Positions 1 through 64,000 of a DNA stretch of 64,000 nt are shown here, in pieces. Every line of letters begins with the position of its first letter. The first letter of the stretch is position 1. The translations under genes and the position numbers were made by a program. This stretch comes from Microbacterium endophyticum. GTDB lineage: Bacteria; Actinomycetota; Actinomycetes; Actinomycetales; Microbacteriaceae. The notes under the pieces were generated by a model. That model was not told the DNA's origin and did not search any database. It was given only the letters and a program-made list of their open reading frames with translations. The stretch covers positions 1,116,001 to 1,180,000 of the forward strand of contig NZ_CP049255.1 of the NCBI RefSeq assembly GCF_011047135.1, in the 5' to 3' direction.

Positions 1-328
1 AACAGCAGGTCCCACCACCACGGGTTTTCCGCGGGAACCGAGACGCCCATGTGGTTCGGCACGATATCGACGAGCACGCCGAGGCCCACCTCACGCGCCG
101 CCGTGACGAAACGGTCGAATCCGGCACCGCCGCCTCGTGCAGGATCGATCAGTGCGGGATCGACGACGTCATAGCCGTGATCTGAGCCGGTCGTCGCACG
201 CAGCAATGGTGAAAGGTATGCCCAATCGACACCGAGCTTGTGAAGGTACTCGGAGACGTCCGCTGCGGCATCCAAGTCGAATGCTGCCCTGATCTGCAGG
301 CGATAGGTCGACGATGGATGCCTCATAC

Positions 329-332
<4 letters not shown>
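1..332 (-). CDS. treY: Malto-oligosyltrehalose synthase TreY (N-terminal part, runs off the left edge)
   Basis: Only the first 110 codons are present. The protein begins [13 protein letters not shown] and continues with a TIM-barrel N-terminus of the GH13 type: a [14 protein letters not shown] strand-helix, the SDHGYDV loop and [10 protein letters not shown] (conserved region I). This pattern is characteristic of TreY, which converts the reducing-end linkage of maltodextrins to alpha,alpha-1,1. The ATG at 332 overlaps the TGA of the upstream debranching-enzyme gene (ATGA), so the two are translationally coupled. A treZ gene is expected beyond the left edge, as usual for treXYZ loci, but it is not visible here. 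Confidence 0.93.
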
Positions 333-2539
<2,207 letters not shown>

Positions 2540-2587
2540 TGGGCCTCCCTTGTTGTGGAGTCAACCTTAGTCGAGGCTCAATTCAGA

Positions 2588-3094
2588 TCAGTTCGCCCGG
2601 TCGGGAGGGTTGACAAGCAGCGAAATCCGGTCATCGAGATACACGTCGAGTGGTTGGGACAGCCCGCCGCGGCTCCATCGCACGCGTATGTCGCCGTCGA
2701 CGACCGAAAGCGGGCCGGATGCCTCCCCCCGGCTTACTGCGGCAAGATCGATGATGCGCCAATCGACGTGCACGGTGTCACCCTCTGGAAACCCACCCCG
2801 GTACGCAGCGGCAGCGTGCTCGGCACGCTCACGCTGCGACTGTGCGGCGAACCCGCGCCGCGCGGGTTCGCGTGACCGCACCACTTCGCCCGTTGACAAC
2901 AGTTCCGAATCGGTCAGCAACAAAACGCCGAGGTGCCAGGCTTCCCCCTCGCGCACGATGCGTGCAGCCCGCGAAAACCCCAGAATTCGCCGTGGCTGGT
3001 GCCAACGTCCGAGCGGCTCGCGCGGGATGTGGGCGAGCCGCATCCGGGCTTCGGCCAAAAGCTCGGCGCTCACAGCGGGGTCGACGTCCCTCAT
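2588..3094 (-). CDS. Hypothetical protein, coupled to the antiporter gene
   Basis: I do not recognise this family. The product has 168 residues, no signal peptide and no membrane segment. It is rich in Arg and Glu, with alternating short strands (WHLGVLLLTDSELLSTGEV, DTVHVDWRIIDL), suggesting a small alpha/beta cytosolic protein. The ATG at 3094 lies one base after the TGA of the antiporter gene (TGAcATG) and has no Shine-Dalgarno of its own, so translation probably depends on termination of the antiporter. That coupling suggests an accessory role for the antiporter, but this is inference. An open frame continues upstream of the ATG, but it lies inside the antiporter gene. Confidence 0.75.
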   Translation of the reverse strand: MRDVDPAVSAELLAEARMRLAHIPREPLGRWHQPRRILGFSRAARIVREGEAWHLGVLLLTDSELLSTGEVVRSREPARRGFAAQSQRERAEHAAAAYRGGFPEGDTVHVDWRIIDLAAVSRGEASGPLSVVDGDIRVRWSRGGLSQPLDVYLDDRISLLVNPPDRAN

Positions 3095-3095
3095 G

Positions 3096-4292
3096 TCACA
3101 TGCGTTCGTCGAAGGCGACGGCATCCGCATCGACTTGAGTGTGGCGCACCGCCATAGCGACGAGTGGGTAGACGAGAACCGAAAGCATCCCCGCACCCAC
3201 GAGCACTGAGGCGACCGCGGGGGAAAGAATCTCGGCGTCGACACCGATCGCGGTGACAGCGACGATGATCGGTAGCCCCGTTGCCCCCATCAGCACAACG
3301 GCGGTTCGGTCACGACCGCTCGCGCCGACGGGCGCCGCAAGAGCCGAGGGCAGGCCTCGCACGATGAGCAAGATGATCGCAACAATGGGAACGAAGGCAA
3401 ACAGCTCCGGTGCGTCGAGGAGGGCCTGCAGATTGAATGTCACGCCGGTGTAGATGAAGAAGATCGGCACGAGGAATCCGAACGCGAGAGCTTCAATCTT
3501 GCTTTCGACTGCTTCTTGGTCGTCTTTAGATGCATCGCGCATCATGATTCGCCAGATGATCCCGGCCGCGAATGCACCGAGGAGCATGTCGAGGTCGAGC
3601 GCGATGCTGAGGGTCGCGAGGGCCGCGAGAATGAGCAGCACGACGCGCACGCCGAACTGGCCCGATGTGTGCAGGCTCGCGCTGACAAATCTATGGAGCG
3701 CACCCTGCGGCGTGCGAGACGCATACCAGGCCGCAAGAGCTGCGATCACGACGAAAACCGTGAGCACGATCGTCGATGCGCCGGGATCACGGGAGCCAAG
3801 AAAAACCGAAATCGCGATCAGTGGACCGAACTCACCGACAGCACCAACGGCACCAACGCTCTTTCCGAAGGGCGTCCGAAGTTCGCCCGCATCCCGGAGG
3901 ATCGGCAGGAGCGTGCCAAGGGCCGTCGAGCTCAAAGCAACGCCAATGATGATGGCGGCTTCGCCCGGGAAAATAAGCCAACCGGCCGCGAGCCCGAGCG
4001 CCAGGCTCATGATCCAGCCACCGATGGCGCGTCTACCGGTTCGTCCTCGAAGCGATCTCGCATCGATCTCGGAGCCCGCGACAAAGAACAACATGGCAAG
4101 GCCGAGTTCGGAGAGGATCTCGAGAAACTCCGAGGTTTGCGCCCAGCCCAGTACGTCCGGTCCGACGAGAATTCCAAGCGCGAGTTCGAAGACGACGATG
4201 GGGATAGGAAGCCATCGCCCGAGACCACGCGCCAAAAGCGGTGCGAGCACAGCGAGGAGCGGGATCAGCACAAGACTCGCGTCGCTCACCAT
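3096..4292 (-). CDS. CPA2-family cation:proton antiporter (Kef/NhaS-like)
   Basis: This is a 398-residue polytopic membrane protein with roughly ten or more hydrophobic helices. It has the typical CPA2 opening: an N-terminal helix, then GRWLPIPIVVFELALGILVGPDVLGW. Family members exchange Na+ or K+ for H+ across the cytoplasmic membrane. It ends soon after the last helix, so it lacks the C-terminal TrkA-N/KTN domain of true KefB/C and is more like a stand-alone NhaS3/GerN-type exchanger. The ion cannot be told from sequence. The ATG at 4292 is preceded by a TAnnnT hexamer at leaderless spacing rather than a ribosome-binding site. The 168-residue gene downstream is translationally coupled. Confidence 0.9.
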   Translation of the reverse strand: MVSDASLVLIPLLAVLAPLLARGLGRWLPIPIVVFELALGILVGPDVLGWAQTSEFLEILSELGLAMLFFVAGSEIDARSLRGRTGRRAIGGWIMSLALGLAAGWLIFPGEAAIIIGVALSSTALGTLLPILRDAGELRTPFGKSVGAVGAVGEFGPLIAISVFLGSRDPGASTIVLTVFVVIAALAAWYASRTPQGALHRFVSASLHTSGQFGVRVVLLILAALATLSIALDLDMLLGAFAAGIIWRIMMRDASKDDQEAVESKIEALAFGFLVPIFFIYTGVTFNLQALLDAPELFAFVPIVAIILLIVRGLPSALAAPVGASGRDRTAVVLMGATGLPIIVAVTAIGVDAEILSPAVASVLVGAGMLSVLVYPLVAMAVRHTQVDADAVAFDERM

Positions 4293-4298
4293 CGCCCC

Positions 4299-4304
4299 AG
4301 CGTA
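4299..4304 (-). promoter_or_regulatory. Predicted -10 element of the antiporter gene (leaderless mRNA)
   Basis: On the minus strand this reads TACGCT, ending 6 nt before the ATG at 4292. A TAnnnT hexamer this close to the start codon, with no purine-rich ribosome-binding site, is the usual layout of leaderless transcripts in actinobacteria. Confidence 0.5.
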
Positions 4305-4327
4305 GCGGCGTGGGGTGTCGTCTTGAA

Positions 4328-5029
4328 CTACACGGCGCGCGGGCGTGACGGCGTTCGAGCGCCGCGGGTAGAGGGCCGACCGTGAACCTGGCGGTGCAGC
4401 GACTCCATCCGAGCATCCAGATCGGATGCTGCAGTCGCCGCCTCCTTCAGATTCGCGAGCAGGTCTCCGGGTACCTGGCGGTTGTACTTGTAATAAATCT
4501 TGTGTTCCAGGCTTGCCCAGAAGTCCATCGCGATCGTTCGAAACTGCACCTCGACTGGGACCTCGACGCGTCCTGTCGAAAGAAAAACCGGCACTTCGAT
4601 GATGGCGTGCAGGCTCTTGTAGCCGTTTTCCTTCGGCTCTGCGATGTAATCCTTGACCGTCCGAACGACGATGTCGTCTTGCGCCGTCAGCAAATCGAAG
4701 AGCCGATACGTGTCATCGACAAAACTGCATGTGACGCGCACTCCCGCGATATCGAGGATGTTGGCGCGCACCGATTCGAAGTCGGCAGGAATTCCCTTGC
4801 GCGTGATCTTCTCCACGAGGCTGTCGGGATTCTTCACCCGACTCGAGACATGCTCGATGGGGTTGTAGTCGTGCATATTCAAGAATTCGTCGCGCAAAAT
4901 CGAGATCTTCGTCTCGATCTCCTGCATGCCGAATCGGTATTCGAGAAGAAACGCCTGCATCTCATCTCGCGCGGCGCGCAGCTGTGCAGCAGAGAAAGTC
5001 ATCTGCTCTTCCTCAAGGGGCGACGTCAT
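4328..5029 (-). CDS. Small alarmone synthetase (RelQ-like, RelA/SpoT synthetase domain only)
   Basis: The product is a 233-residue protein containing only the (p)ppGpp synthetase domain, with no HD hydrolase, TGS or ACT domain, so it is a small alarmone synthetase rather than the bifunctional Rel. It transfers pyrophosphate from ATP to GDP/GTP. Signatures are DIAGVRV (93-99), NGYKSLH (135-141) and EVQFRT (160-165). The tail after about residue 210 is Arg/Pro rich. Two starts are possible. ATG 5029 sits 7 nt after a TACCGT hexamer, which would make it leaderless. ATG 5002, nine codons in, has GAGGA at 7 nt. I prefer 5029, with moderate confidence. A 17-bp palindrome overlaps the promoter. Confidence 0.9.
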   Translation of the reverse strand: MTSPLEEEQMTFSAAQLRAARDEMQAFLLEYRFGMQEIETKISILRDEFLNMHDYNPIEHVSSRVKNPDSLVEKITRKGIPADFESVRANILDIAGVRVTCSFVDDTYRLFDLLTAQDDIVVRTVKDYIAEPKENGYKSLHAIIEVPVFLSTGRVEVPVEVQFRTIAMDFWASLEHKIYYKYNRQVPGDLLANLKEAATAASDLDARMESLHRQVHGRPSTRGARTPSRPRAV

Positions 5030-5036
5030 GCCTCTA

Positions 5037-5056
5037 ACGGTATGCAGCGTGCATAC
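5037..5056 (-). promoter_or_regulatory. Promoter -10 and 17-bp palindromic operator candidate of the alarmone synthetase
   Basis: Positions 5040-5056 read GTATGCA-GCG-TGCATAC, a perfect inverted repeat with 7-bp arms and a 3-nt spacer. The minus-strand hexamer TACCGT (5037-5042) sits 7 nt before the ATG at 5029 and overlaps one arm. A bound protein would block this promoter. The regulator is unknown; none of the regulators in this window has an obvious match to this site. Confidence 0.5.
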
Positions 5057-5118
5057 GAGATGGCTGTGAACCAGAGAGCACTGCGCTGTCCACAACACCA
5101 GCGAGGGCGCAGGGGTCG

Positions 5119-6426
5119 CTACGCGACGCTCTGCACCCTCGCTGCTTGCTGTGCGGCCCCCAACGCTACGTACTCGCCCGGCGGCGGCACGTCAACAGCA
5201 AGCCCCAGCACACGCGGCGCAATCTCTCGCACCGCTGCAGACTGCGCAGCTCCCCCGATAAGAAGCGCGCGCTCTAGCGGAACGCCGAGCTCTCGCAGCG
5301 CCTCGAGTCCAGCTCCCAGGCCCGAGAGCATTCCCTCGATAGCGGCTCGAGCAAGGTTCTCTCGCGTTGTCGAAGCGAGCGTCATTCCCCTCAGCGACGC
5401 CGTGGCATCGGGCAGGTTCGGCGTACGCTCGCCTTCGAAATACGGCACGAGCGTCAGGCCATCCGCACCCGGTTCCGCTGCGAGCGCCAGAGCGCTGAGC
5501 TCAGCGTGATCGACGCCGAGCAGGCGTGCGATCGCATCGAGCACACGAGCCGCGTTGAGAGTCACGACGATCGGCAAAAAGCCGCCGTCGGCATCGGCGA
5601 AACCCGCGACCGTCCCCGTGGGGTCGATCGTGCGCTTCTCGCTCACGGCAAAGACGGTGCCGCTTGTGCCAATAGACACCACGACGTCACCGGTTTTCGC
5701 ACCGACACCGAGCGCTGCACCAGCGTTGTCTCCTGCGCCAGGTCCGACGACACGGTTCTGCTCATCGCGCACCGATTCGGTCGCGCCGAGTACACGAGGC
5801 AGCACAGCATCGTGAGCCAGGGCGGCGATCAAAAGCTCCCGATCGTAACCGTCGGTTTCAGGGTCGAAGTAACCGGTGCCCGAGGCATCTGATCGGTCGG
5901 TGATGAGTTCGTCGAGCACCGGACCGAGCGGTGATTCGCCCTCGGGCCCGAATCCGCGCAACCGCCAGGTGAGCCAGTCGTGCGGCAGCGCGACTGCGGC
6001 CACTTTTGCCGCATTTTCAGGCTCGTGATCACGCAGCCACCGAAGCTTCGTGATCGTGAACGACGCCACGGGAACGAGCCCCGTGCGGCGCGCAAGCTCG
6101 TCTGCTCCGAACTCGGCGATCAGGGCGGTTGCGGCATCCGCTGAGCGTGTGTCATTCCAGAGCAACGCCGGGCGGATGACCCGGCCCGCCGAGTCGAGTA
6201 CGACCATGCCGTGCTGCTGCCCACCGATGGCCCACGCCGTCACGTCGTCGAGCCCTCCCGCAGCTGTGATGGCGTCGTTCAATGCCGACCACCATGCCGA
6301 CGGGTCGACCTCGGTGCCGTCGGGGTGTGGTGCGCGCCCTTCGCGCACCACACGCCCCGATTCGGTGTCGAGGATGACGACTTTGCATGACTGCGTCGAC
6401 GAATCGACTCCTGCGACAAACCCCAT
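5119..6426 (-). CDS. xylB: Xylulokinase
   Basis: FGGY-family sugar kinase of 435 residues, phosphorylating D-xylulose to xylulose 5-phosphate with ATP. The N-terminal FGGY lobe opens with [10 protein letters not shown] (phosphate-binding loop). GGQQHGM at 68-74 is the sugar-recognition segment of xylulokinases. Asp233 in GPGAGDNAG is the predicted catalytic base, and the second lobe carries VSIGTSGT (ATP-binding) and LLIGGAAQS. The length is slightly short of the E. coli enzyme but usual for actinobacteria. It lies 11 nt downstream of xylA on the same strand, so isomerase and kinase form one operon leading into the pentose phosphate pathway. Confidence 0.95.
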
Positions 6427-6437
6427 GTGCGCTGAAC

Positions 6438-7643
6438 CTAGCTACGCGCGCCGAGGAGGTGCTCGGTCGCGAGTTGCTGCAGACGCACGAAGCCGAAGCC
6501 CTTGGCGCCGAAGTACGCCGACGGGTCGAAGTCTTCGTACGCGGACTTGTCAGCGAGCAGGTCGGTGTACGACTCTCCCGCGTTCAGCGTCGGCGTTGAA
6601 AGCTCCGGAACCTTGGCAGCCGCGAGTGCCTCCTGCACCTCGGGGTCGGCGCGGAATGCCGCGGCCCGCTCCTTGAGCATGAGGTAGGTGCGCATGTTGG
6701 CGGATGCCGAGTCCCACACGCCCGACTCGTCTTCAGTGCGGCTGGGCTTGTAGTCGAAGTGACGGGGGCCGTCGTAGGACGGTCCACCGTTCGGGCCACC
6801 ATTTTCGAGCAGGTCGACGAGCGCGAACGCGTTGTGCAGGTCGCCGTGGCCGAAGACGAGGTCCTGGTCGTACTTGATGCCCCGCTGGCCGTTGAGGTCG
6901 ATGTGGTAGAGCTTGCCGTGGTAGAGCGCCTGGGCGATTCCAGCGGCAAAGTTCAAGCCCGCCATCTGCTCGTGGCCGACCTCGGGGTTCACACCGACGA
7001 GCTCAGGGCGCTCGAGTGACTCGATGAACGCGAGTGCGTGACCGACTGTCGGCAGCAAGATGTCACCGCGGGGCTCGTTGGGCTTCGGCTCGATCGCGAA
7101 ACGGATGTCGTAGCCCTTGTCGGTGACGTAGTCGCCGAGCAGGTTGACGGCTTCGCGGTAGCGCTCAAGCGCTGCGCGCACGTCTTTGGCTGCGTCATAC
7201 TCGGCGCCTTCGCGGCCACCCCACATGACGAAGGTTTTGGCACCCAGCTCTGCGGCGAGATCGAGGTTTCGCAGCACCTTGCGGAGGGCGAAGCGGCGCA
7301 CCTGGCGATCGTTCGACGTGAATCCGCCGTCTTTGAAGACGGGAGCCGAGAAGAGGTTGGTTGTGACCATCGGCACGATGACGCCGGTGTCTGCGAGAAC
7401 GCCCTTGAGTCGATCGATCTGCTTCTGGCGCGCGGCATCCGTCGAGCCGAAAGCGAACAGGTCGTCATCGTGGAAGGTGAGACCGTAGGCGCCGAGTTCG
7501 GCGATTTTCTCCACACCATGCACGACATCGAGTGCCGGACGCGTGGGGCCGCCAAACGGATCAGCACCGTTGTACCCAATAGTCCACAGACCAAATGAGA
7601 ACTTATCGGCGGGGGTGGGAGTCGGTACAGACGACGTGGACAT
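6438..7643 (-). CDS. xylA: Xylose isomerase
   Basis: Type I (actinobacterial, ~390-400 aa) D-xylose isomerase, 401 residues, cytoplasmic, converting D-xylose to D-xylulose (and glucose to fructose in vitro for many relatives). Visible landmarks are the catalytic His58 in TFHDDD, WGGREG (141-146), the metal-binding Glu185 and adjacent Lys187 in EPKPNEP, GHEQMAG, and the DLNGQRG metal loop. The start chosen is ATG 7643, with AAGGAG 4 nt upstream. An upstream in-frame ATG would place the XylR operator inside the gene. Expression is probably repressed by the divergent ROK protein through the dyad at 7668-7688 and released by xylose. Confidence 0.96.
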
Positions 7644-7667
7644 GGTGCTCCTTTGCAGCGGACCTAA

Positions 7668-7688
7668 TATGTTGTCAACCACAACATA
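7668..7688. promoter_or_regulatory. XylR (ROK) operator between xylA and xylR
   Basis: Perfect inverted repeat TATGTTGT-caacc-ACAACATA (8-bp arms, 5-nt spacer) in the divergent xylA/xylR intergenic region. ROK-type xylose repressors use dyads with TTTGTT/AACAAA-like arms, so the site fits both position and family. It could control both genes at once. Confidence 0.8.
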
Positions 7689-7689
7689 C

Positions 7690-7695
7690 TACGAT
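7690..7695 (+). promoter_or_regulatory. Predicted -10 of xylR (leaderless start)
   Basis: TACGAT ends 6 nt before the GTG at 7702. No Shine-Dalgarno is present, so the transcript is predicted to start at or next to the initiation codon. The XylR operator lies immediately upstream, which predicts autoregulation. Confidence 0.5.
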
Positions 7696-7701
7696 GGAAC
7701 T

Positions 7702-8877
7702 GTGAATGCCAGACCGCAGGGAACTCCGCGAGGGAGCATCAGGCAACTGAACCTCGCCGAGGTCGTGCGCCTGCTGCATTTCGAGGGACCACTCTCGCGA
7801 GCAGCCCTCACCGAACGCACCGGGCTCAACCGGTCAACGATTGCCGACCTCATCGCACAGCTCGGCACCTGGACGCTCGTGACAGAACGTGAGCCCGACA
7901 CTGCGCGCGGCGTTGGGCGCCCGTCGCCCATTGTGTCGCTCTCCCCGGCAACCGTGGCTATCGCAGTAAACCCCGAGGTCGACGCATTGACAATCGGCGC
8001 CATCGGCCTCGATCGCGCCATCATCGTTCGCGACCGCGTGCCACACGACACGGTTCCAACTCCAGCAGAGACGGCAGCACTGATCGCCGAAAAGGTCTCC
8101 GAGTGGCGCTCGGGCCCGCTCGCGTTGTCGCGAATCGTCGGCATCGGCCTCGCCGTTCCGGGTCTTGTGCGCGCAAGCGACGGGCTGGTCCGTGACGCAC
8201 CACACCTCGGGTGGCGAGATGTGCCCCTCGCCGAGGTCGTCGCGGCAGCGACAGAGCTGGCGGTCTCGGTGGGGAACGATGCCACACTCGGCGCGCTGGC
8301 CGAGCACCTCTTCGGCGCCGCTCGCGGAATCGATCATGCGATCTACCTCAACGGCGGTGCCAGCGGTATCGGTGGTGGGCTGATTATCGGCGGGATGCCG
8401 GTGGCCGGTGCCGGGGGCTACGCGGGCGAGTTCGGCCAAAATCGGCCAGGTATCGCGCACGAACATGACCGGCGAGCGCCCGGGGGCGTACTCGAAGACG
8501 AAGTCAGCCGCGCCCGACTGCTCGAGGTGCTTCAGCTCACGGACGCCGACGAACCAACACTTGCCACAGCACTCACCGAGGCCACCGGGGCAGTGGTGGC
8601 AGTCGAGGTCACGCGGCAGCGGGGAATCCTGACCACGGCACTCGCCAACGCCGTCAACGTGATCAATCCTAGCGTCGTTGTGCTGGGTGGATTTCTGGCA
8701 ACCCTCGCGGGGATGGACCTCGAGGGCCTCACCGCGGCAGTGCGGCACCAGGCGATGCCAGCAAGCGGGGAAAACCTGCAGATTCGCGCAGCGTCGCTTG
8801 CCGAAAACCGCCTGCTGATTGGGGCTGCAGAGTCGGCCTTCGCGCGGCTTCTGGATGACCCCTCGCGCGCGAGCTAA
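7702..8877 (+). CDS. xylR: ROK-family transcriptional repressor of xylose genes
   Basis: The protein has 391 residues from the GTG at 7702. An N-terminal winged helix-turn-helix (about residues 18-60; LSRAALTERTGLNRSTIADLI) precedes a ROK sugar-kinase-like effector domain with VGIGLAVPG, NDATLGALAEHLFG and GASGIGGGLIIGG. The zinc-binding Cys cluster typical of ROK kinases and NagC/Mlc (CxCGxxGCxE) is absent; the equivalent stretch has GIAHEH then RRAPGG and no cysteines. Its divergent position over xylAB and the perfect operator make it the local xylose-responsive repressor (inference). The frame stays open upstream of the GTG, but that extension would run through the operator and into xylA. 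Confidence 0.88.
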   Translation: MNARPQGTPRGSIRQLNLAEVVRLLHFEGPLSRAALTERTGLNRSTIADLIAQLGTWTLVTEREPDTARGVGRPSPIVSLSPATVAIAVNPEVDALTIGAIGLDRAIIVRDRVPHDTVPTPAETAALIAEKVSEWRSGPLALSRIVGIGLAVPGLVRASDGLVRDAPHLGWRDVPLAEVVAAATELAVSVGNDATLGALAEHLFGAARGIDHAIYLNGGASGIGGGLIIGGMPVAGAGGYAGEFGQNRPGIAHEHDRRAPGGVLEDEVSRARLLEVLQLTDADEPTLATALTEATGAVVAVEVTRQRGILTTALANAVNVINPSVVVLGGFLATLAGMDLEGLTAAVRHQAMPASGENLQIRAASLAENRLLIGAAESAFARLLDDPSRAS

Positions 8878-8880
8878 ACC

Positions 8881-9879
8881 TCAGCGCGGCGGCGCTGTCG
8901 TTGCGCGCGCGATAAGTCGGGTCGGCAACAAGACGTGCGTTTTTGCAAGCGCCTGTCCACTCATGAGCGTCGTGAGCATTTCGGCCGCGGTATGACCGAT
9001 TTGGTGCATGGGCTGACGGACGGTTGTGAGCGCCGGCGTCAGCCGCGAGGCCTCGGGGACATCATCGAAGCCAACGACCGAAAGGTCTTCCGGCACACGG
9101 ATACCGAGCTCGGTGGCCACTTCGATGAGGGCGATCGCAGAGAGATCATTGGCAGCAAAGACCGCTGTCGGCGGGCGCTCTTGCACGAGCAGGGAGCGGG
9201 CGGCATCCCGTGCTGCTTCTCCCGAGTAGAACCCCACACGCACGAGGGCTTCATCGAAAGGGATACCTGCGGCGCCGAGCGCTTCTCGATAACCCGTGTC
9301 GCGAAACCGCGACGACTTGAGGTCGGGGCGCCCACCAACGAAACCGATGCGACGATGACCGAGTTCAGCAAGATACCGAGTTGCATTTCGCGCACCTCCG
9401 AGACTGTCAGACTCGACCGTCGGTAAATCAGCTCGTCCAGTGTGCGGGTCGATCAGCACGATCGGCACCTCGGCCGCGACGTTGACGACAGTGGGCGTGA
9501 CCATGATCACGCCGTCGATCAGGGTGCCGCTCAATCTACTGAGGGAACGCCGCTCCCAGCCCTCACCATTGCCCTGGCGCGACCCGCTGTAGGCCAGAAC
9601 GTCGTAGCTCGAGTCGCGCAGCGCTGCACCGACACCCTTCAGAATCTCGGCGCTGAAGGGCTCGAAGTCAGCTACGAGCACGCCGATGACACCGGTCGTC
9701 CGCGATCGCATACTGCTCGCGACAAGACTCGAGGCATACCCCAGGTCGGCAACGACTGTCATGACCCGGTCCACCGTTTCGGCCGCGACCCCGTACCTGC
9801 CGTTCATCGCTTTTGAGACCGTCGCAACGGAAACTCCAGCCACGCGGGCGACGTCGTGGATGGTCGGACGTGTTGTCAT
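8881..9879 (-). CDS. LacI-family transcriptional regulator of the sugar ABC/GH3 operon
   Basis: The product has 332 residues from the ATG at 9879. The N-terminal LacI helix-turn-helix is clear ([22 protein letters not shown], residues 6-27), with a hinge helix at about 50-60. A periplasmic-binding-protein-like effector domain follows, containing [17 protein letters not shown] and [26 protein letters not shown]. It is divergent from the ABC importer operon, and a LacI-type palindrome overlapping a TTGACA lies between them. It probably represses uptake and hydrolysis of a xylo- or gluco-oligosaccharide; the inducer is not evident. An upstream in-frame extension is open but lies over the operator and is unlikely to be translated. 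Confidence 0.9.
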
Positions 9880-9901
9880 GAGACCTGATGCTAGACCTTT
9901 G

Positions 9902-9926
9902 AAAATGTTTTCGAAAACGTTTGACA
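9902..9926. promoter_or_regulatory. LacI-type operator overlapping a -35 of the sugar ABC operon
   Basis: The core GTTTTCGAAAAC (9907-9918) is a perfect 12-bp palindrome within a 20-bp imperfect one. It abuts TTGACA (9921-9926), a canonical -35 directed toward the binding-protein gene. Occupancy by the adjacent LacI protein would block RNA polymerase. The -10 is not obvious. Confidence 0.7.
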
Positions 9927-10042
9927 CTTCTGAAAGCGCGCTGAGACACTGACATCGCGTTCGGGCATGCACGCCGCGACGCACCACCCTGGCACCTCAA
10001 TGATCGAGGTGCCGCTCAAAGAAGAGAGCAGGCTGGAATCAC

Positions 10043-11329
10043 ATGAATATGCGACACATCCTTACGGGCTCAGCAGCCCTGGTGATTGGCGCACTCGCGC
10101 TAAGCGGATGCAGCGGAGACTCCGGAGGCGGTGACAGCGGCGGCGATGTCACCCTCACGGTCTGGCAGAACTCCACGACCGGCGATGGCGTGGCCTACTG
10201 GGAAGACGCTGCCGCGGCGTTCGAAGAGGCGAACCCCGGCGTAACCGTCGAGATTCAGTCAATCCAAAACGAAGACATGGATGGCAAACTGCAGACCGCC
10301 TTGAACTCGGGAGACGCTCCCGACGTGTTCATGGCACGCGGTGGCGGCAAGCTCGCCGATGTCGTCAAAGCTGGCCAGGTGATGGATCTGACCGACAAGA
10401 TTTCTTCGGATGCCGAGTCCGCCATGAGCTCATCCTTGAGTGCGTTCACGTACGACGGAAAGCTCTACGGAATGCCCCTCTCCGTCCTTCCAGAGGGCCT
10501 GTTCTACAGCCAGGACCTCTTCGATGAGGCTGGAGTCACCGACACCCCCGGAACCATCGACGAGCTGGTCGATGTGAATGACGAGCTGAAGTCAGCCGGC
10601 ATCGATCCCATCGCCGTGGGGGCGAAAGATGCCTGGCCCGCAGCGCACTGGTATTACAACTTCGCGCTTCGCGAGTGCTCGCAAGATGTCATGAACGAAG
10701 CCGCAGACTCGCGGTCGTTTGATGACGAATGCTGGCTGCGCGCTGGTGAAGATCTCCAGGATTTCGCCGACACCGAGCCCTTCAACCAGGGTTACTTGAC
10801 GACTGCAGCACAGCAGGGCGCTGGATCATCGGCTGGCCTGCTGGCTAACCACCAGGCTGCGATGGAGCTCATGGGTGCGTGGGAGCCCGGCGTGGTCGCA
10901 TCGCTCACACCGGACGAGCAGCCGCTCGCTGACTTGAGTTGGTTCGCATTCCCCGAGATCAGTGGCGGCGACGGCACGCCCGGAGCCATGATGGGTGGCG
11001 CTGACGGCTACTCCTGCTACGTAGATGCCCCGGCGGAATGTGTCGATTTCCTCAACTTCCTCGCGTCGAAAGACCAGCAGGAAGCCTACGCAACCGCGTT
11101 CCAGACCCTGCCCGCGAGCCAGGACGCCCAGGGCGTCGTGAGCGATCCCGCACTCCTCAGCGTTCTGGACGCGTACAACGACGCACCGTACGTGGTGCTG
11201 TGGCTCGACACGCTCTACGGACAGAACGTCGGTAACGCACTCAACGTAGCGGTTGTCGACATGCTCGCTGGCAGCGGAACGCCGCAGAGCATCGTGGATG
11301 CCGTCAACGATGCAGCGATGAGGGGCTAG
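10043..11329 (+). CDS. ABC transporter sugar-binding lipoprotein
   Basis: This is a family 1 solute-binding protein of 428 residues. A lipoprotein signal peptide ends at SGC with Cys23 as the lipidation site, followed by a Gly/Ser-rich linker. The mature part has the typical cluster-B carbohydrate-binding pattern (TLTVWQNSTTGDG, FEEANPGVTVEIQ, GDAPDVFMARGGGKLADV). It should capture a saccharide outside the membrane and deliver it to the two permeases encoded 11 nt downstream. The neighbouring GH3 enzyme and xylose genes suggest xylo- or gluco-oligosaccharides, but specificity is not readable from sequence. No ATPase gene is in the operon, so a shared MsiK/UgpC-type ATPase elsewhere must power it. 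Confidence 0.92.
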   Translation: MNMRHILTGSAALVIGALALSGCSGDSGGGDSGGDVTLTVWQNSTTGDGVAYWEDAAAAFEEANPGVTVEIQSIQNEDMDGKLQTALNSGDAPDVFMARGGGKLADVVKAGQVMDLTDKISSDAESAMSSSLSAFTYDGKLYGMPLSVLPEGLFYSQDLFDEAGVTDTPGTIDELVDVNDELKSAGIDPIAVGAKDAWPAAHWYYNFALRECSQDVMNEAADSRSFDDECWLRAGEDLQDFADTEPFNQGYLTTAAQQGAGSSAGLLANHQAAMELMGAWEPGVVASLTPDEQPLADLSWFAFPEISGGDGTPGAMMGGADGYSCYVDAPAECVDFLNFLASKDQQEAYATAFQTLPASQDAQGVVSDPALLSVLDAYNDAPYVVLWLDTLYGQNVGNALNVAVVDMLAGSGTPQSIVDAVNDAAMRG

Positions 11330-11339
11330 GGCGCACCAC

Positions 11340-12347
11340 ATGACTTCCCTCACCGACAACGCTGAGCGCACGTCGACGGGGAATCTCGCAGGGAGCGGGG
11401 GCGGCGTGAAAGCGCCGTCCTCGCCCCGGCGGTCCCGCTCCGGCGGACCGTGGCGCACACGCCTCGAGATCGCCGTTCTTGCCGGTCCCGCTCTCATCGT
11501 CTTTCTTTCTTTCGTCATGCTGCCCGTGGCAGTTGCGGCCTACTACGGCTTCTTCAGCTGGGGCGGCTACGGGCCCGCGACCGACTTTGTCGGGCTCCGT
11601 AATTACGTCGTGATTCTGACCGACCCGGCGTTCCAAGAGGCGCTCTGGCACAACTTCTTGATCGTCATCCTCTCGCTCGTCATCCAGGGCCCCATCGCTA
11701 TTGCGCTTGCGCTTTTGCTCAACCGCAAGATGCGATTCCAGTCATCCATTCGGGTTTTGATCTTCGTCCCCTACGTCATCTCTGAAGTTGTCGTCGGCAC
11801 GGGGTGGAGCCTGATGCTCGCCAACAACGGCGCACTCAACGACCTATTGGCGAAACTGGGTCTCAGCGCTTATGCGCAGGATTGGCTCGCAAATCCGGAT
11901 ATTGCGATCTGGACCCTCATGGCGATCATCACCTGGAAGTACATCGGGTTCGCCGTCATCCTCTTTCTCGCAGGTCTTCAGGGCATCCCAGAAGAGCTCT
12001 ACGAAGCAGCCGCAATCGACGGCGCCTCGTACTGGCAGATCCAGCGCTCGATCACGTTCCCGCTACTCGGGCCCACGGTTCGAATCTGGGCATTCCTGTC
12101 GATCATCGGGTCGCTCCAACTCTTCGACCTCGTCTACATCATTTGGGGTCAGTACATTGCGGCCACCGCCGGCACCTCGACGATGGCGACCTACATGGTG
12201 GCCACGGGTCGAAACGCCGGAAGCTACGGCTACGGCAACGCCGTCGCCGTCGTGATCTTCCTCATTTCACTCATCATCGCGCTGCTCTATCAGCGCTTCG
12301 TGCTGCGCCGCGATACCGAGGGCGCAGTCACGGGAGGTAAACGCTGA
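11340..12347 (+). CDS. ABC sugar transporter permease (MalF-like)
   Basis: The protein has 335 residues. A hydrophilic Ser/Gly/Arg-rich N-terminus (about 40 residues) is followed by six predicted membrane helices of the binding-protein-dependent permease fold. The cytoplasmic EAA loop is visible as EELYEAAAIDGASYWQ, the surface that docks on the ATPase coupling groove. Gene order (binding protein, MalF-like, MalG-like) is the standard CUT1 layout. The last A of its TGA stop is the first base of the next gene's ATG (TGATG), so the two permeases are made in step. Confidence 0.93.
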   Translation: MTSLTDNAERTSTGNLAGSGGGVKAPSSPRRSRSGGPWRTRLEIAVLAGPALIVFLSFVMLPVAVAAYYGFFSWGGYGPATDFVGLRNYVVILTDPAFQEALWHNFLIVILSLVIQGPIAIALALLLNRKMRFQSSIRVLIFVPYVISEVVVGTGWSLMLANNGALNDLLAKLGLSAYAQDWLANPDIAIWTLMAIITWKYIGFAVILFLAGLQGIPEELYEAAAIDGASYWQIQRSITFPLLGPTVRIWAFLSIIGSLQLFDLVYIIWGQYIAATAGTSTMATYMVATGRNAGSYGYGNAVAVVIFLISLIIALLYQRFVLRRDTEGAVTGGKR

Positions 12348-13231
12348 TGGCTACCGAAGCAATCGTCACTCGCCACATCAAGCCGAGCAAGCGGCGGGTT
12401 ACGCGCACTCCCCGCCAGCGCACCGGAAGCTTCTTTATCTACTTCCTCGCGATCGTGTTGATCGGGCTCATTCTCGCGCCCGTTGCGTACATCATCATCG
12501 GCGGATTTCGCACGAACTCGCAGATCACGCAGGACCCCTCGGGGCTCCCGGCGACGTGGCAGATCGAGAACTACTTCAACGTGTTGTCGAGCGGTGTCTT
12601 CTGGCGTGAAGTGCTCAACTCGACGATCGCGGCCGCAGTCACGACGTTCTTTGTCGTCGCCTTCGGGCTGGGAGCCGCGTACGTGCTCGCACGCTATAAC
12701 TTCCGCGCTCGCGGTGCGCTCTACGCGCTCTTCGCAGCTGGCCTCATGTTTCCGATGACCGTCGCCATCACGCCGCTGTACATCATGGTCCGCTCGCTCG
12801 GACTCATGAACTCTCTCGCCGGTGTCATCGTGCCGCAGGTCGCGTTCGCGCTGCCGGTGACGATCATCATCCTGGTGCCGTTCTTGCAGGCGCTCCCGCG
12901 AGAGATCGAGGAGGCGGCATTCATCGACGGATGCAGCCGGCTCGGTTTCTTCTGGCGAATGGTCATTCCGCTTGCGGTTCCCGCCGTCATCACCGTGGGA
13001 ATTCTCGCGTTCATCGCCAGCTGGAACAGCTACATGTTGCCCCTGTTCATCTTGAACGACGAATCCACCTTCACCCTGCCGCTCGGCGTACAGGCGTTCG
13101 CGTCGCAGTACTCCGTCGATACCGCAAAGGTGCTCGCCTTCACTTCACTGTCAATGATCCCCGCGCTCGTGTTCTTCAGCCTGTTTGAACGACGCATCGT
13201 CGGTGGCTTGACCGGTGCGGTCAAGGGTTGA
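12347..13231 (+). CDS. ABC sugar transporter permease (MalG-like)
   Basis: The product has 294 residues, with a basic N-terminal cytoplasmic tail and six predicted transmembrane helices. The EAA motif reads EIEEAAFIDGCSRLGFFW. It is the second inner-membrane subunit of the CUT1 importer encoded with 10043-12347. The ATG shares its A with the stop codon of the MalF-like gene. The GH3 glycosidase gene starts about 25 nt downstream, so import and intracellular hydrolysis are likely co-transcribed. Confidence 0.93.
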   Translation: MATEAIVTRHIKPSKRRVTRTPRQRTGSFFIYFLAIVLIGLILAPVAYIIIGGFRTNSQITQDPSGLPATWQIENYFNVLSSGVFWREVLNSTIAAAVTTFFVVAFGLGAAYVLARYNFRARGALYALFAAGLMFPMTVAITPLYIMVRSLGLMNSLAGVIVPQVAFALPVTIIILVPFLQALPREIEEAAFIDGCSRLGFFWRMVIPLAVPAVITVGILAFIASWNSYMLPLFILNDESTFTLPLGVQAFASQYSVDTAKVLAFTSLSMIPALVFFSLFERRIVGGLTGAVKG

Positions 13232-13256
13232 GCAGTAGCGAAACGGATTGAGAACT

Positions 13257-15575
13257 GTGTACACGACGACATCCGGTGCGCCCACAGCTTCAGCGCGTGT
13301 GCGTGCACTGCTCGAGCAGATGACGCTGGAAGAAAAACTTGCCCAACTTGTGGGGTTCTGGGTAGACCAGGGCGACGAGGTCGTTGCGCCGATGGCCGGA
13401 GAAATGGCGACCTCGACCCGCTACGAGGATGCGACCGAGCACGGTCTCGGCCATCTCACCCGCGTCTACGGCACACGGCCCGTTGAGCCGTTGGCCCGCG
13501 CGGAGTGGCTCTGGAACGAGCAACGCCGACTCCGACAAGAAACCCGCCTCGGGATTCCGGCACTGGTGCATGAAGAGTGCCTCACGGGACTTGCGGCGTG
13601 GAAAGCGGCGACGTTTCCCACACCGCTCGCGTGGGGTGCGGCGTTCAATCCGGAACTGGTCGAGCGCATGGGTAGTGCAATCGGTCGATCGATGCGGGAA
13701 CTCGGGGTGCATCAGGGGCTTGCCCCGGTGCTCGATGTCATTCGCGACCCGCGTTGGGGACGAGTCGATGAGTGCATCGCCGAAGACCCATACGTCGTCG
13801 GCACAATCGGCACCGCGTATGTGCGCGGCCTGCAGGATGCCGGAATCCACGCAACGCTGAAGCACTTTGTCGGGTACTCGGCCTCACAATCCGGTCGCAA
13901 TCATGCGCCAGTGCACGTCGGCATGCGCGAACTAGACGACGTGCTTTTGCCACCTTTCGAGATGGCGGTTCGTGACGGCGGCGTGCGATCGGTCATGAAT
14001 TCGTACGCCGAAATCGACGGGATTCCGGTGGCATCAGCGCCGGAATTCCTCACGGGAATCCTGCGCGACCGATGGGGATTCGATGGTGTTGTCGTCGCCG
14101 ACTACTTCGCTATCGCTTTCTTGCAGACGATGCATCGGGTCGCCGAAGATAAAGGTGCCGCGGCTCACCTTGCACTCTCGGCTGGCATCGATATCGAGCT
14201 TCCGAGCGGCGACACGTACGGCGCAGCGCTCGCAGAGCGTGTGCGAGACGGGCGCACCGATGAAGCTCTCGTTGATCGTGCCGTCACTCGTGTGCTCACG
14301 CAAAAAGAAGCACTCGGCTTGCTCGATGAAGATCTTTCGACCGCCCCGACATCGATTGACCTCGATGACGCCGAGCATCGCGACATCGCCCGTGAGCTTG
14401 CCGAGCAGTCACTCGTGCTGCTCACGAATGACGGCACTCTCCCGCTCGCGGCGGGCAGTGCAGGACCGTCGCGCATTGCTGTGATCGGCCCGAATGCCGA
14501 CAGCCCCGAAGCGCTGATGGGTTGCTATTCGTTCGCCAATCATGTGCTCGCGCACCATCCGGGAACGCCTCTCGGCTTTGAGATTCCCAGCGTGAGTGAA
14601 GCCTTGGCTGCAGAATTCGCTAGCTCCGAAATCTCGACGGCGCGTGGATGCGAAGTAGAGGGCGACGATAGATCCGGGTTTGACGGCGCAACAGCCGTTG
14701 CGCGCGATGCGGACATCGCCATCGTTGTCGTGGGTGACCGCGCCGGGCTGTTTGGGCGTGGCACGGTCGGCGAGGGCAACGACGTGGAATCCCTGGAGCT
14801 ACCCGGGGTTCAGCGCGAGTTGGTCGAACAGATCATTGCGAGCGGCACGCCCGTCGTGCTCGTCGTACTCTCGGGCCGCCCGTATGCGCTCGACTGGGCG
14901 CTGTCCGGTGCTTCCGCACCCGCAGCTGTGCTCCAGGCATTCTTTCCCGGCGAAGAAGGCGGTCCGGCTCTCGCTCGGGTATTGAGCGGAGCGGTCGCAC
15001 CATCGGGCCACCTGCCTGTCTCGCTCCCACGCTCAGCAGGAGCTCAGCCCTACAGCTACCTGCATCCGTTCCTTGGCGGGCCGAACGAGATCACGAGCGC
15101 CGACAGCACGCCGGCGCTGCCGTTCGGCCACGGCCTGAGCTACACCACGTTTACTCACAGCGACCTGACCACCGGGGCCGAAACAAGCACAGGCAGCGTG
15201 TTCACTGTCGAGGTGACAGTGAAGAACACCGGCACACGATCGGGCACCGAGCTCGTGCAGCTGTACGGGCAAGACATCGTCGCGAGCGTGACACGTCCAG
15301 TGGCGCAGCTCATCGCCTACAGCCGCGTGGATCTCACGCCGCGCGAGCACGCACGGGTGAGGTTCGAAGTGCCAACCGCTCGGATGTCGTTGACCAACCG
15401 TCGCGGCGAGCGCATCGTGGAACCGGGTGAAATCGAGCTCTGGGTTGGTTCGTCATGCGCAGAGAGAGCAACGAGCACGCGGGTGACCTTCACGGGCCCA
15501 GATCACCATGTCACGGGCGATGACCCACGACTCGTCCACGTAACGGTCCAGAGTCCGGAGGTCTCACTTCACTGA
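13257..15575 (+). CDS. GH3 beta-glycosidase (beta-xylosidase/beta-glucosidase)
   Basis: The gene encodes 772 residues with no signal peptide, hence cytoplasmic, matching hydrolysis of imported oligosaccharides. Domain order is a GH3 N-terminal barrel (about 10-330), the GH3 C-terminal alpha/beta sandwich (about 370-590) and a C-terminal fibronectin-III-like domain (about 650-740, with GTELVQLYGQD). The nucleophile is Asp282 in VVVADYF. KHFVGYS and LVHEECLTG line the -1 subsite. The SDW/SDY form common in glucosidases is ADY here. Sequence alone does not separate xylosidase from glucosidase; the xylose-locus context favours beta-xylosidase. The start is uncertain: GTG 13257, or TTG 13248 three codons earlier. 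Neither has a strong ribosome-binding site. Confidence 0.9.
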   Translation: MYTTTSGAPTASARVRALLEQMTLEEKLAQLVGFWVDQGDEVVAPMAGEMATSTRYEDATEHGLGHLTRVYGTRPVEPLARAEWLWNEQRRLRQETRLGIPALVHEECLTGLAAWKAATFPTPLAWGAAFNPELVERMGSAIGRSMRELGVHQGLAPVLDVIRDPRWGRVDECIAEDPYVVGTIGTAYVRGLQDAGIHATLKHFVGYSASQSGRNHAPVHVGMRELDDVLLPPFEMAVRDGGVRSVMNSYAEIDGIPVASAPEFLTGILRDRWGFDGVVVADYFAIAFLQTMHRVAEDKGAAAHLALSAGIDIELPSGDTYGAALAERVRDGRTDEALVDRAVTRVLTQKEALGLLDEDLSTAPTSIDLDDAEHRDIARELAEQSLVLLTNDGTLPLAAGSAGPSRIAVIGPNADSPEALMGCYSFANHVLAHHPGTPLGFEIPSVSEALAAEFASSEISTARGCEVEGDDRSGFDGATAVARDADIAIVVVGDRAGLFGRGTVGEGNDVESLELPGVQRELVEQIIASGTPVVLVVLSGRPYALDWALSGASAPAAVLQAFFPGEEGGPALARVLSGAVAPSGHLPVSLPRSAGAQPYSYLHPFLGGPNEITSADSTPALPFGHGLSYTTFTHSDLTTGAETSTGSVFTVEVTVKNTGTRSGTELVQLYGQDIVASVTRPVAQLIAYSRVDLTPREHARVRFEVPTARMSLTNRRGERIVEPGEIELWVGSSCAERATSTRVTFTGPDHHVTGDDPRLVHVTVQSPEVSLH

Positions 15576-15611
15576 CCACAGCGATCTCGCCGCAGCTTCG
15601 GAGCAGTGGGT

Positions 15612-16412
15612 CTAGCAGTGTTCGAAGACGTAGTCGCTGCTATCTGGGGTCACCAGGTCTCGATCGCGCAAGATGGTGCGCGCAGGTGTTGCGACGCGTG
15701 AGCACACGTCGGCGAACGTCCCACGAAGATCGTCGGTGTATTCGATATCGAAGACCTGGTCACCGTATGCCTTCGTGAACTCATCGCACTCGTCGAACAG
15801 GTCACACTCTTCGACGGTGACAAAGTCGAACCCGATGTCGTTCTTGCCCTCGGCTGTCATCTCGGCCGAGTTCTTCTGGGACGCAGCCAGGCCCTCACCG
15901 TGTGTCGTGTCGACGAGCAGAACGGCGAATGCCACGGCATCCGCTTCGGTCAGAGCACCGTCTGATCGCGTCCACGAGTCGAGATTGTCGAACTCGACAG
16001 CCTGGAAGCCGCTCTTCGCGCAGCGCTCGATGACCGTGCTTTGCTTCGCGGCCGCCTCAGCGCGTTTTTCAGGCGTTGAGATATCGAGCAGGTACTCAGC
16101 TGGCCATGCCGGATCAGCCACCCGTGTGCCGTCGGCTTCGTGAAGAATCAGCGCCTCGGGCCACGCTTCGTCCGGCTGCGTCTGAAACCCATTCACATAG
16201 CAAATGGAATACAGTCCCTCGGCCGGCTCATCAGTGCTGTCCCGAGTGACGACCGTCACGTCATCGCCCGGTTCGTAGCCGCCCCCGAGTTGGTAGTCGA
16301 ACACGCCATCCGATGGCGGCGGGGCGATCTCGGTTGCCGTGGAGCATCCAGAGATGAGTAGTACGAGAGCGAGAGCTCCGGCACTCGTAACTTTTCCGCA
16401 AATGCCGCGCAC
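15612..16412 (-). CDS. GH114-type endo-alpha-1,4-polygalactosaminidase lipoprotein
   Basis: The protein has 266 residues. A lipoprotein signal peptide has SGCS with Cys23 as the anchor. The mature domain has the GH114/TM1410 TIM-barrel pattern (GLYSICYVNGFQTQPDE, WPAEYLLDIS, GFQAVEFDNLDSW with the conserved acidic pair). Characterised GH114 enzymes cleave alpha-1,4-galactosaminogalactan-type polymers, but many bacterial relatives are uncharacterised, so the substrate is unproven. The gene converges on the GH3 operon and does not share its promoter. Extracellular location suggests attack on a surface or biofilm polysaccharide. Confidence 0.8.
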   Translation of the reverse strand: MRGICGKVTSAGALALVLLISGCSTATEIAPPPSDGVFDYQLGGGYEPGDDVTVVTRDSTDEPAEGLYSICYVNGFQTQPDEAWPEALILHEADGTRVADPAWPAEYLLDISTPEKRAEAAAKQSTVIERCAKSGFQAVEFDNLDSWTRSDGALTEADAVAFAVLLVDTTHGEGLAASQKNSAEMTAEGKNDIGFDFVTVEECDLFDECDEFTKAYGDQVFDIEYTDDLRGTFADVCSRVATPARTILRDRDLVTPDSSDYVFEHC

Positions 16413-16480
16413 ACTCCGAGTCTAAAGAAGCCACCGTCTCGGTGTCGTTGCGGGCACTGCGAATATCGCAGCTGTTGCAG

Positions 16481-16501
16481 ATACTATTTCAGGCGTAGTA
16501 T
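16481..16501. promoter_or_regulatory. Putative PadR operator
   Basis: ATACTA-N9-TAGTAT, a perfect 6-bp-arm dyad 35 nt upstream of the padR-type ATG. PadR proteins commonly autoregulate through AT-rich dyads of this size, so this is the likely autoregulatory site. Confidence 0.6.
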
Positions 16502-16535
16502 GTTTGAGACAGTAACCACCGAAGAAGGGCGAGCA

Positions 16536-16883
16536 ATGGCGATCAGCGCCGATGCGATTCGCGGCTACATTGACGTTCTTGTGTTGTCGCTCCTGCGCGC
16601 GAACCCGTCTTACGCCTACGAACTAGCACAGCGCATCACCGCAATCAGCGGTGATGCGTACGCCATCAAACAGACCACCCTCTATTCGGCCGTGAAACGC
16701 CTAGAGAGCAGTGGACTCGTCAGCTCGTCCGCCGGAGTATCCCCCTCAGGAAAACCTCGCACCTACTACAGCATCACCGACGCTGGCCTCATCCATTTCG
16801 ACGTCAAAGTCGAGGAGTGGCGCAATACGAAGTCCGTCGTCGACAGATTCATCAACGGAACCATCGAAGGAGGTACTCCGTGA
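16536..16883 (+). CDS. PadR-family transcriptional regulator
   Basis: The protein has 115 residues from ATG 16536 (GAAGG at 8 nt; an upstream in-frame start lacks this and would overlap the dyad). It has the PadR winged helix: GYIDVLVLSLLRANPSYAYELAQRI then QTTLYSAVKRLESSGLVSS and a wing with GKPRTYYSITDAG. The short C-terminal helix places it in the small PadR-s2 group. Its stop overlaps the GTG of the downstream membrane protein (GTGA). This PadR plus membrane-protein pairing recurs in Gram-positives and usually controls envelope-stress or drug-responsive membrane functions. Confidence 0.9.
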   Translation: MAISADAIRGYIDVLVLSLLRANPSYAYELAQRITAISGDAYAIKQTTLYSAVKRLESSGLVSSSAGVSPSGKPRTYYSITDAGLIHFDVKVEEWRNTKSVVDRFINGTIEGGTP

Positions 16884-17920
16884 ACGTCATCATCACGTAC
16901 CTGGACACCATGTTCAGCACGTACCCGCAAACTCCACGACTACTTGAGGCCAAGGCCGAACTGAAAGACATGATGGAGGACGCCTATTCGAGTCTCATCG
17001 CCGACGGTCGTTCCGAAAATGAGGCTGTCGGGCAGGTAATTCGCGATTTCGGCAACCTTGAAGAGGTCGCGCCGGTGCTCGGCATCACATCCGATATTGC
17101 CCATGATTCAGCAACGGTTGCTGCCAAAGACATTCCAGAGCACGCGCCGATCACACTCGAAGAGGCAGAGGGTTACGCAGACGTGCAGCAGCATGTTCGC
17201 TTTAGAGTGAGCACCGCCGTCATCCTGTTCGTCATGTCCCCGGCGATGCTGATCCTGCTGCCGGTCGCCGCGCAATACGGATTTCTTCCGTTCACTGATG
17301 GCATCGCGTCGCTCGTCGGGCTCGTGGCGCTATTTGCTCTCATCACCACCGGAGTGGTGATCATCCTCGCGACGTCTCGCGAAACAGCACGCTACGAACG
17401 CATCCCAGAAGGTCGATTCTCCACCAACCCGGCCGTGACGCACTGGGCCGAGGCGCTCGCCATGCAGCACGAACGCGGACGCATCCGCGCGCTCCAGATC
17501 GCGATCGCGTTCTGGATTCTCGCTCCTATTCCACTCATCGGACTTGCACTGCTCACGGAAGACTCACCCCAAAATGGCTTCTGGAGCGTGATCGGTGTCG
17601 TGCTCGTGCTCGCCTTCGTCGCAACAGGACTCGGAGTCTTCCTCCCGCGGTCATGGGCGAAGAACGTCGCAGAAGAGCTCGGGCGTGGCGCCGGCCATCG
17701 TCAGAACTTTGGAGTGCGCAAGGATGGCGAGCGCAGCATCGTCGGAGTAATCGGCGCCTTCTACTGGCCGCTACTCACGGCTGTCTTTCTCGCGTGGAGC
17801 TTCATCGGCAATGCGTGGGGAATCTCCTGGGTCATCTGGCCGATCGGAGCCGTGCTCTTTGGAGCAATCGCGGGCGGCACCAGCGCGCTCGAGAGTTACC
17901 GCAGAGCCCGACCTCAGTAG
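16880..17920 (+). CDS. PadR-linked membrane protein with N-terminal permease-prefix (HAAS-like) domain
   Basis: The gene encodes 346 residues from GTG 16880. Residues 1-75 form a soluble helical domain (TYLDTMFSTYPQTPRLLEAKAELKDMMEDAY, NEAVGQVIRDFGNLEEVAPVLG) like the permease-prefix/HAAS domains found next to PadR regulators. About seven hydrophobic segments follow, arranged as two sets separated by a soluble loop (about 185-225). Such domains are thought to sense or bind the partner regulator or a transporter, but the molecular role is not established. It is co-translated with the PadR gene and converges with the DUF1801 gene, overlapping its 3' end by 7 nt. Confidence 0.75.
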   Translation: MNVIITYLDTMFSTYPQTPRLLEAKAELKDMMEDAYSSLIADGRSENEAVGQVIRDFGNLEEVAPVLGITSDIAHDSATVAAKDIPEHAPITLEEAEGYADVQQHVRFRVSTAVILFVMSPAMLILLPVAAQYGFLPFTDGIASLVGLVALFALITTGVVIILATSRETARYERIPEGRFSTNPAVTHWAEALAMQHERGRIRALQIAIAFWILAPIPLIGLALLTEDSPQNGFWSVIGVVLVLAFVATGLGVFLPRSWAKNVAEELGRGAGHRQNFGVRKDGERSIVGVIGAFYWPLLTAVFLAWSFIGNAWGISWVIWPIGAVLFGAIAGGTSALESYRRARPQ

Positions 17921-18354
17921 GCAGCCGCCTTCTTTACGAGGGTGCGCAGTTGGCTTTCTACGGCATCTGTCATCTCGATCACGGCGAAAGCCACGGGCCA
18001 CATCGCACCGTGGTCGAGGTCCGCGTCTTCAGTGAAGCCGATCGAGCCATACCGCGTATTGAACTTGGACGCGGGTTGGAAGAACACGATGTTCTTGCCG
18101 TCTTTCGCATAGGTCGGAAATCCATACCAGGTCTTCGGGTCAAGGCCGGGCGCTTCCTCTGCCACAATCATGTGAAGGCGCTCCGCGATGACGCGATCTG
18201 TGCCTTCGAGTCCCTCGATCACCTCGAGGCATGCTTCGAACTCTTTGGCCTTCTTCGCGGAGCCTTTGACACCCTTCATCGCTTTGAGTTCCTCGGCGCG
18301 CTGCTTCATCGCCTCGCGCTCAGAATCGCTGAATCCACCCTCGGTTGCGCTCAT
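17914..18354 (-). CDS. DUF1801 / YdeI-like protein
   Basis: The protein has 146 residues, is cytosolic, and has a highly charged helical N-terminus (residues 1-45). A DUF1801-like alpha+beta domain follows, with APGLDPKTWYGFPTYAKDG, NIVFFQPASKFNTRYGSIGF and the C-terminal helix ESQLRTLVKKAA. A Bacillus member of this broad family has been described as an iron-delivery (frataxin-like) protein; the function of the actinobacterial branch is not known. Its 3' end overlaps the convergent membrane gene by 7 nt. A second, more divergent DUF1801 member lies at 27184-27612. Confidence 0.8.
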   Translation of the reverse strand: MSATEGGFSDSEREAMKQRAEELKAMKGVKGSAKKAKEFEACLEVIEGLEGTDRVIAERLHMIVAEEAPGLDPKTWYGFPTYAKDGKNIVFFQPASKFNTRYGSIGFTEDADLDHGAMWPVAFAVIEMTDAVESQLRTLVKKAAAY

Positions 18355-18442
18355 CTCGGTTTCCTTCGGTCGCTCGCGCCAGCCCGCTACGCAGAGCCAA
18401 CATTATTGCCTCCCAGGCTCTCGCAACAGACACCGAGGGGGG

Positions 18443-19546
18443 TTATGCGCCCGCGAGCCGCCGCCACTGGACTTCGGTCGTAAGTGGCACAGGCTCCGGA
18501 CGCTCGGGCGCTGTGGACACACGGCGCCGCTCCCCTGTTTCCGCAGATTCGAGAAGCAAAGTCATCACTTCGAGGGTGTGCAGCGCAAGCTCGCCGCTCG
18601 CTCGTCGCGCGGGTGATTCCCCCGCGGCAAAATCGAGCAGCCCGACGCCGCGCGAACCGTGCTCGTAGCCCGCCGATACCGGAACAAGCTGCCATCCATC
18701 GCCGTGTGAAAGACGCACATCTCCATCGAAGTAGTTGGGATCTGGCACCGACAGCGAACCGGCTTCACCGTGCACCTCTATCGGCTTCGCCTCTGATGCG
18801 TGCGCGTCAAAGCTGAACGTGACAGTTGAGAGCGCGCCATCGGCGTGCGTCAGCACACCGGTGACATGCGTCGCCACGTCGACGTCGAATGTCTCGCCCT
18901 CACGTGGACCAGAGCCGATCGTGCGCACCGACCGCGTGCGGGAGCCCGCGCCCTGTACAGCGACGACCGGCCCGAGCATGTGCACGAGCGCCGAAAGGTA
19001 GTACGGTCCCATGTCGAAGAGCGGACCGCCCCCGGGCAAGTAGTAGAAGTCAGGGTTCGGATGCCACGACTCGTGTCCCGCAGAGACGAACGCGGCGGTC
19101 GCGGCCACCGGTCGCCCGATGTGTCCGGCATCGATCGCGGCACGCGCCGTCTGCACCCCCGTTCCGAGCACGGTGTCGGGTGCGCAGCCGACGTGCACCC
19201 CCGCAGCATCCGCGCTGGCCATCACGGTGCGCGCATCACCGAATACCGCTGTCAGCGGCTTTTCGCCGTACACGTTCTTTCCGTGCGAGATAGCTCCGTG
19301 CGCAATCTCTGCGTGCGCTGCCGGAATCGTGAGATTCAAGACCGTGTCGACCTCGGGGTCGGCAAGAAGCTCCGGCACTGAGAGCGCCCGGGCCCCCGGC
19401 ACTGTTTCGGCGATCGTGCGCGCTCGCTCCGCATCAAGATCTGCGACCGCCACGATGCGCACATCCGGGTGACCGACAAGAGTGTCGAGGTAGGCGCGCG
19501 AGATAACCCCGAGGCCCACGATTCCTACGCCGTGCGGGTGGCCCAC
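18443..19546 (-). CDS. Gfo/Idh/MocA-family sugar or polyol dehydrogenase (third gene of operon)
   Basis: The gene encodes 367 residues. An N-terminal Rossmann fold (VGIVGLGVISRAYLDTL) and the family EKP signature (YGEKPLTAV) identify an NAD(P)-dependent oxidoreductase of the Gfo/Idh/MocA family. The C-terminal half supplies the beta-sheet substrate domain (GGPLFDMGPYYLSALVHML). The start is GTG 19546, with AGAGGG about 5 nt upstream; the gene therefore overlaps the end of the ThuA gene by 22 nt. An earlier in-frame start would extend it with a low-complexity basic tail. The substrate is unknown; ThuA-linked dehydrogenases act on oxidised disaccharides or inositol-like compounds. Confidence 0.88.
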   Translation of the reverse strand: MGHPHGVGIVGLGVISRAYLDTLVGHPDVRIVAVADLDAERARTIAETVPGARALSVPELLADPEVDTVLNLTIPAAHAEIAHGAISHGKNVYGEKPLTAVFGDARTVMASADAAGVHVGCAPDTVLGTGVQTARAAIDAGHIGRPVAATAAFVSAGHESWHPNPDFYYLPGGGPLFDMGPYYLSALVHMLGPVVAVQGAGSRTRSVRTIGSGPREGETFDVDVATHVTGVLTHADGALSTVTFSFDAHASEAKPIEVHGEAGSLSVPDPNYFDGDVRLSHGDGWQLVPVSAGYEHGSRGVGLLDFAAGESPARRASGELALHTLEVMTLLLESAETGERRRVSTAPERPEPVPLTTEVQWRRLAGA

Positions 19547-20223
19547 AGCATCCCTCTTTCCACGATGGTTCGTACGTTGTCGTCGCGCAGCACATCGGGG
19601 CTGTGCCCGGGGGTTGCGACAAACACTCGGCCCTGACCCCAGTCGCGCGTCCATACCGCTGGCGACACGATCGGACGATGCCACGGGTGATACGGCTGGA
19701 CCGGATGGGTCGTGGTTGCCAGCACGTCAATGAGACTGTCGTGCAGAACCCAGTACTGCTCGGTGTGCAGTGAGAAGTCAGTGAGACCGGCTGTGATTTC
19801 ATGCTCACGGCCCAGGTCTGTCATCTCGATCGCGTAAGTGAGAAAGTTATCGCTCTCATCGCCGTGCCGACGGTCGGGGTGAGCCGCAGGATGGGTCGCG
19901 AACTGTCCGCCGATGAGCTGAAGGTAGTCGGAGCTGTTGCGGAAAGAATCGGCTATGCCACCGTGCCATCCGGCGAGCCCAGTTCCCGCGGCGACCGCGG
20001 CGCGAAGACCCGCGACAGCGTCGGCGGAAGCTTCTGACATCGTCACCGATTGCACGATCAGATCGATTGCCTTCATACGCTCGACGTCGGCGTACACCTC
20101 GGGAGATTCTTCGATCGAAACGTCGTAATCATGAGCCGTCAGAAACGGAATGAAGAGTTCGGTCGCCTCGACCGGGTGGTGCCCATCCCAGCCGCCGCGC
20201 ACGACGAGTGCGGTTTTACTCAT
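19525..20223 (-). CDS. ThuA-domain protein (trehalose-utilisation family)
   Basis: The protein has 232 residues with a class-I glutamine-amidotransferase-like alpha/beta fold typical of ThuA: ALVVRGGWDGHHPVEATELF at the N-terminus, then GLAGWHGGIADSFR and HPVQPYHPWHRPIVSPAVWTRDWGQGRVFVATPGHSPDVL. ThuA of rhizobia takes part in conversion of trehalose and related disaccharides to 3-keto derivatives; here it sits between two Gfo/Idh dehydrogenases, which supports a keto-sugar pathway (inference). The ATG overlaps the upstream stop codon (ATGA). Confidence 0.88.
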   Translation of the reverse strand: MSKTALVVRGGWDGHHPVEATELFIPFLTAHDYDVSIEESPEVYADVERMKAIDLIVQSVTMSEASADAVAGLRAAVAAGTGLAGWHGGIADSFRNSSDYLQLIGGQFATHPAAHPDRRHGDESDNFLTYAIEMTDLGREHEITAGLTDFSLHTEQYWVLHDSLIDVLATTTHPVQPYHPWHRPIVSPAVWTRDWGQGRVFVATPGHSPDVLRDDNVRTIVERGMLWATRTA

Positions 20224-21398
20224 GAGTTACTGCCTTCTACGAGAGTGAATCTGCTGTCGTCCGCCGCGCTTTTTTCGACAGCGGCAAGCACACGCTGCAC
20301 GGCGAGCGCGTCGTCAAAAGTGGGTTCGGTTTCGGCCTCGCCCGCCACGGCGCGCACGAAGTCAACAGCCTGGTGGGTGAAGAGATGCTCGTATCCCAGC
20401 CCATGACCGACCGGCCACCATGCACCGGCGTACGGGTGATCGGAGTCGGTCACCTGGATACGACGAAAGCCCTGCTCGGAATTCGGAAGAGTGGCATCGA
20501 AGAACTCGAGCTCGTTCATTCGCTCGAAGTCGAAAGCGATAGCACCGCGCTCGCCGTTGATCTCGATGCGATTGGCGTTTCGCCTACCCGTCGCCATGCG
20601 AGTCGCCTCGAACACACCGAGCGCGCCTGCACGAAACCGCGCGGTAAAGGCCGCAGCATCGTCGACGGTGACCGGCATCCGTTCGGCATCCGCTACCGCG
20701 ATGCCGCCAAGGCCCTGCTGTGATTCCATGACGGGTCGGGATGCTACAAACGTCTGCAGTGTCGCCGAAACCCCCGCGATCTCATCTCCCACCAGCCACT
20801 GCGCCGTGTCGATGCTGTGAGCACCGATGTCGCCGAGTGCCCCGGAGCCCGCCCGGTCACGGTCCAACCGCCACGTATAAGGGGCAGCGGGATCGCTGAG
20901 CCAGTCTTGCAAGTATTGCGCGCGCACATGCCGGATCCGGCCGAGTCGGCCCTCTCGGATCAATTCGCGGGCGAAGGCAAGTGCGGGAGTGCGGCGATAG
21001 CTGAAACCGCACATCGCGACAGCATCCGAGTCGGTGGCGGCAGCCGCCATCGCTTCAGCTTCGGCGAGGCTATTGGCGAGCGGCTTTTCGCAAAGCACGT
21101 GCTTGCCTGCGGCCAGAGCCGCGATCGCGATATCGGCGTGAGTGTCCCCCGGCGTGCAGATATCGATCACGTCGATGTCGTCTCTCGCAATAACATCGCG
21201 CCAGTTCGTGCTGTGTTCCTGCCAGCCGAGCTCGGTCGCCGCGCGCGCCGTGGCGGCAGCAGTCCGCCCCACGAGTGTCACCAACTCGATGTCGCGCGGG
21301 AGATCGAAAAAGCGCGGGGCCGTTCGCCACGCGTGCGAGTGCATGCGCCCCATGAAACCGGTTCCGATCATGGCAATCCGCAATGGTGTCGTTGTCAC
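20220..21398 (-). CDS. Gfo/Idh/MocA-family dehydrogenase (first gene of operon)
   Basis: The gene encodes 392 residues from GTG 21398, with GAGGAGG 8 nt upstream. Rossmann motif IAMIGTGFMGRMHSHAW, the family motif CEKPLANS, and the active-site segment GDIGAHSIDTAQWL (with the His-containing motif of the inositol-dehydrogenase-like group) are all visible. It shares the family but only limited similarity with the product of 18443-19546, so the operon probably runs two successive oxidoreductions rather than carrying a recent duplication. Divergent from a LacI repressor with a perfect palindrome between the two starts. Confidence 0.9.
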   Translation of the reverse strand: MTTTPLRIAMIGTGFMGRMHSHAWRTAPRFFDLPRDIELVTLVGRTAAATARAATELGWQEHSTNWRDVIARDDIDVIDICTPGDTHADIAIAALAAGKHVLCEKPLANSLAEAEAMAAAATDSDAVAMCGFSYRRTPALAFARELIREGRLGRIRHVRAQYLQDWLSDPAAPYTWRLDRDRAGSGALGDIGAHSIDTAQWLVGDEIAGVSATLQTFVASRPVMESQQGLGGIAVADAERMPVTVDDAAAFTARFRAGALGVFEATRMATGRRNANRIEINGERGAIAFDFERMNELEFFDATLPNSEQGFRRIQVTDSDHPYAGAWWPVGHGLGYEHLFTHQAVDFVRAVAGEAETEPTFDDALAVQRVLAAVEKSAADDSRFTLVEGSNS

Positions 21399-21457
21399 TA
21401 CCGTGGCCTCCTCGCCGCTCGATTGACAATCTCACGCGCATCGACACAGCGCGACTT

Positions 21458-21469
21458 TTTTGCGCAAAA
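21458..21469. promoter_or_regulatory. LacI-type operator in the dehydrogenase/lacI intergenic region
   Basis: TTTTGCGCAAAA is a perfect 12-bp palindrome with the central CG step flanked by AT arms that LacI proteins prefer. It lies 8 nt before the GTG of the regulator and about 60 nt before the dehydrogenase operon, in the only gap between them. Confidence 0.65.
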
Positions 21470-21477
21470 CTTAAGGG

Positions 21478-22503
21478 GTGAGTACTCCGATCCGCATAAC
21501 GCTCGCGCGCGTAGCCGAAGCGTCGGGTGTCAGTATTGCCACAGCGTCCCGGGCGCTCGCGGGACGAGGCGACCTCGCCCCAGCCACGCGAACAAGAGTT
21601 CTGACGAAAGCGCGTGACCTCGGCTATGCACGCACGCCGCGCGCTGGTGGGCGCCCACCCGCCGCAGCCCGTCTTTTCGACCTCGTGCTCGGCAGCTTTC
21701 ATCATGCTTACGCCGATGAAGTCACCGCTGGCGCACGTAGCGCGGCCGCTCGCCACGGTTACGATCTCGTACTCACTGAAGAACGCGACACAGCCGATGA
21801 TGACTGGCCGGTCCGCATCCGGCGGCGGGGATCGGCAGGTGTCGTTCTCGGCATAATGGTGCCGACAGCTTCACAACGCGCGACACTGACGAATGCCGGC
21901 ATCCCGATGATCGTCGTCGATCCGCGCGCCGAGGCGACCCTCCCCCTTGCACACGTTCAGACGACGGACGAGGTCGGCGCTGCAGATGCAGCAACTCACC
22001 TCGCGGCCACCGGCGCAACACGATTTTTGATCGTCGGCGGCAACCCGCCCTACCGTTTTGGCCGGGCGCGCGTAAGCGGATTCATGGAGCAGATTCAACG
22101 CGAACGGCCAGGCGCTCGCGTCGATACCGTCACGGCGAGCTGGGGCGCGGCTGCCGCGAAGGACGCCACCATCAAGTTGATGCGAGACCTCACACCCGGA
22201 GAGAGGCTCGGCGTTTTCGCCTGCTCGGATGACATGGCCGCCGGAGTCTACGCCGCGGCGGGAGTGGCGGGCCGGAGAATTCCAGACGATGTTCTAGTTG
22301 TCGGCTTCGACGACCTACGCGAATCGCGCTGGCTTGCACCGTCGCTCACCACTGTGCGCCAGCCCATTCGCGAGATGGCGGCAAGCGCCGTTGATCATCT
22401 CGCGGATGCTGCCGCGGGTAACGCGCTGACAGCAACGTCGATCACACTCGCGACGCGTCTCATAGTGCGCGACTCTACGGGCGAGAGTTCGACACGGTCG
22501 TAG
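21478..22503 (+). CDS. LacI-family transcriptional regulator of the ThuA/dehydrogenase operon
   Basis: The product has 341 residues from GTG 21478. The LacI helix-turn-helix (ITLARVAEASGVSIATASRALAG) starts at residue 7, and the effector domain ends with VLVVGFDDLRESRWLAPSLTTVRQP. It is divergent from the three-gene Gfo/Idh-ThuA operon, with a palindrome between the starts, so it is the presumed local repressor. The spacing between AAGGGG and the GTG is too short for an ordinary ribosome-binding site, so the transcript may be leaderless. The effector sugar cannot be inferred. Its 3' end overlaps a small gene on the other strand by 29 nt. Confidence 0.9.
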   Translation: MSTPIRITLARVAEASGVSIATASRALAGRGDLAPATRTRVLTKARDLGYARTPRAGGRPPAAARLFDLVLGSFHHAYADEVTAGARSAAARHGYDLVLTEERDTADDDWPVRIRRRGSAGVVLGIMVPTASQRATLTNAGIPMIVVDPRAEATLPLAHVQTTDEVGAADAATHLAATGATRFLIVGGNPPYRFGRARVSGFMEQIQRERPGARVDTVTASWGAAAAKDATIKLMRDLTPGERLGVFACSDDMAAGVYAAAGVAGRRIPDDVLVVGFDDLRESRWLAPSLTTVRQPIREMAASAVDHLADAAAGNALTATSITLATRLIVRDSTGESSTRS

Positions 22504-22618
22504 CGCGGTCGCCGGGCAAAAGCTCGCCATCAACGACGTCAATACGGGGTACCGATGCGAAAAGCGCATCGTTCGTCGAGGGTTCCGGCGTGCTCTCCGG
22601 AACAGGGCGAGGATCCAT
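22475..22618 (-). CDS. Small hypothetical protein (47 aa) with a strong ribosome-binding site
   Basis: A 47-codon frame begins with ATG 22618 and ends TAG at 22475. The upstream sequence is AAGGAGG 5 nt before the ATG, one of the strongest Shine-Dalgarno sites in the window and the main reason to call it. The peptide (starts MDPRPVPESTPEPST, then SVPRIDVVDGELLPGDRA) is Pro/acid rich, has no membrane segment and no cysteine, and is probably disordered at its N-terminus. The last 29 nt are antisense to the 3' end of the lacI gene. I do not recognise it. Confidence 0.55.
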   Translation of the reverse strand: MDPRPVPESTPEPSTNDALFASVPRIDVVDGELLPGDRATTVSNSRP

Positions 22619-22705
22619 AGCCGCCTCCTTAGGGTTCTTCTACTCTGGTGCGCCTGCGCCTGAATCGCATCCCCCTTGACACTCGTCGGAAAATAGCGAA
22701 CCGGA

Positions 22706-22711
22706 TATCGT
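22706..22711 (+). promoter_or_regulatory. Predicted -10 of the first DUF7882 gene (leaderless)
   Basis: TATCGT ends 6 nt before the GTG at 22718, with no ribosome-binding site between them. Confidence 0.5.
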
Positions 22712-22717
22712 GGCGGT

Positions 22718-23053
22718 GTGGGAACGATCTATTACGGCGGGTCAGAAGCACCAATACACATTGAGGACAGAGCGCTCGCGCACCTCAAGGTGGTGATTGC
22801 AACGAAACTGCGGCGAGGCGAAAGCTTCACCGTCTCGTGGCGTCATCCCGACGAAGACGAGAACGGCCGCAGCACGATTTGGCTGCACCCCTCGATCCCC
22901 ATGCGTTATGTATTCGACGACCCAGAACCGGCCGCGTTGAGTCGCGAATGGATCGAGGAGCTCTCCGCGTCAGCGAATTCGTCGGGTGGCATCATGCTCG
23001 TTTCCGAACACTTCGAGACCGACGACGGGAACACCACGCCGCGAGGCGAGTGA
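22718..23053 (+). CDS. DUF7882-type small protein, copy 1
   Basis: The protein has 111 residues. It begins MGTIYYGGSEAPIHIEDRALAHLK and continues with a conserved basic segment (ATKLRRGESFTVSWRHP), a hydrophobic strand-like segment (STIWLHPSIPMRYVF) and a helical end (SREWIEELSASANSSGG). I recognise it as the small Microbacteriaceae family called DUF7882, often mislabelled ATP-dependent DNA ligase; it has none of the ligase motifs and is far too short. No function is established. Copies 2 and 3 follow within 0.8 kb. The GTG start has a leaderless-type -10. Confidence 0.8.
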   Translation: MGTIYYGGSEAPIHIEDRALAHLKVVIATKLRRGESFTVSWRHPDEDENGRSTIWLHPSIPMRYVFDDPEPAALSREWIEELSASANSSGGIMLVSEHFETDDGNTTPRGE

Positions 23054-23055
23054 GT

Positions 23056-23373
23056 TCAGCCCGTTGTCGGCGTCGGGTCGTCGGCCGGCTCAGGCGTGAG
23101 TGAGAGACCATTGGGCCCGGACGCCGCGAGCATGAGATCTTCAACCCACGCACGGTTGATCTGCGGCGTGCGGCTGCCGTAGAAGTGGAACTGAATTGGC
23201 ACGCTCGGCGCCATCCAGTAGCTTCGCCGCCCACTGCCGTCGCCGACTTCGACGTCGAACATGAACGACTCTGAACGGCGCAATTTGTTCATCACCACGA
23301 TGCGCAAATGTGCAAGCGTGCGGTCATCGATGTCGACAGAGTTCGATGTTGTGTCGTAGATGAATCGGCCCAT
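23056..23373 (-). CDS. DUF7882-type small protein, divergent copy 2 on the opposite strand
   Basis: The protein has 105 residues from ATG 23373, starting MGRFIYDTTSNSVDIDDRTLAHLRIVVMNKLRRSESFMF. It keeps the pattern of copies 1 and 3 (short strand, DDR-T-LAHL helix, KLRR-ESF basic patch, then SYWMAPSVPIQFHFYG and INRAWVEDLMLAASGPNGL), but identity is low, so it is an old paralogue. It converges on copy 1 (2-nt gap) and is divergent from copy 3. An ATG two codons upstream is possible, but the TAnnnT hexamer favours 23373. Confidence 0.78.
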   Translation of the reverse strand: MGRFIYDTTSNSVDIDDRTLAHLRIVVMNKLRRSESFMFDVEVGDGSGRRSYWMAPSVPIQFHFYGSRTPQINRAWVEDLMLAASGPNGLSLTPEPADDPTPTTG

Positions 23374-23380
23374 AATCATG

Positions 23381-23386
23381 AGTGTA
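23381..23386 (-). promoter_or_regulatory. Predicted -10 of DUF7882 copy 2 (leaderless)
   Basis: Minus-strand TACACT ends 7 nt before the ATG at 23373. It decides between the two close ATG codons, because the upstream one would lie only 1 nt after this hexamer. Confidence 0.45.
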
Positions 23387-23430
23387 TCCGGCGCCAAAAA
23401 TCCGTTCGCACTGCTGCGGTTTTTGACGAC

Positions 23431-23436
23431 TATGGT
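23431..23436 (+). promoter_or_regulatory. Predicted -10 of DUF7882 copy 3 (leaderless)
   Basis: TATGGT ends 7 nt before the ATG at 23444. With the sites at 22706 and 23381 it gives all three family members the same leaderless promoter layout. Confidence 0.5.
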
Positions 23437-23443
23437 TAGCACC

Positions 23444-23788
23444 ATGGGCACGATTTATTACGGCGGAAGCGCAACGCCGATCCACATTGAGGATCGCGCA
23501 CTTGCGCACCTGAAGGTCATCATTGCGACCAAACTTCGCCGCGGCGAGAGCTTTACGCTCTCATGGCGCCACCCCGACGATCAGCCGCGGGGGCGCAGCA
23601 CGATTTGGCTCCAAGAGTCCATTCCGCTTCGCTTTGTTTTCGACGACCCCGAACCCACGATGCTGAGTCCCGAGTGGATGGAAGAGCTCGCAAATTCGGC
23701 GAATTCCTCTGGCGGCATCATGCTCGTCGCCGAACATTTCGACAATGCTCCGAACTCTCCGCTCGCTGACGCCGCCGAGAGTCGGTAG
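23444..23788 (+). CDS. DUF7882-type small protein, copy 3
   Basis: The protein has 114 residues and is nearly identical in its first 35 residues to copy 1 (MGTIYYGGSATPIHIEDRALAHLK, then ATKLRRGESFTLSWRHPDD), with conserved GRSTIWL, FVFDDPEP and ANSSGGIMLVAEHFD segments. The tight match to copy 1 points to a relatively recent duplication. The C-terminal tails differ in sequence. The start is ATG 23444; an upstream in-frame extension overlaps copy 2 and is not supported. Function unknown. Confidence 0.8.
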   Translation: MGTIYYGGSATPIHIEDRALAHLKVIIATKLRRGESFTLSWRHPDDQPRGRSTIWLQESIPLRFVFDDPEPTMLSPEWMEELANSANSSGGIMLVAEHFDNAPNSPLADAAESR

Positions 23789-23815
23789 ATTCGCCTCAGC
23801 TAAGGAGAGGTGCGC

Positions 23816-24409
23816 ATGGCGGTTTTTTCGCGTGGGTTTGGTGGACGACGTCGTGAATCCGACGAGAGTCTTCCGCCGGGTCAGTATCTGACCGAAGATT
23901 TCCCGGTGCTATCTGCGGGTCCGACGCCTCGCATCGATACCTCCGAGTGGAACTTCACGATCGTTTCGGAAAGTGGCGACCGCTCGACGTGGTCATGGGA
24001 CGAGATGCTCGCCCTGGGCATCGAAGACGTGCACACCGACATCCACTGCGTAACGCGATGGTCGAAGCTCGCCACGAACTGGCGCGGAGTTTCGCTCGAC
24101 AAACTCTTCGCTGGTGTCGATACGAGTGAGGCGTACGTCATGGCGCACTCCTATGGCGGATACACCACGAATGTGCCTCTCGAAGACCTCCTCGAGGGGA
24201 AAGCCTGGATCGCCACCGAGTTCGAGGGCGAACCACTCGACCCCGAGCATGGCGGACCCGCACGACTTCTCGTGCCGCACCTCTACTTCTGGAAGTCAGC
24301 GAAATGGGTCCGCGGCCTCACTATGCAGTCCACCGATGAACCAGGGTTCTGGGAACAGAACGGCTACAACATGTACGGGGACCCCTGGAAAGAAGAGCGC
24401 TACTGGTGA
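23816..24409 (+). CDS. Sulfite-oxidase-like molybdopterin oxidoreductase (cytosolic)
   Basis: The product has 197 residues and consists essentially of one oxidoreductase molybdopterin-binding domain of the SUOX/YedY (MsrP) type. Cys78 in DIHCVTRWS is the predicted molybdenum-ligating cysteine, and GGPARLLVPHLYFWKSAKWV is the conserved cofactor/active-site stretch. Unlike MsrP it has no Tat signal, haem domain or dimerisation domain, so it should act in the cytoplasm. The start is ATG 23816 with AAGGAG at 8 nt; the GTG two codons earlier is too near that site. It overlaps the flavin reductase gene by 4 nt, and that reductase is its likely electron partner. The substrate is unknown. Confidence 0.88.
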   Translation: MAVFSRGFGGRRRESDESLPPGQYLTEDFPVLSAGPTPRIDTSEWNFTIVSESGDRSTWSWDEMLALGIEDVHTDIHCVTRWSKLATNWRGVSLDKLFAGVDTSEAYVMAHSYGGYTTNVPLEDLLEGKAWIATEFEGEPLDPEHGGPARLLVPHLYFWKSAKWVRGLTMQSTDEPGFWEQNGYNMYGDPWKEERYW

Positions 24410-25134
24410 GCGGCGGCGTTTCCGGCTGGCTTCACGGCCGGCTCGAACGGGAAGAGCGTGTCAATGATCACGCACGGATCCTGTTTCTTCGAGTGCCGGG
24501 ATGGCCCGGCAATCTCCCGGGCCAGCACCTTGATCTGCGCTTGACCGCAGAAGACGGCTATCAGGCGGCACGGTCTTATTCGTTGGCCTCCTACGGCGAG
24601 AGCGACCTGGTCGAAATTGCCGTCGATGAGTTACCCGATGGCGAAGTGTCGCCCTACCTCGTCGAAGACATGATGGTTGGCGACGAACTCGAAATACGCG
24701 GGCCCCTCGGCGCCTATTTCGTGTGGACCCCGGCACAGACCGAGCCGGTGCAGTTGATCGCCGGCGGCTCAGGCATTGTGCCACTCGTGTCTATCGCGCG
24801 TGCGCACGCAGCGTCCGAAAGTTCAGCACCCATGAGGCTGCTGTACTCGGTGCGTGGACCCGCAGATGCGTTCTACGCGCAAGAGCTTGCTCAGCTCGCG
24901 AACTCGAATTTCGCTCTCGACTGGGTGTACACCCGCACGGTACCTGCAGGATGGCCGCGCCCCGCGGGTCGGCTCGATGCTGCCACAGCCGCGGCATCCG
25001 TCATCTCATCGGCTGACGATCCGCTCGTGTACATCTGCGGACCCACCGGTTTTGTCGAAGCGACCACGCGTTTGCTGCAGGTGGCCGGGTTCGACGACGG
25101 AAGAATCAAAACGGAGCGATTCGGAGGAACATGA
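24406..25134 (+). CDS. FAD/NAD(P)H-dependent ferredoxin-reductase-like oxidoreductase
   Basis: The protein has 242 residues from GTG 24406 (GTGA overlap). It has the ferredoxin-NADP reductase fold: an FAD-binding barrel with RSYSLASY, then a nucleotide-binding domain with GGSGIVPLVSIAR and YICGPTGFVE. There is no plant-type [2Fe-2S] domain, so electrons must pass directly or via the neighbouring proteins. Lying between the molybdopterin enzyme and the DUF6510 zinc-ribbon protein, it is best read as the NAD(P)H-linked reductase of that small redox system. Confidence 0.9.
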   Translation: MSGGVSGWLHGRLEREERVNDHARILFLRVPGWPGNLPGQHLDLRLTAEDGYQAARSYSLASYGESDLVEIAVDELPDGEVSPYLVEDMMVGDELEIRGPLGAYFVWTPAQTEPVQLIAGGSGIVPLVSIARAHAASESSAPMRLLYSVRGPADAFYAQELAQLANSNFALDWVYTRTVPAGWPRPAGRLDAATAAASVISSADDPLVYICGPTGFVEATTRLLQVAGFDDGRIKTERFGGT

Positions 25135-25418
25135 TGCCTCGATTCCACCCCACGACAGGTGCCGTAGACGTTGGGCGTGTTGATGGCAACGCGGCCAGTG
25201 GCGTGCTCACCGAAATTTTCACGGCCGATATGACCCTCGCCCAGGTAACGTGTCGCTTCTGCAACCTCACCGGCACTCTTGCCGAAACGACAGCCGAAAT
25301 AGATGAGGCCAGCGTCACGCTCATCTGTCGCGGATGCAGCCACACTCTGCTGCGCTGCATGACTACAACGGCTGGGCACGAGTTGTCGTTCCCGGGCCTG
25401 GCAGCGCTGACGATCTAG
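25131..25418 (+). CDS. DUF6510-type zinc-ribbon protein
   Basis: The protein has 95 residues. Two CxxC pairs (CRFC and CRGC, about 35 residues apart) make a likely zinc ribbon or rubredoxin-like site, within a small beta-rich domain. I recognise the family as DUF6510, which commonly follows this type of reductase in actinobacteria; its role is not known. GGAGG precedes the overlapping ATGATG start, and the first ATG overlaps the reductase stop codon. Direct redox function versus a structural zinc site cannot be decided from sequence. Confidence 0.82.
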   Translation: MMPRFHPTTGAVDVGRVDGNAASGVLTEIFTADMTLAQVTCRFCNLTGTLAETTAEIDEASVTLICRGCSHTLLRCMTTTAGHELSFPGLAALTI

Positions 25419-25515
25419 CGCTTCGTAGCACCGGCTCGCAGAGCACGCAATCCCCCGCTTGTGCCGGAGATCCTTACGTATCGTCGATGTTCCCGACGGC
25501 GAGAGGAGCCTCATC

Positions 25516-26076
25516 ATGGCAACAGCAACAAAGCCTGCCGCGAAGTCAAAGAACAATCGACGCACAGCGCGCGGGGGTACGGGCGCTGAACTGACCGACA
25601 GCCAGAACGCAGAGCGTGGATTCAGCGCTTCAGAAGAGCTCAGCGAGAGCATGCAAAAGGTTTTGGTAGATCTGATCGAACTGTCGCTGCAAGGTAAGCA
25701 AGCCCACTGGAACGTGGTCGGCAAAAACTTCCGCGACACGCACCTACAGCTCGACGAAATTATCGATGCTGCACGCGAATTCGGTGACGATGTCGCCGAA
25801 CGCATGCGAGCATTGCACGCACTCCCCGATGGACGTAGTGATGTCGTCGCCGAGACCACGACGCTGCCCGAGTTCCCCCAGGGCGAGGTCGACACGGCCG
25901 AGGTCATCGATTTGATTACGGAGCGCCTCGATGACGTGATCTCGACCATTCGCGAGGTTCACGACGCTGTCGACGAGGAAGACCCGACGAGCGCCGACAT
26001 TCTGCACGGCGTGCTCGAGCGGCTCGAACAACTGTCATGGATGGTGAGTGCGGAAAACCGCGTTCCCAAGAAGTAA
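25516..26076 (+). CDS. dps: Dps-family DNA-protecting ferritin-like protein
   Basis: The protein has 186 residues from ATG 25516 (AGAGGAG at 7 nt). A Lys/Arg/Ala-rich N-terminal tail (residues 1-30) suits DNA binding. The four-helix Dps core carries the ferroxidase signature HWNVVGKNFRDTHLQLDEIID, followed by REFGDDVAERM. Dps dodecamers oxidise and store iron and compact DNA under oxidative or starvation stress. It is a single-gene unit; no OxyR- or DosR-type dyad stands out in the 97 nt upstream. It converges with the glycerate kinase gene (4-nt gap). Confidence 0.95.
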   Translation: MATATKPAAKSKNNRRTARGGTGAELTDSQNAERGFSASEELSESMQKVLVDLIELSLQGKQAHWNVVGKNFRDTHLQLDEIIDAAREFGDDVAERMRALHALPDGRSDVVAETTTLPEFPQGEVDTAEVIDLITERLDDVISTIREVHDAVDEEDPTSADILHGVLERLEQLSWMVSAENRVPKK

Positions 26077-26080
26077 GAAA

Positions 26081-27187
26081 TCAGTCGGCGTGCGCTCGAG
26101 CGAGAGTCGCGCCGGCCTGCACGAGCCACCGAGCGGGCTCAGCGAGCGCACTGCGAGCTGAGCCCGCTAGTGCTGTCAGCGAGACAGCCCCCGCGAATCC
26201 CGAAGTCGAAGCTCCCGAGTCGATTCGCCCGGCTACGAGGTTGACACGAGTGCCCTCTGCGGCGGCGATCATCGCGACGTGTGCGGGCGCTTTGCCATCG
26301 GCAGACTGCCCGTCAAACGAACCCTCACCCGTGACAACGACGGATGCCGCAGCGATCGCCTGCGGCAGGCCGATCAGCCGCGCGACCTCGCCTGCTCCGG
26401 GTACGAGTGTCGCGCCCCACACGGCGAGGGCAAACCCGGTGCCGCCGGCGGCGCCAGCACCCGGCGCATCTGGATCGCCGCCGAGGAACTTCGCGAACCG
26501 CGCGAGCGCGCGGTCTGCCTCAGCGATCCCTTCAATAAGTCCCTTTTGCGGGCCGAAGACCGCGGCTGCGCCCCTCGACCCGCACAGCGGATTTGTGACA
26601 TCGCTCAGCACGATAACGCCGCCCGGTGGGAGGGCACGCAGCGCCGTCATATCGGCCTGCGCGACCGCGTTGAGCCCGCGGAGTCCCGGCCGCACCGGCG
26701 TATGCGATGCGTCAAAGAACTTCGCGCCAAGGGCCGTGAGCATTCCAGCCCCCGCGTCCGTCGACGCGCTTGAGCCGATACCCAACACGAGTCGCTCGAC
26801 GCCGTGGTCGAGGGCTGCCGCTATCGCCTGGCCGAATCCGAGGGTCTGCGCATCGAGCGGCAGCAGATTCTCGCCAAGCATCTCAATGCCGGATGTCGAG
26901 GCGAGTTCAACGACAGCAGTGCCTCCTTCACTTCCCCCGGGCACCAGTAACCACGATGCACTGGCGACTGCGCCGTCGGGCCCCGTGACTGTGACCGGCA
27001 TGCGCCGCGCGTGCGGAAGAGCGAGAGCAAAAGCATCAACGGTTCCCTCGCCGCCATCAGCCATCGGCAAGAGCTCAACTGCGTCACCGGGCCGCTCGGT
27101 GCTCCACCCGCTCGCGAGTGCTGCTGCGGCATCCGCTGCTGAAATCGAGCCCTTGAAGCTGTCGGGCGCGAAGACGACGCGCGTCAC
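26081..27187 (-). CDS. garK: Glycerate kinase (GarK/GlxK type)
   Basis: The protein has 368 residues, the expected length for the type 1 glycerate kinase family (glycerate 2-kinase). Visible signatures are APDSFKGSISAADAAAAL at the N-terminus, ADGGEGTVDAF, LVLGIGSSASTDAGAGML and TGEGSFDGQSADGKAPAHV. It phosphorylates D-glycerate to 2-phosphoglycerate, linking glyoxylate or glucarate breakdown to glycolysis. The start is GTG 27187, overlapping the stop of the DUF1801 gene (GTGA). Confidence 0.95.
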   Translation of the reverse strand: MTRVVFAPDSFKGSISAADAAAALASGWSTERPGDAVELLPMADGGEGTVDAFALALPHARRMPVTVTGPDGAVASASWLLVPGGSEGGTAVVELASTSGIEMLGENLLPLDAQTLGFGQAIAAALDHGVERLVLGIGSSASTDAGAGMLTALGAKFFDASHTPVRPGLRGLNAVAQADMTALRALPPGGVIVLSDVTNPLCGSRGAAAVFGPQKGLIEGIAEADRALARFAKFLGGDPDAPGAGAAGGTGFALAVWGATLVPGAGEVARLIGLPQAIAAASVVVTGEGSFDGQSADGKAPAHVAMIAAAEGTRVNLVAGRIDSGASTSGFAGAVSLTALAGSARSALAEPARWLVQAGATLARAHAD

Positions 27188-27612
27188 GATCGAGTGGACC
27201 TGTTGAGCGCTGCTGCGGCTTGCACAAGCGCCTGGAATGCTGGTGCATCGATCTCTTCACCTGCGCGAACGTCGATCGCCCTCCGGACGTTCGCATCGAG
27301 GCTTGCGTTGAAGACATTCTCGGGATCATCAAGCGATGCACCTTTGGCAAACGTGAATTTGACCTTGTCTTTATAGGTCTCACCCGTGCAGATGATTCCC
27401 TCAACGCTCCACGTCGCAACGCCGAGCGGATTCGTCGGCTTCTGCCATTTGGTCTCTTCGAGGACACCTGGCTCGGCGTCTTTGATCAGACCACGAACGC
27501 GCGCAAGAACGTCGCCGCGCCAGTCTTCTAGCTGATCGATGATGTCATCTACCGTGGGCACTTGGTTATCCAACCTGTCGGATCCGGGTGTGATGCGGTC
27601 GTGGCAAACCAT
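27184..27612 (-). CDS. DUF1801 domain protein
   Basis: The protein has 142 residues from ATG 27612; GTG 27561 (125 aa, VPTVDDIIDQLEDW) is a good alternative and matches the family start better. It is an alpha/beta protein of the DUF1801/YdhG family (ETKWQKPTNPLGVATWS, KVKFTFAKGASL). It heads a two-gene unit with glycerate kinase through a 4-nt GTGA overlap. No biochemical role is known. The frame stays open far upstream, but there it runs antisense to the decayed reductase gene and is not credible coding sequence. Confidence 0.8.
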   Translation of the reverse strand: MVCHDRITPGSDRLDNQVPTVDDIIDQLEDWRGDVLARVRGLIKDAEPGVLEETKWQKPTNPLGVATWSVEGIICTGETYKDKVKFTFAKGASLDDPENVFNASLDANVRRAIDVRAGEEIDAPAFQALVQAAAALNRSTRS

Positions 27613-27708
27613 ACTCTCTGAGGCGAAATTGGCTCGGGAAGGGGATATCGAGAGGAGTAGCTTGTGGGCCATCGCCTGCGACTCAAGTCTTTTTAGAGGG
27701 GTTCGAGT

Positions 27709-28051
27709 ATGCCCTAGACCACCTGTCATATGTCGATTTCGCTCGATGGATTTGTTGCCGGCACTCATCAGAGCGTCGAGCATCCGCTCGGTGAGGGCCG
27801 GCATCGAGGTGCACACGTGGCACATCGGTGACGAGCGCTCCACTGCCGCTGACGGCATCGACATCGCGGGCGGCGCCGCAACGGTTCGACAGGTGCTCGC
27901 CGCCGGAGTTATCGACGAGCTCACGCTCGACATCACTCCGGTGCTTCTCGGGAGCGGCGAGCGAATCTTCGACGGAAATCTCAACTTTGAGTTTGAGCCC
28001 GTCGAAGTCCTCAGTTCGCCCTTGGCCACCCACATCAGGTAGCGCAGGTGA
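27709..28051 (+). pseudogene. Decayed RibD-C / dihydrofolate-reductase-like gene
   Basis: The remains of a dihydrofolate-reductase-family (RibD C-terminal domain) gene are recognisable. From ATG 27709 the frame reads MP-stop-TTC, then MSISLDGFVAGTHQSVEHPLGEG from ATG 27730. About one extra base near 27798 shifts it, and the next frame gives EVHTWHIGDE and then AGGAATVRQVLAAGVIDEL, ITPVLLGSGERIFDG and THIR before a TAG where family members usually have Tyr-Arg. Roughly 70-90 central residues are missing. So there are at least a nonsense codon at position 3, a frameshift, an internal deletion and a second late nonsense codon. It is not a functional enzyme. Confidence 0.82.
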
Positions 28052-28078
28052 CGCTGAGAAACAGAGGATGATGGGTGG

Positions 28079-28516
28079 ATGGCCGCTCCCCATCATCCCG
28101 GATTGCGAGTCACCGCGGAGCTGACGATTCCAGAACCGGAACTGTCCTGGCGCTTCTCTCGATCGTCGGGCCCGGGCGGGCAGGGTGTCAACACGACCGA
28201 CTCTCGCGCAGAACTCTTGTGGGATGCGGCGAGTTCACGTTCGCTAACAGAGTGCCAGCGCGAGCGAATCCTTGACCGGCTGAGTGCTCGCCTGGTCGGC
28301 GGCGTGCTGACCATTACGGCATCCGAGCACCGTGCACAGCTGCGCAATAGAGATGCCGCGCGCGCTCGGCTCGTGGCTGTTGTGGCCGAAGCGCTACAGC
28401 CGCCCGCTCCCAAGCGCCGACCGACCGCACCGAGCAGAGGTGCGAAGCAGCGCCGGGTGACGGCCAATCAGCGCCACACCGAAATCAAGCGGCTGCGCCG
28501 ACCGCCCACTGACTGA
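28079..28516 (+). CDS. arfB: Alternative ribosome-rescue factor, ArfB/YaeJ-like peptidyl-tRNA hydrolase
   Basis: The protein has 145 residues. It contains the class-I release-factor catalytic loop GPGGQGVNTTDSR (GGQ at about residues 33-35) but lacks the codon-recognition domains of RF1/RF2. The C-terminal tail is strongly basic (PKRRPTAPSRGAKQRR, then HTEIKRLRRP), as in ArfB, where it enters the empty mRNA channel of stalled ribosomes. It should release peptides from non-stop complexes. The start is ATG 28079 after AGAGGA. Confidence 0.93.
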   Translation: MAAPHHPGLRVTAELTIPEPELSWRFSRSSGPGGQGVNTTDSRAELLWDAASSRSLTECQRERILDRLSARLVGGVLTITASEHRAQLRNRDAARARLVAVVAEALQPPAPKRRPTAPSRGAKQRRVTANQRHTEIKRLRRPPTD

Positions 28517-28542
28517 CCCCGAGGATGCGGCAGGCCCGAACG

Positions 28543-28761
28543 CTAGTTTTTGCCGATCTGCGCCTCCAGCGCTGCAATGCGATGCTCGAGGTACTCGATG
28601 TAGTCGACGAAGTACGTCGCTTTGGCGTCGAGCCGATCAAGACGCGGACCCGTGATGCTCTGGTCGTAATGCCACGGCGACTTCAGCGGGTGAGCAGCAT
28701 CGATGGCATCAATCGAACCACGAAATGGGTGCGGGTTTTCAGGCTCATTCGTGCTCGTCAT
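28543..28761 (-). CDS. Small hypothetical protein with C-terminal helix
   Basis: The protein has 72 residues: a Pro/His-rich N-terminus (NEPENPHPFRG), then a likely amphipathic helix (LDRLDAKATYFVDYIEYLEHRIAALEAQIGKN) with leucine/isoleucine heptads suggesting a short coiled coil or dimer. No membrane segment is present. It lies alone between arfB (convergent) and the GNAT gene (divergent). Function unknown; the coding call rests on codon bias and the coherent helical pattern. Confidence 0.65.
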   Translation of the reverse strand: MTSTNEPENPHPFRGSIDAIDAAHPLKSPWHYDQSITGPRLDRLDAKATYFVDYIEYLEHRIAALEAQIGKN

Positions 28762-28819
28762 TCGCCCAGCCTAGGCTCTGCCTTTCAGGGCGGAGCTCAC
28801 TGCGTGAGAAAATGGCGAG

Positions 28820-29320
28820 GTGTCGAACCACCTCAGCTCCTTGCGGGTAAGGGCCTCTGATCTCAACCCTTCAGATGCGGCCACAGTTGGCGCGCTCATC
28901 GACGCGTACCTTCGACAGACCGAACGTGAAAAGGCGGAGCACGCACTCCGGGCCGCCTTCACGGAATCCATGGCGCTTCCGGCTGCGTATCAAGACGAAG
29001 TGAATGCCCCGGCGTCGACATTCCGTGATGCTGCCGTTTACCTCGCGGAGATTGATTCCACACCGGTAGGCATCGCCGTCGTTAAGCATGTCGACGACGC
29101 GACAGAAATCAAGCGCCTCTGGGCTCAGCCCGAGGCACGCGGACGCGGCGTGGGGTCAGCTTTGCTCGATACCATCACGTCGCACCACGGCGGCCCGATT
29201 CGCCTCACGGTGTGGGACTGGCGTGCGGATGCGATACGCATGTACCGGTCCCGCGGCTTCGCACTCGTCACCCCGTGGGATGAGCGACCACGGCTCGTGT
29301 GTATGGAGCGGATGCCTTAA
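28820..29320 (+). CDS. GNAT-family N-acetyltransferase
   Basis: The protein has 166 residues from GTG 28820. GNAT features run in order: beta strand AVYLAEIDSTPVGIAVVKHV, then IKRLWAQPEARGRGVGSALLDTI, which is motif A with the acetyl-CoA pyrophosphate loop (Q/RxxGxG/A), and the C-terminal YRSRGFALVTPW. It transfers an acetyl group from acetyl-CoA to an amine; the acceptor cannot be predicted. Single-gene unit. Confidence 0.92.
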   Translation: MSNHLSSLRVRASDLNPSDAATVGALIDAYLRQTEREKAEHALRAAFTESMALPAAYQDEVNAPASTFRDAAVYLAEIDSTPVGIAVVKHVDDATEIKRLWAQPEARGRGVGSALLDTITSHHGGPIRLTVWDWRADAIRMYRSRGFALVTPWDERPRLVCMERMP

Positions 29321-29390
29321 CCTCGCGCCGTACCGACCGTCACAGCTCGACATCACCGCGCTTAGTTACACGGCCGCAATGGGCACGCAA

Positions 29391-29396
29391 TAGGCT
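29391..29396 (+). promoter_or_regulatory. Predicted -10 for the gene at 29403 (leaderless)
   Basis: TAGGCT ends 6 nt before the GTG at 29403, and the intervening gcccc tract contains no ribosome-binding site. Confidence 0.45.
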
Positions 29397-29402
29397 GCCC
29401 CC

Positions 29403-29705
29403 GTGGAACCTTGGGTAGAAGACGCAGCCAAACAGATCGAGAAGCTTCTCGGCGACCCGATGGCTGACGCCGTGCGGGGCCGGGTTCAGGTGCTCTCAGT
29501 ATCAGAACGAGTCGGGCGGGCGGCGTACCAGGAGTGCCGCGTCGAAGTGCGTGCCGAAGCGCCCGGCATGGAACCAGCCACGGTGCAGACGACGGGTGTC
29601 TTCAACCGCGCGCACTGGCCGAAACCCGGAACGATCTACCCCGCCGCAATTGCGCCGCAGCATCCTTCATCGCTCGAGGTCAACTGGGAGTCGCCCCACG
29701 CCTAA
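29403..29705 (+). CDS. Hypothetical protein (100 aa)
   Basis: A small soluble protein from GTG 29403. An N-terminal amphipathic helix (EDAAKQIEKLLGDPM) is followed by beta-strand-like segments (GRVQVLSVSERV, AYQECRVEVRAEA, ATVQTTGVF) and a Trp/Pro-rich end. No signal peptide, cysteine motif or known domain is visible. Leaderless promoter predicted. I do not recognise the family; the codon use is ordinary for this genome. Confidence 0.65.
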   Translation: MEPWVEDAAKQIEKLLGDPMADAVRGRVQVLSVSERVGRAAYQECRVEVRAEAPGMEPATVQTTGVFNRAHWPKPGTIYPAAIAPQHPSSLEVNWESPHA

Positions 29706-29986
29706 CTGCCGCCGTATCAGGCTTCACTTTCTGAGCCGCAACGTGAAACCACTATCGCCTCCGCGACGAAGATCGCCGAATCTTGCAGCCTGAACGGGCG
29801 AAGAAGATCGGTGCCGACGGTGCGAGCGAGAAGGCTTTCAGCCACGCGATTTCACTTCTCGAGGAGTCAGCTACGGCAGACTACGCGCGGCCATGGTCCG
29901 GAAGCGTTGCGAATCGCAGCTCATCGATAGGGTGTATCGGTAAATTGAATTGCCCTGCGCCGCAGGAAACTTTGGGGAGTAAGACT
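29706..29986. other. Intergenic region, 281 nt, no gene seen
   Basis: The longest gap in the window. I see no conserved ORF, tRNA or clear terminator. It holds two near-repeats (GAAGATCG at about 29769 and again after AAGAA at about 29805) and CCTGCG-C-CGCAGG just upstream of the next gene's ribosome-binding site. TAGGGT near 29930 is a possible -10 for the downstream gene. An in-frame extension of that gene runs through part of the region, but lacks a convincing start. Confidence 0.4.
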
Positions 29987-30517
29987 ATGAACAGCGCGTT
30001 TAGCGAAGCAAACCTGATCATCGAGGCGAAGAAGATCCTGGGTGAGGACGCGGAAGTTCTCGCGGCAGGTAGGTTCAACCTTGCCAGCCTCGTCGGCGCT
30101 TCAATCGTCGGCAGCACGGGCGGCCTAGCAGCTGCCGACGTACTTGATCCCACGGGACTCAGCGACTCCAGTGGCGTCGGCGCAGCGATCGGCGCAATTG
30201 CGGGTCGGCATCTGGCGATGACAGCCGCCGCTGAAGAGAAAGGCGCTACGACGACTTTGCTCGTCGCCATCACGCCCGACACGATCCATGTGCTCAACGG
30301 CGACACCCACGGACGCCTCGAAGCAGAATTTGCGTCGTTTAATCGCGCCACCGTCGATCACAAGATCAAGAAGGTGGGGTTGATGCGCTACCTGACCCTT
30401 ACCGACAGAGACAGCGACGCTTCTATTGAACTCGTGGGTTCGGTCGCATGGATCGCGCAGAACGCGCAGGGCGACAAAGTCGTCTTCGACCTGCTCGCCG
30501 TCAATCATCACGACTAA
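29987..30517 (+). CDS. Hypothetical protein with Gly/Ala-rich hydrophobic segment
   Basis: The protein has 176 residues from ATG 29987 (GGGGAG at 7 nt). After a short helix (NLIIEAKKILGEDAEVLAAG) comes a Gly/Ala-rich stretch, residues about 30-80 (LVGASIVGSTGGLAA, GVGAAIGAIAGRHLAM). This is reminiscent of glycine-zipper or membrane-associated segments, though only moderately hydrophobic. The C-terminal half looks like a PH-like or DUF-type beta domain (TTLLVAITPDTIHVLNGD, VGLMRYLTLTDRDSD, KVVFDLLAVN). Not a family I can name. It converges with the helicase gene. Confidence 0.7.
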   Translation: MNSAFSEANLIIEAKKILGEDAEVLAAGRFNLASLVGASIVGSTGGLAAADVLDPTGLSDSSGVGAAIGAIAGRHLAMTAAAEEKGATTTLLVAITPDTIHVLNGDTHGRLEAEFASFNRATVDHKIKKVGLMRYLTLTDRDSDASIELVGSVAWIAQNAQGDKVVFDLLAVNHHD

Positions 30518-30535
30518 CGGCGAGCGCGGCGGAGA

Positions 30536-32335
30536 TTAGTCGCGGTGGCGAGGCTTGCGCGGCGGACGGTCGTCGCGCGAGTCGAACTCGCGATCTCCGC
30601 CGCGGCGCTTAGGCGCACCTGAATCGGGACGCATCTGAATCAGCTGACCCGAGATGCGGGTGCCAGCAAGCCGGTCGAGAACGCCCGCGGGCATATCTGC
30701 CGGAAGCTCGATGAGCGAAAACGCCGGGAAGATCTGAATCGCGCCGAAGTCGTCGCGCTGCAGTCCGCCTTCGTTCGCGAGCGCACCCACGATCTGGCGG
30801 GGCTCGACACGGTGACGCTTACCGACCGCGAGTCGGTAAGAGGCCATCGGCTTGCCGTTTCCACGACGCGGGCGCGACTCGCGGTCGCCGCGCTCGGGCC
30901 GGTCACGACGCTCGCCACGCGGGCTGCTCTCGCGATCGAAACGCTCTTCGCGGTCGCGCCTCGTGCGCTCGGCCTCGGGCTCAAGCAACAACGGCGACTC
31001 GCCCTGTGCAACGACGGCGAGGGCCGCCGCGACATCCGTTTCGGGCACATCGTGATTGCGCACGTAGTGAGCGATGATGTCGCGGAAGCCGTCGATACGC
31101 TCGTTTTGCTCGAGGGCTGCGGTGATGCGGTCATCGAACCGGGCAAGACGCGTGACGTTGACGTCGTCGACCGTGGGGAGGTGCATCTGCGTGATCGGCT
31201 GGCGGGTCGCTTTTTCGATACGCGCCAACAAGCCTCGCTCGCGCGGCGTGACGAAGCTAATCGCATCGCCCTTCCGACCGGCACGGCCGGTGCGGCCGAT
31301 ACGGTGCACGTAGGGCTCGCTGTCGGTGGGAATGTCGAAGTTGACCACGTGGCTGATGCGCTCGACGTCGAGGCCACGGGCCGCGACATCCGTTGCCACC
31401 AAAATGTCGAGCTTGCCCGACTTCAGCTGGTTGACCGTGCGCTCACGCTGCACCTGAGCGACATCACCGTTGATCGCTGCCGCCGAGTACCCGCGTGCGC
31501 GCAGCTTCTCGGCAAGTTCCTCGGTGACGTTCTTCGTGCGAACGAAGATGATCATGCCTTCGAAGTTTTCAACTTCGAGGATGCGGGTGAGGGCATCCAC
31601 CTTTTGGGCGTAAGAGACCAGCAGGTAACGCTGCGTGATGTTGTTGGAGGTCTGCGTCTTGGTCTTGACGGTGATCTCTTCGGGATTGTTGAGGTACTTC
31701 TGCGAGATGCGGCGGATCGCGGCTGGCATCGTCGCCGAGAACAGGGCAACCTGCTTCTCGGCCGGGGTGTCAGCGAGAATCGTCTCGACGTCTTCGGCGA
31801 AGCCCATCTTGAGCATCTCGTCGGCCTCGTCGAGCACGAGGAACTTCAGTTCGGAAAGGTCAAGCGTGCCCTTTTCGAGGTGATCCATGATGCGGCCGGG
31901 AGTACCGACGACAACGTGGACGCCACGACGAAGGGCCGACAGCTGAACGCCGTAGCCCTGTCCGCCGTAGACCGGAAGAATGTGGACGCCGTTAATGCGG
32001 CCGGCGTATTTTTCGAAAGCCTCACAAACCTGCAGGGCAAGTTCACGAGTCGGCGCAAGCACGAGAGCTTGCGGTTTCTTCTGCGAAACGTCGAGCTGAG
32101 CAAGAATCGGGAGCGCGAAAGCTGCGGTTTTACCCGTTCCGGTCTGCGCCATGCCGACGACATCGCGGCCGCCGAGAAGTGTGGGAATAGTAGCTGCCTG
32201 GATGGCAGAGGGGGTCTCGTAGCCGACGTCGCTCAGCGCCTTCAGCACCGCCCCGTCAAGGCCAAGGTCAGAGAAGGTGATCGCGGCGGGCTCTTCTGGG
32301 GCCGCACCGTCGGCGGAAACATCTGTGGAGGTCAC
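30536..32335 (-). CDS. deaD: DEAD-box ATP-dependent RNA helicase (DeaD/CsdA-like)
   Basis: The protein has 599 residues. All helicase motifs are present: Q motif (TPSAIQ), AQTGTGKT (63-70), PTRELA, TPGR, DEAD (169-172), SAT (200-202), and in the second RecA domain the HRIGRTGRAG motif VI. An Arg/Asp-rich linker (about 450-495) leads to a DbpA-type RNA-binding domain (HRVEPRQIVGALANEGG, FGAIQIFPAFSLIELPAD) and a basic tail. It unwinds RNA during ribosome assembly and mRNA turnover, especially in the cold. Monocistronic, convergent with the gene at 29987. Confidence 0.95.
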   Translation of the reverse strand: MTSTDVSADGAAPEEPAAITFSDLGLDGAVLKALSDVGYETPSAIQAATIPTLLGGRDVVGMAQTGTGKTAAFALPILAQLDVSQKKPQALVLAPTRELALQVCEAFEKYAGRINGVHILPVYGGQGYGVQLSALRRGVHVVVGTPGRIMDHLEKGTLDLSELKFLVLDEADEMLKMGFAEDVETILADTPAEKQVALFSATMPAAIRRISQKYLNNPEEITVKTKTQTSNNITQRYLLVSYAQKVDALTRILEVENFEGMIIFVRTKNVTEELAEKLRARGYSAAAINGDVAQVQRERTVNQLKSGKLDILVATDVAARGLDVERISHVVNFDIPTDSEPYVHRIGRTGRAGRKGDAISFVTPRERGLLARIEKATRQPITQMHLPTVDDVNVTRLARFDDRITAALEQNERIDGFRDIIAHYVRNHDVPETDVAAALAVVAQGESPLLLEPEAERTRRDREERFDRESSPRGERRDRPERGDRESRPRRGNGKPMASYRLAVGKRHRVEPRQIVGALANEGGLQRDDFGAIQIFPAFSLIELPADMPAGVLDRLAGTRISGQLIQMRPDSGAPKRRGGDREFDSRDDRPPRKPRHRD

Positions 32336-32371
32336 GCTTAAGGGTAGTCCCCCCAGTGCTGAGTATGCGCC

Positions 32372-32383
32372 CTGAGCGCTCAG
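32372..32383. repeat. 12-bp palindrome downstream of luxS
   Basis: CTGAGCGCTCAG, flanked by further GCTCAG/CTGAG copies on both sides (32359-32401), which could form alternative stems. It may act in termination of the met-luxS operon, but there is no U-tract, so the role is uncertain. Confidence 0.35.
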
Positions 32384-32398
32384 TTGAGCCGAATTAGC

Positions 32399-32872
32399 TC
32401 AGACGCCGACACGCGAAAAGGCATCATGACTGATGCCCTGGTCGAGCACGACCTTGGCCCACTCCCGAGCCGAATGCAGCGAATGATCGCGATAGTTGCC
32501 GCACTCGATCTCTGAAACACCCGGGATGTCGGCCTCGACAGCTTCTTCTGCGATGAACCGCAGGCTCTCCGTGAGACCAGCAACGACCGCTGGAATCTCG
32601 GGCTCGCCCCACATGAGAAGGTGAAAGCCGGTACGGCACCCGAAGGGCGAAATGTCGATGACGCCGTCGACGTGATCACGGAGGAGCCCCGCGAGCATGT
32701 GCTCAATCGTGTGGAGCCCGGCCGTGGGGATCTCCGCTTTGTTGGGCTGAACGAGACGCACGTCGAAGTTAGTGATCGTGCCGCCACCCGGCCCATGCTC
32801 CACTCCAATGCGCCGCACATACGGCGCAATAACCGCGGTATGGTCGAGGGTGAAGCTTTCGATTTCTGCCAT
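32399..32872 (-). CDS. luxS: S-ribosylhomocysteine lyase LuxS
   Basis: The protein has 157 residues, the normal LuxS length. The metal site is intact: His54 and His58 in HTIEH, with Cys124 in [10 protein letters not shown]. Catalytic Cys79 lies in [10 protein letters not shown]. It cleaves S-ribosylhomocysteine to homocysteine and DPD, the autoinducer-2 precursor, and recycles the methyl-cycle by-product. It ends a five-gene operon behind methionine importer genes and shares one base with the aminotransferase stop codon (TAATG). Here a metabolic role is at least as likely as signalling. Confidence 0.97.
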
Positions 32873-34041
32873 TAGTTCCTCCTCGTGAACGCAGCAAGGC
32901 GCTCGATCAATTCTGTAAGCGTCGCTTCATCATCGACAAGTCCGATGCGGATGTATCCACGGCCGCTCGCGCCGAAGCCGTCGCCCGGCGCCACCGCGAC
33001 GCGCTGTTCATCACGAAGCCGCTGCGCAAACTGCACTGCGTCTTGAGCGCCAGGAAGCCGCACCCACACGAAGAAAGTACCGGCGGGCGCCGCTACATCC
33101 CACCCGAGCCTTTGGAGCCCTGCAATAACAAGGTCGCGGCGTCGCTCGTACACACTCACGAGATGGGCAACGCCCGACTGGTCTCCCTCAAGCGCCGCGG
33201 CGGCGGCGTCTTGGGTGGCACCGAACATCGTGCTGAACGCGTGCGCTTGGTACCGCTTCATCGCACTGATAATCGATGCGTTTCCCGCAGCGAATCCCAC
33301 GCGCCAACCCGCCATGCTGTACGTCTTCGACAGCGTTTGCAGTTCCACAGTCACATCGAGCTCCGTGTCGACCGTGAGCGCAGATAGCGGCGTGCGCCCA
33401 TCAAAACCGAGCGACGAGTATGCAAAGTCGTGCACGAAGGCAGCACCGGTGCGGCGCGAAAAGGCGAGAGCATCGTCGAACGCGGCACGCGACGCGAGCG
33501 CACCCGTGGGGTTGTTCGGATAGTTCAGAAAGAGAACTCGAGCGGCGTCGATTGCGGACAGCGAGTCGAAGTCGGGCTGAAAGTGAGGTTCGCGCAGGGG
33601 CAGAGTAACGGCATCCGCGTTCACCAGGGTCGCCGCCGAGCGATAGATGGGGTAGCCCGGGTCGGGCACAACGACGGCGCTGTGCGGATCGGCGAGAGAC
33701 CCGACCGCCGCAATGATCGCTTCATGCGCGCCATGGAATATAGCGACCTCGGTATCGGGGTCAACGGCGACGCCGTGGTCTTCGCGGTACCTGAACGCCA
33801 CAGCGTCTCGCAGTCTTTTGCGCCCCGCATACGACGGATAGCGGTGGTTCAGCGGCTCCGCAACGGCGCGCTGCATCGCAGCGACGATGTGTTCGGGGGT
33901 CGGAAGGTCAGGGTTTCCCTTGGAAACATCGATCACCCCGGGGCCATGAGCCTGTGCGAGCGCCGCGATCTGTAGATCCATGGCGCCCCAAAAGTTCGCC
34001 GGGAGCTCACGCACTCGGGCCGAAACGTCGAAGGTCACCAC
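32872..34041 (-). CDS. PLP-dependent class I/II aminotransferase of the methionine operon
   Basis: The protein has 389 residues and is a fold-type I aminotransferase: NNPTG (about 176-180), the internal aldimine lysine Lys239 in [15 protein letters not shown], and a C-terminal Arg motif ([10 protein letters not shown]). Its position between metI and luxS suggests methionine/2-oxo-acid transamination or a related sulfur step; a PatB-like C-S lyase is possible but less likely by sequence. Tandem GTG codons (34041, 34038) follow metI with a 3-nt gap, so coupling to metI is probable. Confidence 0.88.
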
Positions 34042-34044
34042 GAC

Positions 34045-34713
34045 TCAACGCCTCCGATACCGGCGGGCTATCGATGTACCGAGCATCTGAACACCCTGCA
34101 CCAAAATAATCAGCGTCACACAGGTGATGACCATCGCGAAGCCGTCGTAGCGCTGATATCCGTAAGAAAGCGCCAGGTCACCGATGCCACCGGCACCGAC
34201 AGTTCCTGCCATAGCAGTCGCGTCAACGAGCCCCACGGTCGCGATTGTGACGGCAAGAATCAAGGATGCTCGCGCTTCGGGGAGCAAGAATCGCCAGAAG
34301 ATCTGCATGGGAGAGGCCCCCATCGACCGTGCGGCCTCGATGACGCCCTGCGGAACTTCGAGAAGTGAGTTCTCAACGAGGCGTCCAATGTAGGGCGCGA
34401 TCATCACCGTCAGTGGCACGATCGCGGCCCACACGCCGATACTCGTGCCGACGAGCACCCGCGTGAACGGCAGGATGGCGACGAGCAGGATGATGAACGG
34501 GAGCGAGCGCACAAGATTGACGAGCGTGCCGAGAACGATACTGACGGCACGATTCGGCAGCACGCCGCCGGGCCGTGTGAGTGCAAGAACTGCACCGATC
34601 ACGATGCCGAGGAGAGAACCCAGCACGAGTGATACTCCCAGCATCTGCAGCGTTTCGCCCAGCGCCTTGAAGAAGATTTCGGGCGTGATGAGAGTCCATT
34701 TGCCATCGTTCAT
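34045..34713 (-). CDS. metI: Methionine ABC transporter permease MetI
   Basis: The protein has 222 residues with five predicted membrane helices of the MetI type. It carries the EAA-like coupling loop GVIEAARSMGASPMQIF and the family stretch MAGTVGAGGIGDLAL. It forms the translocation path for D/L-methionine together with MetN and MetQ. The ATG overlaps the metN stop (ATGA). Confidence 0.94.
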   Translation of the reverse strand: MNDGKWTLITPEIFFKALGETLQMLGVSLVLGSLLGIVIGAVLALTRPGGVLPNRAVSIVLGTLVNLVRSLPFIILLVAILPFTRVLVGTSIGVWAAIVPLTVMIAPYIGRLVENSLLEVPQGVIEAARSMGASPMQIFWRFLLPEARASLILAVTIATVGLVDATAMAGTVGAGGIGDLALSYGYQRYDGFAMVITCVTLIILVQGVQMLGTSIARRYRRR

Positions 34714-35741
34714 GCGACGACCTCTTCAAGCTGCACAACGCGCGCGGCGAGAAACTCCCGCGCGGCAGCCACCCGCTCGGGCGGCCCACCGACCTTCATG
34801 ATCATGTGCCCGACCGTGTGCTCTTGAATCTCGGTCATATCGGCGTGCAAGACGTTGACCGAAACACCGATGTCGGTGATGAGGTCCGAAATGAGTGGCT
34901 GCGTGACCTCGTCATCAACGAGACGCAGACGCCACAGCCCCTCGCCGCCGAGGTGGGCGACAACACGCTCCGGTACGCCCTGCGGAATCACTGTCGACAC
35001 GAAGTCCCGCGTGATCTGCGCCTGCGGATGGAGAAACGTCTCCAGCACTGTGCCCTGTTCAACGACTTCGCCGGCGGCCATCACCGCGACGTCATGAGCG
35101 AGGTCTTTGATCACATCGAGCTCGTGTGTAACGACAAGGATCGTCGTGCCGTATTCACGGTTGACACTTCTGAGAAGGTCGATGATCTGTGTCGTCGTCG
35201 TGGGATCGAGCGCACTCGTCGCTTCGTCGGAGAGCAGAATTCTCGGATTGCGGACGAGGGCACGCGCGATGCCGACGCGCTGTTTTTGTCCCCCAGAGAG
35301 CTCGCCCGCGTGCTTATCCCCCTTTTCACCAAGCCCAACAAAATCGAGCACCTCATTGGCGCGAGTCCGTGCGCGGGTGGCATTCACCCCATCGAGACGC
35401 AGCGGAAGTGCCACGTTGTCACGCACGCTCACCGTGTCGAGCAAATTGAACTGTTGAAAAATCATGCCGGTGCGTTTCTGCGCCTCACGGAGCGTTCGCC
35501 CGCTCAAAGCACCGACGTCGACACCATCAACGAGGACGCGACCGGTTGTGGGCTTCTCGAGTCCATTTACGAGTCGGATAAGTGTCGACTTGCCAGCGCC
35601 GCTGTAGCCGATGACACCGAAAATCGATCCGGGAGTGACCGTGAGATCAACGCCGCGAAGGGCCGCCGTTTCGGCAGCCCTTCCGGTGAACGTCTTCGAG
35701 ACCTGTTCGAAGACGATTCCGCCCGCTGTTGGCGAACTCAA
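34710..35741 (-). CDS. metN: Methionine ABC transporter ATP-binding protein MetN
   Basis: The protein has 343 residues. The ABC ATPase domain shows Walker A GYSGAGKST, signature LSGGQKQR, Walker B ILLSDEATSALD and the switch His in VVTHELD. A C-terminal NIL (ferredoxin-like) domain of about 75 residues follows; in MetN this domain binds methionine and causes trans-inhibition. The start is TTG 35741, overlapping the metQ stop codon as TTGA; there is no ATG or GTG nearby, which is unusual and suggests low, coupled initiation. Confidence 0.95.
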   Translation of the reverse strand: MSSPTAGGIVFEQVSKTFTGRAAETAALRGVDLTVTPGSIFGVIGYSGAGKSTLIRLVNGLEKPTTGRVLVDGVDVGALSGRTLREAQKRTGMIFQQFNLLDTVSVRDNVALPLRLDGVNATRARTRANEVLDFVGLGEKGDKHAGELSGGQKQRVGIARALVRNPRILLSDEATSALDPTTTTQIIDLLRSVNREYGTTILVVTHELDVIKDLAHDVAVMAAGEVVEQGTVLETFLHPQAQITRDFVSTVIPQGVPERVVAHLGGEGLWRLRLVDDEVTQPLISDLITDIGVSVNVLHADMTEIQEHTVGHMIMKVGGPPERVAAAREFLAARVVQLEEVVA

Positions 35742-36583
35742 TTGAACCAGGACGGCAGCTGGTAGCCGTCATACTGCGGGTTCGACTCGATGTACTCGAT
35801 GAACTCCGGCGACTCGTAGGCATCCTTGATCGCCAGAGCCCAGTCCGATTCGAGATCATCGGCGCGCACGGTGACGACGTTCGAAAACTCAATGGGTTGA
35901 TCTTCGACGGCGAGCGCGTCGTCGTAATCGAGTCCACCCGACACGATGAAGTTGCCCTGAATGGTCGCGTAGTCGACATCTTGAAGGGCGGGCACCTGCT
36001 GCGCGTTCTCGATCGGTGTGATGTTGAGGTTCTTCGGGTTCGAGGTGATGATCGACAGATCTGCGGTGTTCGGGTCGTCGACGTCTTCGAAATCGATCCA
36101 ACCGACATCACGCAACACCAGGAGGCCGCGGTAGAGGTTGGATGGCGAGTTCGGCACGGTGATGGTCGCCCCGTCCTTCACATCATCGAGCGACGTCGAC
36201 TTGCCGCCGAAGAGTGCCATCCGTGGCGTCGGAATCTGAACAAGCGCGGCGTTGTCGATTCCCTCTTGAGTGTTCACAAAGTCGAGGTAGACCGGGTGCT
36301 GCATGATGTTCGCGTCGATCTCGCCGTTGGCGACAGCGACGTTGATCACAATGCCGTCGGTGAAGTCCTGCGTGTCGACGGTGTAGCCCTCGTCTTCGAG
36401 GATTGGCAGGATGCCGCCCTCGAACATCTCCTGGTACGGCCCCGGGTTGAATCCGATGGTGATTTCGGTCTTCTCAGCGCCCGAGGCATCCGTGGTTTCG
36501 GCGTCGGCGCCGCTGCACGCCGTTGTTGCCAGAAGGAGTGCGGTGAACGTAGCCCCAATAAGGGCAGTACGCGTGACATTCAT
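35738..36583 (-). CDS. metQ: Methionine-binding lipoprotein MetQ
   Basis: The protein has 281 residues from ATG 36583 (AAAGAGG at 5 nt). A lipoprotein signal ends with Cys23 (TTACSG). The NLPA-family body has typical segments (ITIGFNPGPYQEMFEG, NGEIDANIMQHPVYLDF, LYRGLLVLRDVGWIDF, YATIQGNFIVSGG). It captures methionine for MetNI. First gene of the metQNI-aminotransferase-luxS operon. A long open extension upstream of the ATG is leader DNA, not coding. Its 158-nt leader contains a strong hairpin but no riboswitch class I recognise. Confidence 0.94.
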   Translation of the reverse strand: MNVTRTALIGATFTALLLATTACSGADAETTDASGAEKTEITIGFNPGPYQEMFEGGILPILEDEGYTVDTQDFTDGIVINVAVANGEIDANIMQHPVYLDFVNTQEGIDNAALVQIPTPRMALFGGKSTSLDDVKDGATITVPNSPSNLYRGLLVLRDVGWIDFEDVDDPNTADLSIITSNPKNLNITPIENAQQVPALQDVDYATIQGNFIVSGGLDYDDALAVEDQPIEFSNVVTVRADDLESDWALAIKDAYESPEFIEYIESNPQYDGYQLPSWFN

Positions 36584-36608
36584 GGGTGCCTCTTTCGCTG
36601 TGGAAGAC

Positions 36609-36645
36609 CGCGGCCACGCCCAAATTCGGTGCATGGGTGGCCGCG
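36609..36645 (-). promoter_or_regulatory. Leader hairpin upstream of metQ
   Basis: Perfect 9-bp GC-rich stem (GTGGCCGCG/CGCGGCCAC) around a 19-nt loop, 25 nt before the metQ ATG. A second dyad (minus strand ACGTGC-N15-GCACGT) lies further upstream. There is no terminal U-run in the metQ direction, so this is more likely an RNA-level control or processing element than an intrinsic terminator. SAM-riboswitch core sequences are not seen. Confidence 0.45.
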
Positions 36646-36741
36646 AGAAAAACGTTATCCACCACGTGCTCACTTCGTCTTGTCGCACGTCACAGAGCGC
36701 AACATGCGACGCCTGCTCAGTCGCAGCCCGCGCTCCCGCCG

Positions 36742-38103
36742 TTATTGGCTCCCCAGCTGATCGGGGTGGGTTAGGCGCCACCACGCAGTCGGCGGCTCAA
36801 TCGATCCTTTGAGTTCCAAGGGCGCTGTTGCCGTGTTCGGGCCCGCAGTCCAGGTCAGACTTCCGACCTCTTCACCATCGACATATTCCGTGGGGTCCCA
36901 GGTATCCATCGTCAGCTCGATCGGAGTATCCGACCAGGTGAAAATAGCTGCGTCAGATCCCACGACAAGTTGAGCAGTCGAGCCCCATGGCGTCGAGTAC
37001 GAACCCACCACCTCACCACTTTCGATCAGCGGCACGTCGTGGAAGCCCGCTCGAATGTCATCAAGCGCTGCACGCACGCCGGCGTTCACCGAATCGTGTG
37101 ATGCCCCACCCAGCGCAACCCCTGTCACGCGAAGTGGCTCGTCGATACCGACCGGCAACGTCGCTGTGTAGAGCAGGTTGAATTGTCCCGCACCCAGATT
37201 TCCGGTTTTAAGCCCATCAATCCCGTCAACGCCCAGCAGATCGTTGGTGTTGAAAGCGGTACCACCGCCCGGAACTGAAATCGATGACGTTGCCACGATA
37301 TTCTTCAGCGCCGGGTTGGCGTCGACAAGCCGTGCGATGGTCATGAGATCACTCGGCGTACTCGTGTTGCTCGGGCTGATACCGGTCGGTTCCACGATCG
37401 TTGTGTTGTCGAGGCCATTGGCGTTGAGCCACGTTCGGGCTGCTCCGACGAATGCACCCTGAGAACCGAAGGCCCAGGTCGACACCGCCTCGGCGTAGTT
37501 ACTCGCAGAGGGAATCAACATCGTCGCAAGCGCGTCGTACTCCGACATCGACGTGCCCGTCGGCATCGGCGCGATCGTTGCGCCCATCACGTAGTACTTG
37601 TCGTAGAGGTCGTGAGCTGCTTTATCGAAAGTAATCGTGGGGCCGGGGTCAGCTGCATCCGCCAACGGCTTCGCGTCCAGCACGACGAGGGCGGTAATCA
37701 GCTTGCTGATGCTTGCGATCGACCGTGACTCATCGGGCCCGCTGGCCAGCCACGCGCCACTTTCATCGCCGCCGAGGTACTCGTCACCGCCCACGATATT
37801 GACGATCGACGCACCGTCGGCTGGAAGGGCGATCACGGCAGCTTCGGGTGTCGGTACTGCTGGCTCACGCAGCGAAACGGCAGCCGCATTCACGGGAGCC
37901 GTGAGCACCCACACCACATAGGCCCCGACCGATCCGAGAACGAGCACGATGACAAGGCCCACGACGAGAAATGCGCGGATCCAGCGACGGCGAATCCTCG
38001 GATCGGCGTGTCGAGATGCGCTCTGGTCTGAAAAATCGATCTCGGCCTCGAGTATCTCGGAAAAGTCAGAGAGATCGTCAGCAGAGTCGTGCTGCGTTGT
38101 CAT
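36742..38103 (-). CDS. Membrane-anchored D-alanyl-D-alanine carboxypeptidase (penicillin-binding protein)
   Basis: The protein has 453 residues from ATG 38103 (GGGGG at 6 nt). An acidic cytoplasmic N-terminus (1-36) and one transmembrane helix (about 44-70) place the serine-peptidase domain outside. Catalytic motifs are Ser131-x-x-Lys134 (SISK), the second motif region PSASNYAEA (198-206) and KTG at 299-301. S11-family enzymes trim the terminal D-Ala of peptidoglycan stem peptides and limit cross-linking. Upstream of metQ on the same strand; the two may share transcripts, since no clear terminator separates them. Confidence 0.9.
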   Translation of the reverse strand: MTTQHDSADDLSDFSEILEAEIDFSDQSASRHADPRIRRRWIRAFLVVGLVIVLVLGSVGAYVVWVLTAPVNAAAVSLREPAVPTPEAAVIALPADGASIVNIVGGDEYLGGDESGAWLASGPDESRSIASISKLITALVVLDAKPLADAADPGPTITFDKAAHDLYDKYYVMGATIAPMPTGTSMSEYDALATMLIPSASNYAEAVSTWAFGSQGAFVGAARTWLNANGLDNTTIVEPTGISPSNTSTPSDLMTIARLVDANPALKNIVATSSISVPGGGTAFNTNDLLGVDGIDGLKTGNLGAGQFNLLYTATLPVGIDEPLRVTGVALGGASHDSVNAGVRAALDDIRAGFHDVPLIESGEVVGSYSTPWGSTAQLVVGSDAAIFTWSDTPIELTMDTWDPTEYVDGEEVGSLTWTAGPNTATAPLELKGSIEPPTAWWRLTHPDQLGSQ

Positions 38104-38182
38104 TGCGGGCCCCCGTCCGTAACGCTGACATCCATCATGCAGCAACCGTTACAGATGAGGGCGGACTAATTCATCGAACCTC

Positions 38183-38207
38183 ACAGGGAACACGGAGTGT
38201 TCCCTGT
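38183..38207. terminator. Hairpin in the 38104-38305 gap (possible second terminator)
   Basis: Perfect 10-bp stem ACAGGGAACA/TGTTCCCTGT with a 5-nt loop. It lies downstream of the long hairpin at 38225-38294 in the direction of the minus-strand operon, so it could be a back-up terminator. It is also upstream of the carboxypeptidase start and might affect its promoter instead. Confidence 0.5.
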
Positions 38208-38224
38208 CCTGTCAGCCGGCACCA

Positions 38225-38294
38225 GCGGAGGAGATGACCCGGACGGAGAGCCGCCGTGGCGGCATCCCTCCTCCGTCCGGGGGATCTCCTCCGC
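38225..38294. terminator. Very long hairpin ending the VTC/Cthe_2159 operon
   Basis: GCGGAGGAGAT...ATCTCCTCCGC (11-bp perfect outer arms), a 2x2 mismatch, CCCGGACGGAG...CTCCGTCCGGG (another perfect 11 bp), and an inner GCCGCC/GGCGGC stem: a nearly continuous 70-nt palindrome 11 nt past the stop codon at 38306. It is well placed as an intrinsic, symmetric terminator or an RNA-stabilising 3' structure, although there is no U-run. Confidence 0.65.
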
Positions 38295-38305
38295 TCGCGC
38301 TCGCG

Positions 38306-39859
38306 TCAGGGCCGCTGTCCCCCTCCGCCGCCGCCCATCTGTCCCGTCGTGGCCGTTCCCTCGGTGACCGTGACGGAGGTCGAACCGTTCACCGTCACCG
38401 TGTAGGAACCATCTTCGATAACGGCGGCCGAGCTGTAGACAACCGACCCGAAGGCCTTATCGGCTACGAAGCTTTCGATCACGGTGCCGGAGGAATCGGC
38501 GATCTCGACCGTGTCTCCCTCGCTGCCCGCTACGAGAGCCGAGAGCCAGGCCTGGGTGGAACCTTCCCCTGGTGATACCGCCATTCCCGAACTGCCGACT
38601 GCGCGCAGCGTGCCACCGGTCACTGAAAAGGTTCCGTTAGCATCGAGCGCGCCGTCCCCGTCGCTTGTCGGTCCCGACACGGTCACGGTGCCGCCCGAGA
38701 TGGTCATCGACCCGTTCGAGTCGAGTCCATCACCACCACTGTTCACCGTCACCATACCGCCTGTGATATCCAAGCTTTCACCGGTGTCACCCATGCCTCC
38801 TCCGCCCCCACTGGAGGTGGCCAAGCCCGCGGCGTTGATCCCATCGTCGGATGCCGTTAGCTGGATGTCGCCGCCCTCGATCGAGACGTACGCGCCCTCT
38901 AGTGCTTCGGTCGACTGCTCCACGATCGTGTTTCCCGCAGCGATCGCGGCGTAGAGGTCGGCGTGGATGCCATCTCCGGCGGCCGAGATAGTAAGGGCAC
39001 CGCCGGTGATGATGGCGTCAGTGAGCGCGTCGACACCGTCATCGGATGCGGTAGCAGTGATTTCACCGCCCGAAATGTAGACGTAGCCTCGCGTGTCCTC
39101 CTCGTCGTTGTCACTCTTGAGAGCGTCACCACCAGCGTTGAGGACGATCGTCCCGCCCTCAATCGTGAGCGAGTCTTTACCTCTCAAGGCGTCGTCAGCG
39201 GCCGTGACGGTGATCTGTCCGGAGAGGATCGCGAGGTCGTCCTCGCTCGTGATGCCGTCGTTGCCATTGCCATTGACCGTGAGCGATCCGGTTCCGGTGA
39301 TCGTGAGGTCCGCTTCACTGAAAAGCGCGGCGTTCACGTCGGCGTCCTCCGCGTAGGAGGAGGCGTCCGACAGCGTGTTGTCGCTCCCGGCGGCGACCGA
39401 GATCGCGACGTCATCGGCGGTGAGCACTGAAATCGCAGGTCCTGCGGAGTTCTCGATGTCGACGCCATCGAGGATCAGCACGACCTGCGCGTCATCGGGT
39501 GCTGACACGGTCACTGTCCCGGCGAGCGACCCCGACAGTAGATAGACCCCCGCGGCGGTAATGGTGACCGTCGACCCAGAGATCTCGACGCCCTCGGCGG
39601 AGCTTTCGGCGCTGTCGCCGGTGAGGGCGATGTCCACGGCGTCGGCGGCGGACCACTCGTCGTCGCGGACCACCGTAGCGTTCTCGTTCGCAGCTATCAC
39701 CGCCTCGGCGATCGTCCCGGAGCTCACGACGGCGGGTTCGGTCGTCGCGCTGGACTCCGTCGTAACCGCGGGTGTTGCCACGATGCTCGTGCAGCCGGCG
39801 AGCACGAGGGCACCCAGGGTGAGCGCAATGGCGGGCAGGATTAGACGGCGGTTTCGCAT
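38306..39859 (-). CDS. Cthe_2159-like carbohydrate-binding beta-helix lipoprotein
   Basis: The protein has 517 residues from ATG 39859 (GAGGAG at 5 nt). A lipoprotein signal ends at AGCTS with Cys23. The mature protein is a run of short beta-helix-like repeats rich in Gly/Thr/Asp (GTVTVSAPDDAQVVLILDG, TITGTGSLTVNGNGNDG, SDNDEEDTRGYVYISGG, TSSGGGGGMGDTG), the pattern of the Cthe_2159 family, whose founding member binds acidic polysaccharide. It ends in a Gly-rich tail. Last gene of the five-gene operon. Its start lies 19 nt inside the VTC gene. It is probably surface-anchored and binds or guides the polymer made by the operon (inference). Confidence 0.82.
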   Translation of the reverse strand: MRNRRLILPAIALTLGALVLAGCTSIVATPAVTTESSATTEPAVVSSGTIAEAVIAANENATVVRDDEWSAADAVDIALTGDSAESSAEGVEISGSTVTITAAGVYLLSGSLAGTVTVSAPDDAQVVLILDGVDIENSAGPAISVLTADDVAISVAAGSDNTLSDASSYAEDADVNAALFSEADLTITGTGSLTVNGNGNDGITSEDDLAILSGQITVTAADDALRGKDSLTIEGGTIVLNAGGDALKSDNDEEDTRGYVYISGGEITATASDDGVDALTDAIITGGALTISAAGDGIHADLYAAIAAGNTIVEQSTEALEGAYVSIEGGDIQLTASDDGINAAGLATSSGGGGGMGDTGESLDITGGMVTVNSGGDGLDSNGSMTISGGTVTVSGPTSDGDGALDANGTFSVTGGTLRAVGSSGMAVSPGEGSTQAWLSALVAGSEGDTVEIADSSGTVIESFVADKAFGSVVYSSAAVIEDGSYTVTVNGSTSVTVTEGTATTGQMGGGGGGQRP

Positions 39860-40662
39860 GAGGACTCCTCGCTTCGGTTCTGGTGTGTTCGGTTGCGGTC
39901 GGTGAAGTCGGTGCGCAGGAGCCGAGCCCACTTGTTGCGCGGCAGTTCGGGATGCAGCGCGGCCAGTCCCGTGCCGTATTTACTGATGCTCACGGGACGA
40001 TGCCCGGCGCGCCACAGCGCGCGGTCAAAATCCGACGCCCGCGCTCCAGATTTCGTCTCGATGATCGCCATTCCCGGAGTGACGAGCGCCGGCCCCGCGG
40101 CATCGCGCCACTCGAGATCGACATCGACCGTAGAGCGAGCGCTCGCGTCGGGAGCAACGAATGTCGCGCGCTGGTACAGCGTGGTCAGCCGTACGTCCAG
40201 CGCCTCGGCGCGCGGAGCGCCGACACCGATCGCATCGAGCGCATCGGCGGCGTAGCCGCGGGCCTCTTCGGTGAGCAGATGCCGGTCGGACGGCTCGTAC
40301 TCGATGCGGTCTTTGACCGTCGCGCTGCGGGCTCCGCGGGTCTTCAGCTCCAGGAAGGCCGTCCGCGAATCCACGTACGTGCGCGTGCGCAGCTTGAACC
40401 GTCGCCGGCGGGGCTGGGCCGCCATCCGGAAGCTCAGCAGATCGGGAGTGTCGAAGTAGACCGACTCGTAGCGGAACGCACGTAGCCCGTCTATTTCGAG
40501 AATCCGGATGCCGACGGCCAGGCTCTCGATCACCCGGGCCGCGGCCTCCCGGCTCAGCACGTACTTGCGGTCCACCCGGGTCATGAGTGCCGCTTCACCC
40601 ACGAGGCCCTGCAGATCGATAGGCGCGAACCGCTCGAGGGGAAGAGAAGTCGCGACGCTCAT
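39841..40662 (-). CDS. VTC-domain (polyphosphate-polymerase-like) protein
   Basis: The protein has 273 residues and is soluble. It has the triphosphate-tunnel pattern of VTC domains: RVDRKYVL, VYFDTPDLLSFRM, the basic cluster RRRRFKLRTRTYV, AFLELKTRG, SATVKDRIEY, AIIETKSG and SKYGTGLAALHP. In yeast Vtc4 the same tunnel polymerises polyphosphate from ATP. Bacterial relatives beside DUF4956 genes are common but unproven; they may synthesise polyphosphate or use a nucleotide to modify a polymer. The key basic and acidic tunnel residues appear intact. It is encoded with 4-nt overlap after DUF4956. Confidence 0.85.
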   Translation of the reverse strand: MSVATSLPLERFAPIDLQGLVGEAALMTRVDRKYVLSREAAARVIESLAVGIRILEIDGLRAFRYESVYFDTPDLLSFRMAAQPRRRRFKLRTRTYVDSRTAFLELKTRGARSATVKDRIEYEPSDRHLLTEEARGYAADALDAIGVGAPRAEALDVRLTTLYQRATFVAPDASARSTVDVDLEWRDAAGPALVTPGMAIIETKSGARASDFDRALWRAGHRPVSISKYGTGLAALHPELPRNKWARLLRTDFTDRNRTHQNRSEESSCETAV

Positions 40663-41261
40663 CGGCCCGCTCCGCTCATTCGCGATTCCTGCACGGCACC
40701 CGAACGCGCCCGCGGGGGTTCCGAGCGGAAGCGCACGTCCACCAGAGTTGTGTCATCGACCAGGTCGAGGTGCTGCACGGTGAGGGAGGTGACCGTGGCA
40801 CCGAGCCGACGCTCGACTTCGGCGCGGAGCTCGCTCTCGTCAGGCATCGCCCGATCGACGTGGATCGTCTGATGACGCGAGCGGCTGAGGAGCCGCGGGT
40901 GATCGGCAGCCCACATCACGGCAAGGATCAGGGCCACGAGCCCGATCGGAATCCATACGTCGGTCGCCGGAAGACCGGTGACCAGACCTATCGCGAGAGC
41001 CGCGAAGTAGTAGGCGACCTCGCGCTGCGAGATCTCAGATGAGCGGAGCCGGATGATCGACAGGACCCCGAAGAGGCCGAGACCGAGACCGACGGCCACC
41101 TCGCTCGAACCGAGCACCGTCGTGACGGCGAGCACGCCCACGTTCACGCCGAGGAAGGCGACGACAAGATCACGGCGGCGGTGGCGCTGGTAGTAGATCG
41201 CCAGACTCAGGATGCCGGCAGCGACCAGGTCGACGCCGATCAGGAGGAATGTCGCGTTCAT
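40659..41261 (-). CDS. DUF4956 membrane protein
   Basis: The protein has 200 residues. Four to five hydrophobic segments fill residues 5-125 and include the family stretch FGVLSIIRLRSSEISQREVAYYF. A soluble C-terminal domain (about 135-185) follows. DUF4956 proteins sit next to VTC-domain proteins so regularly that they are thought to form one machine, by analogy with the membrane subunits of the yeast VTC complex; this is inference. Overlaps of 4 nt at both ends keep it in step with the glycosyltransferase and VTC genes. Confidence 0.85.
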   Translation of the reverse strand: MNATFLLIGVDLVAAGILSLAIYYQRHRRRDLVVAFLGVNVGVLAVTTVLGSSEVAVGLGLGLFGVLSIIRLRSSEISQREVAYYFAALAIGLVTGLPATDVWIPIGLVALILAVMWAADHPRLLSRSRHQTIHVDRAMPDESELRAEVERRLGATVTSLTVQHLDLVDDTTLVDVRFRSEPPRARSGAVQESRMSGAGR

Positions 41262-42400
41262 GATGTCCTTTCGAGGGGGTGCGTATCACTCTTCAGTCGA
41301 GTCGAGGCCCCTATGTTGTTTCTATGCCCGGACTTTGAGGGGATGAAGCCTTTGCCCTCTGTCTCCCCTGTGCTCGCGCCGAAGACGAATCGCCGCTGCA
41401 CCTGGTAGCTCGTGATGAACAGCACGCCTTCGGTGAAGATCTTTGCGACCAGCAGCGGGAGCCCCATTCCGACGAGCGCTTCCATCCAGACGACGTTAGA
41501 AGCCAAGAGCACCCCCGCCAGCAGGGCGTATCTCGCCGCGTGCCGGAGTGCGTGCGACCGCCCGCCCCTGCGGAAGACCACGCGGCGATTGACGAGGAAG
41601 TTCATCGACGCGCTCAGGAGCCGCGCGGCCACGATTGAGAACACGAGCGAGCCGGTGAGCGACGAGAACACGAGCAGGGCGACCGCGTCGATGAAGAACG
41701 CCAGGAACGAGGATCCGGCGAACAGCATCAGCGGAATCGTGATGCGCAGCGAGTCGACGACCGGCCGGAAGTGGCTCGACGCGTTCTGCTCCAGATAGAT
41801 CGTCTCGATCGCGACTTCTCTCACGTCGAACCCGGCCCGGCGCACGCGCAGCAGCATCTCCGTCTCGTACTCGAAGCGCTCGCCCGGCACCTCCATCAGC
41901 CATGGCAGCATGACCGCCGGTATCCCGCGAAGTCCAGTCTGAGTGTCAGATGCCGGCCACCCGGCCGCGATCCGGAACAGGCCTCGGGAGACCGCGTTGC
42001 CGAACCTGCTGCGCACCGGCACCGTGCCCGTGAAGTCTCGCGAGCCGAGCACGAGCGCGACGTGCCCCTCCGCGGCATCCGTGCGCAGCTCGTCGACGAT
42101 ACGCGTGACGTCCGTCGTGGTGTGCTGGCCGTCCGCGTCGGCGGTGACGACGTCTTCGCCGGGCGCCGCGTGACGTACGTAGGCGAAGCCGGTCTTCAGC
42201 GCGACCCCTTTGCCGCGATTGACCTCGTGATGGAGGACGACCGCGCCCGCGTCACGCGCGGCGCAGAGGGTTTCGGCGTACTCCGGCCCGCTGCCGTCGT
42301 CGACGATCAGGACTTCGATGTCGGCATCCCGATCGAGCAGCGCGGTGACGATATCGATGAGCGCACGACCCGGCTGGTAGGCGGGGATCAGGATGATCAT
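41258..42400 (-). CDS. GT2 glycosyltransferase fused to a GtrA-type membrane domain
   Basis: The protein has 380 residues. Residues 1-230 form a dolichol-phosphate-mannose-synthase-like family 2 glycosyltransferase: MIILIPAYQPG, the nucleotide-sugar Asp pair in VLIVDDGSG, DADGQHTTTD, LGSRDF and RGIPAVMLPWLM. Residues about 235-365 contain four hydrophobic helices of the GtrA/DPMS type (AGSSFLAFFIDAVALLV). Such fusions charge a polyprenyl phosphate with a sugar or flip it. It overlaps its neighbours by 4 nt on both sides. It is the likely source of the sugar for this operon's polymer. Confidence 0.9.
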   Translation of the reverse strand: MIILIPAYQPGRALIDIVTALLDRDADIEVLIVDDGSGPEYAETLCAARDAGAVVLHHEVNRGKGVALKTGFAYVRHAAPGEDVVTADADGQHTTTDVTRIVDELRTDAAEGHVALVLGSRDFTGTVPVRSRFGNAVSRGLFRIAAGWPASDTQTGLRGIPAVMLPWLMEVPGERFEYETEMLLRVRRAGFDVREVAIETIYLEQNASSHFRPVVDSLRITIPLMLFAGSSFLAFFIDAVALLVFSSLTGSLVFSIVAARLLSASMNFLVNRRVVFRRGGRSHALRHAARYALLAGVLLASNVVWMEALVGMGLPLLVAKIFTEGVLFITSYQVQRRFVFGASTGETEGKGFIPSKSGHRNNIGASTRLKSDTHPLERTS

Positions 42401-43398
42401 GGCGCCACGTACAGGATGTCGCTCGTGCCGCGTTCGCCGCCGTTGGACGGCTGATTGAGCACGGTGCCGTTGAAGTAGATCGTTGAAGAGCCGCCGCCGT
42501 CGAGGTTGTACGCCGTCGTGGCACCGAGCCCCGTCATGATCTCGGCGAGTTCGGTGAGGGTGACGCCCCGGCTGTATCCCTCGTTTCGCCCGTCAACGAC
42601 GACGAACACATAATGGTTCTCGTTGATCACACCGACCGCGGTGCGTGGCTGTTCACCCTGGATCGAATGGTTGCCGACGTTCGTGTCGACCTCGACGTCT
42701 TCGATGCCGTCCACGACCGCGCCGTCTTCCACGATCGCCGGACCGAACGACAGGGTGTTCCACACCCCGGCCGCGAGCAGCTCGTTCGCTGTGTTGGTCG
42801 TCTCGTCGTACACCTCGACATGTCCGTCGAGATAGAACGCAAGTCCTTCACGAGCGCCTTCGTCGCGATAGACAACTCCGTTGCGGATCTCGATGCCGGT
42901 GTCACGGAAGCCGTAGTAGTCACCGTTGATCGCGAGGATCGCATCATTGGCCGCCGCGATCGTGCTCGTGGTCGCGATGATGTTCTCGCCGAACTGGTCG
43001 TTCGCGAACGCCGAACGGAGTTGCGTGGCATCGGCGACCACGACGTCGGCGACGTAGTAGGTGATCGCGTCGTCGCCGCTACCCGTCGTGATCATCGAGA
43101 CGGTGATCGTGGTGTCGTCGTCCGCGTAGGAGTTCTCGGTGACGACGCCGTCGGTATCGGCCTCGGTCGTGGTGGCGACCGAGGAGTTCTCTTCCTCGTA
43201 GGTCGAGACGTCGGCGATCTCGACGTGCTCGATCAGGAAGCGATCGATCGCCCACGCGGATGTTCCGCCCGCGGCCAGCATAATGACCAAGCCCCCGGCG
43301 ATCAGAGAGTTGCGGAGCTTGCGCCGTTTCTTCCTCGCAGCCCGGACGGTGCGTAGCTCGGACGGTGCGTCGGCGGAAATCGGCGTGGTCGGTTCCAT
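42397..43398 (-). CDS. Membrane-anchored phosphodiester glycosidase (NAGPA domain)
   Basis: The protein has 333 residues. A basic cytoplasmic start is followed by one transmembrane helix (about 30-52), and an acidic Thr/Glu-rich linker leads to the NAGPA-type domain (about 110-333). Conserved features are INGDYYGFRD, NGVVYRDEGAREGLAFY, LSFGPAIVEDG, RTAVGVINENHYVFVVVDGR and YNLDGGGSSTIYFNG. Mammalian NAGPA removes GlcNAc from a phosphodiester; the bacterial domain is predicted to hydrolyse sugar-phosphodiesters such as those of teichoic-acid-like polymers. First gene of the five-gene operon, overlapping the glycosyltransferase by 4 nt. Confidence 0.88.
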   Translation of the reverse strand: MEPTTPISADAPSELRTVRAARKKRRKLRNSLIAGGLVIMLAAGGTSAWAIDRFLIEHVEIADVSTYEEENSSVATTTEADTDGVVTENSYADDDTTITVSMITTGSGDDAITYYVADVVVADATQLRSAFANDQFGENIIATTSTIAAANDAILAINGDYYGFRDTGIEIRNGVVYRDEGAREGLAFYLDGHVEVYDETTNTANELLAAGVWNTLSFGPAIVEDGAVVDGIEDVEVDTNVGNHSIQGEQPRTAVGVINENHYVFVVVDGRNEGYSRGVTLTELAEIMTGLGATTAYNLDGGGSSTIYFNGTVLNQPSNGGERGTSDILYVAP

Positions 43399-43597
43399 GG
43401 TTCATGGATACGGACGAGCTCTATGACGATCCTCGCGATCATCTACGCAGGAGGTAAGAAAGCCTATGCATCTCTTATGCCGCCCGGACATTGGCACTGC
43501 ACTCGTTACCTGCCCGAAACGGCACCGACGCAGCGTAGCTCTAAGTTCAGCATCAGGCTCGCACACCCCGACGCAGGCCATTGACCGCGGGAGAATC

Positions 43598-45775
43598 ATG
43601 AGTGGTAACGCAGTTCGTCGTGAAGCGATCAGAGATGTCGAAGCCTTTGCACCGCCGGCTGTCAGCTTCGATGAGTCCGAAACACCAGGTACGATCTTCG
43701 GATCCAACGTATTCAGCACGATCGTGATGCGCCAGCGGCTTCCGAAGCCCATCTTCAAGTCGGTCATGGCGACCATCGAGCACGGTGCCGTGCTCGACCC
43801 TCTCGTCGCGGATGCCGTCGCCTCGGCCATGAAGGATTGGGCGCTGGAACGCGGCGCCACCCACTATGCGCACGTCTTCTACCCGCTCACCGGACTCACC
43901 GCCGAGAAGCACGACAGCTTCTTCGAGCCGGTGGGCGATGGTTCGGCTCTGGCGGAATTCGCCGGTAAGACCCTTATTCAGGGCGAGCCCGACGCCTCAA
44001 GCTTTCCGAACGGCGGACTCCGCAACACGTTCGAAGCCCGCGGCTACACCGGGTGGGACGTCACAAGCCCCGCCTACGTGCTCGAAAACCCCAACGGCAA
44101 CACACTCTGCATCCCGACGGTGTTCGTCTCGATGACAGGTGAAGCCCTCGACCACAAGACGCCGCTGCTGCGATCGCAGCAGGCGATGGGCGAGCACGCC
44201 GAGCGCATCCTCGCGCTCTTCGGCCACAGCAAACCCGGCAAAATCGTCTCGTTCTGTGGACCCGAACAGGAGTACTTCCTCGTCGACCGTCACTTCTTCC
44301 TGGCGCGTCCCGACCTTCTCAACTCAGGCCGCACGCTGTTCGGCACGAAGCCTCCGAAGGGCCAAGAGTTCGACGATCACTACTTCGGTGCTATCCCGGA
44401 GCGCGTGCTCGGCTTCATGATGGACACCGAACGCGAGCTGTTCAAGCTCGGAATTCCGGCGAAGACGCGTCACAACGAGGTCGCGCCCGGCCAGTTCGAG
44501 ATTGCGCCCACGTTCGAGCGCGGAAACATCGCTGCCGACCACCAGCAGTTGCTGATGACGACGTTCAAGACGATCGCGAAGAAGCACGGCATGGAGTGCC
44601 TGTTCCACGAGAAGCCTTTCGAGGGCGTCAACGGTTCGGGCAAGCACGTCAACTTCTCGCTCGGCAACAGCGACCTCGGGTCTCTCCTCGTCCCGGGCGA
44701 CACCCCCCACGACAACGCGCAATTCCTGGTCTTCTGCGCCGCCGTCATCCGTGCCGTTCACCTCTATGGCGGACTGCTCCGTGCCTCGGTCGCATCCGCA
44801 TCGAACGATCACCGCCTCGGTGCGAACGAGGCGCCGCCGGCGATCATCTCGATCTTCCTCGGTGACCAGCTCGCCGACGTGTTCGAGCAGATCGCGGCGG
44901 GAGCTGCCACATCGTCGAAGGGCAAAGGCACGATGCAGATCGGCGTCGACACCCTTCCGGTATTGCCGACCGACCCGGGCGATCGCAACCGTACGAGCCC
45001 GTTCGCTTTCACCGGCAACAGGTTCGAATTCCGAGCGCCGGGATCACTGCAGACGGTGAACGGTCCGATGGTCACGATCAACACGATCATGGCTGATTCG
45101 CTCGACTACGCGGCAACCGAGCTCGAAGCAGCGGTCGCCGACGGCACCGACTTCGACACCGCTGTGCAGAACCTGCTCACGAAGATCATCACCGAACACG
45201 GCGCCGTCGTGTTCAACGGTGACGGTTACGGCGATGCATGGCCCATCGAAGCCGAAAAGCGTGGACTCAAGAACCTGCGCACGACCCTCGATGCACTGCC
45301 CGAACTCATCTCGGACGAAGCGCTGGCCCTGTTTGAGAAGTACAAGGTCTTCAACGAGCGAGAAATGCACAGCCGGTACGAAATCGGGCTCGAGCAGTAT
45401 GCGCTGACGATCGGGGTCGAGGCGCGCCTCACGCTCGAGATCGGCGCCACATCGATTCTGCCCGCGGCGATGAGGTATCAGACCGAGCTCGCTCACAACG
45501 TGGCAGCGCTGAAAGCGGCCGGAATCGAGCCTGATCTTGCGCCCCTCAATGAGGTGACCGAACCTCTCACCGCGCTGCGCGCAGCGCTCGCAGCTCTCAG
45601 CGAAGCATTGAGTGAAGAGGTCGGACACGAAACGCTTGCCGAGGCGGAGCACGCGCGCGAGTCGCTTCTGCCTGCAATGGCAGCTGTGCGAGCGGCATCC
45701 GACGATATCGAATGCGTCATCGCGGATGACCTGTGGCCCCTGCCGACATACCAAGAAATGCTCTACATCCTGTAG
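43598..45775 (+). CDS. glnN: Glutamine synthetase type III (GlnN)
   Basis: The protein has 725 residues, the typical GSIII length (dodecameric, much larger than GSI/GSII). It contains the GSIII N-terminal domain ([23 protein letters not shown] opening, [10 protein letters not shown]), then the catalytic core with [44 protein letters not shown] and [20 protein letters not shown]. It makes glutamine from glutamate and ammonia. The start is ATG 43598 (GGGAG at 4 nt). A 44-codon in-frame extension from ATG 43466 also has AGGAGG, but at a long 11-nt spacing. Expressed alone; ends at a strong terminator. Confidence 0.95.
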
Positions 45776-45785
45776 CGCGAATACG

Positions 45786-45828
45786 ACGATCGCCCCGGCA
45801 CACGCAAGATGCGCGCCGGGGCGATCGT
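45786..45828. terminator. Bidirectional terminator between glnN and the membrane hydrolase
   Basis: Perfect 14-bp stem (ACGATCGCCCCGGC/GCCGGGGCGATCGT) with a 15-nt loop, followed on the + strand by TTATCTTTC. It serves the two convergent genes. Confidence 0.88.
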
Positions 45829-45834
45829 TATCTT

Positions 45835-47673
45835 TCAGGAGTAGATCACCGTCAGCGTGTTCGACACCGAAATGATGGTGACGACAGCTGCGTTGATGAA
45901 CCCGCCGATGTAGGGGTTGTTCGTCACGCGGTAGATATTTCGCGAGATGACCGCGGATGCCGCCAGAATCACGATCACCGGGAACAGCCAGATGCTGAAG
46001 ATTCCGCCAAAGCCCGGGATGAGCTCGCCGCTGATGAAGAACGTCGCGTACTGCGCGACCACGAGGACGATCGGCGCGAACGAGTTCGCAACCGCCAAGA
46101 GCAACGTGTTGACCCACTCTTTGCCCCGCATCGTGAACCGGTTGAAGCCGTTGACGGCGACGGAGTTCGCGACGAAGTAGACGAGGAAGAACGGCACGTA
46201 GAGCAGTGCAATCCACAGCTTGTCAGCCTCGAACGCCTTTACCGCGAGCACCCAGAACCGGAAGTCGGTCTTGAAGAAGTAGTCCATCACGAACACGATC
46301 GCGAACGCTGTGGTCACCACCACAGCGCCGAGCCCGATGCCGTGCCAGAACTTCTTCCACCCGGGCAGCACTCCGACGTCACGCAGGTTGACTCCGTTCT
46401 TCTTGCCGAACGCGAAGTACGAGATCGCCATGACGATGGCAGCGAAGATGCCGTTGATCGCAGACCATGCGGCGATGAAGAACACTGCGCCCTGGGTGAA
46501 GATCGTGGGCGTGATGTTATATGCGATCCCCTGCATGATCGGCTGCTGGCTGAGCCACACGTAGCTGACGCCCGAGAACAACACAGTGGCCGCGAGCCCG
46601 CCCCAGAACCATGCGAGGCCCTTACGGGTGTTCGCCGCAATCGTCTTCGGCAGGTCAGACTTCAGACCAGCAAACGCTCGCGTTCCGAGGAGCGCCCGCG
46701 TGAATGCGACGAGGAAGATACCGAATCCGACAAGACCAAGCGCGGTGAACGCCTCTTTCCACTGCCAGATCTGTGAGCCAGCGGCGATCGGTGTCGGTGT
46801 GCCGAAAACTTCATCCCAGTACTCGAGCTGGTCGGCGACTGTCGCCTTAGAGATCGTGCCCCACGGGTGGGTTTGCGCGGGGTTGTAGATGATGCGAACG
46901 GCGCCGTCTTCAGAGTAGAACTGGTTCGCGTCACGCGTCTCCCCATCAGCGGGATCTGTACCGAAGTTCAAGAACGACTGTGCATTGGGACTCGTGATGT
47001 AGTCACGCGGGAGAGAAACAACTGCTCCGGTCTCGTCGTAGCCGCGGAAGAAGAACTCGTCGTACTGATCGGCAACAAGGCCAACGTCACGTGAGCCGTA
47101 CACGTTGGTATAGGCGCCATCGGCATCCGTGTATGTCGGGTCGTTGTCGACGAGGAAGACGGCGTCGATGAGCTGTGTGTCGGCTTCGTTGTCGAGCGCG
47201 ACCGAGAAGTTAGCGGCGCGCGCACCGTTGGAGTGACCAGAGACACCGATCTTGTTCTGGTCAACGTAGGGAAAGTCGGCTACCAGCTTGACGGCGTCGT
47301 ACATGCCGGTGCCGCCGAGAGTGAGCTCGTCATTCAGCAGGTACGAAGAGTTGCCGTGGCCGTACATGTCGATCGACACGACGACGTATCCGCGGCGCGC
47401 AAGCTCGACGTAGTTGGCGTCTTGCATTTCGCGGTTGTTCCACCAGCCGTGGCTCACAACGATCGCGGGGGCTTTGTTATCAACCGTTGCCGTGTCGGGC
47501 TTGAACAGCAGTGCGCTCATCATCTGACCAGACGCGGTCTCCCAGCGCATGTCTTCGATATCGACGCCACCGGCATCCGTCTGCACGGCCGAAGCGACGA
47601 CTCCCGATATGAGCATGAGCACGAGAGACAGGGCAAGCCAGAACGGGTTTCTTCTCAGTAAGGGGGTTTTCAT
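45835..47673 (-). CDS. Alpha/beta hydrolase fused to a polytopic membrane domain
   Basis: The protein has 612 residues. An N-terminal membrane helix (11-30) precedes an alpha/beta hydrolase domain (about 40-290) with AIVVSHGWWNN (oxyanion loop), VVSIDMYGHGNS and nucleophile Ser148 in GVSGHSNGARA; HPWG about 120 residues later is the likely catalytic His region. The C-terminal half (about 310-610) contains around seven to nine hydrophobic helices. The hydrolase half resembles dienelactone-hydrolase/peptidase-like enzymes; the membrane half has no family I recognise. It is divergent from a SorC regulator with a dyad between them. The substrate is unknown, perhaps a lipid or cell-wall ester. Confidence 0.78.
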   Translation of the reverse strand: MKTPLLRRNPFWLALSLVLMLISGVVASAVQTDAGGVDIEDMRWETASGQMMSALLFKPDTATVDNKAPAIVVSHGWWNNREMQDANYVELARRGYVVVSIDMYGHGNSSYLLNDELTLGGTGMYDAVKLVADFPYVDQNKIGVSGHSNGARAANFSVALDNEADTQLIDAVFLVDNDPTYTDADGAYTNVYGSRDVGLVADQYDEFFFRGYDETGAVVSLPRDYITSPNAQSFLNFGTDPADGETRDANQFYSEDGAVRIIYNPAQTHPWGTISKATVADQLEYWDEVFGTPTPIAAGSQIWQWKEAFTALGLVGFGIFLVAFTRALLGTRAFAGLKSDLPKTIAANTRKGLAWFWGGLAATVLFSGVSYVWLSQQPIMQGIAYNITPTIFTQGAVFFIAAWSAINGIFAAIVMAISYFAFGKKNGVNLRDVGVLPGWKKFWHGIGLGAVVVTTAFAIVFVMDYFFKTDFRFWVLAVKAFEADKLWIALLYVPFFLVYFVANSVAVNGFNRFTMRGKEWVNTLLLAVANSFAPIVLVVAQYATFFISGELIPGFGGIFSIWLFPVIVILAASAVISRNIYRVTNNPYIGGFINAAVVTIISVSNTLTVIYS

Positions 47674-47788
47674 GTGATCCCTACTCCTTTGTGTGGGTAT
47701 CGGCGGTGATTACTGCGGCGGCGAAGACAGGACGCGTCGAGGAGCGTATTACGATGAGCAGGCCGCCTGGCAATCTGCCCAGAGAATG

Positions 47789-47802
47789 TGCACGTATGTG
47801 CA
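47789..47802. promoter_or_regulatory. SorC-type dyad upstream of the sorC gene
   Basis: TGCAC-GTAT-GTGCA: 5-bp perfect arms with a 4-nt spacer, 11 nt before the preferred ATG 47814 and in the gap shared with the membrane hydrolase gene. SorC/DeoR-like sugar-binding regulators use TGnAC...GTnCA dyads. Confidence 0.55.
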
Positions 47803-47813
47803 GAAAGAAAACG

Positions 47814-48779
47814 ATGGATAAAGACGACACGATCCTCGCGGCGTCGACGATGTATTACCTCCAGGACATGAAGATGGAGGCGATCGCAGCCCACCTGCAT
47901 ATGTCGAGGTCGACGGTCTCTCGCATGCTCAAAGAGGCTCGTGAGACGGGCCTCGTCGAGATCACGCTGCGCCCCGCACCCACGCGTGCTCCCGAGGTTG
48001 GTCAGCGCATTTCGCAGCGATTCGGGGTCGAAACCTCTGTGGTTCCTGTGAACGACTCGGCTACGACGCAGGAGAGGCTCGAGCAGGTAGCCATCACGAC
48101 GGCTCGCATGGTGTCGGGCTGGTTCGACTCCGACATGGTTTTGGGGGTTGCGTGGGGCACGACTCTTGCTGCGATCGCGAAACATCTCAGCAAGAAACCG
48201 ACGCGTGGCAGCTCAATCGTGCAGCTCAACGGCGCGGCCAATAACCGCACTTTTGGCGTCGACTACATCGGGAGTTTGATCTCGCGCTTCGGCAGCGCTT
48301 TTGACGCACGCGTGCACCTTTTTCCAGTGCCAGCTTTCTTCGACTACGCCGCGACCCGCGAGGCAATGTGGCACGAACGTTCGGTGGCGCGAGTGCTCGA
48401 CGTGCAACGTCGCGTCGACATCGCGCTGTTTTCGATCGGTGCCCTCACCGGCGAGGTGCCAAGCCATGTGTACTCCGCGGGCTACCTCGAACCCGAAGAC
48501 ATCGAAACCCTCGACGATGAGGGCGTTGTCGGCGACGTGTGCACGGTGTTTTTGCGTGCCGACGGCACCTACGAAGATCTCTCGCTCAATCAGCGGGCCA
48601 CGGGGCCGACCCCCAAAGAGCTCAAGCGGATGCCGCGACGCGTCTGTGCGGTTGCCGGTGACAACAAGGTCGAGCCTCTCATCGCGGCGCTGCATGCCGG
48701 GGTCATCACGCACCTCATCCTCGATGAGCAAACTGCCAGCCGCGTCGTGGCGGCGCTGGACCGCGCCCCCACCCGCTGA
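47814..48779 (+). CDS. SorC/DeoR-type sugar-binding transcriptional regulator
   Basis: The product has 321 residues from ATG 47814. An N-terminal helix-turn-helix (MKMEAIAAHLHMSRSTVSRMLKEARETGLV, about 19-48) is followed by the SorC phospho-sugar-binding domain (VLGVAWGTTLAAIAKHL, IVQLNGAANNR, GVVGDVCTVFLRADG, VCAVAGDNKVEPLIAALHAGVITHLILDE). ATG 47754 with GAGGAG at 9 nt is an alternative start that would place the dyad inside the gene; I prefer 47814. Effectors are usually phosphorylated sugars. The divergent membrane hydrolase is the natural target. Confidence 0.87.
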   Translation: MDKDDTILAASTMYYLQDMKMEAIAAHLHMSRSTVSRMLKEARETGLVEITLRPAPTRAPEVGQRISQRFGVETSVVPVNDSATTQERLEQVAITTARMVSGWFDSDMVLGVAWGTTLAAIAKHLSKKPTRGSSIVQLNGAANNRTFGVDYIGSLISRFGSAFDARVHLFPVPAFFDYAATREAMWHERSVARVLDVQRRVDIALFSIGALTGEVPSHVYSAGYLEPEDIETLDDEGVVGDVCTVFLRADGTYEDLSLNQRATGPTPKELKRMPRRVCAVAGDNKVEPLIAALHAGVITHLILDEQTASRVVAALDRAPTR

Positions 48780-48833
48780 CTTGCCCGTTCTTGCGGGTTG
48801 CGGGGCTCACACACCCACAGAAACGGGCAAGTC
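48778..48833. terminator. Bidirectional terminator after the sorC gene
   Basis: Perfect 12-bp stem GACTTGCCCGTT/AACGGGCAAGTC with a 32-nt loop that itself contains GGGTTGCGGGG. The left arm begins inside the sorC stop codon. It serves both sorC and the convergent yaeQ gene. Confidence 0.8.
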
Positions 48834-48854
48834 GCGAAGGGTTTGCGGCGCGGA

Positions 48855-49394
48855 CTACTCGACGCCGCGCTCGTGGATGCCTGAGCTCAAAGTTGCACCG
48901 TTGAGCTCGAGGTACAGCTGCGCCTCGGTGATCGAGAGCGTCATCGTGTTGCGGCGCTCAAGAAGTGCCGCGGCGGCATCAATGAAGCCCACGTCGAAGC
49001 TTCGCAGCGTGATTGCGCCAGCGTCATGGATGCGCTTTCCCGCCCACGGCGCTGCCACTTTCGCGGGGTCGCGATGGGTGTAGACAACGGTGCGATCGGC
49101 GAGCTTGCTGCCGTAGTGCAGACGAGCGGCATCCGGCGCCCCGACCTCGATCCATACCTTGAGCGCGCCGGTCAGGTCTCGCACGAGGACGGCCGGCTCC
49201 TCAGTTGAGGAGACGCCCTCGCTGAAGCCAATTCCTTCTTCGAGCTCGAGGCAGTAGGCCAGCACGCGAGTCATCATGTACGCGTCGGTTTCAGAGGGAT
49301 GCCGCGCCACACGAAGCGTGAGTTCGTCATAGACGCCGCGGTCAACATCCGCCAGTTGCACAGTGAACGTATGGATTGTTGCGCCGATTGCCAT
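48855..49394 (-). CDS. yaeQ: YaeQ-family protein
   Basis: The protein has 179 residues, matching the YaeQ family throughout: start MAIGATIHTFTVQLADVDRGVYDELTLRVARHPSETDAYMMTRVLAYCLE, middle EPAVLVRDLTGALKVWIEVGAPDAARLH and TLSITEAQLYLELNG. YaeQ has a restriction-endonuclease-like fold by structure, and its cellular role (linked to RfaH suppression in enterobacteria) remains unclear. The start is ATG 49394, with minus-strand TAAGCT 8 nt upstream and no Shine-Dalgarno. Confidence 0.92.
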   Translation of the reverse strand: MAIGATIHTFTVQLADVDRGVYDELTLRVARHPSETDAYMMTRVLAYCLELEEGIGFSEGVSSTEEPAVLVRDLTGALKVWIEVGAPDAARLHYGSKLADRTVVYTHRDPAKVAAPWAGKRIHDAGAITLRSFDVGFIDAAAALLERRNTMTLSITEAQLYLELNGATLSSGIHERGVE

Positions 49395-49402
49395 AACGCC
49401 TG

Positions 49403-49408
49403 AGCTTA
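49403..49408 (-). promoter_or_regulatory. Predicted -10 of yaeQ (leaderless)
   Basis: Minus-strand TAAGCT, ending 8 nt before ATG 49394; this is slightly long for a leaderless promoter. Confidence 0.35.
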
Positions 49409-49465
49409 TGCCCCGCCCGCGCCGTCAGCGTTCTCGGCGCTGTGCCGCCCTCGAGAAACGTGGTG

Positions 49466-50269
49466 TTACATCTTCGCGTAGCGCGCTCGCGCGAAACAGA
49501 AAATACCGTAAATGATGAGTCCCAAGCCGACGATCCAGAGAATGAACGCGCCGAAGGGTAGTGCGGCGAGCGTGTGGATCGCGGCATCCATTCCACCTGC
49601 TGCCTCGGCGTCGTGGGTGAGTGCAGCCACGACGAAGAGCACGCCGGCAACGCCGACGGCCACGCCCTTGGCGATGTATCCCACGACGCCGAAGGTGACG
49701 ATTCCACGCCCTTTGGCACCCGAGGGAATCATGAGCTTCTTCGTGAACGCTTGAGTAGCCCCTCGGACGACGAACGCGATGCCCACTGCTGTGACGACAA
49801 GGCCGACCAGCACGAGCAAGAAGACACCTGCCGGCGCGGCAAGCAGCTGCGCGCTCAGAGACTGCGATGACTGAGATGAATCCGACTGGCCGCCAATGGC
49901 ATACACAAATGCGGTCCCGGCGATCGCGAAGTAGGCCGCCGCGGTGCCGACATACTTGACGCGGTAGCCCCACTTCTTCTTCGTGTCGGGGTCGCGTTCG
50001 AGAAACGCTTCAACGATCTGCCACACAGCAAGCGCAAGGAGCCCGACTGCAATGACCCAGAGCAGCAACACTCCAGCGGGGCTCTTTTGGATCTGTTCCA
50101 TGGCGCCGCCCTGATCAGCTTCGCCGCCACCGGCACCGACAGCAATCGACACTGCGATGCCCCCGATGACGATGTGCACGATACCGAGCACCGCGTACCC
50201 TACGCGTGCGAGCGTGCGGAGCGCTTTCGAATCCTTCGCCGCTCGCGCGGCACCCTTTGCGTTGGCCAT
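49466..50269 (-). CDS. DUF1206 membrane protein
   Basis: The protein has 267 residues built of three tandem DUF1206 units, each with two membrane helices: ARVGYAVLGIVHIVIGGIA, then YVGTAAAYFAIAGTAFV, then VTFGVVGYIAKGVAVGVAGVL, each followed by a second helix. A basic cytoplasmic N-terminus and loop are present. No function is known for the family. Leaderless start predicted: minus-strand TAGCCT (50276-50281) ends 6 nt before ATG 50269. Stand-alone gene. Confidence 0.9.
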   Translation of the reverse strand: MANAKGAARAAKDSKALRTLARVGYAVLGIVHIVIGGIAVSIAVGAGGGEADQGGAMEQIQKSPAGVLLLWVIAVGLLALAVWQIVEAFLERDPDTKKKWGYRVKYVGTAAAYFAIAGTAFVYAIGGQSDSSQSSQSLSAQLLAAPAGVFLLVLVGLVVTAVGIAFVVRGATQAFTKKLMIPSGAKGRGIVTFGVVGYIAKGVAVGVAGVLFVVAALTHDAEAAGGMDAAIHTLAALPFGAFILWIVGLGLIIYGIFCFARARYAKM

Positions 50270-50275
50270 CTTCGG

Positions 50276-50281
50276 AGGCTA
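50276..50281 (-). promoter_or_regulatory. Predicted -10 of the DUF1206 gene (leaderless)
   Basis: Minus-strand TAGCCT with a 6-nt gap (CCGAAG) to the ATG. Confidence 0.45.
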
Positions 50282-50347
50282 CCGATCCTCCTCCGATGCC
50301 GTGATGGGCTTGAGATTTACTTTGCGTTGCCGTAGGCGGCGAACGCG

Positions 50348-51064
50348 CTACACCATTCGCTCTCGCTGAGACCGAATTGCGCGGCGATCGCGCACGACCT
50401 CTACCGCGCACCACACGAGAGTGGCGACGGCGATCCCCTCGAGCATTCCGGCAACGACATCGCTCAGCCAGTGGGCATGCAGGTACGTCCTGCTCCACAT
50501 CATGAGAAGAACCCACGCGATGCCCACCGCCCACACATACCAGCGCCTCAAGATGAGCGACAGGATGATCACGAACGTCGTCGCTACCGCCGTATGGCCC
50601 GAGGGAAACGACGTATCCACGCTTTCCGCCAGCGAGTCCGAAGGCCGCACGCGAGCGATGACGGCCGCCATCGGTGCCCCGATCGCCACGACGATGATGA
50701 TCGCGCTTGCGAGAGTTGCCGCATCCCACGGTCGTTTCCGAATGAAAAAGAGGGCAACAACCAGGCTGCCGATCACGATCATTCCGAGGGTTCCACCGAT
50801 GATCCCGGGGACCCAGGCAACGACGACACCGACGTCGGTCAGGGTGCCCACCATGGCGTCGTGCCACCAAAGGTCCACCGCGAGCGGTTTTGTGTCGCCG
50901 AGCGCAATCACCAGACGGAGGATGACGAACGCAACAGTCGCGCTGACTCCGACCGCGAGCGCGATTGGCCTACGGAAATCAGGGGCGGCTGGCTCCTGCG
51001 CGTCGGGCTCGCCCGCCGTCGCGCCTTTCGGAAGTTCAGGCATGAACAGATCGTGCCAGAACAC
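50348..51064 (-). CDS. PAP2-family membrane phosphatase
   Basis: The protein has 238 residues with six predicted membrane helices. PAP2 signatures are complete: RVRPSD (C1), PSGHTAVA (C2) and SRTYLHAHWLSDV (C3 with the nucleophilic His). These integral phosphatases dephosphorylate lipid phosphates such as undecaprenyl pyrophosphate or phosphatidic acid. GTG 51064 has a leaderless-type TAGCGT hexamer 7 nt upstream (51072-51077); the alternative ATG 51043 lacks a ribosome-binding site. Stand-alone. Confidence 0.92.
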   Translation of the reverse strand: MFWHDLFMPELPKGATAGEPDAQEPAAPDFRRPIALAVGVSATVAFVILRLVIALGDTKPLAVDLWWHDAMVGTLTDVGVVVAWVPGIIGGTLGMIVIGSLVVALFFIRKRPWDAATLASAIIIVVAIGAPMAAVIARVRPSDSLAESVDTSFPSGHTAVATTFVIILSLILRRWYVWAVGIAWVLLMMWSRTYLHAHWLSDVVAGMLEGIAVATLVWCAVEVVRDRRAIRSQRERMV

Positions 51065-51071
51065 GGGCCGA

Positions 51072-51077
51072 ACGCTA
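51072..51077 (-). promoter_or_regulatory. Predicted -10 of the PAP2 gene (leaderless)
   Basis: Minus-strand TAGCGT followed by 7 nt and the GTG at 51064; this decides the start over the in-frame ATG seven codons later. Confidence 0.45.
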
Positions 51078-51092
51078 TGCCGACGCGTCGAG

Positions 51093-52348
51093 TTACTGCC
51101 CGAACATCTCGGCCAGATGACGGTGCACGAATGTCACAGCCATCGCTCCCTCGCCGACCGCGGATGCCACCCGCTTGACCGAATTGGCACGCACATCACC
51201 CGCGGCGAAAGATCCTGGCACGCTCGTCTCGAGGTAAAACGGCGCTCGCGCAAGCGGCCAGCAGGCGTCGAGTTGTTGCGGAGTGAGGTCGGGCCCTGTG
51301 ACGAGGAACCCGAACTCGTCTTGAACAATCGCTGTCTCCCTCGACCAGGCGGTGTTCGGCCGGCCACCGATACAGATGAAAACCCGCTCAGCAGTGAGCG
51401 TCTCATGTTGGCCTGCAGCGTCTTCCACGACGATGGCTTCGAGCGTTTCGTCACCGTCAAGGGCGACAATTCGGGTGCCCAGGCGCACATCAATGTTGGG
51501 TTGCAAGATGACGCGATCACGCAGGTAGGTCGACATCGTCTCGGAAAGAGACGGCCGCGCACGAGCATGGTCACCCGCGCAGCATGTGCGGATAAATTCA
51601 TCGCCGCCTGGCCCGCGGAGTTAGCGCCGCCCACGATATAGACGTGTTCCCCGCTGCATTGAGATGCCTCACTCGTGCCCGCGCCGTAATAGATGCCGTC
51701 ACCGAGAAAATCGTCTTCGCGTTCGAGCCCGAGGCGGCGCCATTCCACTCCGGTCGCGCAGATGTTTGCGCGAGCGACCATCGCGCTGCCATCGGCGAGC
51801 TGTGCGTGAATGTGATGGTCGCGAAACGTACCCTTCACGCCTTCGCGCATCAGCAGAATCTCGGCGCCGAACGACACCGCTTGCTGGCGCGCCCGCTCTG
51901 CTAGCTCAGCTCCGCGAATTCCGGATGGGAAGCCGAGATAGTTCTCGATAAGGCTGCTCGGTCCGGCCTGTCCACCGATAGCGTCGCGCTCGATGAGTGC
52001 AACGCTGAGACCCTCGGATGCGGCGTACACCGCGGCCGAGAGCTCTGCCGGACCTGCGCCATAGATCGAGAGGTCGTACTCCTTGCGCCGCGGTGCACTT
52101 ATCCAGCCCAGGTGCTCAGCGACTTCGCGCACAGAAGGATCATCGAGCCGGGTGCCATCGGGAAAGACAACGATCGGCATGCGGGTTTGCCGCAGTGACG
52201 TTCCGAAGAGAGCCGAGCTTTCAGCATCCGTCAGGATTGTCGTCCAATCGAAGTCGACCACACTGCGTGTCAGGAAGTCGCGAAGGGCAAACGCATCGCG
52301 ACCACGTGCAGCCCCGTACACATGTATGAGCGTCGACAATGCCGTCAT
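51093..52348 (-). pseudogene. Frameshifted thioredoxin-reductase-like FAD oxidoreductase
   Basis: Two adjacent frames together cover one thioredoxin-reductase-like enzyme of 418 codons. The first frame (from 52348) carries a glutaredoxin-like N-terminal piece (about 60 aa), the FAD domain (YDLSIYGAGPAELSAAVYAASEGLSVALIERDAIGGQ), ENYLGFP, and the NADPH domain to TMLVRGR. It then runs into wrong-frame sequence, while the other frame resumes with MSTYLRDRVILQPNIDVRLG, GRPNTAWSRE, ETSVPGSFAAGDVR. One base is missing at about 51551/51552. The FAD motif GxGPAG also reads GAGPAE, a second likely defect. Either a sequencing error or a decaying gene; the Glu change favours decay. Overlaps the zinc-finger gene by 4 nt. 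Confidence 0.82.
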
Positions 52349-52692
52349 GACGAAAGAAGTTCTTGCCAGTCCTCGGGCAGTCTCTCGGCGGGCCCGGGCA
52401 CCGACTGCGAACGCGGTTGATGTTGCGGCGGGGCCAGCCGAGGCCCGTTCAAATACTCGTTCGCGACATAGTCCCAGAACCAGTCCTCGTCGGGCTCGTA
52501 GCTGCGGATGTAGCGATGTCCACTGCTGCGCGCATGTTTTCGCGCGTGAGTGTTCAGCGAGTCGTCACAGCAGCCAATGTGTCCGCACTCTGTGCAGCGT
52601 CGAAGATGCACCCACCATGACCCTGATTCGTTGCACTCTACGCACCCGTCGCCTGATGGCGGAACGGTTGGATTGATTCCGGCAATCGTCAT
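52345..52692 (-). CDS. UBP-type zinc-finger protein
   Basis: The protein has 115 residues from ATG 52692 (GGGGAG at 5 nt). It has a UBP-type zinc finger: CVECNESGSWWVHLRRCTECGHIGCCDDSLNTHARKHARSSGH supplies the Cys/His ligands. A Trp/Tyr segment (PDEDWFWDYVANEYLNG) and a Pro-rich end follow. Bacterial UBP fingers accompany thioredoxin-reductase-like enzymes, as here (4-nt overlap with the broken reductase gene); their ligand in bacteria is unknown. If the reductase is truly dead, this partner may be orphaned. Confidence 0.9.
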   Translation of the reverse strand: MTIAGINPTVPPSGDGCVECNESGSWWVHLRRCTECGHIGCCDDSLNTHARKHARSSGHRYIRSYEPDEDWFWDYVANEYLNGPRLAPPQHQPRSQSVPGPAERLPEDWQELLSS

Positions 52693-52874
52693 CGTGTCTC
52701 CCCTGGGTTCAGCCACCTTCGGCCATTGTGGCTCGCGCCGGCAGCTACCAGTAGGTCAAACGAACGATGAACTCTCGAACTCGACATTCGTCGAAAGGTG
52801 GGCTGACAAAAGTGTGAAGTTCGCAGCATCCGGTCTCGATATCGTCATTATTTCTGCGGCGAGATGAGGGATGC

Positions 52875-54488
52875 ATGAGCACGCAGGGCCACACCTCGGG
52901 GTTTGCCCCGTTTACGCTTCCGGTCTTTCGACTCATCTGGACTGCGGCGCTGGTGAGCAATATTGGTAGCTGGATGCAGAGCGTCGGCGCTCAGTGGCTA
53001 CTCGTCGAGGGCGGAAGTTCCGCGTTCGTGATCGCGCTTGTGCAAACTGCTGCGGCGGCACCGGTGTTACTGTTCGCCGTGCCTGCGGGCGTGATCGGCG
53101 AATTCCTCAATCGCCGCCACGTGCTGATCTACGCGCAGTTCGTCCAGCTCATTGTTGTGGGTGTTCTCACTTATCTGACGTGGACGCAGCAGACAACCCC
53201 GACCACTCTCCTGGCGACAACATTCTTGCTGGGTGTCTGCTCAGCAGTCCAGCTTCCAGCTTTTCAGTCGCTGATTCCCGACATCGTTCCTCGAGAGATG
53301 ATCACGGATGCCGCGTCGCTCTCGTCGATCAGCGTGAACATCGCGCGTGCGATCGGGCCCGCGGCGGCGGGTCTTATCGTGGCTCAGCTCGGTGTTGCCG
53401 CTGTCTTCGCGATCAACGCCGTTTCGTTCGTGTTTTTTCTCGGCGTACTCATTCTGTGGCGCTCCTATGCACCTCCTCGCCCGCGCCCCGAACCATTTCT
53501 TGACGCCACGAGAGCGGGGCTGCGCTACGTGCTGCACTCCAAGATCGTGCGATCAACCCTCGTGCGTTTGGCGCTCTTTCTGGTGCCCGCGAACGCGCTC
53601 TGGGCACTTCTCCCGACCATCGCTGAGACCTCTTTGGGGCTTGGCGCCGGCGGATACGGTCTCTTACTCGGCTCGCTTGGTGTCGGTTCAATAATCGGCG
53701 GCGTTCTGCTCCCGCGTGTACGAAGCGTGCTCGGGGCCAATGGGGTCGTGCTGGCTTCTTCTCTCGTTTACGGTCTCGCGCTCATCGTGCTCGTCGTCTC
53801 GCCGTCGCTGTGGCTGACGGTTCCGGTCTTGATCGCCGCTGGTCTCGCATGGCTCAATGTGATCGCCGTCATCAACGGGAGCGTGCAGGCTTTTCTCCCT
53901 GTTTGGGTGCGCACCCGGGGTCTGTCGATCTATCAACTCGCGCTCTACGGCGGCTCGGCCGTCGGCGCTACGCTCGCCGGCGTGCTCGCATCGGCCGTGG
54001 GGGCCGACATCGCTGTAGTCGCCGCGGGCGCGGCCGTGCTCGTCGCAGGTTTGTCGCAGTTCATTTGGCCAGTTGCGAGCACAGCGGGGATTGGGCGAGA
54101 GATCGTGCCGATCCCCGGGGTGCTTGATGTCTCGCGCGGTTCCGATGACGATCAACAAGTGCTCGTTCTGGTGCGATATCGGGTACCGGAGTCCGACCGA
54201 TCTGCGTTCATCCACGTCATGCGGCAGGTAGAGCAGACGCGGTACCGCACCGGAGCGCGCCGCTGGGAGCTTTACACCGATGCCGACGACTCGGGAATGC
54301 TCGTCGAGGCATACGCCGTGGGTTCGTGGCGCGAGCACTTAAGCCAGCATGAGTCGCGAACGACGAAGTTCGACAGCGATCTGCTCGCGCGAGCTCGTGC
54401 GCATAGTAGCGAGGCTCCCCTCGTTGACCACTACATCGCTCTTATCGTGCCGCGTCGCCGCAGCAAGATTCCACCGATTGAGGCCTGA
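52875..54488 (+). CDS. MFS exporter with C-terminal ABM-like domain (MFS_3 family)
   Basis: The protein has 537 residues. Twelve predicted membrane helices in residues 10-405 belong to the MFS_3/EntS-like group (FRLIWTAALVSNIGSWMQSVGAQWLL, NRRHVLIYAQF). After about residue 420 comes a soluble tail of about 110 residues (VLVLVRYRVPESDRSAFIHVM, RRWELYTDADDSGMLVEAYAVGSWREHLSQHE) resembling antibiotic-biosynthesis-monooxygenase-like ferredoxin folds. The substrate is unknown; relatives export siderophores or drugs. The ATG follows GAGGG. Single gene. Confidence 0.88.
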   Translation: MSTQGHTSGFAPFTLPVFRLIWTAALVSNIGSWMQSVGAQWLLVEGGSSAFVIALVQTAAAAPVLLFAVPAGVIGEFLNRRHVLIYAQFVQLIVVGVLTYLTWTQQTTPTTLLATTFLLGVCSAVQLPAFQSLIPDIVPREMITDAASLSSISVNIARAIGPAAAGLIVAQLGVAAVFAINAVSFVFFLGVLILWRSYAPPRPRPEPFLDATRAGLRYVLHSKIVRSTLVRLALFLVPANALWALLPTIAETSLGLGAGGYGLLLGSLGVGSIIGGVLLPRVRSVLGANGVVLASSLVYGLALIVLVVSPSLWLTVPVLIAAGLAWLNVIAVINGSVQAFLPVWVRTRGLSIYQLALYGGSAVGATLAGVLASAVGADIAVVAAGAAVLVAGLSQFIWPVASTAGIGREIVPIPGVLDVSRGSDDDQQVLVLVRYRVPESDRSAFIHVMRQVEQTRYRTGARRWELYTDADDSGMLVEAYAVGSWREHLSQHESRTTKFDSDLLARARAHSSEAPLVDHYIALIVPRRRSKIPPIEA

Positions 54489-54490
54489 GT

Positions 54491-54503
54491 CTCCTGCGGA
54501 GAG
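54491..54503 (+). terminator. Weak hairpin after the MFS gene
   Basis: TCTCC-TGC-GGAGA followed by GTTTG, just past the stop codon at 54488. It is short, so only a weak terminator. Confidence 0.4.
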
Positions 54504-54586
54504 TTTGTGGCGCGGGCGGGCTGACTGGGGTGATTGTTCGCCGGTCAACCGCGCATCTTCTTCTCCCCAAAAGTTTTTTGAGAAAG

Positions 54587-54595
54587 TTATCCACA
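54587..54595 (+). promoter_or_regulatory. DnaA-box-like sequence upstream of the HNH gene
   Basis: TTATCCACA matches the consensus DnaA box exactly and is isolated. It may be incidental or may mark a conserved element upstream of DUF222/HNH genes; it is not evidence of an origin here. Confidence 0.3.
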
Positions 54596-54656
54596 TCGGG
54601 GCTTTTCGGGCTGATTTGGGGTGGTCAATGTCGGAGGTATGTTCGATACTTGTGTC

Positions 54657-55967
54657 ATGTCAGAGAACGAAACCGAGCAGCAAGAAGCAGAGGCGTACGT
54701 GCTGTCTGAGTCTGTGTCGGCGTTGATTTCGTTCGATGAACAGATCGCTCAGATGCAGGCGGCACGGGCCGAGGTTCTCGCGAACATGGGGCGGATCGCG
54801 CTCGCGCAAATTCGACGGATGACATCGCGAGACTCACGGGATCGGGAAATTCCGATGCGGGCCGTCGCAGCAGAAGTTGCGGCGGCACTGCGGTTGTCGG
54901 ATCGCACCGCGCAGGCACGGATCGACGACGCGATCGAAGTGACTGGGGCGTACCCAGAGACGTTCGCGTCGTGGAGTGCGGGGCGTATCTCGGAACGGCA
55001 TGTACAAGCCGTGTTGCGGGCGGGTGAAAACCTGACGGATGCCGCAGCCAAAGCCCAGTACGACCACGAGGTTGTCGGGGTCGCTGAGGCCGAGACGCCG
55101 GGGCGGTTGCGGGGGTTCGCCGCCGTATTGGCTGAGAAAGCGCAGCCGCGGACGCTGGAAGAGCGTTTTGAAGACGCGGACGCGACGCGTACGGTGCGCC
55201 TGTTCGATCTGGCTGATGGGATGAGTGCTCTGAACGCGGTGTTGCCGTCGGTGCAAGCGCATGGGATTTTCAACCGGCTTACGCAGCAGGCGCGGGCGTT
55301 GAAAGACTTCCAGGCGGGACGGTCGGACTACGGCACGAAACTTCACACCGAGGACGAGCCGGTGGATGATCGGCGGACGACGGATCAGATCCGCGCCGAC
55401 CTGTTCTCCGACATGCTGCTCACGTCGGTGCCGAGCCTCGACCCGTTGGCGGGTGACGATTGCGGCGGGTTGGGTGCGATCAAGGCGATCGTGCAGGTCA
55501 CGGTGCCTGCCACGACCCTCGCGGGCACGGCATCGACCCCGGCGGACCTGTCGGGCCTCAGTCTGGTTGATCCGGAGAGTGCCCGGCGGCTCGCCGGAAC
55601 CGCACCGGGGTGGGATCGCGTGTTCACCCACCCGGTCACCGGGACCGTGGTCTCGGTTGACCGGTACCGGCCGAACGATCAGTTGAAGCGGCAACTTCGG
55701 GCTAGGGATCAGCACTGCCGGTTCGTCGGGTGCCGCATGCCCACCCACCGGTGCGATATTGATCACACAGTCGACGCCGCGCTCGGCGGGCCGACACATC
55801 AACACAACCTCGCGCACCTGTGTCGAAGACACCACAGTGTGAAACACGCGAGCCGGTGGACGGTGAAACAAGTCGGCGACGGAGTCCTCGAGTGGACGTC
55901 ACCGACCGGGCGAAGCTACACCGATAAACCACCCGGCGTCGCATTCGAACCCGACCTGACCGGCTAG
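54657..55967 (+). CDS. DUF222/HNH endonuclease-signature protein
   Basis: The protein has 436 residues from ATG 54657; earlier in-frame starts GTG 54621 and ATG 54639 are possible. The N-terminal two-thirds is the helical DUF222 domain (VSALISFDEQIAQMQAARAEVLANMGRIALAQIRRM, DRTAQARIDDAI, GRISERHVQAVLRAG). The C-terminal HNH module reads CRFVGCRMPTHRCDIDHTVDAALGGPTHQHNLAHLCRRHHSVKH, with the D-H and R-H-H catalytic residues and Cys ligands. These are abundant multicopy genes in actinobacteria related to the mycobacterial 13E12 repeats. Function unknown; often treated as a mobile or selfish family. Confidence 0.88.
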   Translation: MSENETEQQEAEAYVLSESVSALISFDEQIAQMQAARAEVLANMGRIALAQIRRMTSRDSRDREIPMRAVAAEVAAALRLSDRTAQARIDDAIEVTGAYPETFASWSAGRISERHVQAVLRAGENLTDAAAKAQYDHEVVGVAEAETPGRLRGFAAVLAEKAQPRTLEERFEDADATRTVRLFDLADGMSALNAVLPSVQAHGIFNRLTQQARALKDFQAGRSDYGTKLHTEDEPVDDRRTTDQIRADLFSDMLLTSVPSLDPLAGDDCGGLGAIKAIVQVTVPATTLAGTASTPADLSGLSLVDPESARRLAGTAPGWDRVFTHPVTGTVVSVDRYRPNDQLKRQLRARDQHCRFVGCRMPTHRCDIDHTVDAALGGPTHQHNLAHLCRRHHSVKHASRWTVKQVGDGVLEWTSPTGRSYTDKPPGVAFEPDLTG

Positions 55968-56923
55968 CCGTCAGCGAGCGAATCGAGCAGTTCGGCCGAC
56001 GGCGCAAAAAACACGGAGCCCGTCAGTGCTGTCGAAAAGTCGAGAAGTCGATCGTGGGCTCCGGGAGGGTCTCCGATGAACATGCGTTCCAGCATCTTCT
56101 CGATCACCCAAAGATGACGGGCATACCCGATGAAGTAGGTCCCGAATTCGCCCGAACCCGGCGTACCGAACGGCATGTTGTCGCGAAGAATGTCGTGTTC
56201 TCCGTCATCGTCCACGATCGTGGCAAGCGTCTTATGCGATTTCTGCCCGTCGGTTGCATCGTCGAGTTCAACATTGTCGGCCTTAGTCCGGCCCATGATT
56301 GCCTCTTGTTGCTCTGTCGTGAGCGCATGCCACGCCGAGAGAGGATGTACATACTTTTGCACGACGACGTACGTACCACCCGCGACGCGTTCGTCTTCTT
56401 CTCCCACGAGCGTCGCGTCAGGAAGCGCCTGACCAACCGGATTTGCGGTGCCATCGACAAAGCCCAGAAGGTCCCTGATGTCGAAATACCGAAACCCGAT
56501 AGTTTCATCGGCCACACTGACAGCGCTTCCGAAAGAATCCAGGAGTTGGCGCTCGAGCTCGAAACAGAGATCCCGCCGGTCCGACCGAATGTGCAGCAAG
56601 ATGTCGCCTGGGGTTGCCGAGGCCGTGTGCTTCGCACCGACAACCGGTCGGAAATCGTGCAGCTCGGCTGGTCGCGGATGAGACGTCACGGCATCCCACA
56701 CTCGACTCCCGATACCAACCGTGCACGAGAGCGAAGCCCCCAGATCGCGAAAAGCGACATTCTTTTGAATATCCGACACACTCCCCAGCGTCGACTTGGC
56801 GGCGGCGTACGCGTCCGCGGTGTCTGAGACCGTGAGGACCAGAAACACCGCCGAACCGGTAAGCGGCGCGTCGACGCTCTGCGGTTCGATCGGAACTCGC
56901 TGTGCGGGTATCGACATGGCCAT
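55964..56923 (-). CDS. Dyp-type haem peroxidase
   Basis: The protein has 319 residues from ATG 56923 (AAAGG at 8 nt). Dyp features: the distal GFVDGTANP (GxxDG motif with the catalytic Asp), the ferredoxin-like beta-alpha repeats, and the proximal His region in the C-terminal half (ATDGQKSHKTLATIVD, DNMPFGTPGSGEFGTYFIGYAR). No Tat signal is visible, so it is cytosolic, like the encapsulin-linked or class P/I YfeX-like enzymes. It oxidises dyes or porphyrinogens with H2O2; the physiological substrate is unknown. Convergent with the HNH gene by a 4-nt overlap. Confidence 0.92.
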   Translation of the reverse strand: MAMSIPAQRVPIEPQSVDAPLTGSAVFLVLTVSDTADAYAAAKSTLGSVSDIQKNVAFRDLGASLSCTVGIGSRVWDAVTSHPRPAELHDFRPVVGAKHTASATPGDILLHIRSDRRDLCFELERQLLDSFGSAVSVADETIGFRYFDIRDLLGFVDGTANPVGQALPDATLVGEEDERVAGGTYVVVQKYVHPLSAWHALTTEQQEAIMGRTKADNVELDDATDGQKSHKTLATIVDDDGEHDILRDNMPFGTPGSGEFGTYFIGYARHLWVIEKMLERMFIGDPPGAHDRLLDFSTALTGSVFFAPSAELLDSLADG

Positions 56924-57110
56924 CGGCTTCGCCTTTCTCGCAGTGTTGAGAAGCACTTCAAGATTCCGTCACCAGCGAGATTTCGTTCCTAGACGATTGT
57001 CGAGAGCAGCCGAGAGCACCTCAGACAGATGACGGATGCCGCAAACCTCCTCCCCGGTTAGCGTTTCGAAAGGCAGCATCCTCCGCCGACTCCCACGTAT
57101 CGATTGCGCT

Positions 57111-57569
57111 ATGTCCACGAACACGTCACCGCCACCGCGTCCGCGTCTGCGTCTGCGTCTGCGCGACGTGGGCCTTGTGACGGTCGGCGGTGCAGCAGGC
57201 ACGTTGGTTCGGTATGCAGTGAGCGAAGCGATTCCAGATGCAGCGGGCTTTCCGACCGCGATCGCGATCATCAACGTGGCCGGCGCATTTCTGCTCGGCT
57301 GGCTACTCAGCGCCATCGCGTTGAAAGGACCCGAGACCCCCGGTCGCGCCAAGATCCGCCTTCTCGTGGGCACCGGCGCACTCGGAGGATTTACGACGTA
57401 CGGAACGTTCATCAATGACGAAGACATGCTGCTCGGCATGGCGGGCATGGCGAGCACGTGGATTCTCTTCGGCGCACCAACCATCGTGCTCGGTGTCATC
57501 GCGGCGTGGCTTGGCGGTTGCGTCGGGCGGTTGCGGCTCGGCATGAAACCGGAAGGTGGGGCGAAGTGA
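57111..57569 (+). CDS. crcB: Fluoride channel CrcB/Fluc subunit 1
   Basis: The protein has 152 residues from ATG 57111. A basic Pro/Arg-rich N-terminal tail (1-30) is followed by four predicted helices with the Fluc signature (GGAAGTLVRYAV, FPTAIAIINVAGAFLLGW, GTGALGGFTTYGTF). Fluc channels export fluoride as dual-topology dimers; in many Gram-positives two different subunits with opposite topology assemble, which matches this adjacent pair. It overlaps the second gene by GTGA. No fluoride riboswitch is recognised upstream. Confidence 0.92.
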   Translation: MSTNTSPPPRPRLRLRLRDVGLVTVGGAAGTLVRYAVSEAIPDAAGFPTAIAIINVAGAFLLGWLLSAIALKGPETPGRAKIRLLVGTGALGGFTTYGTFINDEDMLLGMAGMASTWILFGAPTIVLGVIAAWLGGCVGRLRLGMKPEGGAK

Positions 57570-57949
57570 GTAGCTGGGTAGTCGCGCTGATCGCGGCAGC
57601 TGGCGGAGTAGGAGCGGGGGCACGCTTCGCGCTCGATAGTTTCGTTACCTCTCGTACCTCGAAATACCTGCCGTACGGCACCGTCCTCATCAATATCAGC
57701 GGTTCGGCCGTTTTGGGTTTTGTTGTGGGGCTTTCAATCAGTCAGGTACTTCCCGAAGCCTGGGCCGCCGTCGTCGCGACCGGGTTCTTGGGCGGCTACA
57801 CGACCTTCAGCACGGCGAGCACTCAAACCGTCGACCTGGTTCGTGGGCGAAAGTTCGGCGCCGCGCTGATCTACAGCGGCGGAATGTTCGGCGGCGCCCT
57901 TGCCGCCGCGGCGGGCGGCGTTCTGCTCGCAGACGCCATCAGCTACTGA
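57566..57949 (+). CDS. crcB: Fluoride channel CrcB/Fluc subunit 2
   Basis: The protein has 127 residues from GTG 57566, with four predicted helices and the Fluc motifs (GGVGAGARFALDSF, YGTVLINISGSAVLGFV, GFLGGYTTFSTASTQT). It lacks the basic N-terminal tail of subunit 1, consistent with an opposite membrane orientation and an antiparallel heterodimer (inference). Co-translated with subunit 1 and overlapping the end of the P-type ATPase gene by 7 nt. The N-terminal extension open upstream is inside the first crcB gene. Confidence 0.92.
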   Translation: MSSWVVALIAAAGGVGAGARFALDSFVTSRTSKYLPYGTVLINISGSAVLGFVVGLSISQVLPEAWAAVVATGFLGGYTTFSTASTQTVDLVRGRKFGAALIYSGGMFGGALAAAAGGVLLADAISY

Positions 57950-59793
57950 CCTGAGCCCGGTCGTGTTGCTCGCAGTGCCCACGCAATGGCGACGACGTCG
58001 ACTCCTTCTTGTAGCCACGCCCCCACAAGCGCCGGAACGAAGCCGAACGCGGCGAGCACCATGAGCCCGAGGCTGAGCCCGATACCGACCCAGATGCTTT
58101 GCAGCCCAACGTTGACGGTTCTGCGGCCGATGGCCAGAGCATCCGCCACTCGCGAAACATCGTCGCGCAAAATGACGATATCTGCCGCTTCGCTCGCGGC
58201 TGTCGCACCTCGAGCCCCCATCGCGATGCCGATATCGGCTGCGGCAAGAACGGGCGCATCGTTGATGCCGTCGCCCACCATCGCCGCCGGGCGAGCCGAG
58301 GCACCCGCGACGAGCGCCACTTTGTCTGCCGGCAGACAATTGGCGTGCACGTCGGTCAGGCCAAGAGACGATGCGATGTGGTCGGCTGTCACTTGCCCAT
58401 CCCCCGTGAGCATCATGAGGTTTCGGATGCCGAGCGCACGAATTCTTTCGAGTGTCTCCGCCGCGTTTTCTCGGAGTTGATCGCGAAAAACGAGGACACC
58501 ACCAAATGCTCCCGCGATCGCGACGTAGATGGCGATCTCGCCACCATCGATCTGAGCCGGGCGCACATCGGAACCGAGGTGAGCCGCGATGAAGTCGCGC
58601 TTACCGACTGCGACGGTTTGACCGACCACCTCTGCCGTGACGCCACTCGCTGTCGTTTCGAAAGCATCTTCGGCGTGATCTAGCACGATGCCGCGTGCCT
58701 CGGCACCACTAACTGTCGCCGCCGCGAGCACGTGTGCAGAGGTGGCCTCGACGGATGCCGCGGCCCGAAGCAGCGCGTCAGCAGCAGTCGAGCCCTCAGA
58801 TCGAACCTCAAGGAGCGTCGGGGTTCCTCGCGTCAGCGTTCCGGTCTTATCGAAAGCGAAAGTGCGGGCACGGTGCAGACTTTCACGAGTCGCACTGCTC
58901 CGAATGATGATCCCTTCGCGCGCAGCTCGACTCATCCCCGCCATGAACGCGACCGGCGCCGCGATGATCAGTGGACACGGTGTTGCCACGACCAGAACCT
59001 CGGCAAATCGGGCTGGATCCTGCGAGACCCACCATGCTGCCCCAGCGATCGCGTAGGCAGCAAGCGCGAACGGTAGAGCAAACCGGTCGGCAAGACGCAC
59101 TACCGGCGCTTTGGTCGCTGCAGCTCGCTCCACGAGCGCGACAATCAACTGATACTGGCTGTCTTTGGCTTCGCGAACACTGTCGAGGATGACGGATGCC
59201 GCCCCATTGACGGTGCCGCTGAGGATCTCGTCTCCCGCTACTTTCTCTACGGGAAGGCTCTCCCCGGTGAGCGACGACTGGTCGAATGCGCCGGCGGCGC
59301 TTACGAGTAATCCGTCCACCGGAACGAGCTCGTTCGCGCGCACGAGGATACGCTCGCCCGACATCACAGCGGTCACCGGCACCTCCTCGATCTCACCGCT
59401 CGCTGTCACCCGGTGCGCAGTCTGCGGGTTTCGTGACAGGAGCGCCGTGAGGTCACGCTGTGCACGGTGAGCGGCGTACTCTTCCAGTGCCTGACCGGTC
59501 GTCAACATGAGCACGACAACGAGGGCTGCCCATTCCTCGCCCACCAGCACTGCCGCCACGATTGCCGTCACCGCGATGATGTCGACGCCGAAAATACCGC
59601 GGAGGAGCGCACGGACCATCGCCCACGCTGATCTCAGGGCCATCGCGACGACGTAGGTGACGATGAGCCAGAACCCCGCTTCGGCCCACGGCGTGAAAGC
59701 CAGAACTCCTGCCACGATGGCGACACCAATCGTTGCGGTTACCCAGGGAAAACGCCGCGCGGCCGCCAGCGTACGTCCGAGTACGGCACCCAT
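57943..59793 (-). CDS. P1B-type metal-transporting ATPase
   Basis: The protein has 616 residues. It contains no N-terminal metal-binding (HMA) domain. P-type motifs are intact: TGES (176-179), the intramembrane metal motif TPCPL (271-275), the phosphorylation site DKTGT (Asp315), and GDGINDAP in the hinge. The TPC form with no N-terminal CxxC sits outside the classic Cu (CPC) and Zn types, so the metal is uncertain; Co, Fe, Ni or Cd are possible. Encoded downstream of the DosR/DosS-like pair, with a shared dyad in the gap, so it may belong to a hypoxia/redox-stress regulon. Confidence 0.9.
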   Translation of the reverse strand: MGAVLGRTLAAARRFPWVTATIGVAIVAGVLAFTPWAEAGFWLIVTYVVAMALRSAWAMVRALLRGIFGVDIIAVTAIVAAVLVGEEWAALVVVLMLTTGQALEEYAAHRAQRDLTALLSRNPQTAHRVTASGEIEEVPVTAVMSGERILVRANELVPVDGLLVSAAGAFDQSSLTGESLPVEKVAGDEILSGTVNGAASVILDSVREAKDSQYQLIVALVERAAATKAPVVRLADRFALPFALAAYAIAGAAWWVSQDPARFAEVLVVATPCPLIIAAPVAFMAGMSRAAREGIIIRSSATRESLHRARTFAFDKTGTLTRGTPTLLEVRSEGSTAADALLRAAASVEATSAHVLAAATVSGAEARGIVLDHAEDAFETTASGVTAEVVGQTVAVGKRDFIAAHLGSDVRPAQIDGGEIAIYVAIAGAFGGVLVFRDQLRENAAETLERIRALGIRNLMMLTGDGQVTADHIASSLGLTDVHANCLPADKVALVAGASARPAAMVGDGINDAPVLAAADIGIAMGARGATAASEAADIVILRDDVSRVADALAIGRRTVNVGLQSIWVGIGLSLGLMVLAAFGFVPALVGAWLQEGVDVVAIAWALRATRPGSGQ

Positions 59794-59865
59794 TTTGGGC
59801 CCTTCTATCGGCGACTCTGCGTCAAGCCGACTTCTTAACCATCACAGCGCAGCGGCGGAATCCAT

Positions 59866-59881
59866 AGAGCCGTTGGTCCTA
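59866..59881 (-). promoter_or_regulatory. DosR-like dyad upstream of the P-type ATPase gene
   Basis: Minus strand TAGGACCAACGGCTCT, half-sites AGGACC/GGCTCT around a 3-nt spacer. It matches 62187-62202 at 12 of 16 positions (shared TAGGAC, CGGC and CT) and resembles the GGGAC...GTCCC DosR/DevR consensus loosely. Confidence 0.5.
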
Positions 59882-59891
59882 TCTGCGCGAG

Positions 59892-60536
59892 TCATTCACG
59901 ACTGTCGCGCGCGTGCGCAGCAGCGCCGTATGCGGCGACTTGCGTGCGCCGTTCCATTCCGAGCTTGGCGAGAAGCCCAGACACATAGTTTTTGACAGTC
60001 TTTTCGGCGATGCCGAGGCGTTCCCCGATTTGCCGATTTGTGAGGCCCTCGGTGATCAGTTCGAGCGCCTGACGTTCACGCAACGTCAATTCGACCGAAG
60101 GCGCAGACTCTGGCGTGTGAGAACTCAAAAAGTCGTGCACTCGATCAGTGACTTCGCGAGAGATCAAGTTCTCGCCCCGCGCCACCCGATGAATGCCCTC
60201 GATGAGACCACGGCCCCGGATGTTTTTGAGCACGTAGCCCGATGCTCCGGCAACGACCGCCGCGACACTGGCCGTGTCATCGTCGTATGCGGTGAGCATG
60301 AGGCATCGGATGTCGGGGTGCGCTGAGCGAATGCTGCGGCACAGATCGATGCCGCTCCCGTCAGGGAGGCGCACATCAAGCACGACGATGTCCGGCATCG
60401 TCGCTGCGACTCGACCGAGCGTGCCTCGCACAGCGTCCGACTCGCCAACGACCTCGAATGTCGGTTCGGCGTCGATCAGCTGCGCGATTCCTCGGCGCAC
60501 GATCTCGTGGTCATCGACGAGAAAAACGCGGGTCAT
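59892..60536 (-). CDS. NarL/DosR-type response regulator
   Basis: The protein has 214 residues. The receiver domain has the acidic pair Asp8-Asp9, the phospho-acceptor Asp54 in VVLDVRLPDG and Lys104 in YVLKN. A LuxR/NarL helix-turn-helix ends the protein (TLRERQALELITEGLTNRQIGERLGIAEKTVKNYVSGLLAKLGMERRTQVA). Overall closest by pattern to DosR/DevR of mycobacteria. It overlaps its kinase gene by 4 nt. It is predicted to bind the dyads at 59866 and 62187 when phosphorylated. Confidence 0.93.
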   Translation of the reverse strand: MTRVFLVDDHEIVRRGIAQLIDAEPTFEVVGESDAVRGTLGRVAATMPDIVVLDVRLPDGSGIDLCRSIRSAHPDIRCLMLTAYDDDTASVAAVVAGASGYVLKNIRGRGLIEGIHRVARGENLISREVTDRVHDFLSSHTPESAPSVELTLRERQALELITEGLTNRQIGERLGIAEKTVKNYVSGLLAKLGMERRTQVAAYGAAAHARDSRE

Positions 60537-62182
60537 CGTTGCTCCTTAGCTGTCGATGCGAGCGGAACCTGCCACTTCGCACGTGTGCCGCCGTCGATCC
60601 GCGGTTCGAGCACGAACACGCCGCCGTAAGCGCTGGCGCGCGTCGCCAGGTTTGCCGTGCCGCTCGCTCTTGGTGGTATCGCGGCGACTCCGATGCCGTC
60701 GTCGTCCACCGTGACTTTCAATTCTGTTTCAGTGACGGCGACGACCACAACCGCTGTCTCGGCATGGGCGTGGCGTGCAACGTTCGCGAGAGCTTCACGC
60801 ACGACGGCGACCACATCGTTGGCGAGAGCGCCGCTCGCGATCAAATCAACCGGACCCGAGAAGCTGATGCGTGGCGGGCGGCGAAGACTCGGTGTAAATT
60901 CCGTCACGACGTCGAGCAGCCGATGACGTACCGACTCCGCTGCAGAATTTTGCAAGGCGAAAATCGCGGTGCGGATGTCGGCAATCGCTGTGTCGATCTC
61001 TGTCACGTGCCCATCGAGCGCCGCCGCATGCGCGGGAACCGAACCGGCAAGCGCCTGAAGCCCGAGGCCGGTACCAAAGAGTCGCTGAATCACATGATCG
61101 TGGAGATCTCGCGCGATTCGCGATCGATCCGCAATCACATCGAGGCGATGACGGTCAGCACGCGCCCAGGCGAGCGCGACAGCGAGGCCTGCTTGAGCTG
61201 CGAACTCAGCGATCGTGGCGAGGTCGACTGCCGAAAAGGCATCCGCTTGCGAACCACGTGTTATGCACAGCGCTCCCACCGCGGCACCCGAAACCACCAG
61301 GGGCACCGCGACCGTCGAACCGTCCGTGAACTGTTCACCAAACCACGGGGCATCGGCACTGTTTTGGGTCGAGACAACGTGCCCACCGGCGATGGCACGC
61401 GCGACGAGCGAGTCGTTGCCGGGAAGAATGGTGCCCTCGATGGCGGCGGCACCCACACCGCGTGCCGTTTCGATTCGATACTCGGACGTCGTCGCACCGG
61501 GCACGACAATCGTCACAAGATCCGCGCCGACGAGCGCCGCAACTCGCTCAGCGACGACCCCGAAAGCATCGCCCGCGTCAGGCGCAAGCAGGGTTGCAGT
61601 TACCTCGCTCAATGCCGTGCTGACGCGGTGTGCACGCACGGATTCCTCATAAAGGCGAGCATTGTCGATCGCTATGGCCGCGGTGGCCGCGAGTCCCGTG
61701 ACGAGTTCCTCGTCTTCGGCGGTGAAAGAGTCGCCCGCGGGTTTGGTCAGGTAGAGATTTCCGTAGGTCTCGTGTCTCGTGCGAATCGGCACACCGAGAA
61801 AAGCCCCCATGGGCGGGTGGTGAGCCGGAAACCCGATTGAGCGCGAATCAGCACCGAGGTCATCGAGGCGAATCGCCGCGTCGCTGTCGATGACTGCACC
61901 CAGGATGCCGTGGCCCTCTGGCAAGTGACCGATCTTCGCCGCTACCTCGTCGGAGATACCGACGTAGATAAATCGCTCTAAATGGCCGTCCGGTGCGATC
62001 ACACCGAGAGCGCCATATTCGGCATCCACGAGGCTGACGACCGCATCGACGATGTGGCGAAGAACCTGGTCAAGTTCGAGCCCCTCGACCACGGTGTGGT
62101 TGGCTGCGAGCAGGCGGAGCGAATCAGCATCCATCTCGCCCTCTCCCCCACCGTCAGTGCCCGAGTCTACGGTTGCTTTCAT
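60533..62182 (-). CDS. DosS/DevS-like two-GAF sensor histidine kinase with predicted haem site
   Basis: The protein has 549 residues: GAF-A (about 30-170), GAF-B (about 190-335), a HisKA_3 dimerisation helix with phospho-acceptor His361 in RDLHDHVIQRLFG, and a HATPase_c domain (DDDGIG). GAF-A contains GFPAHHPPM then FLGVPIRTR and GNLYLT. From my knowledge of DosS, the second His of HHPP is the haem-iron ligand and the Tyr 22 residues later is the distal tyrosine. Here these are His122 and Tyr144 with identical spacing. It therefore probably senses O2, CO, NO or redox through haem. ATG 62182. Confidence 0.92.
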   Translation of the reverse strand: MKATVDSGTDGGGEGEMDADSLRLLAANHTVVEGLELDQVLRHIVDAVVSLVDAEYGALGVIAPDGHLERFIYVGISDEVAAKIGHLPEGHGILGAVIDSDAAIRLDDLGADSRSIGFPAHHPPMGAFLGVPIRTRHETYGNLYLTKPAGDSFTAEDEELVTGLAATAAIAIDNARLYEESVRAHRVSTALSEVTATLLAPDAGDAFGVVAERVAALVGADLVTIVVPGATTSEYRIETARGVGAAAIEGTILPGNDSLVARAIAGGHVVSTQNSADAPWFGEQFTDGSTVAVPLVVSGAAVGALCITRGSQADAFSAVDLATIAEFAAQAGLAVALAWARADRHRLDVIADRSRIARDLHDHVIQRLFGTGLGLQALAGSVPAHAAALDGHVTEIDTAIADIRTAIFALQNSAAESVRHRLLDVVTEFTPSLRRPPRISFSGPVDLIASGALANDVVAVVREALANVARHAHAETAVVVVAVTETELKVTVDDDGIGVAAIPPRASGTANLATRASAYGGVFVLEPRIDGGTRAKWQVPLASTAKEQR

Positions 62183-62186
62183 GTTT

Positions 62187-62202
62187 TAGGACTTTCGGCA
62201 CT
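62187..62202 (+). promoter_or_regulatory. DosR-like dyad between the kinase and USP genes
   Basis: TAGGACTTTCGGCACT, half-sites AGGACT/GGCACT, 4 nt upstream of the kinase ATG and 58 nt upstream of the universal-stress-protein GTG. Same core as 59866-59881. Confidence 0.5.
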
Positions 62203-62259
62203 GATCGGATGCCTGATCTCGGCGAAAGATGAGCAGTAACAAGATCGGGGGCGACGGCA

Positions 62260-63021
62260 GTGTGCACACGTTACGTGGTCGCAGTCAATGACACTCGACC
62301 TTCTGAGAACGCGCTGGCTTGGGCGACATCACGAGCCGCGAGGACCCGTGTGCCCGTCGTCACGGTGCGTGTTGATCCCGGAACCGGTTCCTCCCAATCA
62401 TCGGGCCACCAGGAGATCGTGTTGCACGGTCCGATCTCTCACACGCTGGCAGGCTTCGCTCAGAGAGATGACCTGCTTGTCATCGGCACGGGAAAGACGG
62501 GCTTCATCCATGCGCGCGGGTACGGGGCGCGCGGCATCCAGATCGCCTCGAGCACTCGAAGCAGCGTCGCTGTCGTTCCCGATGTCGACCTGCGTTTTCG
62601 CGCCGGTGTCATCGCTGGCATCGACCACGCCGAGACAGCCGAACTCGTGGCATCCGTCGCGGGTGCCGAAGCTGCAGCGCTCGGCGAACCACTACAACTT
62701 ATTCACTCGTCGTTCGGGCGCGAGTCAGCGAAAGCCCCTTCTGAACTCGCAACCGCAGCGGCAACCGTCAAGAACCGTTGGCCTGGCCTTGTCGTACGCA
62801 CGCGGATAACAGCGCGTCCGCCAGCCGAAGCGCTCCTCGATGCCTCTCGAAACGCGACGATTCTGGTTCTCGGGCCCGGCTGTTCTCAGCCCGACTCGCC
62901 GTTTGCTCTCGTGATCCACGACGTGCTCGTCAATATCAATGCGCCCGTCCTGATTGCGCGCATGGCCTTCGCGAGCGCAGAACCTCCCGCCGATCGGCTC
63001 ACACTCTCCACTAAGGAATGA
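62260..63021 (+). CDS. Universal stress protein (tandem USP domains)
   Basis: The protein has 253 residues from GTG 62260: two USP domains, the first lacking most of its middle (about 1-115), the second about 116-245. The first ends with DLLVIGTGKTG, IQIASSTRSSVAVVPD, the GxxG(9)G(S/T)-type nucleotide loop in degenerate form; the second has GVIAGIDHAETAELV, ILVLGPG and NAPVLIAR. Similar to the USPs of the mycobacterial DosR regulon. Divergent from the DosS-like kinase, with the dyad between them. Followed 5 nt later by the DUF2231 gene. Confidence 0.85.
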   Translation: MCTRYVVAVNDTRPSENALAWATSRAARTRVPVVTVRVDPGTGSSQSSGHQEIVLHGPISHTLAGFAQRDDLLVIGTGKTGFIHARGYGARGIQIASSTRSSVAVVPDVDLRFRAGVIAGIDHAETAELVASVAGAEAAALGEPLQLIHSSFGRESAKAPSELATAAATVKNRWPGLVVRTRITARPPAEALLDASRNATILVLGPGCSQPDSPFALVIHDVLVNINAPVLIARMAFASAEPPADRLTLSTKE

Positions 63022-63025
63022 ACAC

Positions 63026-63517
63026 ATGGACTGGCTATTTAACGGACTTCCGATTCACGTTCTGCTCGTCCACTTCGTGGTGATCGTCGTGCCCCTCACA
63101 GCCATCTGTCTCGTACTTTCGACGTTCTGGCCTGCGGCTCGGCGCCGACTGGGCCTCGTGACTCCGATCTTGGCTCTCGTGGCACTCATCAGCGTGCCGA
63201 TCACGACACAGGCGGGGGAAGCGCTCGAAGAGCAGGTCTCTGAAACAGCGCTGAGCGAGTTGCACACCGAGCTCGGAGATACCCTCCTGCCCTGGGCAAT
63301 TGCACTATTCATCATCGCCGCGCTGCAGTGGTTCTGGTTTGCGTTCTGCACGGGTGATGGTCGATATGCGAAGCAATTCACATCGAAGACGATCCGCACG
63401 ACGATCACCATGGCGCTAAGCATCGCCGTGATCGCCGTCGCGATCGGGTCGGTCGTGGTCGTCGTGATCATCGGCGAGTCGGGTGCCCGAGCAGTGTGGG
63501 ACTCCAAACTCGGTTAG
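63026..63517 (+). CDS. DUF2231-type membrane protein
   Basis: The protein has 163 residues from ATG 63026 (AAGGA at 8 nt). Four hydrophobic segments (about 8-32, 45-63, 92-112, 133-155). The opening MDWLFNGLPIHVLLVHFVVI places a conserved His in the first helix, and a Cys (FCTGDG) lies after the third. DUF2231 proteins are predicted haem- or metal-linked membrane proteins of unknown role. It is in one unit with the USP gene, so it is likely a member of the same stress response. Confidence 0.82.
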   Translation: MDWLFNGLPIHVLLVHFVVIVVPLTAICLVLSTFWPAARRRLGLVTPILALVALISVPITTQAGEALEEQVSETALSELHTELGDTLLPWAIALFIIAALQWFWFAFCTGDGRYAKQFTSKTIRTTITMALSIAVIAVAIGSVVVVVIIGESGARAVWDSKLG

Positions 63518-63535
63518 GCCCGAGGGGCTGTGTTC

Positions 63536-64000
63536 TCAATTCGGCGCGGGAACTCGGTCCAATCGACCGGCGACGAGGCCGCCCGCGAGCGCAAAAATGA
63601 GTAGCGCTGCGAGCACCACGTACAGCGATACGACCCAATCACCCGTCTGCTCGTGAAGAGCCCCAACGACTGTCGGCCCCATCGCCGCGATGCCGTATCC
63701 GATCATCTGGGCGAGTCCTGAGCGCCCCGCGATGACGCGCTGTCCGCCGCCGAGCCCGGCGATCATGATGAAAATGATGGTGAGCCCGCCGCCCTGCGCA
63801 ACACCGCCGAGTAAGCACCACAAGAGCCAACCCTGCGGGAAGAACAGAAACCCGAGCGGGACCGAAACCCAGGCCGCGGCTACAGCGACGACGGCGACGA
63901 GTGTGGAGCCCCGCGTCGTGAGCAGCGGAACAAGGAGCGCACCGGCAATACCTGCAACCTGGAAAATGCCCGCTATCGCACCCGCGGCTTCTACGCCGAA
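63536..64000 (-). CDS. MFS transporter, CynX/NimT-like (C-terminal part, runs off the right edge)
   Basis: The last 154 codons of a major-facilitator transporter. Visible helices include GAIAGIFQVAGIAGALLVPLL, WVSVPLGFLFF, WLLWCLLGGVAQGGGLTIIFIMIAGL, MIGYGIAAMGPTVVGALH and YVVLAALLIFALAGGLVAGRL; the RVIAGRSGLAQMIGY loop is typical of CynX-type cyanate/nitroimidazole-related exporters. The N-terminal half is beyond the window. Convergent with the DUF2231 gene (18-nt gap). Confidence 0.88.
   Translation of the reverse strand, partial: FGVEAAGAIAGIFQVAGIAGALLVPLLTTRGSTLVAVVAVAAAWVSVPLGFLFFPQGWLLWCLLGGVAQGGGLTIIFIMIAGLGGGQRVIAGRSGLAQMIGYGIAAMGPTVVGALHEQTGDWVVSLYVVLAALLIFALAGGLVAGRLDRVPAPN

What the first reader, a model, noticed from the sequence alone, without database searches (positions are those of the whole stretch)
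38306..43398. Five-gene translationally coupled operon: phosphodiester glycosidase, GT2-GtrA, DUF4956, VTC-like polymerase, Cthe_2159 surface lipoprotein
Sequence shows five same-strand genes with 4-nt ATGA overlaps at three junctions and a 19-nt overlap at the fourth, closed by a 70-nt hairpin. Known families: VTC domains in yeast make polyphosphate; DUF4956 often accompanies bacterial VTC proteins; GT2-GtrA proteins load polyprenyl phosphate with sugar; NAGPA domains cut sugar phosphodiesters; Cthe_2159 proteins bind acidic polysaccharide. Inference: the operon builds, transfers and trims a phosphate-containing surface polymer and displays a lipoprotein that binds it. I know of no characterised system with all five parts. 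This is my best candidate for an undescribed system.
Basis: partly seen in the sequence, partly recalled or inferred. Interest (0 to 1): 0.7.

Follow-up and report, generated by a model that had tools for sequence, protein, structure and literature searches.

The report
Membrane phosphate-polymer operon in Microbacterium
Five tightly overlapping genes in a Microbacterium-like bacterium look like a cell-surface machine built around a relative of the yeast enzyme that makes and exports polyphosphate, a pairing that recurs in many genomes but whose function has not been shown.

Summary
In detail: five minus-strand genes (38306-43398), all over Pfam cut-offs, with overlaps of 4, 4, 4 and 19 nt and a strong hairpin after the last stop. 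It is a recurrent unit: the same five in the same order in 43 of 80 related loci, and DUF4956-VTC-Cthe_2159 in 70 of 80. In 149 genomes drawn across the phylum, DUF4956 and VTC matches fall in the same 16 genomes, always adjacent (17 of 17 pairs). The neighbouring third gene is Cthe_2159 or a CotH-like kinase. In 119 same-genus genomes, close relatives of NAGPA and GT2 occur in the same 24, all with DUF4956; in 4 of these they lie elsewhere in the genome. The VTC protein models as the Vtc4 fold and keeps aligned Vtc4 tunnel residues, including the catalytic lysine, but also one acidic position that Vtc4 lacks. Best reading: DUF4956-VTC is a bacterial polyphosphate synthase-exporter whose product an extracytoplasmic partner binds or uses; GT2-GtrA and NAGPA add a lipid-linked sugar step. 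Catalysis, export and product are inferred. A CotH-VTC-DUF4956 trio is already in print beside Pel genes; here the pair occurs without PelG. New variant of a known, uncharacterised kind.

The parts
42397..43398 (-). NAGPA: phosphodiester glycosidase domain (residues 152-331) behind one N-terminal hydrophobic stretch (from about residue 33); motif AYNLDGGGSS
   Evidence: Pfam PF09992 E 7.8e-38; PDB relatives include NAGPA 6pku E 4.5e-10 and 6ozd E 1.2e-12; YN[LI]DGGGSS in 45 of 46 related proteins, hydrophobic N-terminus over my threshold in 29 of 46
41258..42400 (-). GT2-GtrA fusion: GT2 domain (3-132) and GtrA/DPMS membrane domain (227-340); predicted polyprenyl-phosphate glycosyltransferase/flippase; carries DADGQ and DTQTGL
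   Evidence: Pfam PF00535 and PF04138; ArnC chains 9bhc E 0.00057 and 8vxh E 0.0007 over the first 100 residues; motifs in 46 and 47 of 47 related proteins
40659..41261 (-). DUF4956: five predicted helices of membrane type and a C-terminal beta-alpha-beta-beta domain (129-179); motif GLFGVLSIIRLR; R71, R73, G92 invariant in 19 diverse members
   Evidence: Pfam PF16316 E 5.4e-64; AF2 pLDDT 83.4, pTM 0.64; alignments A3, A4; motif in 78 of 79
39841..40662 (-). VTC: triphosphate-tunnel (TTM) protein, relative of the Vtc4 polyphosphate polymerase domain
38306..39859 (-). Cthe_2159 beta-helix carbohydrate-binding protein with a lipoprotein-type signal (LVLAGC)
   Evidence: Pfam PF14262 E 2.1e-76; PDB 4peu/4phb E 1.4e-39; a permissive lipobox pattern fits 73 of 73 related proteins tested
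38200..38310 (-). Inverted repeat after the last stop codon; possible terminator without T-run
   Evidence: fold z -6.74; hairpins with z under -3 downstream of Cthe_2159 in 22 of 73 related loci (mononucleotide shuffles), so it is not a constant feature
43399..43597 (.). Intergenic stretch shared with the divergent glutamine synthetase III gene; presumed promoter region
   Evidence: position only; no sigma-70-like site found

Best explanation
DUF4956 and VTC form one membrane machine that works like the eukaryotic VTC complex. The VTC tunnel domain on the cytoplasmic side builds a phosphate polymer (most likely polyphosphate) from ATP, and DUF4956, a five-helix membrane protein with conserved arginines placed at the cytoplasmic face, takes over the translocating role that the Vtc TM helices have in yeast and feeds the chain outward. 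A surface-anchored protein receives it: here the Cthe_2159 lipoprotein, whose family binds acidic polysaccharide; elsewhere a CotH-type kinase. GT2-GtrA loads and flips a polyprenyl-phosphate sugar, and NAGPA, outside, cleaves or transfers that sugar-phosphodiester, so that the surface polymer is sugar-capped or trimmed. Shown: gene identities, VTC fold and residues, co-occurrence. Inferred: the product, its export, the binding, the sugar step and the orientation of DUF4956.
Against: No activity was measured by anyone for a bacterial VTC-DUF4956 pair in what I read. D31, at the second acidic-patch position, is acidic in 20 of 21 diverse VTCs, where Vtc4 has Thr, so the hydrolase-type metal site is not cleanly absent. 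The single window sequence alone finds no Vtc chain in the PDB. DUF4956 has no significant structural match and no detected relation to Vtc1; that it is a channel is a guess. Deleting the S. intermedius polymerase homologue SIR_1593 alone did not reduce aggregation notably or abolish Pel; only the DUF4956-like and CotH deletions did reduce aggregation (PMC12345266, section 20). NAGPA of mammals acts on alpha-linked sugar phosphodiesters (recalled) whereas an inverting GT2 should make a beta-linked lipid sugar, so the two may not share a substrate.
Confidence: 0.42

Rival explanations
1. VTC is a phosphotransferase or oligophosphate maker that decorates a surface polysaccharide or protein rather than a free polyphosphate exporter: the phosphate goes through DUF4956 (or a lipid) to an acceptor made outside, with CotH or Cthe_2159 as acceptor-handling partner.
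For: Published link to the Pel exopolysaccharide (PMC7112168, PMC12345266): a DUF4956-like deletion gave more Pel signal and less aggregation, a CotH deletion less Pel. CotH is a kinase family and its versions here carry export signals. Cthe_2159 binds cellulose and polygalacturonic acid (PMC6712302, passages). NAGPA and a lipid-sugar enzyme in the operon fit a glycopolymer.
Against: PelG is over its cut-off in none of the 16 VTC genomes, and no polymerising glycosyltransferase is in the window's operon. Vtc4-type residues point to chain growth on phosphate.
Confidence: 0.27
2. The pair is regulatory: DUF4956 is an MgtC-like membrane protein (TM helices plus ACT-like domain) and VTC a sensor or hydrolase of triphosphates; together they tune phosphate or ATP metabolism for envelope synthesis.
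For: PMC12345266 describes the S. intermedius homologue SIR_1592 as MgtC TM domain plus ACT domain. Our model has the same layout. D31 keeps an acidic residue. OmpR-type regulators and kinases lie near the operon: 40 hits in 480 near gene slots against 5 in about 1013 far slots.
Against: Profile comparison with MgtC aligns the glycine-rich motif in register but at 8.4% and 0.15% probability; the PDB MgtC domain is hit only at E 0.99: inconclusive. A regulator does not explain fixed partnership with surface proteins.
Confidence: 0.18
3. The operon is an adhesion or plant-polysaccharide binding system; Cthe_2159 is the working part and the other genes mature or anchor it.
For: Cthe_2159 proteins bind cellulose and polygalacturonate (PMC6712302, passages); the match to 4peu covers residues 86-309; last gene of the operon.
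Against: The DUF4956-VTC core occurs with CotH in place of Cthe_2159 in 10 of 16 genomes at the same locus, and in G067 and G145 Cthe_2159 lies far from the pair.
Confidence: 0.08

Closest known systems
Pel accessory genes cotH - PPP (VTC) - DUF4956 - DUF4832 of streptococci, clostridia and bifidobacteria (PMC7112168, passages; PMC12345266, passages and section 20)
   Same: The same VTC and DUF4956 families side by side with an extracytoplasmic third protein
   Different: The window's genome has no CotH and no PelG match; the third protein is Cthe_2159, and NAGPA + GT2-GtrA are added. The 2025 paper says the CotH-VTC-DUF4956 synteny was not found outside the Pel locus; here it stands at 11 loci in 10 genomes without PelG.
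Clostridium perfringens NELoc-2 genes CP4_0460-0465 (VTC, 'tubulin/FtsZ', resolvase, VTC, 'tubulin/FtsZ', CotH; PMC2879425, passages)
   Same: VTC beside a 222-226 aa membrane-located protein and CotH; that the 'tubulin/FtsZ' proteins are DUF4956 is my inference
   Different: No NAGPA, GT2-GtrA or Cthe_2159 in the stretch I saw; not fetched or tested here
Eukaryotic VTC complex (Vtc1/3/4)
   Same: TTM fold, aligned tunnel residues, a membrane partner
   Different: No SPX domain, no TM helices in the VTC protein itself; DUF4956 shows no detected homology to Vtc1
Three-component GtrA/GtrB-type glycosylation systems (PMC7117936, passages)
   Same: GT2 and GtrA domains, here fused in one protein
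   Different: No third-component transferase in the operon; a NAGPA-domain protein stands in its place
Cthe_2159 of Clostridium thermocellum (PDB 4peu, 4phb)
   Same: Homologous over residues 86-309, E 1.4e-39
   Different: Longer (517 aa), lipobox, in an operon with VTC

Membership tests
VTC/TTM polyphosphate polymerase (Vtc4-like domain) | TTM beta-tunnel fold closest to Vtc proteins | tested here: met
VTC/TTM polyphosphate polymerase (Vtc4-like domain) | Tunnel Arg/Lys, metal Glu and catalytic Lys of Vtc4 (R264, R266, E426, K458) | tested here: met
   R92, R94, E202, K228 invariant in 69 close and 21 diverse sequences and aligned to those residues
VTC/TTM polyphosphate polymerase (Vtc4-like domain) | Acidic patch of TTM hydrolases absent | tested here: inconclusive
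   Two of three ygiF patch positions are basic (R29, K204), the middle one is D31, acidic in 20 of 21
VTC/TTM polyphosphate polymerase (Vtc4-like domain) | Makes polyphosphate from ATP | not testable with these tools
   needs enzyme assay
Eukaryotic VTC complex | SPX domain and TM helices on the catalytic subunit | tested here: not met
   Pfam scan finds only the VTC domain in the 273-aa protein
Eukaryotic VTC complex | Vtc1-type membrane channel subunit | tested here: inconclusive
   DUF4956 model has no significant match in the PDB library
Pel-associated CotH-PPP-DUF4956 cluster | VTC and DUF4956 adjacent | tested here: met
Pel-associated CotH-PPP-DUF4956 cluster | CotH gene and pel genes | tested here: not met
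   G000 has no CotH match and no PelG match; other pel genes were not searched
MgtC family (for DUF4956) | Sequence or fold relation to MgtC | tested here: inconclusive
   hhalign 8.4% and 0.15%; PDB profile E 0.99
Three-component GtrA system | GT2 and GtrA parts | tested here: met
Three-component GtrA system | Third-component glycosyltransferase in the same operon | tested here: not met
   none of the five genes has such a domain; elsewhere in the genome not tested
NAGPA phosphodiester glycosidase | NAGPA domain | tested here: met
   PF09992 130.8 bits, cut-off 25; PDB NAGPA chains
Cthe_2159 | Cthe_2159 domain | tested here: met
   257.1 bits, cut-off 25.8; 4peu E 1.4e-39

The most novel reading that the evidence does not exclude
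Bacteria have their own membrane polyphosphate factory, VTC + DUF4956, that pushes polyphosphate to the cell surface, and the alternating third partners are its users: exported CotH kinases draw their phosphate from this polymer because there is no ATP outside, while Cthe_2159 lipoproteins hold it as an acidic, probably calcium-bridged surface matrix that NAGPA and the GtrA-type enzyme cap with sugar.
Probability: 0.18. Interest if true: 0.87.

Novelty: new variant of a known kind. Interest (0 to 1): 0.56.

Why it matters
If the reading holds, a whole class of bacterial VTC proteins, now known only as accessory genes of unknown role, becomes a second route to polyphosphate beside PPK and one that ends outside the cell. 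It would give exported CotH-type kinases a phosphate source and explain why two unrelated surface proteins alternate beside the same pair. The genus carries PPK1 in all 119 genomes sampled but DUF4956 in 32, so presence/absence strains for a clean genetic test exist.

Tried and rejected
MgtC kinship of DUF4956, suspected by eye and stated for a homologue in PMC12345266, was tested and left inconclusive. The first HMM survey was discarded: models built from stop-to-stop frames also caught shadow frames; replaced by a codon-usage gene caller of mine. Structure libraries gave nothing for DUF4956 (PDB; viral): the absence of a hit shows little. The one-sequence PDB search with VTC found only stomatins at E about 0.05, judged chance; the profile search found Vtc4. 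A tubulin/FtsZ reading of the C. perfringens neighbour was not followed. Paper searches for an existing description of VTC + DUF4956 + Cthe_2159 listed none with all three; these cover only the held open-licence library. Whether other pel genes than pelG occur was not searched. A DUF4956-VTC co-fold could not be run with the tools.

Bias to keep in mind: the 80 loci were picked by similarity to the window's DUF4956 and capped (80 kept of 164), so 43/80 and 70/80 describe close relatives; contig ends count as misses, and in L053 my caller found no DUF4956. Score gaps for the genus counts were drawn after seeing the lists: below them are 7 weak DUF4956 genomes (20-24 bits), 5 weak NAGPA genomes (at most 44 bits) and many GT2 hits of at most 79 bits (105 of 119 genomes have some GT2 hit). 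P-values ignore shared ancestry.
Full report
WHAT IS THERE. The five genes lie at the stated coordinates on the minus strand with overlaps of 4, 4, 4 and 19 nt. Pfam names NAGPA, GT2 + GtrA, DUF4956, VTC and Cthe_2159, all over their cut-offs. Start of the last gene: ATG 39859, giving MRNRRLILPAIALTLGALVLAGCTS, a lipoprotein-type signal by eye. A 111-nt stretch past its stop folds with z -6.74. The divergent neighbour upstream is a glutamine synthetase III, the next gene downstream a D-Ala-D-Ala carboxypeptidase-family protein. The window lies in a 2.9-Mb single-contig genome; the nearest named DUF4956 relatives are Microbacterium, 79-85% identical.

IS IT A UNIT. DUF4956 of the window was used to fetch loci; 164 stretches encoded a relative and the best 80 were kept. 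With a gene caller of my own, all five genes stand in the same order and strand in 43 of 80, and DUF4956-VTC-Cthe_2159 in 70 of 80. Some of the remaining ten run into contig ends (for example L047); in L053 my caller found no DUF4956, L045 has DUF4956 but no VTC beside it, L068 has Cthe_2159 in front. In L081 (Clavibacter) and L080 the NAGPA and GT2 homologues lie downstream, in L087 (Rothia) they are divergent. The flanking genes differ between loci, so the block itself is what is conserved. On a tree of joined DUF4956 + VTC (77 rows; quick method) presence of the upstream NAGPA-GT2 pair (45 rows) or absence (32) needs at least 9 changes, so the pair has joined or left repeatedly. These loci are close relatives by construction.

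AN INDEPENDENT SAMPLE. In 149 genomes drawn evenly from the phylum (the window's own included), DUF4956 has a match in 16 and VTC in the same 16; one of the DUF4956 matches (G138, 29.0 bits) is under the Pfam cut-off. All 17 pairs (G145 has two) are on one strand with at most 278 nt between the matched domains. In G131 both frames hold a stop, so that copy may be broken. CotH matches occur in 11 of 149 genomes, all 11 among the 16; at 11 loci of 10 of them CotH lies by the pair, in G140 it is on another contig. Cthe_2159 matches occur in 7 of 149, 6 of them among the 16 (the seventh is G048); beside the pair in 4 (G000, G063, G098, G171) and elsewhere in the genome in G067 and G145. G138 has neither, but its contig ends at the pair. 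Among 14 control genomes the same three (Bacteroides ihuae, Corynebacterium glutamicum, Methanosarcina acetivorans) ring for both VTC and DUF4956; the first also for Cthe_2159, the other two for CotH. So the third slot is filled by one of two unrelated proteins. Both look extracytoplasmic: a permissive lipobox pattern fits 73 of 73 Cthe_2159 proteins tested, and 9 of 10 CotH proteins scanned have a hydrophobic N-terminal stretch, three of them with lipobox-like cysteines by eye (the eleventh locus, L102, was not scanned).

THE NAGPA-GT2 PAIR. In 119 genomes of the genus, close DUF4956 relatives (165 bits or more) occur in 32, close NAGPA relatives (342 bits or more) in 24 and close GT2 relatives (251 bits or more for the best piece) in 24. 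The two sets of 24 are identical and lie within the 32. In 20 the pair is beside DUF4956; in G008, G236, G237 and G248 it is elsewhere: 0.95 Mb and 77 kb away in the single-contig genomes G008 and G248, on other contigs in the other two. In G008 and G248 the distant DUF4956-VTC-Cthe_2159 block is present, and the pair sits among unrelated genes. Under random placement 24 of 24 within 32 of 119 has P 1.2e-18, and the four unlinked cases alone P 1.3e-4; both ignore shared ancestry.

DUF4956. Five helices and a beta-alpha-beta-beta domain, pLDDT 83.4, pTM 0.64. By the positive-inside rule (my reading) the C-terminal domain and both arginine clusters (R26-R30, R71/R73) face the cytoplasm. R71, R73 and G92 are invariant in 19 diverse members. 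No structural relative was found; kinship with MgtC remains open.

REGULATION. OmpR-type regulator and kinase genes cluster by the block: 40 hits in 480 gene slots within three genes, 5 in about 1013 slots farther off; a regulator in 23 and a regulator-kinase pair in 17 of 80 loci. Four of the phylum loci (L090, L092, L096, L098) also have such a pair, out of eight looked at. The window itself has none beside the operon.

HOW IT MOST LIKELY WORKS. In yeast, VTC makes polyphosphate in the cytosol and threads it through a channel with basic TM residues (PMC9911596, passages). The bacterial pair has the tunnel enzyme and a separate, obligate membrane partner with conserved arginines. I therefore take it as a synthase-exporter whose product meets an extracytoplasmic protein: Cthe_2159, whose family binds acid sugars (PMC6712302, passages), or CotH, a kinase family that outside the cell would lack ATP. 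All 119 genus genomes have PPK1, so ordinary polyphosphate storage needs no VTC. GT2-GtrA plus NAGPA would add and remove a sugar on a phosphodiester. Product, export and the sugar step are inference.

AGAINST THE LITERATURE. CotH, a poly-phosphate polymerase and DUF4956 are described beside pelDEADAFG (PMC7112168, passages). In S. intermedius, deleting the four accessory genes left Pel production on; the DUF4956-like and CotH deletions cut aggregation by more than half in sputum medium, and the polymerase deletion is not reported to (PMC12345266, section 20). That paper states that its analyses fail to find the three-gene synteny outside the Pel locus (passage). In our sample PelG is over its cut-off in 2 of 149 genomes (5 at E 0.001), none of them among the 16, and CotH-VTC-DUF4956 stands at 11 loci of 10 genomes without it. 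A VTC-CotH cluster in C. perfringens was printed in 2010 (PMC2879425, passages). DUF4956 is named in 3 papers of the library; none of the searches listed a paper on VTC + DUF4956 + Cthe_2159 with NAGPA and GT2-GtrA.

VERDICT. Real, recurrent, uncharacterised; a new variant of a kind already glimpsed. Interest 0.56.

Noticed in passing
L090-L104 (phylum loci), 11 loci in 10 genomes: CotH by the VTC-DUF4956 pair in genomes without a PelG match, against a published statement that this synteny was not found outside Pel loci.
   Followed up: partly
80 loci L010-L089; L090, L092, L096, L098: OmpR-type regulator and sensor kinase genes are strongly enriched within three genes of the operon, though not in the window.
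   Followed up: partly
G131 (L100): The VTC and DUF4956 frames each hold one in-frame stop and the CotH there lacks a visible export signal: probably a decaying copy.
   Followed up: no
G248 and G145: Two DUF4956 loci in one genome.
   Followed up: no
L045: DUF4956 without an intact VTC beside it in my gene calls: loss of VTC, or a frame problem.
   Followed up: no
window 43598-45775: Divergent glutamine synthetase type III gene sharing the intergenic stretch with the operon.
   Followed up: no
window 34045-36583: ABC transporter genes (ATPase 34710-35741, permease 34045-34713, lipoprotein 35738-36583) that look like a MetNIQ-type methionine importer by eye, next to an aminotransferase-like gene.
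   Followed up: no
L116, L118, L119 (G008, G236, G237): The detached NAGPA-GT2 pair sits each time beside a small left-handed-helix-type acyltransferase-like repeat protein (135-149 aa).
   Followed up: no
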